A DNA stretch of 42,696 bases from positions 1 to 42,696 of the IMG/VR virus record IMGVR_UViG_3300012005_000014; one strand, given 5' to 3'. Both the position numbers and the translations under genes were made by a program. The notes below the pieces were generated by a model. It had not been told where the DNA came from, searched no databases, and was given only the letters and a program-made list of their open reading frames with translations. Source of the stretch: a virus. Of this stretch, positions 1 through 42,696 are shown one piece after another; position 1 is the stretch's first letter, and each line of letters opens with the position of its first letter.

Positions 1-1
1 G

Positions 2-406
2 GCATGGATCAGGGAAGGCCTGACCCACAAGCAGATGGCACAGCGGGTGTTCGAGACGACCGGCCACAAGATCGGTCGTACGGCAATCTCGAACGCGATG
101 ATCCGCTACGGTCTAGCGACCGAGCGTCCTCGGTATACCGAGACACTCCCCTGGAAGGTCAAGACGGGCTACGCCACACACTACGCAGCGAGGATGCTGC
201 GACTCCTGGGACGCCGAGACAACGGCGGCACCCTCAACGAACTCGAAGACCAGCGGCTCGACGCATGGCTGGAGATGCTCCGCAAAGAGCGGGCAGTCGT
301 CGCCTACGACGCGGAGACAGGGTTCCACTACGTTGACAAGGGACTAAAGGATCACCGCACCAGTGCGCCTATCCGGCGCAAGGAGATTCACCTCTCGCGC
401 GCGTAA
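2..406 (+). CDS. HTH DNA-binding protein, C-terminal part (5' end is at 42557-42696)
   Basis: Reading frame open from base 2 to a TAA at 404-406. Because bases 2-99 equal 42599-42696, the gene starts at ATG 42557 and encodes 148 residues across the contig junction. The N-terminal third (WIREGLTHKQMAQRVF, then GRTAISNAMIRYGL) reads as a helix-turn-helix with a recognition helix near RTAISNAMIRYGL. The C-terminal part carries an RMLRLLGRR...RLDAWLEMLRKE segment that I associate, from memory, with HTH proteins of Streptomyces-type phages. It is followed by a strong palindromic terminator. A regulatory role is inferred; it could be a repressor, an activator of the early operon, or less likely a small terminase subunit. 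Confidence 0.8.
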   Translation, partial: AWIREGLTHKQMAQRVFETTGHKIGRTAISNAMIRYGLATERPRYTETLPWKVKTGYATHYAARMLRLLGRRDNGGTLNELEDQRLDAWLEMLRKERAVVAYDAETGFHYVDKGLKDHRTSAPIRRKEIHLSRA

Positions 407-422
407 CAAGTACTACGTACAT

Positions 423-450
423 AGCCCTAAGCCTTTAAAGGCTTAGGGCT
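423..450. terminator. Bidirectional intrinsic terminator after the HTH gene
   Basis: Perfect 28-bp palindrome made of AGCCCTAAGCCTTT and its complement, forming an 11-bp or longer stem followed by TTTACG. It lies 16 bases after the HTH stop codon and would isolate that gene from the early operon starting at 635. Confidence 0.75.
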
Positions 451-570
451 TTACGTATGTAATAAGGCTCTTTAGTAAGGCTCTTACCATGCCCTCCCAC
501 CGCCTTGTAAGTGTGACACCTTATCCGCCAATGTACACAACCGAAAGGGTGTGACATAGGACACTAGACT

Positions 571-599
571 TTGCTTGTGTACTGCTAGTGTGTTAATGA
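571..599 (+). promoter_or_regulatory. Candidate sigma-70-type promoter of the rightward early operon
   Basis: TTGCTT (571-576), 17-base spacer, TAATGA (594-599), placed 36 bases before the GTG at 635, the first gene of the early operon. Upstream lie two GTGTGACA direct repeats at 511-518 and 549-556, possible operator half-sites. Both hexamers match the consensus only partly. Confidence 0.45.
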
Positions 600-634
600 C
601 AGTATTAGCACATGAGCAGAACAAGGGAGACTGA

Positions 635-841
635 GTGAGCACAGCCGCTGTGACCTTTGATCCGTTGGTCAAGGTCACCAAGGATGGCACCACGTACCAC
701 CTACATGCCAAACGCGGTGCCTTAGATTTTCAGGTTGCCGCTGGGCTCAAAGAGATCACCGCCGCCATGATCGCGTCCATCTGGACCGGGGACTACGAGA
801 TCCTGCCAGACGGCACCGAGCATTGGACCTTCACCGAATGA
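635..841 (+). CDS. Small conserved-type phage protein, first gene of early operon
   Basis: 68 residues from GTG 635, preceded by AGGGAGA about 7 bases upstream. No membrane segment or zinc motif. The sequence looks like a compact alpha/beta fold with a TKDGTTYHLHAKRGALDF strand pair and a C-terminal DGTEHWTFTE. It overlaps the next gene through ATGA at 838-841, so the two are probably translationally coupled. Its place directly before a Cas4/RecB-like nuclease hints at a role in DNA processing, but I do not recognise the family. Confidence 0.75.
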   Translation: MSTAAVTFDPLVKVTKDGTTYHLHAKRGALDFQVAAGLKEITAAMIASIWTGDYEILPDGTEHWTFTE

Positions 842-1710
842 GCCTGCTCACCAAGACGGGCAAGGCGCATGTGTCCTACTCCGCGCTGGACGGCTGGCTC
901 CAGTGCGGTGAGCGGTACCGCCTGGAGCGGATCGTCGGAGCGGAGCAGGGACCGGCCTACTGGTTCGCCGGGGGTACCTCGGTCCACACCGGCACGGAGT
1001 GGCTGGACGCCCACCTGTGGGCAGAGCCAGGGGACTACAACGGCGCTGTCGAGATCGGGGTAGCGAAGTTCCACGAGACCTTCGAGAAGGAACTCGACGC
1101 TGGTGCAGGCCAGGAGTGGCGTGCCGGTGGTCGTGCTACCAAGGCCTTCCCGAACAAGGAAGATGCCGCGTGGTGGGCCGTCCACGGTGCGGTGATGGTG
1201 CAGAACTATGGCGTCTGGCGTGAGAATAACGAACACCTCTCGCTGGCCGCCTTCGTCGCCAGCGACGACGGTCAGATTCCCGGGATCGAGATCCCGATAG
1301 ATTTCGAGATGACAGGCGGAGTCAAGGTCCGGGGCTACATCGACCGAGTGTTCATCGACCAGTCGGACAACCTCCTGATCGTGGACCTCAAGTCAGGCTC
1401 ACGAGAGCCTGCCTCTCCCCTCCAGTTGGCGATCTACCGCATCGGCCTGGAGAAGTGCTACGGAGTGAAGGCCAACCTCGGGTCGTTCTACATGACCCGC
1501 AAGGGCGAACTCAGTGGCATCGAAGACGTTAGTCGCCTAGACGAAGCGATGATTGCACGCTGGTTTCGTGACTTCACACAAGCAGTTGAGAATGACATCT
1601 TCATCCCGCACGTTACGTCCATGTGTGGTACGTGCTCGGTCCAAAACGAGTGCTACGCCTACAGCCCGTCAGCAGTAACCCCCGATTTCTCGTCCGACCT
1701 AGGAGCCTGA
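838..1710 (+). CDS. Cas4/RecB-like PD-(D/E)XK exonuclease with probable iron-sulfur cluster
   Basis: 290 residues. Nuclease motifs occur in order: His50 in GTSVHTGTEW, Asp169 in GYIDRVF, then Asp183 and Lys185 in IVDLKSGS, and a QLAIY motif near residue 197. One N-terminal cysteine (Cys23 in LQCGERYRLE) plus three C-terminal ones (Cys263, Cys266, Cys272) match the iron-sulfur arrangement of Cas4/AddB-type nucleases. The likely role is DNA end resection in phage recombination or replication. Start chosen at ATG 838 (ATGA overlap) rather than the in-frame GTG 823, because the N-terminal helix and Cys23 follow it at the usual spacing. Confidence 0.88.
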   Translation: MSLLTKTGKAHVSYSALDGWLQCGERYRLERIVGAEQGPAYWFAGGTSVHTGTEWLDAHLWAEPGDYNGAVEIGVAKFHETFEKELDAGAGQEWRAGGRATKAFPNKEDAAWWAVHGAVMVQNYGVWRENNEHLSLAAFVASDDGQIPGIEIPIDFEMTGGVKVRGYIDRVFIDQSDNLLIVDLKSGSREPASPLQLAIYRIGLEKCYGVKANLGSFYMTRKGELSGIEDVSRLDEAMIARWFRDFTQAVENDIFIPHVTSMCGTCSVQNECYAYSPSAVTPDFSSDLGA

Positions 1711-2208
1711 GTGACCACAACCGAAGCAGCGTTCTCGTTCACGACCAAGATCAATGGTGACCTTCTGACGGTGCGCGGTGATGGCATCGAGGAGTTCGCA
1801 CAGAACCTCGACGAGGTGACTGGCACCTACCTGGACGGTGTGCTTCTCGGCATCAAGGCCCTCCAGGCCCTCGGTGCGGTGGCACCGATCCTCTCGGCGG
1901 TGGCACCTGTGGTGGACATCCACCAGGGCGTGCAGTCCACTCCCACTCCCAACGTCCCGGCATACCTGAACACCCCGGCTCCCGCTCCGGTGGCCGCTGG
2001 TGCCGAGGTGATGATGGACCGCTACAACAACAAGTGGACGTACAACGATCCGCAGGCACCGACACTTCCCGATGGCCGTGGGGCTTACGCCCGCAAGGAC
2101 TGGGCTGACGCCAAGGGCGTCGAGCGCCACGCCTGGTTGGACCCGATCAAGGGGCCAAAGCCGTTCGCTGCCGGTAGTTCAGAGGCACCCATAATCTGGA
2201 TCCGATGA
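1711..2208 (+). CDS. Unknown early protein between nuclease and ATPase
   Basis: 165 residues from GTG 1711, immediately after the nuclease stop. The N-terminal 35 residues are beta-rich (FSFTTKINGDLLTVRGDGIEEF). A hydrophobic Ala/Val/Leu stretch (about 50-72) follows, then a Pro/Ala linker (80-100) and a C-terminal YNNKWTYNDPQAP region rich in aromatic and basic residues. A single-strand DNA-binding or annealing role would fit its place beside the exonuclease, but no OB-fold signature can be read by eye. Confidence 0.7.
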   Translation: MTTTEAAFSFTTKINGDLLTVRGDGIEEFAQNLDEVTGTYLDGVLLGIKALQALGAVAPILSAVAPVVDIHQGVQSTPTPNVPAYLNTPAPAPVAAGAEVMMDRYNNKWTYNDPQAPTLPDGRGAYARKDWADAKGVERHAWLDPIKGPKPFAAGSSEAPIIWIR

Positions 2209-2486
2209 TGTCGGTATCGACGATGTACACCGTCGTCACCAAGAGCGGTCGGCAGTACGTGATCGACCTGGAGACCAAGCAGTACAAGCCCTCGGGTGAG
2301 GCCCCGATGAACTACTTCGGGGAGCATGGTGTAGCAGACCCGGAGCACGAGCGATGGATGTCGTTCGAGAAGGTCAGCGTGGATGACCTAGCGCGTCTGC
2401 ACTTCTCGGACGCCAGGGGTCAGTGGCGCGTCTCCACCCCGATCCAGCAGGGCCTGGACGAACTCCTCACAGCATTGGACAAGTGA
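2205..2486 (+). CDS. Small hypothetical protein
   Basis: 93 residues from ATG 2205, overlapping the previous stop by ATGA. A second ATG follows directly and another occurs at 2223. The pattern YTVVTKSGRQYVIDLETKQY suggests two beta hairpins, followed by a charged helix at the C-terminus. No catalytic motif seen. Confidence 0.72.
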   Translation: MMSVSTMYTVVTKSGRQYVIDLETKQYKPSGEAPMNYFGEHGVADPEHERWMSFEKVSVDDLARLHFSDARGQWRVSTPIQQGLDELLTALDK

Positions 2487-2489
2487 CCC

Positions 2490-2714
2490 ATGACTATCTA
2501 CAACGTCAGTGACACGGTGGAGATCGTCGAGATCGCTGAGGCAGAGTTCCCATTCGTCGGGACGCTGTGGCGTCAGGTGTATTCGCGGAAGCAGATCAGC
2601 GCCAGTAACCCGCTAATGAATACCGCGGACCTGGACGACATCGGCCGCAGGTACCCCATCAAGACGATCCACGCCGCCACGCCGGAGTACGTACTGGAGT
2701 TGCTGCTCAAGTGA
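2490..2714 (+). CDS. Small hypothetical protein upstream of ATPase
   Basis: 74 residues from ATG 2490, three bases after the previous stop; its own stop overlaps the next start by GTGA (2711-2714). Acidic N-terminal half (VEIVEIAEAEF), no cysteines or membrane segment. Coupling to the ATPase suggests an accessory role in replication, but nothing in the sequence names it. Confidence 0.7.
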   Translation: MTIYNVSDTVEIVEIAEAEFPFVGTLWRQVYSRKQISASNPLMNTADLDDIGRRYPIKTIHAATPEYVLELLLK

Positions 2715-3493
2715 GGTCCCTGTCCCGCACAGTCCGTGAGACAGCCAGTGGCGGGGCATCTATCCCAACGGTGTTCCCGTCCTGGGATGCCAAGCAGATC
2801 CACATTCGTCGAGCGGAGGTCAGCATGATCGCTGGCCAACCAGGAGCGGGTAAGTCAACGCTCGCCCTGGCGCTCGCTGTGGGTGCGAAGGCAGGGACCC
2901 TGTACTTCTCTGCCGACACGCACTCGCACACGATGGCCCTACGTACAGCCGCCATGCTCACCGGAGAAACCACCTCCGCTGTTGAGGCGCAGATGGATGC
3001 GGACCCTGGGTGGGCCTCACGAGTGCTCACCCAGGCAGACCACATTAGGTGGTGCTTCGACTCGGCTCCCTCGCTCAAGGACATCGAGGAGGAAGTCACC
3101 CTGTACCAGGACATGATGGGTTGCAATCCCGAACTCATCGTGATCGACAACGCGATCGACGTCACGCACCAGGACGGTGACGAGTTCTCGTCGCTGCGTT
3201 CTCTGGTACGTGAACTCAAGTGGTGGGCACGGGAGACCGAGGCTGCGCTGCTGGTACTGCACCACACCAGCGAAGCGGTCAACGGCAACCCCTGTCCCCC
3301 ACGGTCAGCGATCCACGGCAAGGTCTCGCAGACACCTGCGGTGATCCTCACCGTTGCTGCCCCGACACAGGGCTTCATGGCCCTGTGTGCGGTGAAGAAC
3401 CGCTACGGACCAGCAGATCCCACCGGCTCAACGCCGACGTGGCTGAACTACGACCCGGCGAGCATGTATCTCGCAGACTCGGGGCAGAGATGA
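2711..3493 (+). CDS. RecA-fold ATPase / DnaB- or RepA-like helicase
   Basis: 260 residues. Walker A GQPGAGKST at 42-50, acidic residue after FSADT (about 66-70), Walker B ELIVIDNAID at 141-150, and a sensor-like LLVLHHTSEA at 180-189. This is the core of the RecA/DnaB-type AAA_25 hexameric ATPases used as replicative helicases or helicase-loading ATPases. It lacks a DnaB N-terminal domain. Upstream of the primase halves and with no phage polymerase present, it probably acts as the replicative helicase. GTG 2711 is supported by the GTGA overlap. Confidence 0.85.
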   Translation: MRSLSRTVRETASGGASIPTVFPSWDAKQIHIRRAEVSMIAGQPGAGKSTLALALAVGAKAGTLYFSADTHSHTMALRTAAMLTGETTSAVEAQMDADPGWASRVLTQADHIRWCFDSAPSLKDIEEEVTLYQDMMGCNPELIVIDNAIDVTHQDGDEFSSLRSLVRELKWWARETEAALLVLHHTSEAVNGNPCPPRSAIHGKVSQTPAVILTVAAPTQGFMALCAVKNRYGPADPTGSTPTWLNYDPASMYLADSGQR

Positions 3494-3726
3494 AACAGCG
3501 GCTAGTGAGTGAACTGGTGTTCGACGACGTGGGTCAGCACGTAACGGTCCTGGGAACCGCGATCAAGGGTGTGCTGACTGGCGTCATGTTCAGCGCATGG
3601 TACGGGAACAAGCGAGAGGTGATGCTCGTGCTCGGTGATGGCAAGGACTTCGGTGAGGACTACACCTGCGACGTCCACCACACCGACACCATCGTCATCG
3701 GCTCCTACGAGGAGATCATGCTGTGA
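3490..3726 (+). CDS. Small hypothetical protein
   Basis: 78 residues from ATG 3490, which overlaps the ATPase stop (ATGA), so I start here rather than at longer in-frame positions inside the ATPase gene. Alternating hydrophobic residues (QHVTVLGTAIKGVLTGV, KREVMLVLGD) suggest a small beta barrel. Function unknown. Confidence 0.72.
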   Translation: MKQRLVSELVFDDVGQHVTVLGTAIKGVLTGVMFSAWYGNKREVMLVLGDGKDFGEDYTCDVHHTDTIVIGSYEEIML

Positions 3727-3833
3727 GGTCACTCCGTGGGTGGGACCCTCTCGACTGGTTTCTGCTGTTCGAGTTAGTTCTCGGCCTCGGCATAGTCGCC
3801 ACTATCGTCGTCCTGTTGGTCGTGAAACCGTGA
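3723..3833 (+). CDS. 36-residue single-helix membrane protein
   Basis: GTG 3723 overlaps the previous stop (GTGA). After a short RSLRGWDPLDW head the rest is one continuous hydrophobic helix (LLFELVLGLGIVATIVVLL) ending VVKP. The stop overlaps the next start (GTGA at 3830-3833). Overlap on both sides argues it is translated. Typical of the tiny membrane proteins of actinophages; role unknown. Confidence 0.65.
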   Translation: MRSLRGWDPLDWFLLFELVLGLGIVATIVVLLVVKP

Positions 3834-4000
3834 CCGGGTGGGAATGTCCTCGATGCCATAGGTGCTACTCGCCCACCACTCAAATGTGTACGTGGTGCGC
3901 CGGTAGTGGTGTTATCCACTACTTCCCCACGACCACTCCGTACCTGCCGGTCTACAACCCCATCACCTGTGGTCCGTACTCGTCGGGTGTGACGCCATGA
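3830..4000 (+). CDS. 56-residue zinc-ribbon protein
   Basis: GTG 3830, coupled on both sides by 4-base overlaps. Contains CPRCHRC (residues 6-12) and CTWC, a rubredoxin-like CxxC...CxxC zinc-binding pattern, then a Pro/Tyr-rich tail. Probably a small protein- or nucleic-acid-binding zinc ribbon; target unknown. Confidence 0.65.
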   Translation: MTGWECPRCHRCYSPTTQMCTWCAGSGVIHYFPTTTPYLPVYNPITCGPYSSGVTP

Positions 4001-4119
4001 AGCGGGACACCTGGGACGCGATCTTCGGGGGTCTCATCCTGGGAGGCCTGATCGTCATCATCGCCCTCACAACCGTCATCCTCCTCGATGCCATCGGCTC
4101 GAAGGCGTTGTGTCCGTGA
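3997..4119 (+). CDS. 40-residue single-helix membrane protein
   Basis: ATG 3997 overlaps the preceding stop (ATGA) and its stop overlaps the next gene (GTGA at 4116-4119). After MKRDTWDAIF comes a helix of about 23 residues rich in Gly, Leu, Ile and Val (GGLILGGLIVIIALTTVILL). Second membrane microprotein in this operon, with a zinc ribbon between the two. Confidence 0.65.
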   Translation: MKRDTWDAIFGGLILGGLIVIIALTTVILLDAIGSKALCP

Positions 4120-4523
4120 CCAACCGCAGCAAGAACATCGGCACCTGGACAGAGACGGCTGTCACCAAGGCAGTTCAGCCGTTCTTCCCTGGGGCTGAAC
4201 GTCGGGTACTGCACGGCTCACTCGACCAGGGCGACATCAAACTCAGCGATCAACTAATCATCGAGGTCAAGGGTGGCCAACAGACTCGCGTCATCTCGGA
4301 CGTCCAGGTTGATCTATGGCTGGACGAACTCTACGCCGAGATCAAGAACTCTGGTGCTGTTGGTGGCCTCCTCGTTGTTCGTCGCTGGGGTAAGGGTGAT
4401 CCCCTGGAATGGTGGGCGTACACCCGGATCGCGTCAGCGGACGGACTGAGCGTGCTACCGATTCGGATGCTGCTGTGCGATGGCATGGAGTTCCTCGGCT
4501 ACCCAGGGAGTGAAGATGACTGA
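4116..4523 (+). CDS. Small PD-(D/E)XK nuclease, Holliday-junction-resolvase-like
   Basis: 135 residues from GTG 4116. The motif D-x(n)-LIIEVKGGQ (about residues 42-53) with an upstream Glu in the first helix (KNIGTWTETAVTKAVQ) fits archaeal Hjc-type or VRR-like resolvases: Glu, Asp, then E-x-K. It would resolve branched DNA before packaging. The last residues are FLGYPGSEDD, a tail shared with the next gene. An alternative start is GTG 4110, two codons upstream. Confidence 0.75.
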   Translation: MTNRSKNIGTWTETAVTKAVQPFFPGAERRVLHGSLDQGDIKLSDQLIIEVKGGQQTRVISDVQVDLWLDELYAEIKNSGAVGGLLVVRRWGKGDPLEWWAYTRIASADGLSVLPIRMLLCDGMEFLGYPGSEDD

Positions 4524-4655
4524 CGTTACCTGCCACGAACCGATCTTCAACACCGCGGGCAACTACGACGACAAGGCTGTCGAGCACCTGCTGGCGCAGA
4601 ACTACCAGGACGACATTGATCGACGATGGGCCAGTGCGTTCCTCGGCTACCCAGG
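4490..4655 (+). repeat. 18-bp direct repeat encoding a shared C-terminal tail
   Basis: GTTCCTCGGCTACCCAGG occurs at 4490-4507 and again at 4638-4655. Each copy encodes the end of a different gene, giving the tails FLGYPGSEDD and FLGYPGSDE. Both copies lie at the same distance from their stop codons. Confidence 0.9.
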
Positions 4656-4668
4656 TAGCGATGAGTGA
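4516..4668 (+). CDS. 50-residue acidic protein with FLGYPGS tail
   Basis: ATG 4516 overlaps the nuclease end by 8 bases. Acidic helix (YDDKAVEHLLAQNYQDDIDRRW), then the tail FLGYPGSDE, the same tail as the nuclease encoded just before. It may be a partial duplicate or a partner carrying the same recognition peptide. The next gene starts within its last codons. Confidence 0.6.
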   Translation: MTDVTCHEPIFNTAGNYDDKAVEHLLAQNYQDDIDRRWASAFLGYPGSDE

Positions 4669-5041
4669 GAGCGAACGCTTTGCTCCGATCCTGGCGGCAG
4701 TACTCGAAGCCCACGGGTGGCAACTACCCAACGATCGTGGCGGGTGGCAGAACATTCGGTGCAACGCCCATGACGACCATCGCTCGTCGTGCCGGATCAA
4801 CTTCAATCTCGGGCGAGTCAAGTGCCTCGCCTGCGATTTCGGGGGCGATGTCCTCGGGATCATCCAACGATACGAGAGGGTGACGTTTCCAAGTGCTCTC
4901 CGCATCGCTGAAAGAATCGCTAACGACAATGGCGTCTCTGTTTCACACGGAGACGGGTCTCGATACGGCGACGTACCTAGCCGCTCGGGGTCTAACGCAA
5001 GAGGTAGCAGATACGTTCCTCCTCGGCTCCGTCGAGGCTGA
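4661..5041 (+). CDS. DNA primase, zinc-binding (CHC2-type) part
   Basis: 126 residues from ATG 4661, overlapping the previous stop. IRCNAHDDHRSSCRINFNLGRVKCLACDFGGD contains the Cys-x2-His...Cys-x2-Cys zinc knuckle that lets primases recognise template (CHC2-type family), here about residues 29-58. Homology-like sequence ends near FPSALRIAERIANDNG; the remaining residues read as out-of-frame sequence over the start of the Toprim gene. So the functional part is probably the first 85 residues, acting together with the overlapping Toprim protein. Confidence 0.82.
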   Translation: MSESERFAPILAAVLEAHGWQLPNDRGGWQNIRCNAHDDHRSSCRINFNLGRVKCLACDFGGDVLGIIQRYERVTFPSALRIAERIANDNGVSVSHGDGSRYGDVPSRSGSNARGSRYVPPRLRRG

Positions 5042-5510
5042 CATACCGGGGTGGGAGTGGGCTAGGGATCGCCTGTCGATCCCCTACATCACCCCGACTG
5101 GCGTTGTGGACATCCGGTTCCGTGCCACCAAAGGCGAGGAGCCGAAGTACCTGGGTCGAACCGGTGCTTCCACTGGGCTGTACAACGTCAACGCCTTCCG
5201 AGTGGACTCCGACTTCATCGGAGTGTGCGAGGGAGAGATCGACACCATCACGGCTCACGGGCTGTGTGGCATCCCGGCCATCGGCATCCCCGGTGCGAAC
5301 GCATGGAAGGCGTACTACGCACGAGCCTTCCTGGACTATCGGCAAGTGATCCTCCTCTGCGATGGCGACAAGCCTGGACTGGAGTGGGGACGCAAGATCG
5401 CAAGTGCGATCGACACAGCAATCATCGTCTCGATGCCCGATGGCATGGACGTCAACAGTTACTACAACGAAGTTGGACCCGATGGGGTCAGAGAGCGAGC
5501 AGGACTATGA
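4929..5510 (+). CDS. DNA primase, Toprim catalytic part
   Basis: 193 residues from ATG 4929; an in-frame GTG at 4893 would add 12 residues, and neither has a strong ribosome-binding site. YLAARGLTQEVADTF matches the pre-Toprim helix of DnaG-like primases. The Toprim domain shows Glu in GVCEGEIDTITAHGL and the D-x-D of ILLCDGDKPG, the metal-binding catalytic residues. It overlaps the zinc-domain gene in the +1 frame by over 100 bases. Two separate subunits or a programmed +1/-2 frameshift giving one primase are both possible. Confidence 0.82.
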   Translation: MASLFHTETGLDTATYLAARGLTQEVADTFLLGSVEADIPGWEWARDRLSIPYITPTGVVDIRFRATKGEEPKYLGRTGASTGLYNVNAFRVDSDFIGVCEGEIDTITAHGLCGIPAIGIPGANAWKAYYARAFLDYRQVILLCDGDKPGLEWGRKIASAIDTAIIVSMPDGMDVNSYYNEVGPDGVRERAGL

Positions 5511-5869
5511 GTAAAGCATTGACCAGCAAAGTCCAGTCGATCGTCACATTGGAGCGAACGGTTGACCACACCACCAACAGCCCCGATGGAACCAACGAGG
5601 TCACCCTGGACGACGTGGAAGCGTTCGTTGCGGAGGTTCGGTCGCTCATCGCCGATGGTGCCAACCCGACCCTGGACGGGTACCTGGAGTTCCGGGACAA
5701 CAAGCCGCTTCCCTCGTCGAATGCAGTGACCGTCGTCCCCACTCCCCTGGTAAACCCGGTCACACCCTCCGTCACGCCGTCCGTTCCCACCCCGGCAGTT
5801 CCCGTCACCACCGTGACCCCGGTGTTCGACGCGCAGCCGTACCCCGTCGCTGCTCCCGCGACTGCGTGA
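5507..5869 (+). CDS. Hypothetical protein with Pro/Val/Thr-rich tail
   Basis: 120 residues from ATG 5507 (ATGA overlap with the primase). The first 65 residues form a plausible helical domain (LDDVEAFVAEVRSLIADGA). The second half is low-complexity Pro-Val-Thr repeats (PSVTPSVPTPAVPVTT), likely unstructured. Function unknown; such tails often tether partners. Confidence 0.68.
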   Translation: MSKALTSKVQSIVTLERTVDHTTNSPDGTNEVTLDDVEAFVAEVRSLIADGANPTLDGYLEFRDNKPLPSSNAVTVVPTPLVNPVTPSVTPSVPTPAVPVTTVTPVFDAQPYPVAAPATA

Positions 5870-6255
5870 GCGACGCACTCGCAACAGCCAGTGGTCTCAT
5901 CAACGGACCACGGGCTGCCCGCTACGGCCATCCTCTCGATAACTTCGAGCGGATAGGCCGTGGCTGGGGGGTCATCCTCAAGGGTGAGTCCCTGTCCCCC
6001 GAGGTGGTCGCACTCATGCTGATCTGGCTCAAGGTAGCCAGAGCAGTGGAGGAGATCGAACCCGACACGATCGTTGACATCGCAGGCTACGCAGGTTGCA
6101 TCGAACTCATCCAACTAGAACGTGAGCGGAGAACCAGTGTTCAATCGCGGTCTCAAACGAGACATGACACAGATGCTCCACCATCTCGGGGATCTGAACG
6201 AGGAACTCCACCACCAGGACTCGGAACTGGTGCGTCTCAGGAAGGTTATCTCTAA
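5866..6255 (+). CDS. DUF6378-like protein
   Basis: 129 residues from GTG 5866 (GTGA overlap). SGLINGPRAARYGHPLDNFERIGRGWGVIL, then ALMLIWLKVARAVEE and TIVDIAGYAGCIEL, match a small all-helical phage family I recall as DUF6378 (consensus ING-R-YGHP-xNF, D-x2-D-x-AGY). Biochemical role unknown; the all-alpha pattern recalls nucleotide-pyrophosphohydrolase-like folds. The domain is complete by about residue 88; the last 40 residues are Ser/Arg-rich and overlap the next gene by 134 bases. Confidence 0.72.
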   Translation: MSDALATASGLINGPRAARYGHPLDNFERIGRGWGVILKGESLSPEVVALMLIWLKVARAVEEIEPDTIVDIAGYAGCIELIQLERERRTSVQSRSQTRHDTDAPPSRGSERGTPPPGLGTGASQEGYL

Positions 6256-6385
6256 GCATCACAAGGTCATCCGCAACCACGCCGATGCTCTGATCTCGCA
6301 CAAGAACTACCTGGAGCAGCAGGTGGAACCGCAGATGCGAGAGTCCTCGCAGCAACTCCGGGCACTGTGGGGTAAGACCTCGTGA
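6122..6385 (+). CDS. Small coiled-coil protein
   Basis: 87 residues from GTG 6122. Long heptad-like helix (MTQMLHHLGDLNEELHHQDSELVRLRKVISK, His-rich) followed by ISHKNYLEQQVEPQMRESSQQLRALW. No cysteines or membrane helix. The 134-base overlap with the DUF6378-like tail is unusual; a start at an internal ATG such as 6161 would shorten but not remove it. Its stop overlaps the next gene by GTGA. Confidence 0.6.
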   Translation: MSGEPVFNRGLKRDMTQMLHHLGDLNEELHHQDSELVRLRKVISKHHKVIRNHADALISHKNYLEQQVEPQMRESSQQLRALWGKTS

Positions 6386-6837
6386 CCAAGACGTGTAGCA
6401 AGTGCGGGGTGGACAAGCCTGTTGCGGAGTTCCGCACTGGCCACCGGCAATGCAAAGGGTGCGTGTGTGCGTATACCCGTGAGTGGAACGCCGCCCACCG
6501 CCCCCAGCAGCGGGCCACCGGAGCGAAGAGGAGGGCCACCGATCTGGTCCGCGACCCGCAGCACGTCTACCGCGGCCAACTCCTCCGCAAGTACGGACTG
6601 ACCCTGGACGAGTACATCACCCGCTCCGCTACCCAGCGGGATAAGTGTGCGATCTGTCGTGAGCCAGAGTCTCGAAGTTATCGAGGAAGGACGGCGCAGT
6701 TGGCCGTCGATCACGACCACGCGACCGGAAGGATTCGTGGCCTCCTCTGCTCTAAGTGCAATACGGGCCTCGGGATGTTTAGGGATTCCCCCGAGAGCCT
6801 CACCCGCGCAATCACCTACCTGGAGTTGGCGGCATGA
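6382..6837 (+). CDS. Recombination endonuclease VII-like HNH nuclease
   Basis: 151 residues from GTG 6382. The N-terminus has a small zinc finger CSKCG...CKGC (residues 5-29). The C-terminal half shows CAICRE, the catalytic VDHDHATGRIRGLLCSKCNTGLGMF block and a helix, the hallmark of phage T4 endonuclease VII-like His-Me nucleases: zinc CxxC pairs around DHDH...RGLLC..CN. It cleaves branched DNA or acts as a free-standing homing-type endonuclease. A resolvase-like PD-(D/E)XK protein is also present, so mobility is an alternative explanation. Confidence 0.87.
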   Translation: MTKTCSKCGVDKPVAEFRTGHRQCKGCVCAYTREWNAAHRPQQRATGAKRRATDLVRDPQHVYRGQLLRKYGLTLDEYITRSATQRDKCAICREPESRSYRGRTAQLAVDHDHATGRIRGLLCSKCNTGLGMFRDSPESLTRAITYLELAA

Positions 6838-7598
6838 CCTCACGCATAGTTGTCATACCGGACATGCAGATCCCCGACCATGACGCCAAGGCCATCAACG
6901 CAGTCATGCAGTTCGTGGAGGAGTATGAGCCAGACGAACTGTTCTGCGTGGGGGACGAGTCGGACTCCCCCGAGCCGTCACGCTGGAACAAGGGGTACGC
7001 CGCTGAGTATGCGGGAACCTTCCAGGCGGGACTGGATCTCACCGCGACGGTGATGCGTGGGTTCCGCGAGGCACTCGGTGACAAGCCGTTCCACGTTCAG
7101 CGGTCGAACCACACCGACCGCGTGAGCAAGTACATCCACAAGTACGCCCCGGCTCTCGCCGGTCTGAGGGAGTTGGAGTATGAGCGTCTCGTCGGATACC
7201 ACGAGATCGACGTCAAGTTCCACCGGGAGATTTACAAGTTCGCACCCGGTTGGGCCATGGCCCACGGCGACGAAGGAAGCATGTCTCCAGTTGCTGGTTC
7301 TACTGCTATGTCACTCGCTCGGAGAACGGGTATGTCCATTGTGTGCGGACATACTCACAAGGCCGGAATCCAGCATAGCCACGATGCCTACAACGGGCGC
7401 ATTAGCCGCCGACTGTGGGGCGTAGAGACCGGGCACCTCATGGACCTGAGCAAGGCCAGTTACCTCTCCTCTGGTGGCGCTAACTGGCAGCAGTCCTTCG
7501 TCATCCTCTACATCGACAAGGGCAAGGTCCACCCACACCTCGTACCGATCATCGACAAGCAGTTCGTTGTCGAGGGAGCGACGTACTCATGGAACTGA
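6834..7598 (+). CDS. Calcineurin-like metallophosphoesterase
   Basis: 254 residues from ATG 6834 (ATGA overlap). Metal-binding motifs in order: IPDMQIPDHD (D-x-Q/H), FCVGDESD (GD-x2-D), QRSNHTDR (weakened N-H), WAMAHGDEG and CGHTHKAG (GH-x-H). This is the dimetal phosphoesterase fold often encoded near replication genes in actinophages. Substrate unknown; nucleic acid or phosphoprotein are usual. The second metal motif, normally GNH, is SNH here but keeps the Asn-His pair. Confidence 0.87.
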   Translation: MTSRIVVIPDMQIPDHDAKAINAVMQFVEEYEPDELFCVGDESDSPEPSRWNKGYAAEYAGTFQAGLDLTATVMRGFREALGDKPFHVQRSNHTDRVSKYIHKYAPALAGLRELEYERLVGYHEIDVKFHREIYKFAPGWAMAHGDEGSMSPVAGSTAMSLARRTGMSIVCGHTHKAGIQHSHDAYNGRISRRLWGVETGHLMDLSKASYLSSGGANWQQSFVILYIDKGKVHPHLVPIIDKQFVVEGATYSWN

Positions 7599-8248
7599 CC
7601 GAGAAGTTGTTGAAGTCCTGCTGGAACGCCAGCAGTCGCGTGGTCAAGGTGTCCGGTGGCTACGTCGAACGACAGGACGCCTACCAGGAGATCGTGATGC
7701 GACTCCTCAAAGCCACTGACGAGGAGGTAGAGAAGTGGGATACCACGCACGCTCTCACCACGGTCCTGTACCGCATGGGTCTCGCTTACGTAGAGGAGGA
7801 GCGTCACTCGCGCACTGGATCCAAGCGTGGGGACTTCACGTACTACACCCCTGGTTTGCTGGAGGAACTGCTCCCCGACTGCTGGGGTGAGGCACCTACC
7901 ACCAGTAGCGGTAGTGCTCGGGATGCCGGTGGCATCCGTGGGAAGTCCCGTCCCTCCGAGTCAGGCAACTGGCTCGCCATGGTGATCGACGTTCGTGGCG
8001 GTCTGTTGAAGATGACCCCCGACAACCTCGTGGTCCTGCGTGCCCTGTACTCGCAGGACGGTATCGGCCTGGAGGCTCTGGCTCTGGCCCGAGAGAAGAC
8101 CGAGGACGCCATGCGGAAGGTTGCACGTCGCATCCTGTGGAGGCTGACGGAGAAGTTGGGTGGCGAGCCACCCTTCTACCCCCGCTCCCGTAAGGCGATC
8201 TCCAATGCCCATGCACAGGCCATCACTCAGCACCAGGAGACCGAGTGA
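7589..8248 (+). CDS. Sigma-factor-like / helical DNA-binding protein
   Basis: 219 residues from ATG 7589, overlapping the phosphoesterase by 10 bases. N-terminal helix pair with RQDAYQEIVMRLLKATDEEVEKW resembles sigma region 2 (YQEI..RLL). A Ser/Gly linker (about 105-130) follows, then TPDNLVVLRALYSQDGIGLEALALAREKTEDAMRKVARRILWRL, which resembles the sigma region 4 helix-turn-helix. It may redirect host RNA polymerase or bind DNA as an architectural protein. The relation is from pattern only; sequence identity to a named family is not claimed. Confidence 0.6.
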   Translation: MELTEKLLKSCWNASSRVVKVSGGYVERQDAYQEIVMRLLKATDEEVEKWDTTHALTTVLYRMGLAYVEEERHSRTGSKRGDFTYYTPGLLEELLPDCWGEAPTTSSGSARDAGGIRGKSRPSESGNWLAMVIDVRGGLLKMTPDNLVVLRALYSQDGIGLEALALAREKTEDAMRKVARRILWRLTEKLGGEPPFYPRSRKAISNAHAQAITQHQETE

Positions 8249-8436
8249 TCTGCGTCAACTGCGCTAAGGGCGCTGATATGAAGACCCTCATGCTCATGGA
8301 TGGGGTATCCGACACTCTGTTCAAGATCAAAGACATCGTGACGGTGGAGGACTGGGAGGGTCAGGTGCGTCAGTTGCACAAGCGATGTTCAGACCACCCA
8401 CAGGAATACTCCCGCTGCTCCTGTCTGCATCGCTAG
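8245..8436 (+). CDS. 63-residue Cys-rich protein
   Basis: GTG 8245 overlaps the previous stop (GTGA). ICVNCAKGAD at the N-terminus and CSDHPQEYSRCSCLHR at the C-terminus form a split zinc-binding set (CxxC...C...C-x-C). Between them lies a predicted helix-strand segment. Likely a small zinc-stabilised protein; function unknown. Confidence 0.65.
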   Translation: MICVNCAKGADMKTLMLMDGVSDTLFKIKDIVTVEDWEGQVRQLHKRCSDHPQEYSRCSCLHR

Positions 8437-8696
8437 TGGACGCCCGTAGAGACCCGGACTTCCGCCTACAGGCCGAGTGGGTGGAGGAAGCAACGTGCAA
8501 GTGCGTGACGCCCTTCACTCCTCAGTACGGGCAGACCGCACAGATCATCCAGTTCCAACCGGACTGTAACTACGCCTTCCGACTCCAGTTCGACGATGGA
8601 TTCGAGGCCTGGTTCGCCTACCACGAAGTACTTATGCCAAGTTTCGGAGGTCAAGGTGATGGACAGTCTGCTCAGACAGATCACGCTAGAGCGTGA
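8436..8696 (+). CDS. Small hypothetical protein
   Basis: GTG 8436 shares one base with the preceding TAG. The best-looking coding sequence starts later (VTPFTPQYGQTAQIIQFQ) and contains beta strands with aromatic residues (FRLQFDDGFEAWFAYHEV); GTG 8505 is an alternative start with GGAGGAAG upstream. Overlaps the following gene by 38 bases. Function unknown. Confidence 0.5.
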   Translation: MDARRDPDFRLQAEWVEEATCKCVTPFTPQYGQTAQIIQFQPDCNYAFRLQFDDGFEAWFAYHEVLMPSFGGQGDGQSAQTDHARA

Positions 8697-8886
8697 CAAG
8701 GCCGAGGCAAGGGTCACAGACCTGGAGCATCTGAACGGTCTGATCGCCGCAGACAACGGTCAACTCAGGAGCCAAGCCGTGTACCTGCGTGAGGTCATCG
8801 AACAGATGCGCCTGTTCATAGAAGATCACGAGTACTACTCTGCCTGTGATCGAGCAATGGACAAGCAGAAAGCCCCGTCGTTATGA
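8659..8886 (+). CDS. Coiled-coil protein, last gene of the early operon
   Basis: 75 residues from ATG 8659, preceded by GGAGGTCAAGG. Leucine heptads run through LLRQITLERDKAEARVTDLEHL and onward to about residue 55. The stop codon (8884-8886) lies at the loop of the terminator hairpin, so the last codons are part of the terminator. Function unknown; bZIP-like length suggests dimerisation. Confidence 0.7.
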   Translation: MDSLLRQITLERDKAEARVTDLEHLNGLIAADNGQLRSQAVYLREVIEQMRLFIEDHEYYSACDRAMDKQKAPSL

Positions 8887-8895
8887 CGGGGCTTT
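8869..8895. terminator. Terminator between convergent early and leftward operons
   Basis: AAAGCCCCGTC, 5-base loop, GACGGGGCTTT: an 11-bp stem with A-runs on one side and T-runs on the other, so it can stop both the rightward operon ending at 8886 and the leftward operon ending at 8917. Confidence 0.85.
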
Positions 8896-8897
8896 CC

Positions 8898-8916
8898 TTG
8901 TTTCACGGTGAAACAA
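8898..8916. promoter_or_regulatory. parS-like palindrome, copy 1
   Basis: TTGTTTCACgGTGAAACAA, a 19-bp dyad around base 8907. Core GTTTCAC-n-GTGAAAC shared with five other sites, all between 8.9 and 17.1 kb. It lies between the terminator and the last leftward gene. Compared with the bacterial partition site TGTTTCACGTGAAACA it has one extra central base. Confidence 0.7.
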
Positions 8917-9099
8917 CTACAGCACTCGGATGGCACTCCCGAGGCCGACGGCGTTCACGTAATAACCCGCGATGACCGCTTGAACCTCCCGCTCTACCTG
9001 CGTGATGAGGGTCTCGTCGCCCATACTGCGTGACTCGTAGAGTTCACGCAGGACATCCGTGTCGATCTCTAGCCGGATAGCAACGATTCGCTTGGCCAT
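8917..9099 (-). CDS. 60-residue hypothetical protein, last gene of the leftward block
   Basis: ATG 9099, one base after the upstream stop and preceded by GGAGGAGA. An N-terminal strand (RIVAIRLEID) is followed by acidic helices (LRELYESR, TQVEREVQAVIAGYY). Small alpha/beta protein, no recognised family. Its stop touches the palindrome at 8898-8916. Confidence 0.68.
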   Translation of the reverse strand: MAKRIVAIRLEIDTDVLRELYESRSMGDETLITQVEREVQAVIAGYYVNAVGLGSAIRVL

Positions 9100-9100
9100 G

Positions 9101-9385
9101 TCAGTCTCCTCCCGATGCCTTCACGATCTTGAGCACACCACCGCGTGCGGTTGCATCGGCAGCAAAGATGTTCTTACCCACGTCTTTCTTCGCCTGGTTC
9201 TGCGTGTCGTATGGACCGTACACGGTGAACACGCCAGCAGTCTTGACCAGCACTCCGTACGTTGGACGATCCGCACGCAGTTCGTCCAACTTGTTGATGA
9301 CTGCCCTAGCCAGGGAGATCACATCCTCCGCTGGCTCATCGAGCAAGGCTGAAATCGCTTTGACTTCCGTTGGTCTCGCTACCAT
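9101..9385 (-). CDS. Small hypothetical protein
   Basis: 94 residues from ATG 9385, chosen because GGGGAGGTG lies 5 bases upstream, although this overlaps the upstream gene by 50 bases. Helical first half (LLDEPAEDVISLARAVINKLDEL), then a beta unit with FTVYGPYDTQNQAKKDV, a pattern I have seen in other actinophage small proteins. Function unknown. Confidence 0.68.
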   Translation of the reverse strand: MVARPTEVKAISALLDEPAEDVISLARAVINKLDELRADRPTYGVLVKTAGVFTVYGPYDTQNQAKKDVGKNIFAADATARGGVLKIVKASGGD

Positions 9386-9662
9386 CTCGCACCTCCCCAG
9401 TCCACCTGTTCCAGGTGGTGTCGCAGACCGGACAGAGCCACCAGGACACACCGTCGTAGGTGCCATCCTCGATGCCGATCAACTTGGAGTAGAACCGTTC
9501 CTCGGGTGCCTTCTCCCCGTACGGTAGACAGGTGCAGTTTCCCCACCTCGCTATCGCCTTGTCGTGGCGCGAATTGTCATGTAGCGCCGGGTCGAAGTAC
9601 CTGTCGTCGATGGGCTTGCCCCGTAGATCGCACCCGTTCTTCGGGCAGATGAGACTGCTCAT
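9336..9662 (-). CDS. Zinc-binding phage protein
   Basis: 108 residues from ATG 9662. Cysteines in CPKNGC (residues 6-11), CTC and CPVC near the end. The core ARWGNCTCLPYGEKAPEERFYSKL and WWLCPVCDTTWNRW read as a small zinc-ribbon. Start overlaps the upstream gene's stop by ATGA, which sets it in place of the longer in-frame ATG 9707. Confidence 0.7.
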   Translation of the reverse strand: MSSLICPKNGCDLRGKPIDDRYFDPALHDNSRHDKAIARWGNCTCLPYGEKAPEERFYSKLIGIEDGTYDGVSWWLCPVCDTTWNRWTGEVRDGSETNGSQSDFSLAR

Positions 9663-9793
9663 GGCTTCACTACCTTCCTTCCCTTGACGCAGCCAACGAT
9701 GTGACACGGATCAGGGTGTGTATCCCATACGCAGCCAGAGGTTGTGGATACATCACCTCGCTTGCAGTGCTCACAGCACGAGTAGTCCTTCAC
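9659..9793 (-). CDS. 44-residue Cys/His-rich protein
   Basis: GTG 9793 overlaps the upstream stop (GTGA 9790-9793) and its stop overlaps the next start (ATGA 9659-9662). CCEHCKRGD, then CVWDTHPDPCHIVGC, gives seven cysteines/histidines in 40 residues, enough for a zinc knuckle. Too short for usual gene-calling cut-offs, but bracketed by coupling overlaps. Confidence 0.6.
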   Translation of the reverse strand: MKDYSCCEHCKRGDVSTTSGCVWDTHPDPCHIVGCVKGRKVVKP

Positions 9794-10164
9794 AGTCGCC
9801 CCGCTTCGATGTCGTCGGCGTGACGGCGTAGAGCCAGATCCAAGGTGCGAGCCGATAGCCCCGCCTTGGGCTCATCGGCAAGTTCCCGGAGGCTGACCAC
9901 GATCCGGTCCCGCTGCGCCTCCAACTCGGTGATGCGAGCCTCGGCCTGTTGCGCCCGCAGGATCAGGGCACGTACGGTGTCGCAGTCGGCGGCATTTGCC
10001 AGCACCCTCCACGCATCTTCGTATTCCTGAAAGATGCGTCTGCCCTCAGCGGTCATGGGCCAGCCTTCGACGAACCGCGACGATGGATCATCCCCGTGGG
10101 CGTCGTAGGCGTTCTCTGCGGCATCTGCCGCGTCGCACAGGGCGAGCAGTTCGGCGTCACTCAT
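9790..10164 (-). CDS. Helical hypothetical protein
   Basis: 124 residues from ATG 10164. Almost wholly alpha-helical with Ala/Glu/Arg-rich heptads (LILRAQQAEARITELEAQRDRIVVSLREL) forming a coiled coil around residues 65-95. The N-terminal half contains a VEGWPMTAEGRRIFQEYEDAW segment. Probably dimeric; role unknown. Confidence 0.7.
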   Translation of the reverse strand: MSDAELLALCDAADAAENAYDAHGDDPSSRFVEGWPMTAEGRRIFQEYEDAWRVLANAADCDTVRALILRAQQAEARITELEAQRDRIVVSLRELADEPKAGLSARTLDLALRRHADDIEAGRL

Positions 10165-10255
10165 GGTTCCCTCCGAGCAGGGTCAGGATGATGGCCACCG
10201 CGAACTCCCCGCTGACCACACCGAAGGCGAACCACCCGGCATCTGCCCAGTTCAT
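10157..10255 (-). CDS. 32-residue membrane microprotein
   Basis: ATG 10255 preceded by GAGGAAGG. MNWADAGWFAFGVVSGEF then a hydrophobic stretch AVAIILTLLGG make one or two short membrane segments. The stop overlaps the next start by 8 bases. Evidence is the ribosome-binding site, overlap and hydrophobicity only. Confidence 0.5.
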   Translation of the reverse strand: MNWADAGWFAFGVVSGEFAVAIILTLLGGNHE

Positions 10256-10302
10256 CGCCCCACACCTTCCTCGTAGACCAGCAAAGTCAATGTCATGTCA
10301 AG

Positions 10303-10476
10303 TCACAATCCCTTCGTATGTAGTCGAAACTGGTGCAGGCGCTCATTCTCCGACTCGACGAACTGCACGGCCCTCCAGTTACAGGGTCGGCAGAACGCCA
10401 AGTACCGGATCTCGGGACGCTTCACGTCCACGACTGGTTCAACGATGCGGAGGAGCCGGTGGTAGGAGTGCTGCAC
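10303..10476 (-). CDS. 57-residue zinc-finger-like protein
   Basis: GTG 10476. FCRPCNW (Cys29, Cys32), then a charged helix and histidines (RLHQFRLHTK) form a Cys-Cys-His-His set of the kind found in many short actinophage proteins. Overlaps the upstream small gene by 38 bases in another frame. Start codon uncertain. Confidence 0.55.
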   Translation of the reverse strand: MQHSYHRLLRIVEPVVDVKRPEIRYLAFCRPCNWRAVQFVESENERLHQFRLHTKGL

Positions 10477-10606
10477 TTATGCCCCTACACATCTTGGCGA
10501 ACGCCCAGTCAGAGAAGAACTGTGCGTCGAACGAGGACTGTTCCCACTTGTCCTGATTGGGGCTCTCGTAGTCGATGAACGGTGGTTCGTACGGAGGCGA
10601 CCCCAT
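10439..10606 (-). CDS. 55-residue hypothetical protein
   Basis: ATG 10606 with AAGGGAG a few bases upstream. N-terminal half reads as folded or semi-folded (PPYEPPFIDYESPNQDKWEQ), C-terminal part Pro-rich (ALLPPAPPHR). It lies 9 bases after the upstream DUF4258-like gene. No function suggested. Confidence 0.5.
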   Translation of the reverse strand: MGSPPYEPPFIDYESPNQDKWEQSSFDAQFFSDWAFAKMCRGISAALLPPAPPHR

Positions 10607-10615
10607 GACACTCCC

Positions 10616-10870
10616 TTACCTGTGTGACTTGGCATAGGCATTGTCCCATCTCTGCTGCGTGCGACAAAGCACCGTAACGACGGACTCTCCGTCGTCTCCG
10701 ATCACCACCGAGAACGGTCCTCGTTGGAGTGTGCGGTTCTCCCTACCGTGGCGGATCGTGAGCCACGACTGTTCGGGTCGGTCCACGACCCACAGGATGT
10801 CTCGTTCCGAGATGTCGCGGTCAGCCATAGCCTTTCGTGCGTGGAACGTCAGCCTCAGTCTCTCCGGCAT
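10616..10870 (-). CDS. DUF4258-like small protein
   Basis: 84 residues from ATG 10870 with GAGGGGGTGAG upstream; a GTG at 10879 would overlap that site. LTFHARKAMADRDISERDILWVVDRPEQSW matches the start of the DUF4258 pattern (HA...M..R.I....I..V...P), followed by beta strands (TLQRGPFSVVIGDD, ESVVTVLCR). DUF4258 resembles RelE/mRNase-type folds, so a toxin-like or nucleic-acid-related role is conceivable but unproven. It overlaps the WhiB gene 3' end by 50 bases. Confidence 0.68.
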   Translation of the reverse strand: MPERLRLTFHARKAMADRDISERDILWVVDRPEQSWLTIRHGRENRTLQRGPFSVVIGDDGESVVTVLCRTQQRWDNAYAKSHR

Positions 10871-11144
10871 CGAACTCACCCCCTCGTCTCGATCTCAGGT
10901 GTGGCTCGGCTAGTCCGATGCCGTGTACCTGTCGATACATGCTGCGTTCCCCCGGACTCATGCCTCCCCAGTAGCCGTACCGCTCGGAGTGGATCGCCCA
11001 CGTCCGACAGGCAAGCAGCATCGGACAGGAGGCACAGAGGGTCTTTGCTATCGCGTGCTTGGCCTTGAGGTGTGTCTCCCCATCCTCAGAGTAGAAGCAG
11101 TCGGGGTTGGTGCGACACGGTTCGTCGCCCGCGAAGCGAGGCAT
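10821..11144 (-). CDS. WhiB-family iron-sulfur transcription factor
   Basis: 107 residues from ATG 11144 with CGAGGT upstream. Cysteine set: Cys10/Cys16 near the N-terminus, then Cys37-x2-Cys40 and Cys46, the [4Fe-4S] ligands of WhiB-like proteins. The diagnostic G-x-WGG turn follows (GYWGGMSPGER, residues 57-67) with a basic C-terminal tail (LRSRRGGEF) for DNA contact. WhiB proteins occur only in actinobacteria and their phages and bind the host sigma factor, so this one probably redirects or represses host transcription. Confidence 0.92.
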   Translation of the reverse strand: MPRFAGDEPCRTNPDCFYSEDGETHLKAKHAIAKTLCASCPMLLACRTWAIHSERYGYWGGMSPGERSMYRQVHGIGLAEPHLRSRRGGEFDAGETEADVPRTKGYG

Positions 11145-11196
11145 TTGGTACCTCGTTATGAGGTGATCGGATGCCTCGCCATGCCCGTAGTGAACG

Positions 11197-11505
11197 TCAA
11201 GAACCTTTAGGCCCACTCCGTTCACCCGCTACCGGGGTTATCCACTTGTCGCTGCCCTGCTCCTGCACCAGTACGTCACACAGCGAGGTGCTGGCAACGT
11301 CGATGAGGAACTGGTCGAACCGCCTGGACGAGTCGAGGTACACATCGTCCATGCAGTACGCACGCCACGTCAGGGCCTCTTTGATGCCCCGCTTGTCCAT
11401 CTCGTGCCACTGAGCGTCTGCCAACTGTCGCAGCACATTCGCAGCCGTTGATCCGGTGAACGTGTCATGATCGAACACCATGCGCCACCGCTTGTAGTTC
11501 TTCAT
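11197..11505 (-). CDS. Hypothetical protein coupled to amidotransferase
   Basis: 102 residues from ATG 11505, which overlaps the amidotransferase stop (ATGA) and follows GGGAGGA. MVFDHDTFTGSTAANVLRQLADAQWHEMDKRGIKEAL then WRAYCMDDVYLD suggests a mostly helical protein. No known family recognised. Tight coupling suggests it may work with the amidotransferase. Confidence 0.72.
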   Translation of the reverse strand: MKNYKRWRMVFDHDTFTGSTAANVLRQLADAQWHEMDKRGIKEALTWRAYCMDDVYLDSSRRFDQFLIDVASTSLCDVLVQEQGSDKWITPVAGERSGPKGS

Positions 11506-12617
11506 CGGTCCTCCCTTCCCATTGCCAGCGCGAATGCCTTGTCCTCTTCGGACCACTCGGCGTCCTGGAGGCGCTGACGCTCCCAAAACTCCGCGTCCTG
11601 CTCCACTCGGGTAGGAGTGCGCTCAGACGGGTACAGATTGGACGTGCCCTCGCTCATAAGCAGCGACTCATCGTCTTCTGCCAACTTCTCCCACAGATCC
11701 ACGTACATCTCAGCCGTGTAGCCGCGAGTGTCCTTCATGCTGTTCTTGACGAGTCCCTTCACGTCCTTCGGTCCAAGGACCGTTGGGGTGACGTAGGTTC
11801 CCTTGACGGCGTTCTTACCGATGCCGCTAGTGGACCAATCGTTGTACTTGTACTTGCTGTTCCAACCCGAGTTAGCCTCGAACGTCAGGCAGGTTTCCAC
11901 CCGTCCATTGGTGACCTGGAGGAACGTGCCCTCGTTCACCACGTAGGCGTTCTCGATGTCGAACTTGGCTGCCTCACACGCCCCCACCAGGAGTGCCAGC
12001 GTGCTGGCAAACACCAGTGAGCCGTGTGCGTTGCTGGCTAAGGCCAGGGGACTACTACTTCCCCGAGCCAGGTTCAGCGTGGACGCACCGTTGGCCTGTA
12101 GTTGGACCCTGCGGTCCATCCAGGCGATTGCCATGCTGCCCTCGATCGTTGCGAGCGCAGCCGGGACGGCTAGACCCTGATCCTTGGTTCGACTCAGTAG
12201 CGCGAAGATCGCCTCGGAGTCCACTTCGGCGTAACGCGACATCTTGTTCGTCCTGAACAACTGGTTGTCGTTCTGGATCATGCCGTTGTGAACACCCACG
12301 ACTCGTCCGTGGATGATCGGGTGGTTGTTGGCGTTGTTGGACGCCAACCCTTGTGTTGCGTAGCGAGTGTGGAAGATCGCCGTAGTCGTTGCGCCTGGGA
12401 GTCTGTGGTAGTACTTCTCCCACACGACGGCTGCGTCTACGTTTTTCTTCCACGTCCGCGTCCGGTTGTTCTTGGAGTCGATCCACGACCAACCACACGC
12501 ATCCTTGCCACGAGAGTCGATCTCCCACAGCAGGTTCGATGCGAGTCGTCGAGCGTTCTCACTACTCTCGAAGAACGGATCGAGCGTGTTCGCGTTCCAT
12601 CCAGCGATGCCACACAT
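11502..12617 (-). CDS. Class II (Ntn) glutamine amidotransferase
   Basis: 371 residues beginning MCGIAGW, so after Met removal Cys2 is the N-terminal nucleophile of the Ntn-hydrolase glutaminase family (as in PurF, GlmS and GltB). Other signatures: IDSRGKDACGW, the glutamine-binding HTRYATQG, NNHPI, and VGVHNGMIQN. The glutaminase domain spans about residues 1-210. The remaining part has no synthase domain, so ammonia or the hydrolysed product must go to a separate enzyme; the amidoligase in the same block is the obvious partner. ATG 12617 has AGAAAGG upstream. A parS-like palindrome sits 20 bases before the start. Confidence 0.9.
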   Translation of the reverse strand: MCGIAGWNANTLDPFFESSENARRLASNLLWEIDSRGKDACGWSWIDSKNNRTRTWKKNVDAAVVWEKYYHRLPGATTTAIFHTRYATQGLASNNANNHPIIHGRVVGVHNGMIQNDNQLFRTNKMSRYAEVDSEAIFALLSRTKDQGLAVPAALATIEGSMAIAWMDRRVQLQANGASTLNLARGSSSPLALASNAHGSLVFASTLALLVGACEAAKFDIENAYVVNEGTFLQVTNGRVETCLTFEANSGWNSKYKYNDWSTSGIGKNAVKGTYVTPTVLGPKDVKGLVKNSMKDTRGYTAEMYVDLWEKLAEDDESLLMSEGTSNLYPSERTPTRVEQDAEFWERQRLQDAEWSEEDKAFALAMGREDR

Positions 12618-12635
12618 AGCAGAACCTTTCTTAGT

Positions 12636-12652
12636 TGTTTCACGGTGAAACA
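12636..12652. promoter_or_regulatory. parS-like palindrome, copy 2
   Basis: TGTTTCACgGTGAAACA just upstream of the amidotransferase ribosome-binding site. Position suits an operator, or a protein roadblock, for the leftward transcript. As RNA it could form only a weak stem and has no U-tract, so a terminator is unlikely. Confidence 0.7.
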
Positions 12653-12774
12653 GAGGTGGATCAGGTGGCGAGGCAGTACTCGGCGTTGATGACGGTGAGC
12701 GCCTCGGTGATCCACGTCGGCGTAGGCGTGGTGATCGGTGCGAACTGACCGATGCGATTCCGTGGACGAGGCCT

Positions 12775-13485
12775 CTAAGTTGCTACGCCCACGAGGGCAG
12801 GACTGTTGACAGGCAAGATCGACGACCATTCACCGTCGAACTCCCCGTCCTCCTCGCAGCAAGTTCCGTTGCTAGCGGAGATCCAGCCGTCGCTGTCGTA
12901 GTTGTCTTCGTCGGGCTCGTAGCAGCCGTCGCAGAACTCATTTTCGGGGTCGTCGGCGTCCGCACAGTCGTACAGCCTTTCGCAGTTGTCACAGTTGCGA
13001 ACGCTGTCGTGGTCGTCTATCTCGTGACCGCCGGTCTGGCACCAATCGCAGTACGGGCGACACCCGCAGTCGCAGTAGCCCTCGCCGCAGTTGGAGCAGT
13101 TTCCGTGAGCCACGGTGAAGTCGTGACTCGATGACGAGTTGATGTACAACTCCGCAGCGGTTTGGCCGTGGTTGCCTATGCGGATACAGATGTGGCAGAG
13201 CCACTCGCCATCGCTAAAGGCGATGCTCTGCTCCTGCTCACCGAACGCCAGCGAGACACCGAGGTGCGTGTTCATGACGGCGAGCATCGCCCTGCGAGCC
13301 ATCATGGGCATTCTGACGTGATTACCGGATCGGTAATCCGGTAAGGCACTCAGAGCCACGTCGATGTCGAACGGCTCTAGCCCGAGGTCGCTGTCGGCGT
13401 TGCGCCTTGCCGCCTCGGCAGTCATGTCGTACTCACGAGCGATCTCGTCGAGATGCTCGTGGGCGAACTGCGCGATCGTGGTCAT
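12775..13485 (-). CDS. Cys-rich zinc protein of the amidoligase block
   Basis: 236 residues from ATG 13485 (GAGAGGCA upstream). Helical N-terminal domain of about 100 residues, then a dense zinc region from about 125: CSNCGEGYCDCGCRPYCDWC, CDNCERLYDC and CDGCYE, about six CxxC-like pairs. The tail is acidic (EDGEFDGEW). Such clusters suggest multiple treble-clef or ribbon modules for protein binding. It lies directly downstream of the amidoligase. After its TAG stop the same frame stays open for 37 more codons, to 12661. Confidence 0.78.
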   Translation of the reverse strand: MTTIAQFAHEHLDEIAREYDMTAEAARRNADSDLGLEPFDIDVALSALPDYRSGNHVRMPMMARRAMLAVMNTHLGVSLAFGEQEQSIAFSDGEWLCHICIRIGNHGQTAAELYINSSSSHDFTVAHGNCSNCGEGYCDCGCRPYCDWCQTGGHEIDDHDSVRNCDNCERLYDCADADDPENEFCDGCYEPDEDNYDSDGWISASNGTCCEEDGEFDGEWSSILPVNSPALVGVAT

Positions 13486-13513
13486 AGCATTGCCTCTCTG
13501 TGTAAAGTCACGA

Positions 13514-14905
13514 TCAGACCAGCAACGCGGGAACGTCGCGGGTCAGGTAAGCCTGGGTGACCTCCGTGGTGTACGGGGCCAGTGCGTCGAGCAGTTGGGT
13601 CTTGCTGGTTGCTGGCATCCGAGACAGCAGTTTCATCTCGTCCGTGTCGTGAGCCTGGGCGAACGAGATCAGCGACATGAGCAGCGCGATCCATTCCGCG
13701 ATCTGACGCGGGAGGGTCGTGCCATTGCGCTGCCGGAACTCGAACGTGCCACGCTCGGAGTACCAGCCTGGGTTGATGACCTTGGAGCGGTCCCAGTTGA
13801 AACTGCCCTCCTCGGCACGCTCGATGTTGTACCGATCCAGGTGCTGGGCGTAGTTGGCGTTGCTGCGGGACGGCGAGATGTAGGACTCATCGATGACCTT
13901 CTGTGCCCACACGTAGGCATAGACGACGTTGAGCGGGTTGGCAGTCCCCAGGTCGATGTGGACGTGACAGCCGCACGTCCTGTGCGCGGAGCGGTAGCCC
14001 TCGTCACGCAGGATCTTGCAGATCGTCTCGATCTCGGACATGGCTTGCAGCGACTCCCACTTGAGGATTCGCGTCACCACTTCCACGCCGTCACGAAGCG
14101 ATCCGTCGTGCTTGACCTGTGTCGTGTGGTACTCACGACCCGAGTAGTCACCCGGCTGCGCCTCGACACCAGCCTCGTTGAGCAGTTGGGCAATCCGATG
14201 CCGACTGACTTCGGGATAGTCCGGGTTGAGCGAGTCAACTCGCTCACACTCGAACTCCACACCGAACGGTGTGCCTGCTCCCCCGGACACGAAGTCCGGC
14301 TCCGGGAGTGGCTGTGATGCTGTCCGTGGGTATATCCGGTCGGTCTCACAGTCTGTTCGACGAATGAACAGTTCCTCGGTTGCCTCGAAGTCCTGCACGT
14401 ACACGCCACGAACGTCCGTCCCTGCCATGATGGACGAGTTCCGAAGACTGGCGTTGCGAACGACCGTGGAGATGCTTGGACGGTCCCGCGGTACCTCCCA
14501 TCCGACCCTGCTGGAGTGGATGAGCGAGTCAGTAATCCTCCCGCTGTGGACACCACCACCCGTGATCCACGAATCGCCTCCGACTATGGACGCGCCGGTG
14601 ACGAGGGAGTAGTTCTCCACCAGGGCGTAATCCTGGATTCGTGCGCTACCCAGGACGATCGAGTGTCGATCTATCCAGGCACCGCCCTGGTCTGGATCGG
14701 CTGGTTCGCCCTCCAGGTTGTAGGTCTGCTCGACCCATCCCCCGAGATCCCCAAGCACGACCAACTCGTTGCGACTGCTGCCCGTCTGAGGGTCACAGCG
14801 ACGAATGTAGAAGTTATCGTCAGCCTGGATGCGGTGGAGGATGACGCGACGCCCACCGGGTTCTATGTGCTCCATGGTTTCGTCGGTCAGGTGATAAAGA
14901 GGCAT
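13514..14905 (-). CDS. Amidoligase (glutamine-synthetase-like COOH-NH2 ligase) with N-terminal beta-helix
   Basis: 463 residues. Residues 45-175 show short repeats (LGDLGGWVEQTYNL, GGAWIDRHSIVLGSARI, DYALVENYSLVTGASIVGG) typical of a left-handed beta-helix. From 210 on comes the amidoligase domain: GVEFECE (215-221), KHDGSL (265-270), GVEVVT (273-278), CGCHVHID (311-318) and GTFEFRQRNGT (386-396), the Glu/His/Arg motifs of GS-like ligases that join a carboxylate to an amine using ATP. Phage members (phiEco32-type COOH-NH2 ligases) are predicted to modify peptides or cell-wall components. The substrate here is unknown. The amidotransferase downstream in the same block supports a working pair. 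Confidence 0.82.
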   Translation of the reverse strand: MPLYHLTDETMEHIEPGGRRVILHRIQADDNFYIRRCDPQTGSSRNELVVLGDLGGWVEQTYNLEGEPADPDQGGAWIDRHSIVLGSARIQDYALVENYSLVTGASIVGGDSWITGGGVHSGRITDSLIHSSRVGWEVPRDRPSISTVVRNASLRNSSIMAGTDVRGVYVQDFEATEELFIRRTDCETDRIYPRTASQPLPEPDFVSGGAGTPFGVEFECERVDSLNPDYPEVSRHRIAQLLNEAGVEAQPGDYSGREYHTTQVKHDGSLRDGVEVVTRILKWESLQAMSEIETICKILRDEGYRSAHRTCGCHVHIDLGTANPLNVVYAYVWAQKVIDESYISPSRSNANYAQHLDRYNIERAEEGSFNWDRSKVINPGWYSERGTFEFRQRNGTTLPRQIAEWIALLMSLISFAQAHDTDEMKLLSRMPATSKTQLLDALAPYTTEVTQAYLTRDVPALLV

Positions 14906-14906
14906 C

Positions 14907-15056
14907 TCACTGTCCCTTCTGCGCTAAGTCTGTTTCACCGTGAAACAGGTTTGCCTTACCTACCTCGACTCCCAGGTGGAAGCCGAGTTGGAACAGTCCC
15001 CACAAGCCGAGGACCCCGAGCGCGATCAGCGCGGATACCGCGAGTGATAAGGTCAT
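14907..15056 (-). CDS. 49-residue membrane microprotein upstream of amidoligase
   Basis: ATG 15056 lies one base from the upstream stop, and the TGA lies one base before the amidoligase ATG, so it is probably coupled. One hydrophobic helix (LAVSALIALGVLGLWGLF) is followed by a charged tail. The tail's NLFHGETD is encoded by the third parS-like palindrome, so a DNA site and a coding sequence coincide. Confidence 0.62.
   Translation of the reverse strand: MTLSLAVSALIALGVLGLWGLFQLGFHLGVEVGKANLFHGETDLAQKGQ
14930..14948. promoter_or_regulatory. parS-like palindrome, copy 3, inside a small gene
   Basis: CTGTTTCACcGTGAAACAG, a 19-bp dyad within the last third of the 49-residue membrane protein gene and about 25 bases upstream of the amidoligase start. 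Confidence 0.7.
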
Positions 15057-15057
15057 G

Positions 15058-15210
15058 TCATGTCACGATCCGACGTTGGCCGTACCTGGCTATGGCGTCG
15101 GACAGCGGGATGTTGTACTCCATGGGGTTCCACCCCAGGTCCAGCACGGTGACGTACTGAACGCCGTCGATGGTGCCCTCGTCCGAGAACGTGAAGGATG
15201 AGCGGCTCAT
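15058..15210 (-). CDS. 50-residue hypothetical protein
   Basis: ATG 15210 overlaps the upstream stop (ATGA); its stop is one base from the next start. Reads as a small beta protein (FTFSDEGTIDGVQYVTVLDL) with a C-terminal helix (LSDAIARYGQRR). Below usual gene-length cut-offs, but supported by coupling on both sides. Confidence 0.58.
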   Translation of the reverse strand: MSRSSFTFSDEGTIDGVQYVTVLDLGWNPMEYNIPLSDAIARYGQRRIVT

Positions 15211-15404
15211 GTCAAGTCACAATCCGAGCAACACGGGAGCGGTCGGCCATCATTAGGGATGGGAAGGTCGAACTCCGCACCACACCAGCCGCACCGATAG
15301 ACGTACGGGTAACAGACCGTGCAACCCTCGGCACCGCACCCGTAGTGTGATGCCTTGACTAGCGCGTTGCCATCACAGTCGAGGTCGTGGTACGTGGCGA
15401 TCAC
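15207..15404 (-). CDS. 65-residue zinc-ribbon protein
   Basis: GTG 15404 overlaps the upstream stop (GTGA); a longer start at GTG 15428 is possible. Cysteines in CGAEGCTVC, CGWCG and CCSDC give two or three CxxC pairs, a compact zinc ribbon. Function unknown; one of at least three zinc-ribbon genes in a row. Confidence 0.68.
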   Translation of the reverse strand: MIATYHDLDCDGNALVKASHYGCGAEGCTVCYPYVYRCGWCGAEFDLPIPNDGRPLPCCSDCDLT

Positions 15405-15571
15405 GACGTCACCTTCTCCCGGTTGCACCGGAGGTCATGCCCAGCGGCCGCGTTGATGGCCGCGATCGAGAGCGAGTGCCACGAGAACCACCCGCAGTCG
15501 CAGTCCGCCAACCACTCCCGAGTGCCACCGGGTTCCTGGATCTGCCGCACTGAACACCATCCGGTCTTCAC
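15401..15571 (-). CDS. 56-residue zinc-binding protein
   Basis: GTG 15571 and stop 15401-15403 are both in GTGA overlaps. WLADCDCGWFSWHSLSIAAIN then GHDLRC gives a Cys-x-Cys...His...His-x3-Cys set, similar in plan to the neighbour encoded just upstream (CVECMCGWRT...DAHARHI). The two may be diverged paralogues. Confidence 0.6.
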   Translation of the reverse strand: MKTGWCSVRQIQEPGGTREWLADCDCGWFSWHSLSIAAINAAAGHDLRCNREKVTS

Positions 15572-15732
15572 GACGTCACCGCCGAGAACAGTTCCGTCTC
15601 CCGGTCGATGTGGCGAGCGTGGGCGTCCAAGACGAGTCGCTCATCCGCTCCGCGGGTTCGCCAGCCGCACATGCACTCGACGCACCACCCGGTCCAAGTG
15701 CGCCAGAAGTTCCCGCCGTGGATCTCAGCCAT
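15568..15732 (-). CDS. 54-residue zinc-binding protein
   Basis: ATG 15732, five bases after the stop of a membrane microprotein. WTGWCVECMCGWRTRGADERLVLDAHARHIDRE carries Cys-x2-Cys-x-Cys and two histidines. It resembles the next gene (C-x-CGW followed by a helix with His) and may be its paralogue. Longer in-frame starts upstream would enter the membrane-protein gene and are less likely. Confidence 0.6.
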   Translation of the reverse strand: MAEIHGGNFWRTWTGWCVECMCGWRTRGADERLVLDAHARHIDRETELFSAVTS

Positions 15733-15737
15733 GAGAC

Positions 15738-15839
15738 TCACCGCCCCGGGATCGAGGTGGTGAGGACCACGAACATCCCCGCTACGCCAACCCAGGTCGT
15801 CAGTGCCACCCAAGCGAGTACCGACTCAATCCGTTTCAC
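15738..15839 (-). CDS. 33-residue membrane microprotein, first gene after the leftward promoter
   Basis: GTG 15839 lies inside a parS-like palindrome (15833-15847). MKRIESVLAWVALTTWVG then VAGMFVVLTTSIPGR form a single hydrophobic helix after a basic start. It is the first ORF behind the promoter at 15935-15964. No strong ribosome-binding site; a second in-frame GTG would give 23 residues. Confidence 0.42.
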   Translation of the reverse strand: MKRIESVLAWVALTTWVGVAGMFVVLTTSIPGR

Positions 15840-15847
15840 CGTGAAAC
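15833..15847. promoter_or_regulatory. parS-like palindrome, copy 4
   Basis: GTTTCACcGTGAAAC, 37 bases from copy 5, centre to centre. It covers the likely start codon of the 33-residue membrane protein. Confidence 0.7.
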
Positions 15848-15869
15848 ACCGTCCTTCGCTGTCATTCCC

Positions 15870-15884
15870 GTTTCACCGTGAAAC
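15870..15884. promoter_or_regulatory. parS-like palindrome, copy 5
   Basis: GTTTCACcGTGAAAC, about 50 bases downstream of the predicted transcription start of the leftward promoter at 15935-15964. With copy 4 it forms a pair spaced 37 bp, roughly 3.5 helical turns. Confidence 0.7.
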
Positions 15885-15934
15885 AGGAGCGACCCCGGTT
15901 CAGAACACCAGGGCCTTACTCGACCAATAGCACA

Positions 15935-15964
15935 ATCTTACCATGAGAGGCATGTCTGAGTCAA
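15935..15964 (-). promoter_or_regulatory. Leftward promoter of the amidoligase/amidotransferase block
   Basis: On the minus strand TTGACT, 18-base spacer, TAAGAT. The -35 is inside GTGGCATTGACT, which repeats at the other leftward promoter (17047-17075). Transcription would start near 15928 and run into the microprotein genes. Confidence 0.6.
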
Positions 15965-16295
15965 TGCCACGATCACGGGGAAACAGACCCCCGCCGTCAT
16001 TTACGATCTACCGCGTATGCAGTTTGTTGGCTACTAGCCAAGGGATTGCATACTCGTGGGTCGGTAGGTCCACGAGCGTGAGCGTGCATCGTTACTCGGT
16101 AGGTAACGGAGGGAGGGTTATCCTGACATGCCACTAGACAGGGCACTAGGGCACGTCTAAGGCTGTTGGGTGGTGTCTAGGTAGGTCAGTATGGCTCTAG
16201 ATCCCAAGGCCTTAGCGTGGCTCTATGGGACTCGCATACCTGCCAGGTATGGTACTCACCGGCTGGCAGATCCGGCACTCCCCCGGACATGCCGA
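15965..16295. other. Gene-free control segment rich in dyads
   Basis: No convincing coding frame on either strand. Besides the nested dyad at 16015-16053 it contains CTCGTGG/CCACGAG (16053-16076) and a 17-bp palindrome CATACCTGcCAGGTATG (16235-16251). It lies between the terminator of the 221-residue protein gene and the leftward promoter at 15935-15964, so it probably holds operators for that promoter. Confidence 0.6.
16015..16053. repeat. Nested symmetric dyad in the leftward control region
   Basis: Two inverted pairs share one centre (16034): outer GTATGCA/TGCATAC (16015-16021, 16047-16053) and inner TTGGCTA/TAGCCAA (16027-16033, 16035-16041), each separated by exactly 5 bases. A further dyad CTCGTGG/CCACGAG follows at 16053-16076. 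The layout suits a multimeric DNA-binding protein or a recombinase; it is not within a gene. Confidence 0.75.
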
Positions 16296-16325
16296 AGGCC
16301 CCCACCCGTAAGGGCAGGGGCCTAG
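16296..16325 (-). terminator. Terminator of the 221-residue protein gene
   Basis: On the minus strand AGGCCCCtgCCC, loop TTAC, GGGtgGGGGCCT, followed by TCGGC; a G+C-rich hairpin 10 bases after the stop at 16336. The U-tract is poor but the stem is long. Confidence 0.65.
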
Positions 16326-16335
16326 GCCTAGCGGT

Positions 16336-17001
16336 CTAGACGTGGGCAAGGACTCCCATGGCTGCGCCCTTAGCGGTCGTGACGTTCGCCCGACCCCACG
16401 ATCCGAGGATCTCCGCGATCTCCGCCAGGATGGCGCGGTCGGTGTCATCGGTGAGCGTCCCTAGGTCGGACTTGGCACTTGTGATCTCCGCCAGGATGGC
16501 ACGGAGACGATCGGTGCCTGATTCGAACTCCGGCGACTCGTCAGCCTTGGCCGTTGCCTTGGCGGCACGCTTGTCAGCCGCAACCTTGGCAGACCGTGCG
16601 ATGACGTTCGCCGCTCCCCTGGCCGTGGTGACGTTGGCTAGGGCCTTTACAGCGGCAGGGTAGCCGATGCCCGACTTGATCGCGGAACATGCGGAGCCGA
16701 TTGCCTCGCTCGGGAGCATTCCTACCCTCATAAGCGACTCGGAGACGAGGGCAGAGGCAACGACGTTGCCCGAGGACTTCGCCCCGAGCACCGACAGAAT
16801 ACGCGGGTCAGTGTCGAGTACAGCCGCGATGTCACGGACAGTGCATCCTGCCTCACGATCTAGGACGATGGCGCGGACGACTTCGCCCGCTGCGTACTCC
16901 GTGCCCGTCGCGGACTCGGAGAAGGTCACAAGTGCGGCGACAGTGTTATCTGCCGTCACGGTAACGGTCGTGGTCTGCTCGGTGGTGGTCTGGTCTGACA
17001 T
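16336..17001 (-). CDS. Putative HTH DNA-binding regulator of the leftward block
   Basis: 221 residues from ATG 17001 (AAGGGG upstream), with its own promoter and terminator. The N-terminus is Thr/Val-rich. Residues about 42-70 (VVRAIVLDREAGCTVRDIAAVLDTDPRILS) read as a helix-turn-helix, followed by helical repeats with two similar Ala-rich stretches (ALANVTTARGAANVIARSA near 129-147 and GRANVTTAKGAAMGVLA at the C-terminus). The repeated NVTTA(R/K)GAA motif may be an oligomerisation or DNA-contact unit. A monocistronic regulator beside the palindromes makes it the best candidate ligand of those sites or a repressor; this is inference. Confidence 0.68.
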   Translation of the reverse strand: MSDQTTTEQTTTVTVTADNTVAALVTFSESATGTEYAAGEVVRAIVLDREAGCTVRDIAAVLDTDPRILSVLGAKSSGNVVASALVSESLMRVGMLPSEAIGSACSAIKSGIGYPAAVKALANVTTARGAANVIARSAKVAADKRAAKATAKADESPEFESGTDRLRAILAEITSAKSDLGTLTDDTDRAILAEIAEILGSWGRANVTTAKGAAMGVLAHV

Positions 17002-17046
17002 TGCGTGCCCCTTATGTAGTGGCCGCCATCGGTGGCGACATGACAG

Positions 17047-17075
17047 ACAATACTCGTGTGTCTAGTCAGTGTCAA
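17047..17075 (-). promoter_or_regulatory. Leftward promoter of the 221-residue regulator
   Basis: TTGACA, 17-base spacer, TATTGT on the minus strand, near-consensus, about 46 bases upstream of the ATG at 17001. The -35 is preceded by GTGGCA, giving the same box GTGGCATTGAC as the promoter at 15935-15964. A degenerate parS-like site lies 21 bases further upstream. Confidence 0.72.
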
Positions 17076-17096
17076 TGCCACTAACGGGTCAATGTT

Positions 17097-17111
17097 GTTT
17101 CATCGTGAAAC
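17097..17111. promoter_or_regulatory. parS-like palindrome, copy 6 (one mismatch)
   Basis: GTTTCATcGTGAAAC; differs from the other copies in one arm base. It lies just upstream of the regulator's -35 element, where a bound protein could activate or repress. Confidence 0.65.
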
Positions 17112-17509
17112 ACGCAATGGCAGGCAATGGGCACCGTAAGGGTATGCGAACATACGTTCGTATGTGTTGCGTGTGCATATGGTTGAGCGTTCACATATGT
17201 GTGTGTGTACCTGTCCGCTGTTACATATCCATACATCGACGTCCATCGATGCATCATGTCCGCATATCCTGCACTTCTCGATAGGTGGACTACACCTACA
17301 GTCCTACTTACCGACGACCTGGCAGCACCGTAAGGTCTTGACCCGGAGGTTGTTTATCCCGGGATGGGGATGATGATGATGTACCCCACCGACCATCCGT
17401 GGATAACCCTAGTTGTCCTAGTTTGCCCCAACTTGGGACCAGGAAGTACCGTGATCTACGTCACAGTTTGCTAACGCAACGGCGATACCCTTGATCAAAC
17501 CCTAATTTC
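17112..17509. other. Gene-free divergent control region
   Basis: No plausible gene. It is poorer in G+C than its surroundings and contains palindromes ACATACGttCGTATGT (17150-17165), CACATATGTG (17192-17201) and ATCCCGGGAT, a short GAT repeat near 17370, and a DnaA-box-like CGTGGATAA (17398-17406; complement TTATCCACG, 8 of 9 to TTATCCACA). It separates leftward accessory from rightward late genes, a common place for an origin or late operators. Confidence 0.5.
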
Positions 17510-17515
17510 TATAAT
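17510..17515 (+). promoter_or_regulatory. Candidate late-operon -10 box
   Basis: Exact TATAAT, 245 bases before the terminase start. TTGATC lies only 13 bases upstream, too near for a normal -35, so the promoter may be activator-dependent or recognised by a modified polymerase. It is the only consensus -10 that I noticed in front of the late genes. Confidence 0.45.
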
Positions 17516-17539
17516 GGGGAATGAAGTTACTGGAAACCG

Positions 17540-17680
17540 CCTAAGAGGCTTCGCCTCTAGGTGAAGCCGACCAGTAGTTCAGTAGTACACATGCGAGGGT
17601 CTGTAGGACCCTCGCCAAGGAACCCCTAAGAACCTCCTGGTAGCCCATAGACGCAACTGGCCTTTAGGGCCAGTTGCTTA
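17540..17680 (+). ncRNA. Structured leader upstream of terminase (three hairpins)
   Basis: Three stems in a row: CCTaAGAGGC-TTC-GCCTCTAGG (17540-17561), GCGAGGGTC-5 nt-GACCCTCGC (17593-17615) and GCAACTGGCC-5 nt-GGCCAGTTGC (17653-17677) followed by TTAT. They lie between the TATAAT and the terminase GTG with no reading frame. It could be a small phage RNA ending at the third hairpin, or an antitermination leader of the put/nut kind. Stems are seen; function is inferred. Confidence 0.55.
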
Positions 17681-17759
17681 TAGGTGTCATTTATCTAGCA
17701 CCTGATACTACCTTGGTTATCAGCCAGTGACTCCATTATGCGCCGAGGGGAAATAAGCC

Positions 17760-19619
17760 GTGGCTCCCCGTAATGACACCGCCAAGGCAAAACGAGTAAC
17801 CCTGGAGAGTTTAGCGAAAGGCCTTACCGTCGTAATGGCGGTTGAAAAGGCCGAGCGTTCGCTAAAGGCATATGAATACTGGAGACGTACCGACCCGGAG
17901 TTCGTTGCCGCGGTAGATCGCATCCGTCTGGTCCACACCACCACCCGTGGTGAGGAGATGGAGTTTGCGGAGTTCTCGGACAAGTTCCTGGGTGCTCACG
18001 TCTTCCCCCACATGAATAATGTGGTGGACCTGATCGAGGGTAGGGAGCCTACCTGGGTCGCCCCAGGGATGGCCTATGAGCGGGGCGAGCCGGATCTGCT
18101 GGTGGTGAACATGCCGCCCGAGCACGCCAAGACCACCAGCATCACGATCAACTACACGACGTACCGGATCGCTCAGAATCCGAATGTCCGAATCATCATC
18201 ATCTCCAAGACGCAGAGCATGGCCCGCAAGATGCTCATGGCGGTCAAGACCCGCCTCACCCACCCGAAGTACTCCAACCTGATCGCCTCCTACGGACCCC
18301 CGGGGGGCTTCGACAAGGACAACGATGGCTGGAGTCAGGATCAAATCTACGTCTCCTCAGACGTCCGAGACTCAGGCGAGAAGGACCCCACGGTCCAGGC
18401 CCTCGGTATTCGAGGTCACGTCTATGGCGCTCGTGCTGATCTCATCATTCTCGATGACCCTGTGGATGGCACTAACGCTCACGAGTACGACAAGCAGATC
18501 GAGTGGATTCAGGCAGAGGTCATGTCCCGGCTGTCTCCTGGCGGTGCTCTCCTGGTTGTTGGGACCCGCCTCGCACCGAAGGACCTGTACTCGGAGTTGC
18601 TCAAGGCCGACTACTTCCCCGACGACACCTCCCCGTTCACCTATCTCTCGATGCCAGCGGTTCTTGAGTTCGCTGACAGCGCCGAGGACTGGGTAACCCT
18701 CTGGCCGAGGAGCAACCAGCCGGAGGTGGGTGCCCGTGGAACTGCCACAGACCCCGGACCTGACGGACTGTTTCCCAAATGGGATGGACCCCGCCTCGCA
18801 AAGCGCCGCGCACGCATGTCACCGCGGACCTGGGCACAGGTCTATATGCAGCAAGAGGTCACCGGGACGGAAATCTTCTCGGTGGATGCCGTCAAGGCGG
18901 TCCAGAACGGTCAGCGCCAGTCCGGTCTGATCCCTCGCGGCATGAATGGCAACCGCAAGGAAGGTATGGACGGTCTGGTTGTACTCGCAGGGCTCGACCC
19001 GGCCTCACCAGCCGGTTTCGTCGCTGCTGTGGCCATTGCCCTGGACCGGGTGACGCAGAAACGGTACGTACTGGAGGTCTTCAACAAGACCGGCCAGACG
19101 CCCGAGGACATTCGCAACCTAATCAAGGGTTGGACCGACAAGTACAAGGTCACCGAGTGGCGCATCGAGAAGAACGCCTTTCAGACGATGCTCACCCAGG
19201 ACAAAGAGATCAACGAGTACCTTGCCAGGTCCGGTTCTTACCTCCGTGAACACACCACTGGGCAGAACAAGTGGGATGTGGACTTCGGCGTGACCTCGAT
19301 GACGATGCTGTTCTACGGGTGGGAGGCCGGAACAGCCCTGATTGAACTTCCCTCACCAGTGCAGAACGAGGGCATCAAGGCACTGATCGAACAACTGGTC
19401 ACTTGGTACCCCAAGGCCGCCAAGCGCCAGAAGACGGACACGGTGATGGCCCTGTGGTTCGCGGAACTGGCCTGTCGTGACCGCATCCAGGCGATGAGTA
19501 CCTACCAGCGCACCCATATCAACAATCCCTATGCAACTCCCTGGGACCTTGGCACCCGTCACGTCTTGAACCTCGCGGACGCGCAGCAGTCAGGTCTACT
19601 CAAGCCGATGGGCTACTAA
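17760..19619 (+). CDS. terL: Terminase large subunit (with TerS-like N-terminal HTH)
   Basis: 619 residues from GTG 17760 (AGGGGAAAT upstream). Residues 12-56 (VTLESLAKGLTVVMAVEKAE...YWRRTDPEFVAAV) resemble the HTH of phage small terminases, so recognition may be built into this subunit; no separate small subunit was found. ATPase: Walker A PPEHAKTTS (119-127), Walker B LIILDDP (228-234), coupling motif LLVVGTR. The RNase H-like nuclease starts at VVLAGLDPASPAGF (first catalytic Asp). It packages DNA through the portal encoded next, whose start overlaps this stop (TAATG). Confidence 0.93.
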   Translation: MAPRNDTAKAKRVTLESLAKGLTVVMAVEKAERSLKAYEYWRRTDPEFVAAVDRIRLVHTTTRGEEMEFAEFSDKFLGAHVFPHMNNVVDLIEGREPTWVAPGMAYERGEPDLLVVNMPPEHAKTTSITINYTTYRIAQNPNVRIIIISKTQSMARKMLMAVKTRLTHPKYSNLIASYGPPGGFDKDNDGWSQDQIYVSSDVRDSGEKDPTVQALGIRGHVYGARADLIILDDPVDGTNAHEYDKQIEWIQAEVMSRLSPGGALLVVGTRLAPKDLYSELLKADYFPDDTSPFTYLSMPAVLEFADSAEDWVTLWPRSNQPEVGARGTATDPGPDGLFPKWDGPRLAKRRARMSPRTWAQVYMQQEVTGTEIFSVDAVKAVQNGQRQSGLIPRGMNGNRKEGMDGLVVLAGLDPASPAGFVAAVAIALDRVTQKRYVLEVFNKTGQTPEDIRNLIKGWTDKYKVTEWRIEKNAFQTMLTQDKEINEYLARSGSYLREHTTGQNKWDVDFGVTSMTMLFYGWEAGTALIELPSPVQNEGIKALIEQLVTWYPKAAKRQKTDTVMALWFAELACRDRIQAMSTYQRTHINNPYATPWDLGTRHVLNLADAQQSGLLKPMGY

Positions 19620-21475
19620 TGCGAACCACGAGAGACGCACGAGGCTTGTACTTCCGCCTCAAGGCGCGGCACTCCGAGCGTGATAACCGGATGTCTGACG
19701 TCCTCTTGGTCCGCCAGGGCAAGATGCGCGACGTCTACCCCGATGTGTTCCCCGAAGGCCCGTACACCAAGGGCATCGTGGCAAACATGATCGACGTCTC
19801 AGCCCGTGACCTCTCCGAGGTCATCTCTCCGATGCCGGCAATCAACTGTGCCAGTGCCTCGATGGTCTCCGACAAGGCCCGGAGGATGGCTGACAAGCGC
19901 ACGCTGATCGCCGCTGGCTACACGGACTACTCACGGCTCCCAAGACAGATGTACAAGGCCACAGATCGCTTCGTGACCTTCGGCTTCACCTGCGCTCTGG
20001 TCGAACCGGACGACGAAGCGTCGATGCCCCGCATCACCTTCATGGACTCAGTAGGTTGCTACCCGCTGTTCGACCGCTGGGACCGCCTGGAAGCGGTCTT
20101 CTTCCGCTTCTTGCGCTCCCGCGACGAACTGGTCGCCATGTACCCCGATTGTGCAACCTTCCTCGCTGCCGAGGGTATGTCCGGTGGCGAGATGATCGAG
20201 ATGGTTCGGATGCACGACAAGGACAACGATATGTTGTTCTTGCCGTACGGCGAGGGTTTCCAACTAGACATCGCCCCCAACCGCCTGGGCAAGGTGTGCG
20301 CCTCGTGGATCGAGCGCCCAAGTCTTGACCAGACGCAGCACGGACAGTTCGATGACGTGCTCGCGGTGCAGGTTGCCAAGTCCCGGTTCGCCCTACTGGC
20401 CCTGGAAGCCGCACAGAAGGCTGTTCAGGCGCCCATCGCAGTACCAATGGACATCCTGGAGATGCCCATCGGGTCCGACTCGGTAATCAAGAGCCAGCAC
20501 CCGGAGCAGATCCGGCGTGTGGCGATGGAGATCCCGCCCTCGGCATTCCAGCAACAGCAGGTTCTAGAGGCTGAACTCAGAGCCGGTAGCCGTATCCCCA
20601 GCGCCCGACAGGGCGATGTCGAGGGTTCGGTCATCACGGGTCGTGGCGTGCAGGCATTGATGTCTGGCTTCGACACCCAGGTCCGTACCGCCCAGGCGAT
20701 GTTCGCCATTGGCCTGACTGAGTTGTTCGAGTTGGCCTTCGCCATGGACGAGAAGCTGTGGCCGAACAAGAAGAAGACCCTTCGCGGCAACAGCGAGGGT
20801 GTGCCCTTCGAGATCGACTACACCCCGGCCAAGGACATCGCCGGGGACTTTACGGTCGACGTTCAGTACGGGCTTATGGCCGGTCTGGACCCCAACCGCG
20901 CGCTCGTCTTCGGCCTCCAGGCCCGTGGTGACAAGTTGGTTTCCCGCGACTTCATGCGCCGCAACCTCCCCTTCAACATGAACGCTGCCCAGGAAGACTC
21001 CAAGGTAGACATCGAGGAGACCAGGGACGCGCTGAAGCAAGCGGTATTTGGCTACGCCGCGAGTCTCCCGCAGATGGTTGAGCAGGGGCAGGACCCGCAG
21101 GCGATTCTCGTCAAACTAGCCATGATTATCGCTGATAGGCAGAAGGGCGTGCCTATCGAGACTGCGGTATCGGACGCCTTCGCGCCTCCGCCACCGCCGC
21201 CCCCTGGGGCGGGAGACCCTAACGGCGATCCAGGTTCTGAGGCTAGTGATCCAGGCCTCCCTGCTGATGGCTCCGGTCCCGCCCCAGGCATGGGTGCTCC
21301 ACCCGGTATGGGTGGTGGTCCACTCCCAGGAATGCCCACCGCCCGCACCGCTCCCGGACAGGTGGGTATGCCCCCTGGTGGGCGTCCCGATCTCCAGTCG
21401 CTTCTAGTGGGACTGGGTAATAGCGGTAAGGCGAACCTGCAAGCGAATGTTGTCCGCAAGATCCCGACTGGCTAG
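19619..21475 (+). CDS. Portal protein
   Basis: 618 residues from ATG 19619. Position straight after the large terminase, length, and segments such as RMYKATDRF-like helices and SVITGRGVQALMSGFDTQVRTAQAMFAIGL (clip/crown helices) fit a dodecameric portal. The last 100 residues are Pro/Gly/Met-rich (PPPPPPGAGDPNGDPG) and probably disordered inside the capsid. No protease or MuF domain fused. Confidence 0.85.
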   Translation: MRTTRDARGLYFRLKARHSERDNRMSDVLLVRQGKMRDVYPDVFPEGPYTKGIVANMIDVSARDLSEVISPMPAINCASASMVSDKARRMADKRTLIAAGYTDYSRLPRQMYKATDRFVTFGFTCALVEPDDEASMPRITFMDSVGCYPLFDRWDRLEAVFFRFLRSRDELVAMYPDCATFLAAEGMSGGEMIEMVRMHDKDNDMLFLPYGEGFQLDIAPNRLGKVCASWIERPSLDQTQHGQFDDVLAVQVAKSRFALLALEAAQKAVQAPIAVPMDILEMPIGSDSVIKSQHPEQIRRVAMEIPPSAFQQQQVLEAELRAGSRIPSARQGDVEGSVITGRGVQALMSGFDTQVRTAQAMFAIGLTELFELAFAMDEKLWPNKKKTLRGNSEGVPFEIDYTPAKDIAGDFTVDVQYGLMAGLDPNRALVFGLQARGDKLVSRDFMRRNLPFNMNAAQEDSKVDIEETRDALKQAVFGYAASLPQMVEQGQDPQAILVKLAMIIADRQKGVPIETAVSDAFAPPPPPPPGAGDPNGDPGSEASDPGLPADGSGPAPGMGAPPGMGGGPLPGMPTARTAPGQVGMPPGGRPDLQSLLVGLGNSGKANLQANVVRKIPTG

Positions 21476-21483
21476 GAGTTGTA

Positions 21484-21846
21484 GTGGCTGTTGTAACCGT
21501 TTCAGGCGTATCGCTCGCCGCGGTCACCGCGACTGGTGGCGGTACTGCGCTCATGGTGCCAAAGGATCTGACCAACACGTTCAACGCTGGTCTGTTCATT
21601 CAGAGCGGTGGCACGGCGGTTCCTACCGCGGTCACCGTCGTCCTTGAGGTGTCGCTAGACAAAGTAATTTGGAGCGCGATCAACACCGTCTCGCTCCAGT
21701 TGACCTCCACCACTACGACCCTGGCACAGGGTTTCACTGTCCCAGCGGGCTCCGGTTGGATTCGAGCCAACCTCACGGTGCTCACCGGAGGTACCGCCCC
21801 TACCGTCACGGCTCAGATCGCTCTGGCCGTAGACGTTCCTGACTGA
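21484..21846 (+). CDS. Small beta-rich virion protein
   Basis: 120 residues from GTG 21484 with GGAGTTG upstream. Nearly all alternating hydrophobic/Thr strands (AVVTVSGVSLAAVTATGGGTAL; PTVTAQIALAVDV), an Ig-like or jelly-roll pattern typical of decoration or spike proteins. Placed between portal and a Pro-rich protein. Exact role unknown. Confidence 0.68.
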   Translation: MAVVTVSGVSLAAVTATGGGTALMVPKDLTNTFNAGLFIQSGGTAVPTAVTVVLEVSLDKVIWSAINTVSLQLTSTTTTLAQGFTVPAGSGWIRANLTVLTGGTAPTVTAQIALAVDVPD

Positions 21847-21859
21847 TTGGGGGTGAAAC

Positions 21860-22009
21860 ATGGCAGGTGGTTCCGCATACAACGGTCTTGATCCGCGTAG
21901 CGCGAGTATCCACTCCGACTCGGGCACGGGTCAGTCCGTCGACTCAGATGGCCTGGTCGCGCCGATCGTCCCTGGGCATACCAGTGGCAGCAACCCGGGC
22001 GCGCACTGA
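21860..22009 (+). CDS. 49-residue Gly/Ser-rich protein
   Basis: ATG 21860 preceded by TTGGGGGTG. Low-complexity sequence (MAGGSAYNGLDPRSAS, VPGHTSGSNPGAH) probably unstructured. Conserved order with neighbouring virion genes suggests a minor structural or chaperone-like peptide; evidence is reading frame and ribosome-binding site only. Confidence 0.5.
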   Translation: MAGGSAYNGLDPRSASIHSDSGTGQSVDSDGLVAPIVPGHTSGSNPGAH

Positions 22010-22019
22010 TCTACGGGTC

Positions 22020-22092
22020 GGTGGGGCGAGGTAGGTACGCACGACCCGAACACCCAGGAATAGCGGGTGCTGTGCTCCCACTTCGCCCCACC
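22020..22092 (+). other. Intercistronic RNA structure
   Basis: GGTGGGGCGA (22020-22029) pairs perfectly with TCGCCCCACC (22083-22092), enclosing 53 bases that contain a further CACCC/GGGTG hairpin. It sits between two late genes with no frame; it may limit read-through or protect the mRNA. Confidence 0.55.
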
Positions 22093-22122
22093 CTCCCAAC
22101 CAATGACTAGATAGGAGGAACC

Positions 22123-22599
22123 ATGCCTACGAGTAACAGCAACGGACATGGCGGTCCTCGTGCTCCATCTGCCCCCTCACCCGTCTCGGGTCCGGGCGCT
22201 CTGTCTCGTCGTACAGACGGTGGTCCCGCCTCTCAGAAGGCGGTCAACATGGGCGGTCTCCCCTACGGTGAGAACGCTGACTTCCACGACCTCCAATCTC
22301 AGGCACCGATGTCGGCAACCCCAAGCGCACAGCCGACCTCTAACACCGCACCGCTGGCTGGACCCGCGTCGATGCCTGTCTCTTTCAACAGCCCCACACA
22401 GAACCCCCAGGAGCCGGTCACGTCCGGTAACCCCATGGGTCCTGGACCTGGCCCCGAGGCACTGAGTATGAGCGCCTCACAGACACCGCAGTTGCAGACC
22501 TTCGCTGCGATCATGCCCCAACTGGTGAAGATGGCTGACGATCCTGGCACCGCTCCTGCGACTAGGGATCTCATTCGCTACCTGCGGAGCAAGGTCTAA
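22123..22599 (+). CDS. Pro/Ser/Gly-rich virion-associated protein
   Basis: 158 residues from ATG 22123 (TAGGAGGAACC upstream, strong). First 110 residues are low-complexity (APSAPSPVSGPG, NPMGPGPGPEA); only the C-terminal 40 residues (LQTFAAIMPQLVKMADDPGTA...IRYLRSKV) look folded and helical. Stop overlaps the giant gene's ATG (TAATG). Possibly an assembly factor for the giant protein. Confidence 0.7.
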   Translation: MPTSNSNGHGGPRAPSAPSPVSGPGALSRRTDGGPASQKAVNMGGLPYGENADFHDLQSQAPMSATPSAQPTSNTAPLAGPASMPVSFNSPTQNPQEPVTSGNPMGPGPGPEALSMSASQTPQLQTFAAIMPQLVKMADDPGTAPATRDLIRYLRSKV

Positions 22600-25500
22600 T
22601 GCCAGGTGTAGTAACGCTACAGAGCGGCCTGCTGGGGCAGGGGACACAGACTGGGCCAGATCAGTACCAGCAGAACCTAGCCAATATACCGGGACCACCC
22701 GTAGACACGTCACCCCACGGATTCATGTGGTCGATGGGTCACATCGCTAACGGGATCGTTGGCTTTCACCAGTTGGACGACTCGGTTCACGACTTCGCTC
22801 AGGCTTTCAGCGACCCGAACCAACTTGTCAACTGGGGCAAGTTCGTTTCGGGGATGAAGCAGGGTGCTGAGGGCGTCATCGGTGGCGCGGCCATGGCTCC
22901 TATCAGTGCTTTCATGGGGATCGGATCGGTAGACCGCGAAGTCGGTGGCTACCTCCGTCGCGGCGCGACTCTCGCGGATGCGTGGAACGCCTACAACCCG
23001 AGTAATGGCATGACCTTCGGGGTCAATAGCGCCGACGAGTGGCACAAGAAACTGCTGGATAACTGGGGTAACACTAACTCTCAGGTGTCGTTCGGCCAGA
23101 TGGATCAGGCACTCACGGTAGATAACGCGCTACTCCAGGGCTACGACTACCAGAAGACGGGTCACCTCACGACTGGTGGCTGGAGTCGTTCGGGTCAAGA
23201 GACTCCGCTCCAGACCATTGCGCGATACCAGAAGATGACGGACAACACGCTCATCAATCCGTTCAATCAGGTACAGCGAGACAAGTTCTTCACCAGTCCT
23301 GGCGCACCGTGGAAGACCTCTACCGGCATAGAGGACGCAATCACTACGAGTGTTGTGGACCCACTGTTGATTGCTGGTCCCGCCCTCAAGGCTGCCCGTA
23401 TCGCCACCATGGTCCGACCCTCAGAGGGTTCTGAGGCCCTGGGGTTCTTCAACAACTTCTTCGGTACCGGCTCGGTCTCTCGTGCAGATCAGGCGAAACT
23501 GATCGCTTCGGGCGTAGAGAAGTTGAAGACTGGTCTTCCGGCTGAGTCGCTGGCCGAGGGCGCCACGATGCAGAACATGAAGTTTGTCGTAGATGGTGCT
23601 AACCCCATGGAGTTGCTCAAACTCCACGACGGTAATGTGAACTCCGACGCGATCTCGTTCATCCAGGGTCACATCGGCCAGATCCCTGACCACTCCGCTG
23701 CCGTAGATGCGGTTGGCAAGTCGCTGTTCATCCTCAAGGGTCTAGGCACTGAGACGGATCGCCTCGCTCAGATGAGTCAGTTGGGCGACATCTTCCGCAC
23801 ACAGTTGGGCACCAAGGGCAACGACATCTCCAACTCGATCAACTACGCATTGAAGCGTGGCATGAACGGGATCACCGAAGCGAAACTGGCGATGGACACC
23901 GGCTCGGATCTCATCGACCACCCGCAGATCCTTGACGAGCACCAGAGCATCCTGAATCTGACCACTGGTGCAGATGGTCCGATGGCTGACCGCTACGCCA
24001 CGGCTCTACATAACGCCGCCACGACAGACGCCCCATTCATCACCCGCGAGGGTCCGCTGTTCGCCCGTATCGTGCGGGCACAGCAGAACGCTGCGGTTCG
24101 TTCGGTGAGCAACCTTCGCCACGTTGATGACCCAAGTGCGATGCAGGCAGTTGCGGATAACCAAGAGCCGTTCGCTATGGCAGACCTCCACCAGTTGTCC
24201 ATGGATCACCCTACTGTGGCTATCGTCAAGTACGCCAAGAACGTCGGCGGAAAGATCGTGGATGCCTCGCAGGCAACGGGTCGATTCTTCTCTGTGATGC
24301 GTCCGTCGTATCTCTACGACGCCAACAACTCGAACCACTGGGTCGAGGGCATCGGCTACACGCATCTTGTGAACGACCTGACGGCAGGCGAGTTTGCTGC
24401 CTCGGGTGAGGCTCAGAAGTGGGCCGATCAGATCATTGGGTCACAGACTCCCGCGATCCGCATTCAGACGATGCAGGCGCTGGAAGAGGCTGGGGTCAAC
24501 GCGCTCTACGACCACATCTCGTCGCTGCCTGGGTGGGACACGAACATCACCAAGGCCGACATCATCGCCAACTTCAAGAAGTTGACACAGGATCGCACGA
24601 CCGCTATCCAGCGGATCAAGGACCGGGGCTTCCTCTCGCTCATGGATGGTGATAGTCCGGTTATCTCCGTTCACCCGTACCTGCAACGCGGTCAGGGCAA
24701 CGTCCTCCCCCTGTTCGACTTGAAGAAACTGCACTCGGTGATGCTGTCGGAAGGGCGACAGGGCGTTCGAGGTGGTGGCGTTCACTGGCTGAACAAGTCG
24801 GCCATCCCGATCGCGGACACCCTCAACAATGCCTTCAAGATCAGTGCTCTCCTGCGCGTCGGTTACGCCATTCGCAACGTCGGTGAGGCTTACCTCTCCA
24901 CCGCCGCGAGCGGTTACCTCTTCAAGACGCTTGGGTCGTTCGGTGCCGAGAACGCGAAGACGCTCCTAACGAACACCAAGCAGTCCTCGATGGGGATCAT
25001 CGACAAGATGGGTCGTGGTGCCGGGTTCGTCCAAGACCTGCCCGGTCTCAGGGCGCGACAGGCCTCCCTGGACATGGAGCGTGGTGCTACCCGTGCCGCT
25101 GGGCATGTTGCCATCAACGACGCCATCGGCAAGACAAACTTCAAGACTACGCCGGAGGAGTATGCCGCCGTTCGTGCGGCTCGTGCCTACCGGAATCCCA
25201 GTGGTGTAGACACCTCGACTGGCGACCTGTTCGCGCCACCGGACAAGGCTACTCAGGCGCTCGCCAAAGAGGTCGAGAACCGCGGTCTTCGCGTAGCGGA
25301 GATCCAAGCCACGCATGCCTCGGGTACGACGTACCACGTCTCCCTTGATGGCGAGGTGCAGATGCACGATGGACTGCTGTCTGGTACCCCGTCGTTGCAG
25401 CGTGCTCAGTCCGAGATAGACAAGCACTACGTCATGTACAACGGCGAGCAGTACACCAATGCTGGTCTCCTGCGAGCCACGGCAACCAACCGTCACCAGT

Positions 25501-28500
25501 CGTATGACGCGATGCTCCAGGACGTCCGGGATCAGGCTGCCGCTGGTGCCCGTGTCGAGGTTCACGGGACTACCGGGTGGAGACTGGTAACTCAGAAGCA
25601 ACTTGATGGTCGGGTGTTCAAGGAAGTCAAGTCCCAGGACCCGAAGGTCAAGCAGAACTCGACGCTACGCGAGACGTTCCGCGTGCTACCGGCTGACATC
25701 AAGCCGCACATCCAGGAGATCCGCACCTTCGGGCGCGACCTGGATGCCACGAAGTTCACCCCTGACTCCCAGGACATGATCCACGCTGCCACCGGCAAGG
25801 ATGGCCGTCAGGCCTTCAACGACTTCCACGCCTCGCGTGCGTGGACCGATCCGGCAGTACAGGCCAAACTGACGACCTGGGCGAAAGAGAACGGCTATGC
25901 CCGCATCGCAGTCAAGGACGAAGGTTGGGGCACGACCGTCCTGAACAATGGCCACTACGCCGACGTGAACGCCAACGGCAACTTCCGCGATCCCGGTGTT
26001 GCCTATGGCAAGCCGAGCCTGGGCGTCAAGAACTTCGCCTCCTACCGCTGGAGTGACGCGGTGATGAACCACGAAGCGGACCTCATGGGTAACCTCGCGG
26101 AGAAGCATGGTTGGCTGATTCCTGGTCCCGATGGTCGTCCAGTCCTGGACCCGAGTCTGAACTTGAAGCCGTCCATGAAGGCGGTTCGTTCGGATAACCG
26201 TCAGGCCAGGCGCGACCGCAAGGCACCCACGAAGAGCAAGTTGGAAGCCGCTCAACTCGGTGGCACGCAGATCCCGGCCAGTGGCCTGGAGAAGTACTCC
26301 TCCCTGATTCGCTACGAGTCGGCTCACGCCCTGGTCCACGACGGTCCTGAGCAGATGGCTAAGTCCATTTGGGAGAACGGGTGGGACCAGACTGCCCGAG
26401 GGTTGGCATCGAAGATGGCCAACCAGAATGCCGAAGCCGAATGGCTCCGTCAACAGGTCGCCGCTCGTGAGCAGCAGATCGAGCGACGTGGGTTGAACAA
26501 TGCCCGAGCCAACTCCTACAGCCGTGACGTTACCGAGAACACCCACTACGGTCCCGTCACACACGAGGGCTTCTCCCATGGCACCACTGGTGAAATCTAT
26601 TTCAGCAAGGTGGGTGCCGAGCACACGGTCGACAAGACTGCCGGCGACGGAAACCTGATTATGAACTCAGGTCCCGCTTCGCAGCGACAGTCGATCCTGG
26701 ACCCGAACGACCCCCGGTACTTCGAGGGTCGAGCGAACGTGTTGAACCATATGTTCCGCGACAGTTCCACCAAGGAACTGGATCCGATCGTCAAGCGGAT
26801 TCTCGCCGGGGAACACCCTGACGCTATCGCACAGGATCTCATCTCTTCGCCGCAGGACGTCGCCTACGTGCGAGAGTTCTTGCAGTACCACCACGGCAAC
26901 ATCGAGGATGCAACCGACTTGGTTCACAAGGTTGCCAACTCCCTCCACCTATATGCCGGTGAGCCCGAGGTGCTTGACGCTCTGCGTAATAAGGGCGAGA
27001 TCACCACGAGCCAACTGCGCGACTGGCTGACGAAGCCAACGCCCTTCAACCAACCGGCGAAGGAACTGCCCCAGTTGGCTGCGAGCCTGCTGCCCATGTC
27101 GGCTGAGGGCCGTCACCAGATGACGGTTGGTGGCATAGTCAACAACGGGACTGCCCGTATCTTCCGGTTCCTGTCGGCTATACCCGAGAATGTCCTGGCC
27201 CGTCACCCACTGGCCAACGCGGTCTACAACGAGAACATGCGTCACTCCCTGAACTACGCGATGCAGCGCAGAGCCGAGGAAGGGCTGAGTCCTCAACTCA
27301 CACTGGGTCAGATCAACGCACTACAGGATCGCTCTCGTGAGGTTGCTCGTCGTCAGGTGATGAAGACCCTGTTCACAATCGAACAGCGTTCGAGTGCCGC
27401 TCGTAGCCTACGATTCGTCTTCCCGTTCTACACGGCTTGGGACAACGTGCTTCGCCGCTGGGGTGGCTTCATGGTCCACACCCCTGAGAGCGTGGCGTTC
27501 CTGGCTGATCGTGCCAACCTGTTCTTTGCCAACTCGGTCATCACGAACAACCAGACCGGCCAGCGGGAGTACGACTACGGCAAGGCGATCACCCACCCGC
27601 AGGACTACTCGGTCATGCTGCCACAGTGGACTAACAAGGCCTTGGGACCGATGGATGCTGTGGGTAGCGCCGTGACGGGTGGCCGACTGTTCCCGAAGAT
27701 GTCTCAGTCCGAGATCGACAAGTACACCCAGGGTGTGACGATCGCTTCACCAGATGTCATGTTCCAGGGAATGCCATGGAACCCCGGCATCGGGCCGATG
27801 ATGGCCGCTCCGCTTGCCGCGATCGTTGACTCGCAGCCGAGCACTGAGAAGTTGCTGTCATGGGCCTTCCCGGTTGGCGTACCGAGCGGCATGGGTAGCC
27901 TCAAGGGAGCCGTGGCCGGAACGCTCAAAATGTTCCTGCCCGCAACGATCAACAAGTTGACGGCGCAGAGCGACGGCAATCTGTCGTTCGACAATGCCAT
28001 GAATCGAATCTCGCAGTTCGCCTCGCTCCAGGTGAAGACAGGTCAACTGGCTCAGATGCCAACGGCTGCTGAGATCCGTGACATGACCGCGAAGTTCTGG
28101 GGACTACGGATTCTTGCCGGGGTCTTCATGCCGTACTCGGCTACCTACAACAGTCCCGTCACTTGGTACGCATCGACGCTTCGTCAGATGAGGGCTACCG
28201 CCGTAGCCGATCCAAGTCGTGGACTGAACGCTAGTCAGGTCGCCGACATCGCGTTCCTGGATAAGCACCCCGAGGCATTCGCCATCCTGCCCAGCCTGTC
28301 GCAGAACTCTGGTGGCGGCTACGCCACCGCTAAGACGGTAGACAACCAGCAGAAGTACAAGGACGTGCTGGCTCTTGGCTCTTCTCTCGGAGTCGGCAAT
28401 GCAGCCATGTCGTTCGTAGAGAACTACGGTCAGGGGCAGTACAACCCTGCTGACTTCTCTCAGGTTGCCTACAACTGGCAAGCCGCGAACGGTCCCACGC

Positions 28501-29078
28501 AGAGCGGTGGAGCGTACCGCGACTCGAAGGACCCGACCGCTCTCCAGACCCAGGCCTACGAGGCCGAGGGCTGGACGCAGTTCAACAAGATATATGGGGA
28601 GTTCACCGCCGAGGTGAAGTCCCAGGGCGTCGATCCTAACGCACCGAACCTCCCGGCTTCGACGATTACCAAGTTGGGTCAGGTCCGCAAGACGATCGCC
28701 AATGCCATATTCGTTGCTACCGGCAACACGGCCTTCCGCGATGCGTTCGTAAACAAGGACAACACGCGCTTCGATGATCGCAACCAGTTCTACGGCCACC
28801 TACTTGGTGACAAGCAGTTCATGGCAGACCACGGTAATGACCCGGTGGTGAAGTCGATAGCCGCATACCTGACGGCTCGTGGTCAGGTCAGCGACTACAT
28901 GATCTCGGCAGACCAACAGACCGGGGATCAGTCGTACCTGACGTTGACTTCATCTAAGAACGCAGTTGCTCGCCAGTGGCTCCAGTCAACCGTTCAGGAC
29001 CTAATGAATAGAAGCATCGCGTTCTCAGACTGGTATCACCAGACCTTCCTAGGCGATACGGTGGTGGCCTCAAAGTGA
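22599..29078 (+). CDS. Giant (2159-residue) internal virion / DNA-ejection protein candidate
   Basis: One uninterrupted frame of 6480 bases. Mostly helical, with amphipathic or hydrophobic patches: VVDPLLIAGPALKAARIA (about 250), FKISALLRVGYAIRN (about 746), FVFPFYTAWDNVLRRWGG (about 1605) and a Gly/Ala/Met-rich stretch around 1720-1760. No lysozyme, protease, ATPase or polymerase motif could be read. Size, place between portal and capsid, and lack of tape-measure repeats suggest an internal protein that is ejected with the DNA and may form a channel, as do the large internal proteins of podoviruses. A disguised enzymatic domain cannot be excluded. Confidence 0.75.
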   Translation: MPGVVTLQSGLLGQGTQTGPDQYQQNLANIPGPPVDTSPHGFMWSMGHIANGIVGFHQLDDSVHDFAQAFSDPNQLVNWGKFVSGMKQGAEGVIGGAAMAPISAFMGIGSVDREVGGYLRRGATLADAWNAYNPSNGMTFGVNSADEWHKKLLDNWGNTNSQVSFGQMDQALTVDNALLQGYDYQKTGHLTTGGWSRSGQETPLQTIARYQKMTDNTLINPFNQVQRDKFFTSPGAPWKTSTGIEDAITTSVVDPLLIAGPALKAARIATMVRPSEGSEALGFFNNFFGTGSVSRADQAKLIASGVEKLKTGLPAESLAEGATMQNMKFVVDGANPMELLKLHDGNVNSDAISFIQGHIGQIPDHSAAVDAVGKSLFILKGLGTETDRLAQMSQLGDIFRTQLGTKGNDISNSINYALKRGMNGITEAKLAMDTGSDLIDHPQILDEHQSILNLTTGADGPMADRYATALHNAATTDAPFITREGPLFARIVRAQQNAAVRSVSNLRHVDDPSAMQAVADNQEPFAMADLHQLSMDHPTVAIVKYAKNVGGKIVDASQATGRFFSVMRPSYLYDANNSNHWVEGIGYTHLVNDLTAGEFAASGEAQKWADQIIGSQTPAIRIQTMQALEEAGVNALYDHISSLPGWDTNITKADIIANFKKLTQDRTTAIQRIKDRGFLSLMDGDSPVISVHPYLQRGQGNVLPLFDLKKLHSVMLSEGRQGVRGGGVHWLNKSAIPIADTLNNAFKISALLRVGYAIRNVGEAYLSTAASGYLFKTLGSFGAENAKTLLTNTKQSSMGIIDKMGRGAGFVQDLPGLRARQASLDMERGATRAAGHVAINDAIGKTNFKTTPEEYAAVRAARAYRNPSGVDTSTGDLFAPPDKATQALAKEVENRGLRVAEIQATHASGTTYHVSLDGEVQMHDGLLSGTPSLQRAQSEIDKHYVMYNGEQYTNAGLLRATATNRHQSYDAMLQDVRDQAAAGARVEVHGTTGWRLVTQKQLDGRVFKEVKSQDPKVKQNSTLRETFRVLPADIKPHIQEIRTFGRDLDATKFTPDSQDMIHAATGKDGRQAFNDFHASRAWTDPAVQAKLTTWAKENGYARIAVKDEGWGTTVLNNGHYADVNANGNFRDPGVAYGKPSLGVKNFASYRWSDAVMNHEADLMGNLAEKHGWLIPGPDGRPVLDPSLNLKPSMKAVRSDNRQARRDRKAPTKSKLEAAQLGGTQIPASGLEKYSSLIRYESAHALVHDGPEQMAKSIWENGWDQTARGLASKMANQNAEAEWLRQQVAAREQQIERRGLNNARANSYSRDVTENTHYGPVTHEGFSHGTTGEIYFSKVGAEHTVDKTAGDGNLIMNSGPASQRQSILDPNDPRYFEGRANVLNHMFRDSSTKELDPIVKRILAGEHPDAIAQDLISSPQDVAYVREFLQYHHGNIEDATDLVHKVANSLHLYAGEPEVLDALRNKGEITTSQLRDWLTKPTPFNQPAKELPQLAASLLPMSAEGRHQMTVGGIVNNGTARIFRFLSAIPENVLARHPLANAVYNENMRHSLNYAMQRRAEEGLSPQLTLGQINALQDRSREVARRQVMKTLFTIEQRSSAARSLRFVFPFYTAWDNVLRRWGGFMVHTPESVAFLADRANLFFANSVITNNQTGQREYDYGKAITHPQDYSVMLPQWTNKALGPMDAVGSAVTGGRLFPKMSQSEIDKYTQGVTIASPDVMFQGMPWNPGIGPMMAAPLAAIVDSQPSTEKLLSWAFPVGVPSGMGSLKGAVAGTLKMFLPATINKLTAQSDGNLSFDNAMNRISQFASLQVKTGQLAQMPTAAEIRDMTAKFWGLRILAGVFMPYSATYNSPVTWYASTLRQMRATAVADPSRGLNASQVADIAFLDKHPEAFAILPSLSQNSGGGYATAKTVDNQQKYKDVLALGSSLGVGNAAMSFVENYGQGQYNPADFSQVAYNWQAANGPTQSGGAYRDSKDPTALQTQAYEAEGWTQFNKIYGEFTAEVKSQGVDPNAPNLPASTITKLGQVRKTIANAIFVATGNTAFRDAFVNKDNTRFDDRNQFYGHLLGDKQFMADHGNDPVVKSIAAYLTARGQVSDYMISADQQTGDQSYLTLTSSKNAVARQWLQSTVQDLMNRSIAFSDWYHQTFLGDTVVASK

Positions 29079-30163
29079 GTCCGATTACTTCTCCCCCCGA
29101 GATCACGCCCTCGGCCTTAGCCTCTCCCAACACGGGCGATACCAATCCACTCACTGGCGCAGCCCCAGCACCGATGACGCCAGATACGGCCACCGCCGCC
29201 CCGTCGTCGGTGACGAATCCGCAGGTCACCAGTTCCAGCAGCACGGGAAGCCCCAACGTAACCCCCACGCCGTACAACACGAGTAATGCTCCTGGGACAG
29301 GTTCCCTCGATGGGCTGGGGACGACTCTCGGGCAGGACTTTCAGCGCGGTCAAGACAAGACGGTCATCGCTCAGAACCCAAGTCCGTACGGTGGCTACAC
29401 CATGTACGGCAAGGGGATCTACTACGGTCAGCAGCCCGCGGTCGATCAGCGACTGGGTAGCCACTTCGACGTAGGACGTCCCAGCGGGGTAGACAACTGG
29501 GTCACCCAATGGCCGGATGTCTACAATATGTGGGCATCGAAGTGGACCAGTACGGCTCCTGCTGACGTGACTTGGCGTATGAGCACGCTCACCAATCTGT
29601 TCCGAGCGGGTCTCATCAACCCCACTACTGCTGGTCCGATCGACTGGTACGGAGCCTGGGAGAACGTCAACCACTTCACGTCGATTATGAACGCGAGTGG
29701 GAACAAGGTCACCCCTGACCAGTATCTCTCCCAGTGGGCTGCACAGACCGGCAACAAAGGGTCGCTGGTCATGGGTCCGAACGGCGTCTACCACTGGGCC
29801 GGTGACAAGCAGACGTTCAACTCCTCCACCACCGACATATCGCTCAGTGATCCTGCGACGGCGAAGTACATCACTAACAACGTCATGCAGGCCCTCCTCG
29901 GCAGGGAAGCCACGCCCAAGGAACTTGCCGCATACCGGACGGCCATCAACTCCTACGAGACCAGTCACCCGACTACGAGTTCGCAAAGTGGAACCGTGGA
30001 CTACCTGGGTAACCGCAACAGCAGCACCACATCTAAGTCCGGTGCCACTGGGGAAGGCCGCCAGCAGACGGTTACCAATCCGATCGAGCAGGGCACCGAG
30101 TACAAGGCGTACCACCAGTCAACGATCTTCCGTCAAGCGATGCAACTGCTAGGGGCGATGTAA
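29075..30163 (+). CDS. Virion protein (362 residues)
   Basis: GTG 29075 overlaps the giant gene's stop (GTGA). N-terminal 90 residues are Pro/Thr/Ser-rich and disordered; the middle is aromatic-rich (VTQWPDVYNMWASKWTS, IDWYGAWENVNHF); a helical unit NVMQALLGREATPKELAAYRTA precedes a Ser/Thr-rich linker and C-terminal helix. Same layout (disordered head, helical body) as the next gene, so probably part of the same internal assembly. Confidence 0.7.
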   Translation: MSPITSPPEITPSALASPNTGDTNPLTGAAPAPMTPDTATAAPSSVTNPQVTSSSSTGSPNVTPTPYNTSNAPGTGSLDGLGTTLGQDFQRGQDKTVIAQNPSPYGGYTMYGKGIYYGQQPAVDQRLGSHFDVGRPSGVDNWVTQWPDVYNMWASKWTSTAPADVTWRMSTLTNLFRAGLINPTTAGPIDWYGAWENVNHFTSIMNASGNKVTPDQYLSQWAAQTGNKGSLVMGPNGVYHWAGDKQTFNSSTTDISLSDPATAKYITNNVMQALLGREATPKELAAYRTAINSYETSHPTTSSQSGTVDYLGNRNSSTTSKSGATGEGRQQTVTNPIEQGTEYKAYHQSTIFRQAMQLLGAM

Positions 30164-31221
30164 TGCCTAGAGATCCCGGTGCGGGTACGAGTGCCCCGGC
30201 ACCGGCTCCAGTACACACGACGGCTCCGACTCCCGCACCAGTACGCACAGCGACGACTAGCACCCCGCATCCCACAGCAGCAAAGCCCACGGTGGCGAAG
30301 CCCGCCCCCGCGAAGAAGGCGGCTCCGAAGCCCGCTCCGACGAATGCAGCGGTCAACGACTACATCGCGCAGTACTTCGGGATGACCGACGCGCTAATCA
30401 AGATGGACCACTCTGGTGGGCGTAACCTCCAGTGGGCCATGGATCAGATCACCAAACAGAAGATCACCGATCCGCAACGTGCCGCCGAGTTGATCGCCAG
30501 CACGTCATGGTTCAAGACGTACGGCTCGAAGGTGATGCAGAAGCAGGCTGAGTCGGTGAACAACCCAGCGCTGTACAAGCAGAATCTCGCCGGTACTACG
30601 TCCACGATCCAGGGATGGATGACCGCCCAGGGCATCAACCTCAGTGCCCACGACCTAGCGGCAGTCTCCAAAGACGCCTACATGTACGGGCTGAACGAGC
30701 AGCAGACATTGGGCCTGATCGTCAACTCCCACGGCACCGCCTCTGGTGGTGGAGCGGTGGGGTCAGCCATGGACCAGATCAAGACGACCGCCCTGAACAA
30801 CGGGGTCACCCTGACCGCCAGTGACCTGACGAACTACCAGAACAACTTGATGGACAACACCCGCGACTCGGAGTACTACAACACTTCGATCCGTGCGGCT
30901 GCTGCCGCCAAGTACTCGGTGTTCGCTCCGCAGTTGACGGCAGGGCACGATCTGTCGGATCTCATCAAGCCGTACACCGACATCGCCTCCAGTCTCCTGG
31001 AGACTCCCCTGACTTCGACGAACACGATGGATGACCCCCTGTTCCGCGACGGTAAGGCATTCACTCAGGTAGGTGCGGATGGACAGCCAGCGATCAAGCC
31101 GACGTGGCAGTTCCGTGCCGACGTGATGGCCGACCCGAGGTGGCAGCACACGCAGAACGCCAAGGACACCTATACCAACATGGGCCTTAGCGTTCTCCAG
31201 AAGTTCGGATTGGCGTCCTAA
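30163..31221 (+). CDS. Virion protein with Ala/Pro/Lys-rich N-terminus
   Basis: 352 residues, start overlapping the previous stop (TAATG). Residues 1-62 are Ala-Pro-Thr-Lys repeats (KPTVAKPAPAKKAAPKPAP), a basic, histone-like extension that could bind DNA. The rest is helical (NLQWAMDQITKQKI, TWQFRADVMADPRW). Likely internal or ejection protein; could also be a minor tail component. Confidence 0.7.
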   Translation: MPRDPGAGTSAPAPAPVHTTAPTPAPVRTATTSTPHPTAAKPTVAKPAPAKKAAPKPAPTNAAVNDYIAQYFGMTDALIKMDHSGGRNLQWAMDQITKQKITDPQRAAELIASTSWFKTYGSKVMQKQAESVNNPALYKQNLAGTTSTIQGWMTAQGINLSAHDLAAVSKDAYMYGLNEQQTLGLIVNSHGTASGGGAVGSAMDQIKTTALNNGVTLTASDLTNYQNNLMDNTRDSEYYNTSIRAAAAAKYSVFAPQLTAGHDLSDLIKPYTDIASSLLETPLTSTNTMDDPLFRDGKAFTQVGADGQPAIKPTWQFRADVMADPRWQHTQNAKDTYTNMGLSVLQKFGLAS

Positions 31222-32069
31222 TGGCCGACCCCACGACCACCACCGATGGCGGCCTGACCGCGCTACAGATGCTCCAGGACATGTTCGTCTCCTACGGCAT
31301 GGGAGACCTTGCTACGACTCTTGGCGACATGCTCAAGGACCCCACTAACACCTCCGCGACGATAACCCTGAACCTTGAGAACTCCGACGCCTACAAGGCG
31401 CGTTTCCCGGCGATGGCTGCCTTGCGCCAACGCGGTGAAGCAATCACTGAGGGTGCGTACATCTCCCAGGAGCAGTCCTACTCGAACATCATGCGGAACT
31501 ACGGACTGCCCGCTGGCTTCTATGACAAGCCCGCTGACTTCTCGACCTGGATGACGAACGGTGTTGCCCCTACCGAGGTAGAGCAGCGCATCCAGTCTGC
31601 CCAGGCGATCCTGAACTCATCCGACCCGAACCTCATGGCGACTGCCAAGAACTACTACGGCCTCGACAACGGCTCGCTGCTGGCCAACGTACTTGACGGC
31701 ACCGTGGCACAGCCGATCATCCAGCGTCAGTTGCAGACCATCGACCTGGGTGCTGCCGCAGCCAAGGGTGGCTTCAACCTCTCGCAGCAGCAGGCCTACG
31801 GGTACGCAGGTTCCGCACAGACGCAGAATCAGTCCTATGCCCAGTTGGTCTCCTCGTTCGGTGAGGCTGGCCTCCAGGCGCAGAACCAGCAGAAGTTGGC
31901 CACCATCCAGGGCGACGGACCTATCGACCCGAACCAGTCCATCGACGCGGTAGTGCTTGGCGATGCCAACGCAACGATGGCAAGTCGTAGTCGAGCCATG
32001 GATGAGAAGGCACGCTTCGAGGGACGTAACGGCATCGGTGCCACGTCTCTTGCACAACAGGGCATCTAG
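31221..32069 (+). CDS. Virion protein (282 residues)
   Basis: ATG 31221, TAATG overlap with the previous gene; fourth member of the coupled run starting at 22599. Mostly helical and Gln/Ala-rich in the C-terminal half (NLSQQQAYGYAGSAQTQNQSYAQLV). Segment IMRNYGLPAGFYDKPADFSTW recalls structural proteins of other actinophages. Likely co-assembles with the two preceding proteins. Confidence 0.7.
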   Translation: MADPTTTTDGGLTALQMLQDMFVSYGMGDLATTLGDMLKDPTNTSATITLNLENSDAYKARFPAMAALRQRGEAITEGAYISQEQSYSNIMRNYGLPAGFYDKPADFSTWMTNGVAPTEVEQRIQSAQAILNSSDPNLMATAKNYYGLDNGSLLANVLDGTVAQPIIQRQLQTIDLGAAAAKGGFNLSQQQAYGYAGSAQTQNQSYAQLVSSFGEAGLQAQNQQKLATIQGDGPIDPNQSIDAVVLGDANATMASRSRAMDEKARFEGRNGIGATSLAQQGI

Positions 32070-32081
32070 CCCCCACAAGCC

Positions 32082-32108
32082 CCAGTCGGTCCGACCGGCC
32101 CCGACTGG
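32082..32108 (+). other. Hairpin before the scaffold gene
   Basis: CCAGTCGG (32082-32089) pairs with CCGACTGG (32101-32108); a second small stem (ACGCAtCACC/GGTGCGT) follows near 32133-32153. Together they lie in the 118-base gap between the internal-protein run and scaffold/capsid genes; possible RNA processing or attenuation point. No U-tract. Confidence 0.45.
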
Positions 32109-32187
32109 CGTACATGCCCGGTAGCAGAAGCCGTACGCATCACCCCTGGTGCGTCTACGAGGTCTGCGACAAATCAGGGAGAGCACC

Positions 32188-32703
32188 ATGAGTTACGACG
32201 ACGATGACGACTTCGACAACGATGACGACAACAATGGTTCCGGTGACGGAATCAAGGATTTGCGTCAGGCCAATCGCAAGATGGCAAAGCAACTCAAGGA
32301 ACTGACCGCGGAGAACTCCACGCTCAAGTCCTCGAATCGCCTACGTTCCGTCAAGGACGCCATTCAGGCCAAGGGCCTGAACCCGAAGATCGCAGCCCTA
32401 CTGCCAGCCGACCTAGGCACCGACGAAGCAGCCATCGAAACGTGGCTGGATGAGTACGGAGACCTGTTCGGTCCCGCAGTTGTGACGGATGCGCCTACTG
32501 GCGCTCCGGGCGAGAAAGATCAGGGCACATTGTCCCCTGACGCTCTCGCTTCGCAGCGAATCTCTGCGGCTCAGGCAGGCGGTAAGCCAGCCGATGCCAA
32601 CGATCTGGATCTCTTGATGTCCCAGGTCGCCTCCGCGCAGTCGCCGGAGGAGTTGACGAAACTCCTGTTCGGTTCTGCGAATGGGCCTCGGTCGGCGTTC
32701 TAG
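32188..32703 (+). CDS. Capsid scaffolding protein
   Basis: 171 residues from ATG 32188 (GGGAGA upstream). Highly acidic N-terminus (SYDDDDDFDNDDDNN), a coiled coil (IKDLRQANRKMAKQLKELTA, residues about 25-50) and a helical C-terminus, directly before the major capsid gene. This is the usual composition and position of scaffold proteins, which direct procapsid assembly and leave before packaging. Confidence 0.85.
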   Translation: MSYDDDDDFDNDDDNNGSGDGIKDLRQANRKMAKQLKELTAENSTLKSSNRLRSVKDAIQAKGLNPKIAALLPADLGTDEAAIETWLDEYGDLFGPAVVTDAPTGAPGEKDQGTLSPDALASQRISAAQAGGKPADANDLDLLMSQVASAQSPEELTKLLFGSANGPRSAF

Positions 32704-32745
32704 CAACCGCTCACCCTGATTCCCCGAAGGGGGGGATAGACCCAA

Positions 32746-33684
32746 GTGTCCGTGTATACCTCGACTACCCAGGTTCCTGGCATTGTCAAGGCTGCGTACG
32801 ACCGCTACATCGAGTTCGCGCTTCGACCGCAGCCGCTATTCCGTGGGATCGCTGACAAGCGACCCGCGCAGTTGGCAATGCCTGGTTCCACCATCACGTT
32901 CTCGCTCTATCAGGACCTCGCGCCGAACACGGCGACCCTGACAGAGACCGCGAACCCTGCTTCGGTCGGGATCTCCGACTTGAACACGGTCGTCGTGACC
33001 CTGGCCGAGTACGGCCAGACGGTTACGGAGACCCGCAAGTTGGAGGCCTTCGCGTTCTCGGACGTGGACCCGGCTGTCGCCAACATCGTGGCCTACAACA
33101 TGGCCGACTCGCTGGACAGGGTTGTCGTCGCCGAACTCATCGGTGGCACCAATGTTGCCTACACCGGCACGGCCACCTCGACGGCCACTGTTGGTGGCGC
33201 TTCGACGTTCGCCATCACTGGTGCGGCTGTTCGTCGAGCCACAGCGAAGTTGCGGACTGGCAACGCCATCCCGCGACTGGGCAACCTGTTCGGTGGCTAC
33301 ATCCACCCGGAGGTCGCACACGACCTTCGCGCCGAGTCTGGCTCGGGCGCGTGGGAAGACATCCGTAAGTACACCGACCCGAACGTCCCGCAGATCCTCA
33401 ATGGGATTCTCGGCGTCGTTCACGGTGCTTACTGGATCGAGTCCCCGCGTGCGTACAACGCGACGGATGGTGCGACTGCGGCGCGTAACTTCCGCACCCT
33501 CCTGGTCGGTCAGCAGGCTCTCGCTGAGGCCTGTGCCATCGAACCGGGGATCGTGATCGGGCCGATCATCGACCCGATGCTGCGGCTCCGCCCGATCTCC
33601 TGGTACGGGATGGTCGGCTGGAAGCGTTACCGCGAGGCGTCGATCTACCGGCTCGAAACCACCTCGACGATCGACAATGCCTGA
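32746..33684 (+). CDS. Major capsid protein, N4-gp56-like (HK97 fold)
   Basis: 312 residues from GTG 32746, preceded by GAAGGGGGGGA. The N-terminal PGIVKAAYDRYIEFALRPQPLFRGIADK, beta-hinge LAEYGQTVTETRKLEAFAFSDVDP, GGYIHPEVAHDLRAES and GVVHGAYWIESPRAY fit the N4-gp56 capsid family as I recall it. No prohead protease gene was seen, in keeping with an uncleaved capsid protein. A strong hairpin follows the gene. Confidence 0.9.
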   Translation: MSVYTSTTQVPGIVKAAYDRYIEFALRPQPLFRGIADKRPAQLAMPGSTITFSLYQDLAPNTATLTETANPASVGISDLNTVVVTLAEYGQTVTETRKLEAFAFSDVDPAVANIVAYNMADSLDRVVVAELIGGTNVAYTGTATSTATVGGASTFAITGAAVRRATAKLRTGNAIPRLGNLFGGYIHPEVAHDLRAESGSGAWEDIRKYTDPNVPQILNGILGVVHGAYWIESPRAYNATDGATAARNFRTLLVGQQALAEACAIEPGIVIGPIIDPMLRLRPISWYGMVGWKRYREASIYRLETTSTIDNA

Positions 33685-33728
33685 TCGTAGGGCGTAGTCG
33701 AAAGTCGCAGGTAGCAGTACTCACAGTG

Positions 33729-33758
33729 ATGGGGGGTGGGCTTCGGCCCACCTCCCAT
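33729..33758 (+). terminator. Strong UUCG-tetraloop hairpin after the capsid gene
   Basis: A 13-bp stem (one G-U pair) from ATGGGGGGTGGGC closing on a TTCG tetraloop and GCCCACCTCCCAT. Very stable, but without a following U-tract, so it may stop part of the transcripts or shield the capsid mRNA 3' end, raising capsid output over tail genes. Confidence 0.75.
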
Positions 33759-33787
33759 TGCTATGTCCAAACTTCCTAGGAGTTCTT

Positions 33788-34114
33788 GTGACTTGTCGCA
33801 CCGGGTGCCTTACAAAGGACCACGCCAACTGGGGCGACTGCATGCGTGACGCCCACCTGCGGATCGCCTACACGGACTCCAGCAACGGCAGGGACTACTC
33901 GACTCAGAAGGCTTGGGACAGGGAACTCGACCTCTACAAGACCACCGTCGAGTCGGGCATCAAGCCCGAGGGGACGACCACAGACAAGATCCGAATGGCC
34001 GAGCGGATCTCTGAGGTTGCGGGTGTCGCCTACGACTCCGGGACCATGCCGCCATCGAACCTGCTGACCAGTAAGCGCGTCATCAAGGCTGCGGTAGAAG
34101 CGGGGCAGATGTGA
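33788..34114 (+). CDS. Small virion-region protein with CxxxC...C motif
   Basis: 108 residues from GTG 33788, AGGAG six bases upstream; the longer in-frame ATG 33758 would lie in the terminator stem. CRTGCLTKDHANWGDC (residues 3-18) is followed by a helical body (WDRELDLYKTTVESG). Probably a head-completion or assembly protein; function not assignable. Confidence 0.7.
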   Translation: MTCRTGCLTKDHANWGDCMRDAHLRIAYTDSSNGRDYSTQKAWDRELDLYKTTVESGIKPEGTTTDKIRMAERISEVAGVAYDSGTMPPSNLLTSKRVIKAAVEAGQM

Positions 34115-35004
34115 CCACCTACGGTCAGTTGATCGACTCGACGCTGTTACAGATGTCGGGCTACTCGACGAGCCAGGACCAGGCTACCTACCTCACGGCT
34201 CAGGCGCTGAGTACCGACCTGACGCTGGCGATCAGCGACACCACGCAGTTCGCCCGCGGACTGGTAGAGATCGACGACGAACTGCTGTTCGCCCTGTCTG
34301 TCAGCGTCTCTAGCGGGGTCGTCGTTCTGGCTCCCTGGGGTCGTGGCTACAAGGGCACGACTGCCGCCACCCACACAGCCAACTCGAAGGTAACGTTCGC
34401 ACCGATGGTTCCCCGCTCCGCGGTGAAGACTGCCATCAACGAAGCCATCCTCGGGGTGTACCCGAAGTTGTCCTCAATCAAGACCTACGAGTTCGCCACC
34501 ACGAGTGGAGTGAACACCTACTCAGTCCCCGCACTGGCGAACAAGATTCTTTCGGTGACGTACAACCCGAACAACCAGACTAAGGAATGGAACCCGATGC
34601 GGCGCTACCGCATTGAGGCTGACGCTGACGCCACCACGTTCACCACGGGTGCCTCGCTCACCCTGCTGGACTCGCTTGGTTCAGGTCTGACGGTGCGTGT
34701 CGTCTATGCCTCTCCCCCGCTTCCCCTGGTGGCTGAGACCGACGACTTCGTGACCACCACTGGGCTAGGTGCATCGGTAGTGGACTGCATCCGTGCGGGT
34801 GCCACGTTCCGACTCATCAACTACCTGGACCTTCCGCACGTCTTCGGCAACTCAGCAGAGGCCGACTTCGGTGGGCAGAACCGTCCAATCGGTTCCGGTA
34901 TCAGTCTCGCCAAGTACGTCTACCAGATGTACAAGGACCGCCTCGAAGACGAGGCCCTGAATCAGTCACGTCTCCACTCGATCCGCTCGCACTACACAGA
35001 CTAA
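34111..35004 (+). CDS. Head-tail connector / tail adaptor candidate
   Basis: 297 residues from GTG 34111 (GTGA overlap). Beta-rich first half (ARGLVEIDDELLFALSVSVSS, then GRGYKGTTAATH), a central helix (AVKTAINEAILGVYPKL) and a C-terminal helical part ending ALNQSRLHSIRSHYTD. This pattern and the place after the capsid fit tail-completion or tubular proteins of short-tailed phages. Confidence 0.68.
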   Translation: MTTYGQLIDSTLLQMSGYSTSQDQATYLTAQALSTDLTLAISDTTQFARGLVEIDDELLFALSVSVSSGVVVLAPWGRGYKGTTAATHTANSKVTFAPMVPRSAVKTAINEAILGVYPKLSSIKTYEFATTSGVNTYSVPALANKILSVTYNPNNQTKEWNPMRRYRIEADADATTFTTGASLTLLDSLGSGLTVRVVYASPPLPLVAETDDFVTTTGLGASVVDCIRAGATFRLINYLDLPHVFGNSAEADFGGQNRPIGSGISLAKYVYQMYKDRLEDEALNQSRLHSIRSHYTD

Positions 35005-35014
35005 GGGTGTCTAG

Positions 35015-36433
35015 ATGACTCGCCGCTATTACTCCTCGGTCGCCACGCCTACGACCATGACCGCGCTCCTGGCCGGTGGTGCCACCGAGATGTACGTGGT
35101 TGCGACCACTGGCTTCCCTGGCCCTGTGCCCTACACGCTGATCCTGGAGCAGAACACGGCGAACGAGGAAGTCGTTGACGTCACTGTCCAGTCAGGATTG
35201 CACCTGACTGTGACTCGTGGTGTTGATGGCACCTCCGGCACCATCTCCCACGCCATCGGTGCGACGGTGCAGCACGGCATCTCGGGTCGAGACTTCGACG
35301 AGGCGAACAGCCACGTCAATGCTTCTACGGCGGTCCATGGACTTGCCGGTGCCGTTGTCGGCACCACCGACGTTCAGACGCTCACAAACAAGACGATCCC
35401 TGAGATTGTGGCTCTCCAGGGTGGGGCGCGAGGTCGTAAGAACGCCCTCATCAACGCTGTCGGCTTCCCGATCAACCAGCGGGGTGCGGTGACGTACCCG
35501 TCCACCGGGTACACGGCGGATCGCTGGAGTTTCGTACTGGGTTCGGGGGCGACTGGGAGTTTGCAGGTGGCAGTATCCAACCTCGGAGCACTCCCCGGGT
35601 ACAGTCCCAATCAACTGGTGTTCAACCGTTCGGTAGTCGGGACGGGCGTGTCGTACCTGCAGCAGCCAATCGAGCATGTGTCCAGTCTCGCTGGACAAAC
35701 CGTGACGGCAACGATCTTAGTCAACACGGGTGGCGGGTCGGTGGACTTTTCCCTCCAACTCCAGCAGTACTTCGGGTCAGGTGGTGCCCCATCGGCGTCT
35801 GCCACCACGGCGGGGGGTGGGCTCACCGCGACTGGGGCCAACCAGACATTCAGCGTGACGTTCAACGTTCCAAGCATCGCCGGAAAGACCCTAGGCGCGA
35901 ACGCCGACAGTAGCCTCATATTCCAGATCGTTCGCCCGGTAACGGGTAACGGCCCGCTGGTAGCAATGGGGATTCTGGCCGTCCAGGTGGAACTGGGCAC
36001 CGTGTTCACCGGCTGGGAAGTTCCACCCGTAGCCGAGACACTCGCTGCCTGTCAGCGCTACTTCGTCAACCGCGGCGGTGGCACCACAAACACCTACTTC
36101 GCCACCGGATGCGCAACAAGCACTGGTGCTGCGCGGGTAGCCATTCGATGCCCCGTTCCACTCCGAACCGCTCCTACGGCGATAGCCACCAGTGCGGCGT
36201 GGAACACGCGCAACGCCGTCATATGGGATGGTACTGCGGGAGACTACGGCCTGAACAATGGACCCGCCACGGTGGCCATGAACGCCGCCCCGACACTCTC
36301 TACGGCAATCACCTCGACCATGGAGGTTGGCCTGTCCGTGCCCGTAGCGTCGGGTCTCACCGCTGGGGCCTACTACGACTTCTTCGCCAACGGTGTCACC
36401 GCGGCCATCCTCGCCATCGACGCGGAGTTGTAG
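35015..36433 (+). CDS. Tail fibre/appendage protein
   Basis: 472 residues from ATG 35015. N-terminal attachment-like region with TRGVDGTSGTISHAIGATVQHGISGRDFDEAN; SHVNASTAVHGLAGAVVGTTDVQTLTNKTI is the hinge common in phage fibres (HGL..VVGT.D.QTLTNKT). The C-terminal 330 residues are a beta-rich carbohydrate-binding-like receptor domain (VELGTVFTGWEVPPVAETLAACQRYF is a typical phage tail-appendage end). Likely the host receptor-binding protein. Confidence 0.8.
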   Translation: MTRRYYSSVATPTTMTALLAGGATEMYVVATTGFPGPVPYTLILEQNTANEEVVDVTVQSGLHLTVTRGVDGTSGTISHAIGATVQHGISGRDFDEANSHVNASTAVHGLAGAVVGTTDVQTLTNKTIPEIVALQGGARGRKNALINAVGFPINQRGAVTYPSTGYTADRWSFVLGSGATGSLQVAVSNLGALPGYSPNQLVFNRSVVGTGVSYLQQPIEHVSSLAGQTVTATILVNTGGGSVDFSLQLQQYFGSGGAPSASATTAGGGLTATGANQTFSVTFNVPSIAGKTLGANADSSLIFQIVRPVTGNGPLVAMGILAVQVELGTVFTGWEVPPVAETLAACQRYFVNRGGGTTNTYFATGCATSTGAARVAIRCPVPLRTAPTAIATSAAWNTRNAVIWDGTAGDYGLNNGPATVAMNAAPTLSTAITSTMEVGLSVPVASGLTAGAYYDFFANGVTAAILAIDAEL

Positions 36434-36969
36434 TGGCCGAGAACACCGAGGCATGGACACCCGACACTCTCAAGGTGCTGTTGCAGCACCAGATCGAGGA
36501 CTTGGAGCACATGCTTGTCCAGCAGTTACAGGACTTGCGAACCATGCTCGACGAACGGTACGCGACTCAAACTCGTGCTGTCGATGCCGCATTCCTCGCC
36601 CAGTCAACGGCCATGGCCACCGCACTGACCGCCGCGAAGCAAGCGGTGGAAACTGCGCTACAAGCGCAGGAGAAAGCCGTGGATAAGGCCGAGGCTGCTG
36701 CTGAGAAGCGGTTTGATGCATTCCGTCTTGAGTCGGACCTGCGGATCAAGCAGGTCGGTGAGAAGTCAGACGACGCTTTCAGCCGAATAGGTGAGCGAGT
36801 CAACTCTCTTGAGTTGAGCGTCACCCGCCGTCTCGACCTGAATCAGGGAGAAGACATCGGCGCCGAACAGTCGAAGACGAACCGACGTGCAGATGTCGCT
36901 CAAATCCTGGCAGCCATATCGCTGCTCATCGGTATTGCGTCAGTCACCTTCATCGTCATCCATGGCTAG
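36433..36969 (+). CDS. Coiled-coil protein with C-terminal membrane helix
   Basis: 178 residues from GTG 36433, which shares one base with the fibre stop. Long heptad region (LEHMLVQQLQDLRTMLDE, then KQAVETALQAQEKAVDKAEAAAEKRF) and a C-terminal hydrophobic helix (ILAAISLLIGIASVTFIVI). It precedes the lysis genes, and actinophages often encode such proteins there; it may be a spanin-like or holin-associated protein or an envelope-anchored virion part. Confidence 0.7.
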   Translation: MAENTEAWTPDTLKVLLQHQIEDLEHMLVQQLQDLRTMLDERYATQTRAVDAAFLAQSTAMATALTAAKQAVETALQAQEKAVDKAEAAAEKRFDAFRLESDLRIKQVGEKSDDAFSRIGERVNSLELSVTRRLDLNQGEDIGAEQSKTNRRADVAQILAAISLLIGIASVTFIVIHG

Positions 36970-36987
36970 ATCCTAGAAGGGCACACC

Positions 36988-37143
36988 ATGCGCATCCTCG
37001 ACTTCCTGCTCTACCTCGCTGCGGTCGTTTGCTTCGGCCTTGCTGCGTTCGGTGGCACTCTTGGCCGAGTCAGCCTTGTCGCCCTGGGCTTGGCGTTCGC
37101 GTTCACGCCCTTGCTGCTGGCCGCATTCCTCGCGTTGCACTGA
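36988..37143 (+). CDS. 51-residue two-helix membrane protein (holin-like)
   Basis: ATG 36988 with AGAAGGG upstream. Two hydrophobic helices (FLLYLAAVVCFGLAAFGG and LVALGLAFAFTPLLLAAFLAL) separated by a short TLGRVS loop, no charged tail. Size and topology are those of a small holin or antiholin, just before the larger holin candidate. Confidence 0.62.
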   Translation: MRILDFLLYLAAVVCFGLAAFGGTLGRVSLVALGLAFAFTPLLLAAFLALH

Positions 37144-37200
37144 CGCAATCCACAACCAACGTCATTCCACTATCCGCCCTACGGGCGAGGGAAGGTAGTT

Positions 37201-37590
37201 ATGTTCTCCAAGCAGTTCTCCCTAGCGTCACTTGAACGAGCGATCAAGACGTTCCTCCAGGCTTACCTGGCGATCACCACGTCTGCGTCCGCAGCCGATG
37301 CGGTCGGAGTATCCGGTGCGGTACACCCAAGCGTTCAGATAACGGCTCTTACTAGCCTCGTGGCTGCACTGCTCTCGATCGGTACTTCGGTCGTGAGTTC
37401 GAGTGTGGGTAACAATGGACCGTCGCTGGCGACGGAGGCTCTTACGGTAGCCAACGACGTTGGAGACCTGAGTGGACTTATCCCGGCGACTCCGCTTCCT
37501 GCGGAAGTCCCGGTCACCGCTCCGGTTGACCCTGCCCTCGTGGACCCCACCCTCGCAGACCCGAACGCCGTTACTCCCGCTGGAGCGTGA
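37201..37590 (+). CDS. Holin (r1t-like)
   Basis: 129 residues from ATG 37201. SLERAIKTFLQAYLAI at the N-terminus and ITALTSLVAALLSIGTSVVSS as the second helix match the r1t-like holin pattern of actinophages (LERA.KTFAQA...AAL.A..S.LTS). An Ala/Pro/Val-rich tail follows (PAEVPVTAPVDPALVDP). Adjacent to the endolysin, with one base between them; it would open the membrane for it. Confidence 0.8.
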   Translation: MFSKQFSLASLERAIKTFLQAYLAITTSASAADAVGVSGAVHPSVQITALTSLVAALLSIGTSVVSSSVGNNGPSLATEALTVANDVGDLSGLIPATPLPAEVPVTAPVDPALVDPTLADPNAVTPAGA

Positions 37591-37591
37591 C

Positions 37592-38758
37592 ATGACACAG
37601 ATCACTCTGAACGGGTGGCAGGCGATCGAAGGAGCCTCGCCACTTCTAGCGACCGGGACCGTTCCCGGCACTACGAAGCAGGTGACTGTGCGGAAAGAGA
37701 CTCTCGGCGTTTGGCTCGGCTTCCTCTCACTCGTCAATCAGTTCGTGGTGCCGCTGCACCTCGGACCAGTGGACGGGTGGCAGTACCGCAATGCTCGGAT
37801 GGCTTCGGCGTACCTGTCGAACCACGCTTCGGGCACCGCGGTTGACATCCACTACACCACCTCCGATGCCCACTGGCCTGCATGGCCAGCGGATCATCTC
37901 CAGCACTGTTCTCTCTCTCAGATCAAGAACATGAACCGACTTATGGATCTGTTCACCACCACGAGTGGTAAGCGGATCTTCGGTTGGGGTGGTGACTGGA
38001 CCGTGGGGTCGTACTGCGACTCCATGCACATCGAGTTGATCCAGGCGTGGGAGCCGAAGGCGAAGGGTGCGAACTGCACCCTGGCTGACGTGGTGAACGT
38101 CCAGCACAAGTTGGGCATCTCTGCCAATGGTCTGCTCTCCGTCCATACCAGGAAGGCAGCAGCCCTGACTCCCCAGGAGATCGGGCGATTCGCCTACGGT
38201 GCAGGCTTCCGCGGTCAGGGACTCATCATGGCCATAGCCGAGGCTTATGCCGAGTCTGGTGGTCACCCCCTGGAGGTCAGCACCAATCACGATCCCGGCA
38301 GAACTCGGGATCGTGGACTCTGGCAGATCAACTCGCACTGGCACTCGGAGGTCACTGACGCTCAGGCGTTCAATCCCATCACGGCAGCGAGGGCCACGTT
38401 CGTTATCTCTCGTGGTGGGCATGACTGGTCTTCATGGAGTTCGTACCACAACGGGGCGTACAAGAAGTTCCTCCCGATCGCCAGGACTGCTGCATCTCTG
38501 GTGACCCCGCGTGCCGCTCACGCGGCTCCGGTCGCTCGATTCGTAGTACCGAAGTTCCCCGGCAACATGACGATGGGTGCCCATGGTCCTGCCGTGGTTG
38601 CGTGTCAGCGGGGACTGCGGATCGCCGCTGACGGGCAGTTCGGACCAGCGACCCTCGCTGCGGTTCGACGGTTCCAGAAGTTGCACCCCGGCTTGTGGCC
38701 GGTGGATGGAATCGTTGGTCCGAAGACCTACGCCCTGGTCACCAAGAACGTCAAGTAG
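37592..38758 (+). CDS. Three-domain endolysin: M15 peptidase, lysozyme-like domain, peptidoglycan-binding
   Basis: 388 residues from ATG 37592. Residues 1-155: M15/VanY-type peptidase with SNHASGTAVD (His78, Asp85 zinc ligands) and MHIE (His146, Glu148). Residues 190-295: lysozyme/transglycosylase-like fold with catalytic-type Glu221 in AEAYAESGG and RDRGLWQINSHWH. Residues 325-385: PG_binding_1 repeat (HGPAVVACQRGL...DGQFGPATLAAVRRFQ). It cuts both peptide and glycan bonds of the host wall. One base follows the holin stop. Confidence 0.88.
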   Translation: MTQITLNGWQAIEGASPLLATGTVPGTTKQVTVRKETLGVWLGFLSLVNQFVVPLHLGPVDGWQYRNARMASAYLSNHASGTAVDIHYTTSDAHWPAWPADHLQHCSLSQIKNMNRLMDLFTTTSGKRIFGWGGDWTVGSYCDSMHIELIQAWEPKAKGANCTLADVVNVQHKLGISANGLLSVHTRKAAALTPQEIGRFAYGAGFRGQGLIMAIAEAYAESGGHPLEVSTNHDPGRTRDRGLWQINSHWHSEVTDAQAFNPITAARATFVISRGGHDWSSWSSYHNGAYKKFLPIARTAASLVTPRAAHAAPVARFVVPKFPGNMTMGAHGPAVVACQRGLRIAADGQFGPATLAAVRRFQKLHPGLWPVDGIVGPKTYALVTKNVK

Positions 38759-38770
38759 AGCGGAAGACGC

Positions 38771-40681
38771 ATGGTTACCTTCGACATCACTAGCAGGCCG
38801 ATCTCCGACCTGACTGGCCGCGTCGCTGGCACCTATGTTCCAACGGATCGAGCGTGGGATTGCTCGGTAGGTAGCCTGCCCTTCCTGTTCGCCAACAACC
38901 TCCAGACCCCGATCCAACGCAGCACCGCTGACTTCCGACGTCAGCGTGTGGACCAGGAGCGTAGCCCTGGTGAGTGGGCGTTGGACTCGGGTGTCTGGCG
39001 GCGTAGCCAGCAGTCCTGGCACCTCGGTGCAGGCATCCTGACGGCAGAGCCGTTGACCACTGGACCAGACGAGGCACGCTTCCAGTTCCTCTCCTCGCTC
39101 GGGATCGACGTTATGAGCATTCGGGGACAGGCGACCCTGCTCCCCTTAATGACCAGTGCGTCCACCTCGACGAGTAGCAACCTGTTCGTCAACACCTACG
39201 GCTCGGGTCTGGCGATCCTGTCCGCTGGAGCCACCGTCTCTCGCCACACCAAGGGCGGCTCAACGGTGGCAGCCACCTGGGGTGGCGTTGGGGCGATCAG
39301 CAGCACCACCGATGATGGCACCACCGTCTACATCGCCGCTGCCGGTGATGGCATCTACTCGATGCCCATGGCCTCCGGTGTCGGTACGAAGATTTGGGAC
39401 CTGGCTGGTAGCACCACAGTCACCATCGCCTGGGTCAAGTCCCGACTCATCGCCTGTATCGACGCCAAGATGTACGAACTCGTGGGTGTGGGCCCTACCT
39501 TGCCTACCGCGACCCTGACCCTGACCAATACCGCCTTCAAGTTCACCGCGATTGCCGAAGGACCCACCGCGATCTACTGCGCTGGCTACTCGGGCAACAA
39601 GTCCCTGATCTATATGTTCGGACTGGATACCACCCTCTCTAGCGGTCTGCTCCCCATGCTGACCAAGGGCACGATCATCGCCGAACTCCCGGCTGGCGAG
39701 ATCATAAACGACATGAAGAACTACCTCGGAGGGTTCCTCGGGATCGCATCGAACAAGGGCATTCGAGTTGCGACCATCTCGACGAGCATCTACCAAGTGG
39801 GGTTCATCACCTACGGTGCGCTCCACTGGACGATCATCAATGGAGGTGGTCCTGTCTACTCCCTGGCCAACTACGACCGCTTCATCTTCGGCGGTACAGG
39901 GTTGACCAGCGGTGCTGGAACGATGCGTCTGGACTTGTCCGCTCCACTCCAGGGTGGTGCGTTCTATCCCTACGCAGCAGATCGGCAGACCTATGCCGTG
40001 GGCCACACCGTGGCCAATGCGTTCTATCAGGACGGTACGGCCATCCTGGGTGTAGCCGGTGTCGGGTTCTTCGAGGAGACTGGGGCACTGGAGGTCTCGG
40101 GTGCCCTGAACATCCCACCGATCGCGTTCTCCACCACGGAGAACAAGTCCTGGCTCTCGGCCATCATCTCGGGGTCCGCTTCCACCACCTCGTCGATCGC
40201 CATGACCGCCATCGGGCCTAACGCCACACTCCCGGTGTACGTGGGTAGTCTTGCCCAAACAGCCGGGAAGACCTCTCTCTCCCTAGCCGTGGCCGCACCT
40301 AGGCCTATCCCGATCCTGACCATCACCTTGACCCTGAACCGCGGAACCGCGGTGACCGACACCCCGATCCTGACGTTCTACTCGGTCTCAGCCGTCCCGG
40401 CTCCAGCCAAGACCCGTCTGGTCCAGGTCCCGCTGCTGTGCTACGACAACGAGACCGACCGGAACGGCAACAAGTTGGGCACCCCAGGTTCATCCTGGGC
40501 TCGACTGTCCCAACTCGAAGCCCTGGAGGACTCGGGGCAAATCTTCTACTGGCAGGACTTCACCACTGGTGAGGCTCGTCTAGCCATGGTCGAGAAGATC
40601 ACCATGAACCGCATTACACCCCCCAGTCGGGACTCAACTGGTGCCGGTGGGGTAATCGAACTAGTCGTCAGGCTGCTCTGA
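38771..40681 (+). CDS. Tail tip/tube-like virion protein (beta-propeller pattern)
   Basis: 636 residues from ATG 38771 (GCGGAAGA upstream). The first 100 residues match tail/baseplate starts (PISDLTGRVAGTYVPTDRAWD, then RSPGEWALDSGVWRRSQQSWHLGAG). Central repeats of about 45-60 residues with ATWGGVGAISSTTDDGTTVYIAAAGDG-like blades suggest a propeller. The C-terminus carries a beta-sandwich. Placed after lysis genes and before the terminator; likely a tail nozzle or tube protein. Confidence 0.75.
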   Translation: MVTFDITSRPISDLTGRVAGTYVPTDRAWDCSVGSLPFLFANNLQTPIQRSTADFRRQRVDQERSPGEWALDSGVWRRSQQSWHLGAGILTAEPLTTGPDEARFQFLSSLGIDVMSIRGQATLLPLMTSASTSTSSNLFVNTYGSGLAILSAGATVSRHTKGGSTVAATWGGVGAISSTTDDGTTVYIAAAGDGIYSMPMASGVGTKIWDLAGSTTVTIAWVKSRLIACIDAKMYELVGVGPTLPTATLTLTNTAFKFTAIAEGPTAIYCAGYSGNKSLIYMFGLDTTLSSGLLPMLTKGTIIAELPAGEIINDMKNYLGGFLGIASNKGIRVATISTSIYQVGFITYGALHWTIINGGGPVYSLANYDRFIFGGTGLTSGAGTMRLDLSAPLQGGAFYPYAADRQTYAVGHTVANAFYQDGTAILGVAGVGFFEETGALEVSGALNIPPIAFSTTENKSWLSAIISGSASTTSSIAMTAIGPNATLPVYVGSLAQTAGKTSLSLAVAAPRPIPILTITLTLNRGTAVTDTPILTFYSVSAVPAPAKTRLVQVPLLCYDNETDRNGNKLGTPGSSWARLSQLEALEDSGQIFYWQDFTTGEARLAMVEKITMNRITPPSRDSTGAGGVIELVVRLL

Positions 40682-40728
40682 CACAGACATGGCACTCAGA
40701 CGCCCGTAAAGGCACCATACAGACACGA

Positions 40729-40765
40729 AACCCCGATCCTAGGTACGTCCACTAGGGTCGGGGTT
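40729..40765. terminator. Bidirectional terminator between late genes and integrase operon
   Basis: AACCCCGATCCTAG pairs with CTAGGGTCGGGGTT (14 bp with one T-G pair), 9-base loop, then TTCTTCG on the rightward side; serves the late operon and the convergent integrase operon ending at 40775. Confidence 0.85.
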
Positions 40766-40774
40766 CTTCGTGCG

Positions 40775-40999
40775 TTACAGAGCCTCTGGTGGGACTTCCG
40801 TCTTGGTGAACGGAACCCGCTTGCGGGACTCTCGACGGACTGGCTTGTGGCCCTTGGCGATGATGTCCCCCAACCTGGACTTCACGCACTTGGCACAGAG
40901 GTCGATCTGTACTGGGAGTACCCCGTCCACCGCGATGACCACAGCCTGACTCGGCTCCGATCCGCAGAGATCGCACACGATCTTCGTGACAATAGCCAT
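40775..40999 (-). CDS. Zinc-ribbon protein downstream of integrase
   Basis: 74 residues from ATG 40999, sharing a base with the integrase stop (TGATG). CDLCG (residues 9-13) and CAKC (about 35-38) form a zinc ribbon, followed by a basic tail (RRESRKRVPFTKTEVPPEAL). Coupled to the integrase, so a recombination accessory (directionality factor) is possible, though many actinophage zinc-ribbon proteins of this size have no known job. Confidence 0.72.
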   Translation of the reverse strand: MAIVTKIVCDLCGSEPSQAVVIAVDGVLPVQIDLCAKCVKSRLGDIIAKGHKPVRRESRKRVPFTKTEVPPEAL

Positions 41000-42018
41000 C
41001 AAGCACTCCCCGCCCTGAGCAACGTGACCTCGGCACTGGCTGTAATCCCTGGGAACATGATCCGCCCTGCGATCATCTCGTTCCGCTGCTGCCGCTCCAG
41101 CGACAGCCCTATGTAACGCTCTGTAACCCTTGTGTCACGGTGACCCAGCATGGACGACACGCGCATGAGTGCCCCGTCATAGCCCTGCTCACGCAGCGTA
41201 TCGAACAACGCCCTGGCTCCTGACCTTCTCAACGTGTGTTCACCCTCTCCCCGTGTGTCATACCCCAGGACAGCCAGTGCCCTCTGTACCGAGCGGTAAG
41301 GGTGCGTAGCCACCCGATCCGGGCGGAGGGTAGCAAACTCTCCGGTCACTTCGATCCTCCGCGTGGTGGGGTTGTAGCGCGTCGGGTTGGGTGCCTTGCT
41401 CGGGGTCAGGTACCAGTTGCCCCGGATCTCGTGGCGGTCCCTGCGGTACCAGTTCTGCCAACGAACGATCTCCTCGGCTAGTTCCGTGGAGATCGGCAGC
41501 GTGTCGGACTCCCTGGTCTTATGCCGGTAGACCCCGAGCGAGTGCCGAGCAAGATCAACGTTCTCCCAGGTGAGGGTCTGGATCTCCGATCCACGGCAGA
41601 AGGTGTAGATCCCCAGGGCGCAGATCATGCGGTCCCGTGGGTGTCTGGCTGCGTTGAGCAGGTCCGGGAACTCCTCCATCGGCAACCGCATCTTGTCGAT
41701 CCTGGGAACTCGCTGGTTGCGCCAGCCATCGGTCGGGTCGAAGTCCCGAGAGATCAGGTTCTCCCTGCGACACCATGTGAAGAACTGCCGCATGTTCCCC
41801 AGGTACAGGTTGCGAGTGGCCGGTGACCACTCGGCAGACCGGAAGATCCGGTCGATGTGCGTGCCCGTGATGCTGGTGGTGTTGAGGTCCCCCCACTCGG
41901 AGATAGCGCGGTTCAGTGGCTGGAGGGCGTTCTTCACGGTGCGCTCCCCCAGGCCCCGAGCCTGGAGGTGAAGCCGGTAGTCCGTCATGGCCTCGGAGAG
42001 CCTGATCGCCCTAGGCAC
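40999..42018 (-). CDS. int: Tyrosine integrase
   Basis: 339 residues. N-terminal SAM-like core-binding domain (LSEAMTDYRLHLQARGLGERTVKNALQPLNRAISEW). Catalytic residues: Arg142 in FCRGSEIQTLTW, Lys167 in YRHKTRES, His261/Arg264 in HTLRRSG, His293 in LGHRDTRVTERYIG, nucleophile Tyr302. All five are present, so it should be active. GTG 42018 is assumed; ATG 41988 is another start. It catalyses attP x attB recombination; a tRNA 3'-like segment at 42411-42438 is a plausible attP. Overlaps the upstream gene by 8 bases. Confidence 0.93.
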   Translation of the reverse strand: MPRAIRLSEAMTDYRLHLQARGLGERTVKNALQPLNRAISEWGDLNTTSITGTHIDRIFRSAEWSPATRNLYLGNMRQFFTWCRRENLISRDFDPTDGWRNQRVPRIDKMRLPMEEFPDLLNAARHPRDRMICALGIYTFCRGSEIQTLTWENVDLARHSLGVYRHKTRESDTLPISTELAEEIVRWQNWYRRDRHEIRGNWYLTPSKAPNPTRYNPTTRRIEVTGEFATLRPDRVATHPYRSVQRALAVLGYDTRGEGEHTLRRSGARALFDTLREQGYDGALMRVSSMLGHRDTRVTERYIGLSLERQQRNEMIAGRIMFPGITASAEVTLLRAGSA

Positions 42019-42325
42019 GGGGGATCACCGGACGACCGTCCGGTCCACCCGCGTAGACCGGGATGCGCCAGGGCTTGTTCAGGTACGCCTCCACCTCGCG
42101 GCGTACGTAGCCGTACATCGCGCGCTCCGCGTTTAGGCGGCGGGTGTCCTCGTCCTCGGTGATCGGACCATGGAGGGGAAGGCGGCGCATGGCATGGCTT
42201 GGGCAGTAGGAGTCTTCCCCGTCCACCTGCCAGCCGTCGGGCAGTTCGAGTCCGTACTCGGAGTCGAAATAGACCACATCGGTGGTCGCGGTACAGTCGG
42301 GCGCATCACAGTGTGCTCGGATCAC
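42011..42325 (-). CDS. Small Cys/His protein upstream of integrase
   Basis: 104 residues from GTG 42325, preceded on the minus strand by AGGAGG six bases upstream, which sets this start over longer ones. CDAPDC at residues 6-11 and CPSHAM around 45-50 suggest a zinc site; the C-terminal half is Arg-rich with helices (RRLNAERAMYGYVRREVEAYL). Coupled to the integrase by 8 bases. It could be a small regulator or directionality factor, unproven. Confidence 0.72.
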   Translation of the reverse strand: MIRAHCDAPDCTATTDVVYFDSEYGLELPDGWQVDGEDSYCPSHAMRRLPLHGPITEDEDTRRLNAERAMYGYVRREVEAYLNKPWRIPVYAGGPDGRPVIPRA

Positions 42326-42410
42326 GTGGGTCCTCCTGGGTGGGCAACTGGACATGACACTACCACATGGTGACACCGGGCACAACTTGACACAAGCCTT
42401 CACACAGCCA

Positions 42411-42438
42411 CTTGGGTTCAAATCCCCCCCCGGACACT
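42411..42438. other. Candidate attP core: tRNA 3'-end-like segment
   Basis: CTTGGGTTCAAATCC (42411-42425) followed by eight C residues in total and GGACA looks like a tRNA T-arm and acceptor 3' strand: GGG-TTCAAAT-CCC loop motif followed by CCCGGAC and A as discriminator. Phage integrases often recombine in tRNA genes and carry their 3' half to keep the gene intact. It lies about 390 bases upstream of the integrase gene. No full tRNA is present. Confidence 0.5.
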
Positions 42439-42503
42439 TCCCTCGTAGTTGTTGATCTTGCTTGGCCCTATCTGACGGTGACATGACTTGCCCTAGTTCG
42501 GAT

Positions 42504-42532
42504 ATGACTTCGCACTGGGGTCGTGGTAATCT
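42504..42532 (+). promoter_or_regulatory. Candidate promoter of the HTH gene
   Basis: ATGACT (42504-42509), 17-base spacer, TAATCT (42527-42532), about 25 bases before the ATG at 42557. GTGACA repeats flank it at 42478-42484 and 42535-42541, possible autoregulatory sites. Confidence 0.45.
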
Positions 42533-42556
42533 TTGTGACATGAGGAGGTGGTCCGA

Positions 42557-42696
42557 ATGCCAGCACCCCAGTTGGTTCCCGATAAGACCACGTTGCAAGC
42601 ATGGATCAGGGAAGGCCTGACCCACAAGCAGATGGCACAGCGGGTGTTCGAGACGACCGGCCACAAGATCGGTCGTACGGCAATCTCGAACGCGAT
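42557..42696 (+). CDS. HTH DNA-binding protein, N-terminal part (continues at base 2-406)
   Basis: ATG 42557 with GAGGAGGTG upstream. MPAPQLVPDKTTLQAWIREG leads into the helix-turn-helix; the frame runs off the end of the window and continues at base 100 when the duplicated 98 bases are merged. The protein is described at its other part. Confidence 0.82.
   Translation, partial: MPAPQLVPDKTTLQAWIREGLTHKQMAQRVFETTGHKIGRTAISNA
42599..42696. repeat. 98-base terminal duplication (identical to 2-99)
   Basis: Bases 42599-42696 equal bases 2-99 exactly; base 1 (G) differs from 42598 (A). The duplication is inside one gene, so it is most simply the overlap of a circular assembly. Confidence 0.95.

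Follow-up and report, generated by a model that had tools for sequence, protein, structure and literature searches.

A predicted amidoligase fused to a YdcK-like β-solenoid and encoded beside a class II glutamine amidotransferase in an uncultured phage

An uncultured phage carries a gene in which a YdcK-like β-solenoid is fused to a predicted glutamine synthetase (GS)-like amidoligase, in the neighbourhood of a gene for a class II (Ntn) glutamine amidotransferase (GATase). The fusion is the new part of this locus, the enzyme pair being already known from other phages. We propose, with a probability of about 0.45, that the locus encodes a glutamine-dependent amide-forming module whose likeliest substrate would be the carboxylate of a peptide belonging to the host envelope.

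Genome and three-gene locus

The window analysed is the entire IMG/VR virus record IMGVR_UViG_3300012005_000014 (positions 1-42,696; 42,696 nt). The record itself is classed as linear, and the 98-base direct repeat found at both of its ends (2-99 = 42599-42696) indicates that the genome is probably complete. Profile searches matched a terminase, a portal, a head protein, an endolysin and an integrase, and no PADLOC anti-phage defence family was matched at E<=0.01. By protein, Immanuel3, ZooBear and other Streptomyces phages are the nearest named relatives (~28% identity), which makes an actinobacterial host likely.

A sequence-only reading had placed a fused ligase, a Cys-rich protein and an amidotransferase together in this region. 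All three open reading frames are present on the minus strand within 11502-14905 (Table 1), with the Cys-rich gene as the single gene between the two co-directional enzyme genes. Third-codon GC of 0.76-0.79 across the three frames, together with Shine-Dalgarno-like sequences ahead of ATG (AAGAAAGG, AGAGAGG and AGAAGGG), marks them as genes. The motifs listed in that reading were found again, MCGIAGW, HTRYATQG and VGVHNGMI in the amidotransferase and GDLGGWV, GVEFE, KHDGS, CGCHVHID and FEFRQRNGT in the 463-residue protein.

Table 1. Positions of the features discussed
Feature	Position	Strand	Basis or remark
DUF4258 protein	10616-10879	-	2e-5, at curated cut-off; overlaps WhiB gene
WhiB-family regulator	10821-11225	-	Pfam 2e-12; two genes downstream of GATase
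Class II (Ntn) glutamine amidotransferase, 371 aa	11502-12617	-	GATase_6, phrog_14519, alignment, GlmS structures
Cys-rich protein, 236 aa	12775-13485	-	between both enzyme genes; coding-like GC3 0.79
Fusion protein, YdcK-like β-solenoid + Amidoligase_2 (GS-like), 463 aa	13514-14905	-	Pfam, PHROGs, NCBIfam
GS-fold amidoligase domain (predicted), residues ~210-455	13541-14278	-	conservation, model, structure matches
N-terminal β-domain + β-solenoid (predicted), residues ~1-130	14516-14905	-	AF2 model, BFVD matches
Palindrome copies	8898-8915, 12635-12652, 14930-14947, 15831-15848, 15868-15885, 17095-17112		accessory operon only
Palindrome TGTTTCACGGTGAAACA	12635-12652	.	18 bp upstream of GATase start codon
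Palindrome TGTTTCACCGTGAAACA	14930-14947	.	~25 bp upstream of amidoligase start codon

Predicted enzymes of the locus

Residues 210-455 of the fusion protein match Pfam Amidoligase_2 (PF12224; 4e-15, 56.7 bits against a cut-off of 22) and phrog_2443 (3e-16), and the ligase is thus of this family instead of the phiEco32-type COOH-NH2 ligase family (PF14395) suggested earlier. A scan of viral contigs with the single ligase protein gave no relative; relatives were then sought with profiles, because single-protein scans with the ligase and with the Cys-rich protein had yielded none. The expected ligase residues are intact in these homologues, E217, E219, D267, E275, H314, H316, N378, E389 and R391 being invariant in 70/70 relatives of the alignment. 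E217-x-E219, H314-x-H316 and E389-x-R391 resemble motifs of glutamine synthetase and are, by this likeness, presumably the counterparts of its metal and ATP sites. In an AlphaFold model built with 70 relatives, pLDDT of the ligase domain was mostly >85, and VIA-align superposed the domain on glutamine synthetase with a Z of 15.3 (223 residues, rmsd 3.6), in agreement with the GS-like fold proposed from the motifs. The five significant Foldseek matches, the sole ones below 0.001, were YbdK-type ligases, PafA and Dop (best YbdK 2e-6; PafA 2e-4).

The amidotransferase matches GATase_6 (4e-15, 56 bits against a cut-off of 27), phrog_14519 (1.6e-42) and GlmS structures (6e-11), and more weakly NCBIfam EgtC (5e-7). 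An alignment with four phage relatives shows Cys2, Arg85, Asn111-Gly112 and Asp133 to be invariant, so that all traits of a class II GATase are present: the catalytic Cys after Met, the Asn-Gly oxyanion pair and the glutamine-binding Arg and Asp. The conserved Cys2, the above-threshold domain match and the pairing in relatives sustain the view of this protein as an Ntn partner of the ligase. As predicted from folds and residues, the catalytic capacity of both enzymes is well supported.

Linkage of the two genes in other phages

With the amidotransferase as the only seed, 39 viral loci were obtained, several of them near-duplicates. An amidoligase lies within 3 kb in 37 of the 39, always on the same strand and with a median gap of 4 bp; the amidoligase-GATase pairing is therefore not due to chance. 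Twenty paired ligases remain in this set after reduction at 80% identity, with a 3 kb flank required on both sides. When the amidoligase served as seed, GATase was present in 35/80 viral loci and γ-glutamyl cyclotransferase in 21/80. The 45/80 loci with no nearby GATase, some of which are truncated, amount to more than half and indicate that GATase-derived ammonia is not universally needed by amidoligases. In part of a 158-kb viral contig (L002), two GATases alternate with two amidoligases, one of the latter a weak match.

A close parallel is found in Arthrobacter phages, whose hosts are actinobacterial, as is likely here, and in which an Amidoligase_2-like ligase adjoins a class II GATase with the gene order of the present locus (Kovu 97-98, Wheelbite 93-94, Ottawa 65-66); Kovu and Ottawa also have a WhiB gene in the vicinity. 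However, their ligases share just 24-27% identity with that of the present phage and lack the β-solenoid, and their pairs have a γ-glutamyl cyclotransferase directly upstream, which this phage does not. A cassette of amidoligase, GATase, COOH-NH2 ligase, ATP-grasp and cyclotransferase is known from the podoviruses LUZ24/UFV-P2, RIO-1/PSA-HP1 and phiEco32. It resembles the present locus in having Amidoligase_2 and GATase_6 within a single early-gene block (PMC3890496, PMC5498523), although only two of its five enzymes were found here, in an unrelated type of phage and with a β-solenoid fused to one of them. For these podoviruses and for the Arthrobacter phages, the pair is predicted to modify the envelope. 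Our own profiles for ATP-grasp and COOH-NH2_lig, which are not the Pfam families, gave no match in the window.

The cassette is listed for LUZ24-like phages (PMC3890496), and for RIO-1-like podoviruses it is described as serving peptidoglycan modification, with prevention of superinfection as its hypothesised role (PMC5498523). A paper on OM43 phages lists it, counts amidoligase/GATase among auxiliary metabolic genes and predicts superinfection exclusion (PMC10580990). Cyclotransferase and amidoligase are noted in Arthrobacter cluster AL (PMC5513430) and in clostridial prophages (PMC11318856). Amidoligase-GATase pairs are spread across phages of many hosts, and the papers searched gave no biochemistry for any phage Amidoligase_2 protein and no measured activity or substrate. 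The fusion offers a handle in this respect, namely one protein with a candidate docking domain whose binding partner could be sought.

The β-solenoid fusion

The N-terminal part of the fusion protein was folded separately because a first model left residues 73-202 unresolved. Over residues 1-130, the resulting AF2 model predicts a small β-domain that continues as a β-solenoid (pLDDT 76-97 per block); residues 132-205 are not resolved in the models. The N-terminal β-helix matches phrog_5070 (4e-8), and this match together with the model bears out the fusion noticed at first as a GDLGGWV-type β-helix ahead of the ligase motifs. Matches of the model in BFVD were hexapeptide, YdcK and polymer-forming proteins (best E 3e-6), whereas Foldseek against PDB gave none at E<=0.001 (best YdcK 2pig, 0.22) and PF18836 did not match the domain. 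The NCBIfam YdcK_fam score (2e-5, 23.5 bits) lies far under the cut-off of 350. On the strength of the phrog_5070 match and the predicted fold, with YdcK_fam below its cut-off, the domain is labelled YdcK-like and is not a member of the YdcK family.

Phage proteins of phrog_5070 and phrog_7964 have in common with this domain the LHRI...GDLGGWVE...NL signature and the fold, but they stand alone, while the domain described here is fused to an enzyme. The fusion was seen in no other locus among 129 ligase/GATase loci, 78 β-solenoid loci and a second set of 79. Nevertheless, unfused β-solenoid genes adjoin amidoligase cassettes in three settings. In IMG/VR contig 3300037010_000255 (L372), two YdcK-type genes, a possible ATP-grasp (weak match, E 0.18), a GS-like ligase and a GATase follow one another; β-solenoid, ligase and GATase are side by side as in the present phage, but as separate genes of divergent sequence. 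In L128/L191, a group of GATase, COOH-NH2 ligase and ligase follows three β-solenoids at a distance of 3 kb. The third setting is that of the clostridial loci L148 and L170, with ligase, cyclotransferase and an unfused β-solenoid, whose ligases are 76% identical and were counted as a single lineage. In L128, the three tandem YdcK-type genes, near a phiEco32-like ligase cassette, occupy positions 1002-3047.

These cases suggest a partnership of β-solenoid and amidoligase that is real but rare. Judged by how seldom either gene type occurs in the collection, their meetings look more frequent than chance. The loci seeded with the β-solenoid weakened the idea that it belongs to the cassette as a rule: an amidoligase lay within 3 kb in 0/78 viral loci and a GATase in 1/78, and in the second set both enzymes were present in 1/79 (L372, with its separate genes). 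It is rather doubtful, though conceivable, that YdcK-type β-solenoids recur in phage amidoligase systems as a part not recognised before, which would serve as a scaffold or dock the substrate and has here been welded onto the ligase. If this were true, the fusion could point to the substrate.

Possible function of the module

In the proposed module, the amidotransferase would split glutamine via its N-terminal Cys2 and supply ammonia, or else handle a γ-glutamyl bond, and the GS-like domain would turn a carboxylate into an activated acyl phosphate at the expense of ATP before forming an amide on it. It is likely that ligase and GATase act in one reaction, and the fused β-solenoid would most likely oligomerise the ligase or dock it on its substrate. 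The direction of the chemistry is conjectural and the substrate even more so; the latter would most likely be an envelope peptide carboxylate such as that of the peptidoglycan stem of an actinobacterium, and infected cells may thereby be altered against competing phages or lysis. The envelope hypothesis reportedly originates with Iyer et al. 2009.

The amide-forming module is favoured by the Amidoligase_2 and GATase_6 domains, the GS fold, the conserved residues, the linkage of the two genes in GATase-seeded loci, the gene order shared with Kovu, Ottawa and Wheelbite, and the palindromes ahead of both enzyme genes. As a general idea, amide-bond chemistry had been put forward from the motifs and is supported by the GS-like fold and the intact predicted catalytic residues. 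For an envelope module speak the published cassette predictions (PMC5498523, PMC10580990); no signal linking the enzyme pair to the cell wall was found in this phage.

Frequent γ-glutamyl cyclotransferase partners elsewhere (besides the 21/80 viral loci, 20/41 and, in a sample of Clostridia, 27/30 loci with the gene adjoining the ligase) hint at γ-glutamyl chemistry and make γ-glutamyl turnover an alternative to an ammonia-based module. By analogy, the ligase would couple glutamate through its γ-carboxylate to an amine, and later removal of the glutamate would fall to the Ntn enzyme, with no transfer of ammonia. Ergothioneine synthesis, in which EgtA is the ligase and EgtC the hydrolase, is a model for such a cycle. 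The best solved structures in Foldseek, the γ-glutamylcysteine-ligase-like YbdK and PafA, which uses a γ-glutamyl carboxylate, fit this scheme, as do the cyclotransferases paired with the ligase of relatives and the weak EgtC match. However, the amidotransferase is closer to GlmS and PurF than to EgtC, and the whole record yielded no match to the γ-glutamyl cyclotransferase family (PF06094) at E<=1, a search that was positive in control genomes; we consider such a cycle unlikely here.

Synthesis of an amide metabolite for host takeover or phage competition appears quite improbable: small molecules are often targets of GS-like ligases and PMC10580990 places amidoligase/GATase among auxiliary metabolic genes, but no further biosynthetic gene was recognised among the profiled genes. 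Least probable is a PafA-like modification of a side chain on a phage or host protein recruited by the β-solenoid, for which PafA and Dop among the five Foldseek matches and a plausible docking surface would argue, since no conserved dedicated substrate gene adjoins the pair in relatives and the Cys-rich neighbour is an orphan.

Cys-rich neighbour and putative control sites

The Cys-rich protein had been taken for a third member of the set, yet searches of Pfam, PHROGs, NCBIfam, phages, plasmids and viral contigs gave no relative for it, and it is probably a zinc-binding orphan. As the enzyme genes nearly abut in relatives, its gene is best seen as an insertion between them. Likewise, nothing was found to link the small zinc and membrane proteins of the operon to the enzymes as substrates or adaptors.

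A 17-base palindrome, TGTTTCACNGTGAAACA, occurs in six copies (one with one mismatch), all within 8.9-17.1 kb, against a mean of 0.8 in shuffled sequences, of which 0/100 reach six. A copy lies directly ahead of each enzyme gene, which suggests that the two are controlled together. The palindrome is similar to the chromosomal parS site TGTTTCACGTGAAACA, a 16-base sequence that appears in papers on parS, but has an additional base at its centre. Five copies were also observed in a 2-kb stretch (C1:6557-8509) of another phage record, G393, which is barely related otherwise, a terminase being its sole match to the window; a search of G393, run with no positive control there, found neither enzyme.

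Another repeat, TGTNANGTCACRATC, is located at 10296-10310, 13501-13515, 15056-15070 and 15210-15224 (shuffles average 0.1), in each case 0-40 bp ahead of a minus-strand start codon, one of the four being that of the Cys-rich gene, and recalls the start-associated sequences of mycobacteriophages. Finally, a LexA/SOS-box-like palindrome, CGAACATACGTTCG, lies at 17147-17160, with the leftward operon on one side and the structural genes on the other, and would be consistent with a temperate phage under SOS control.
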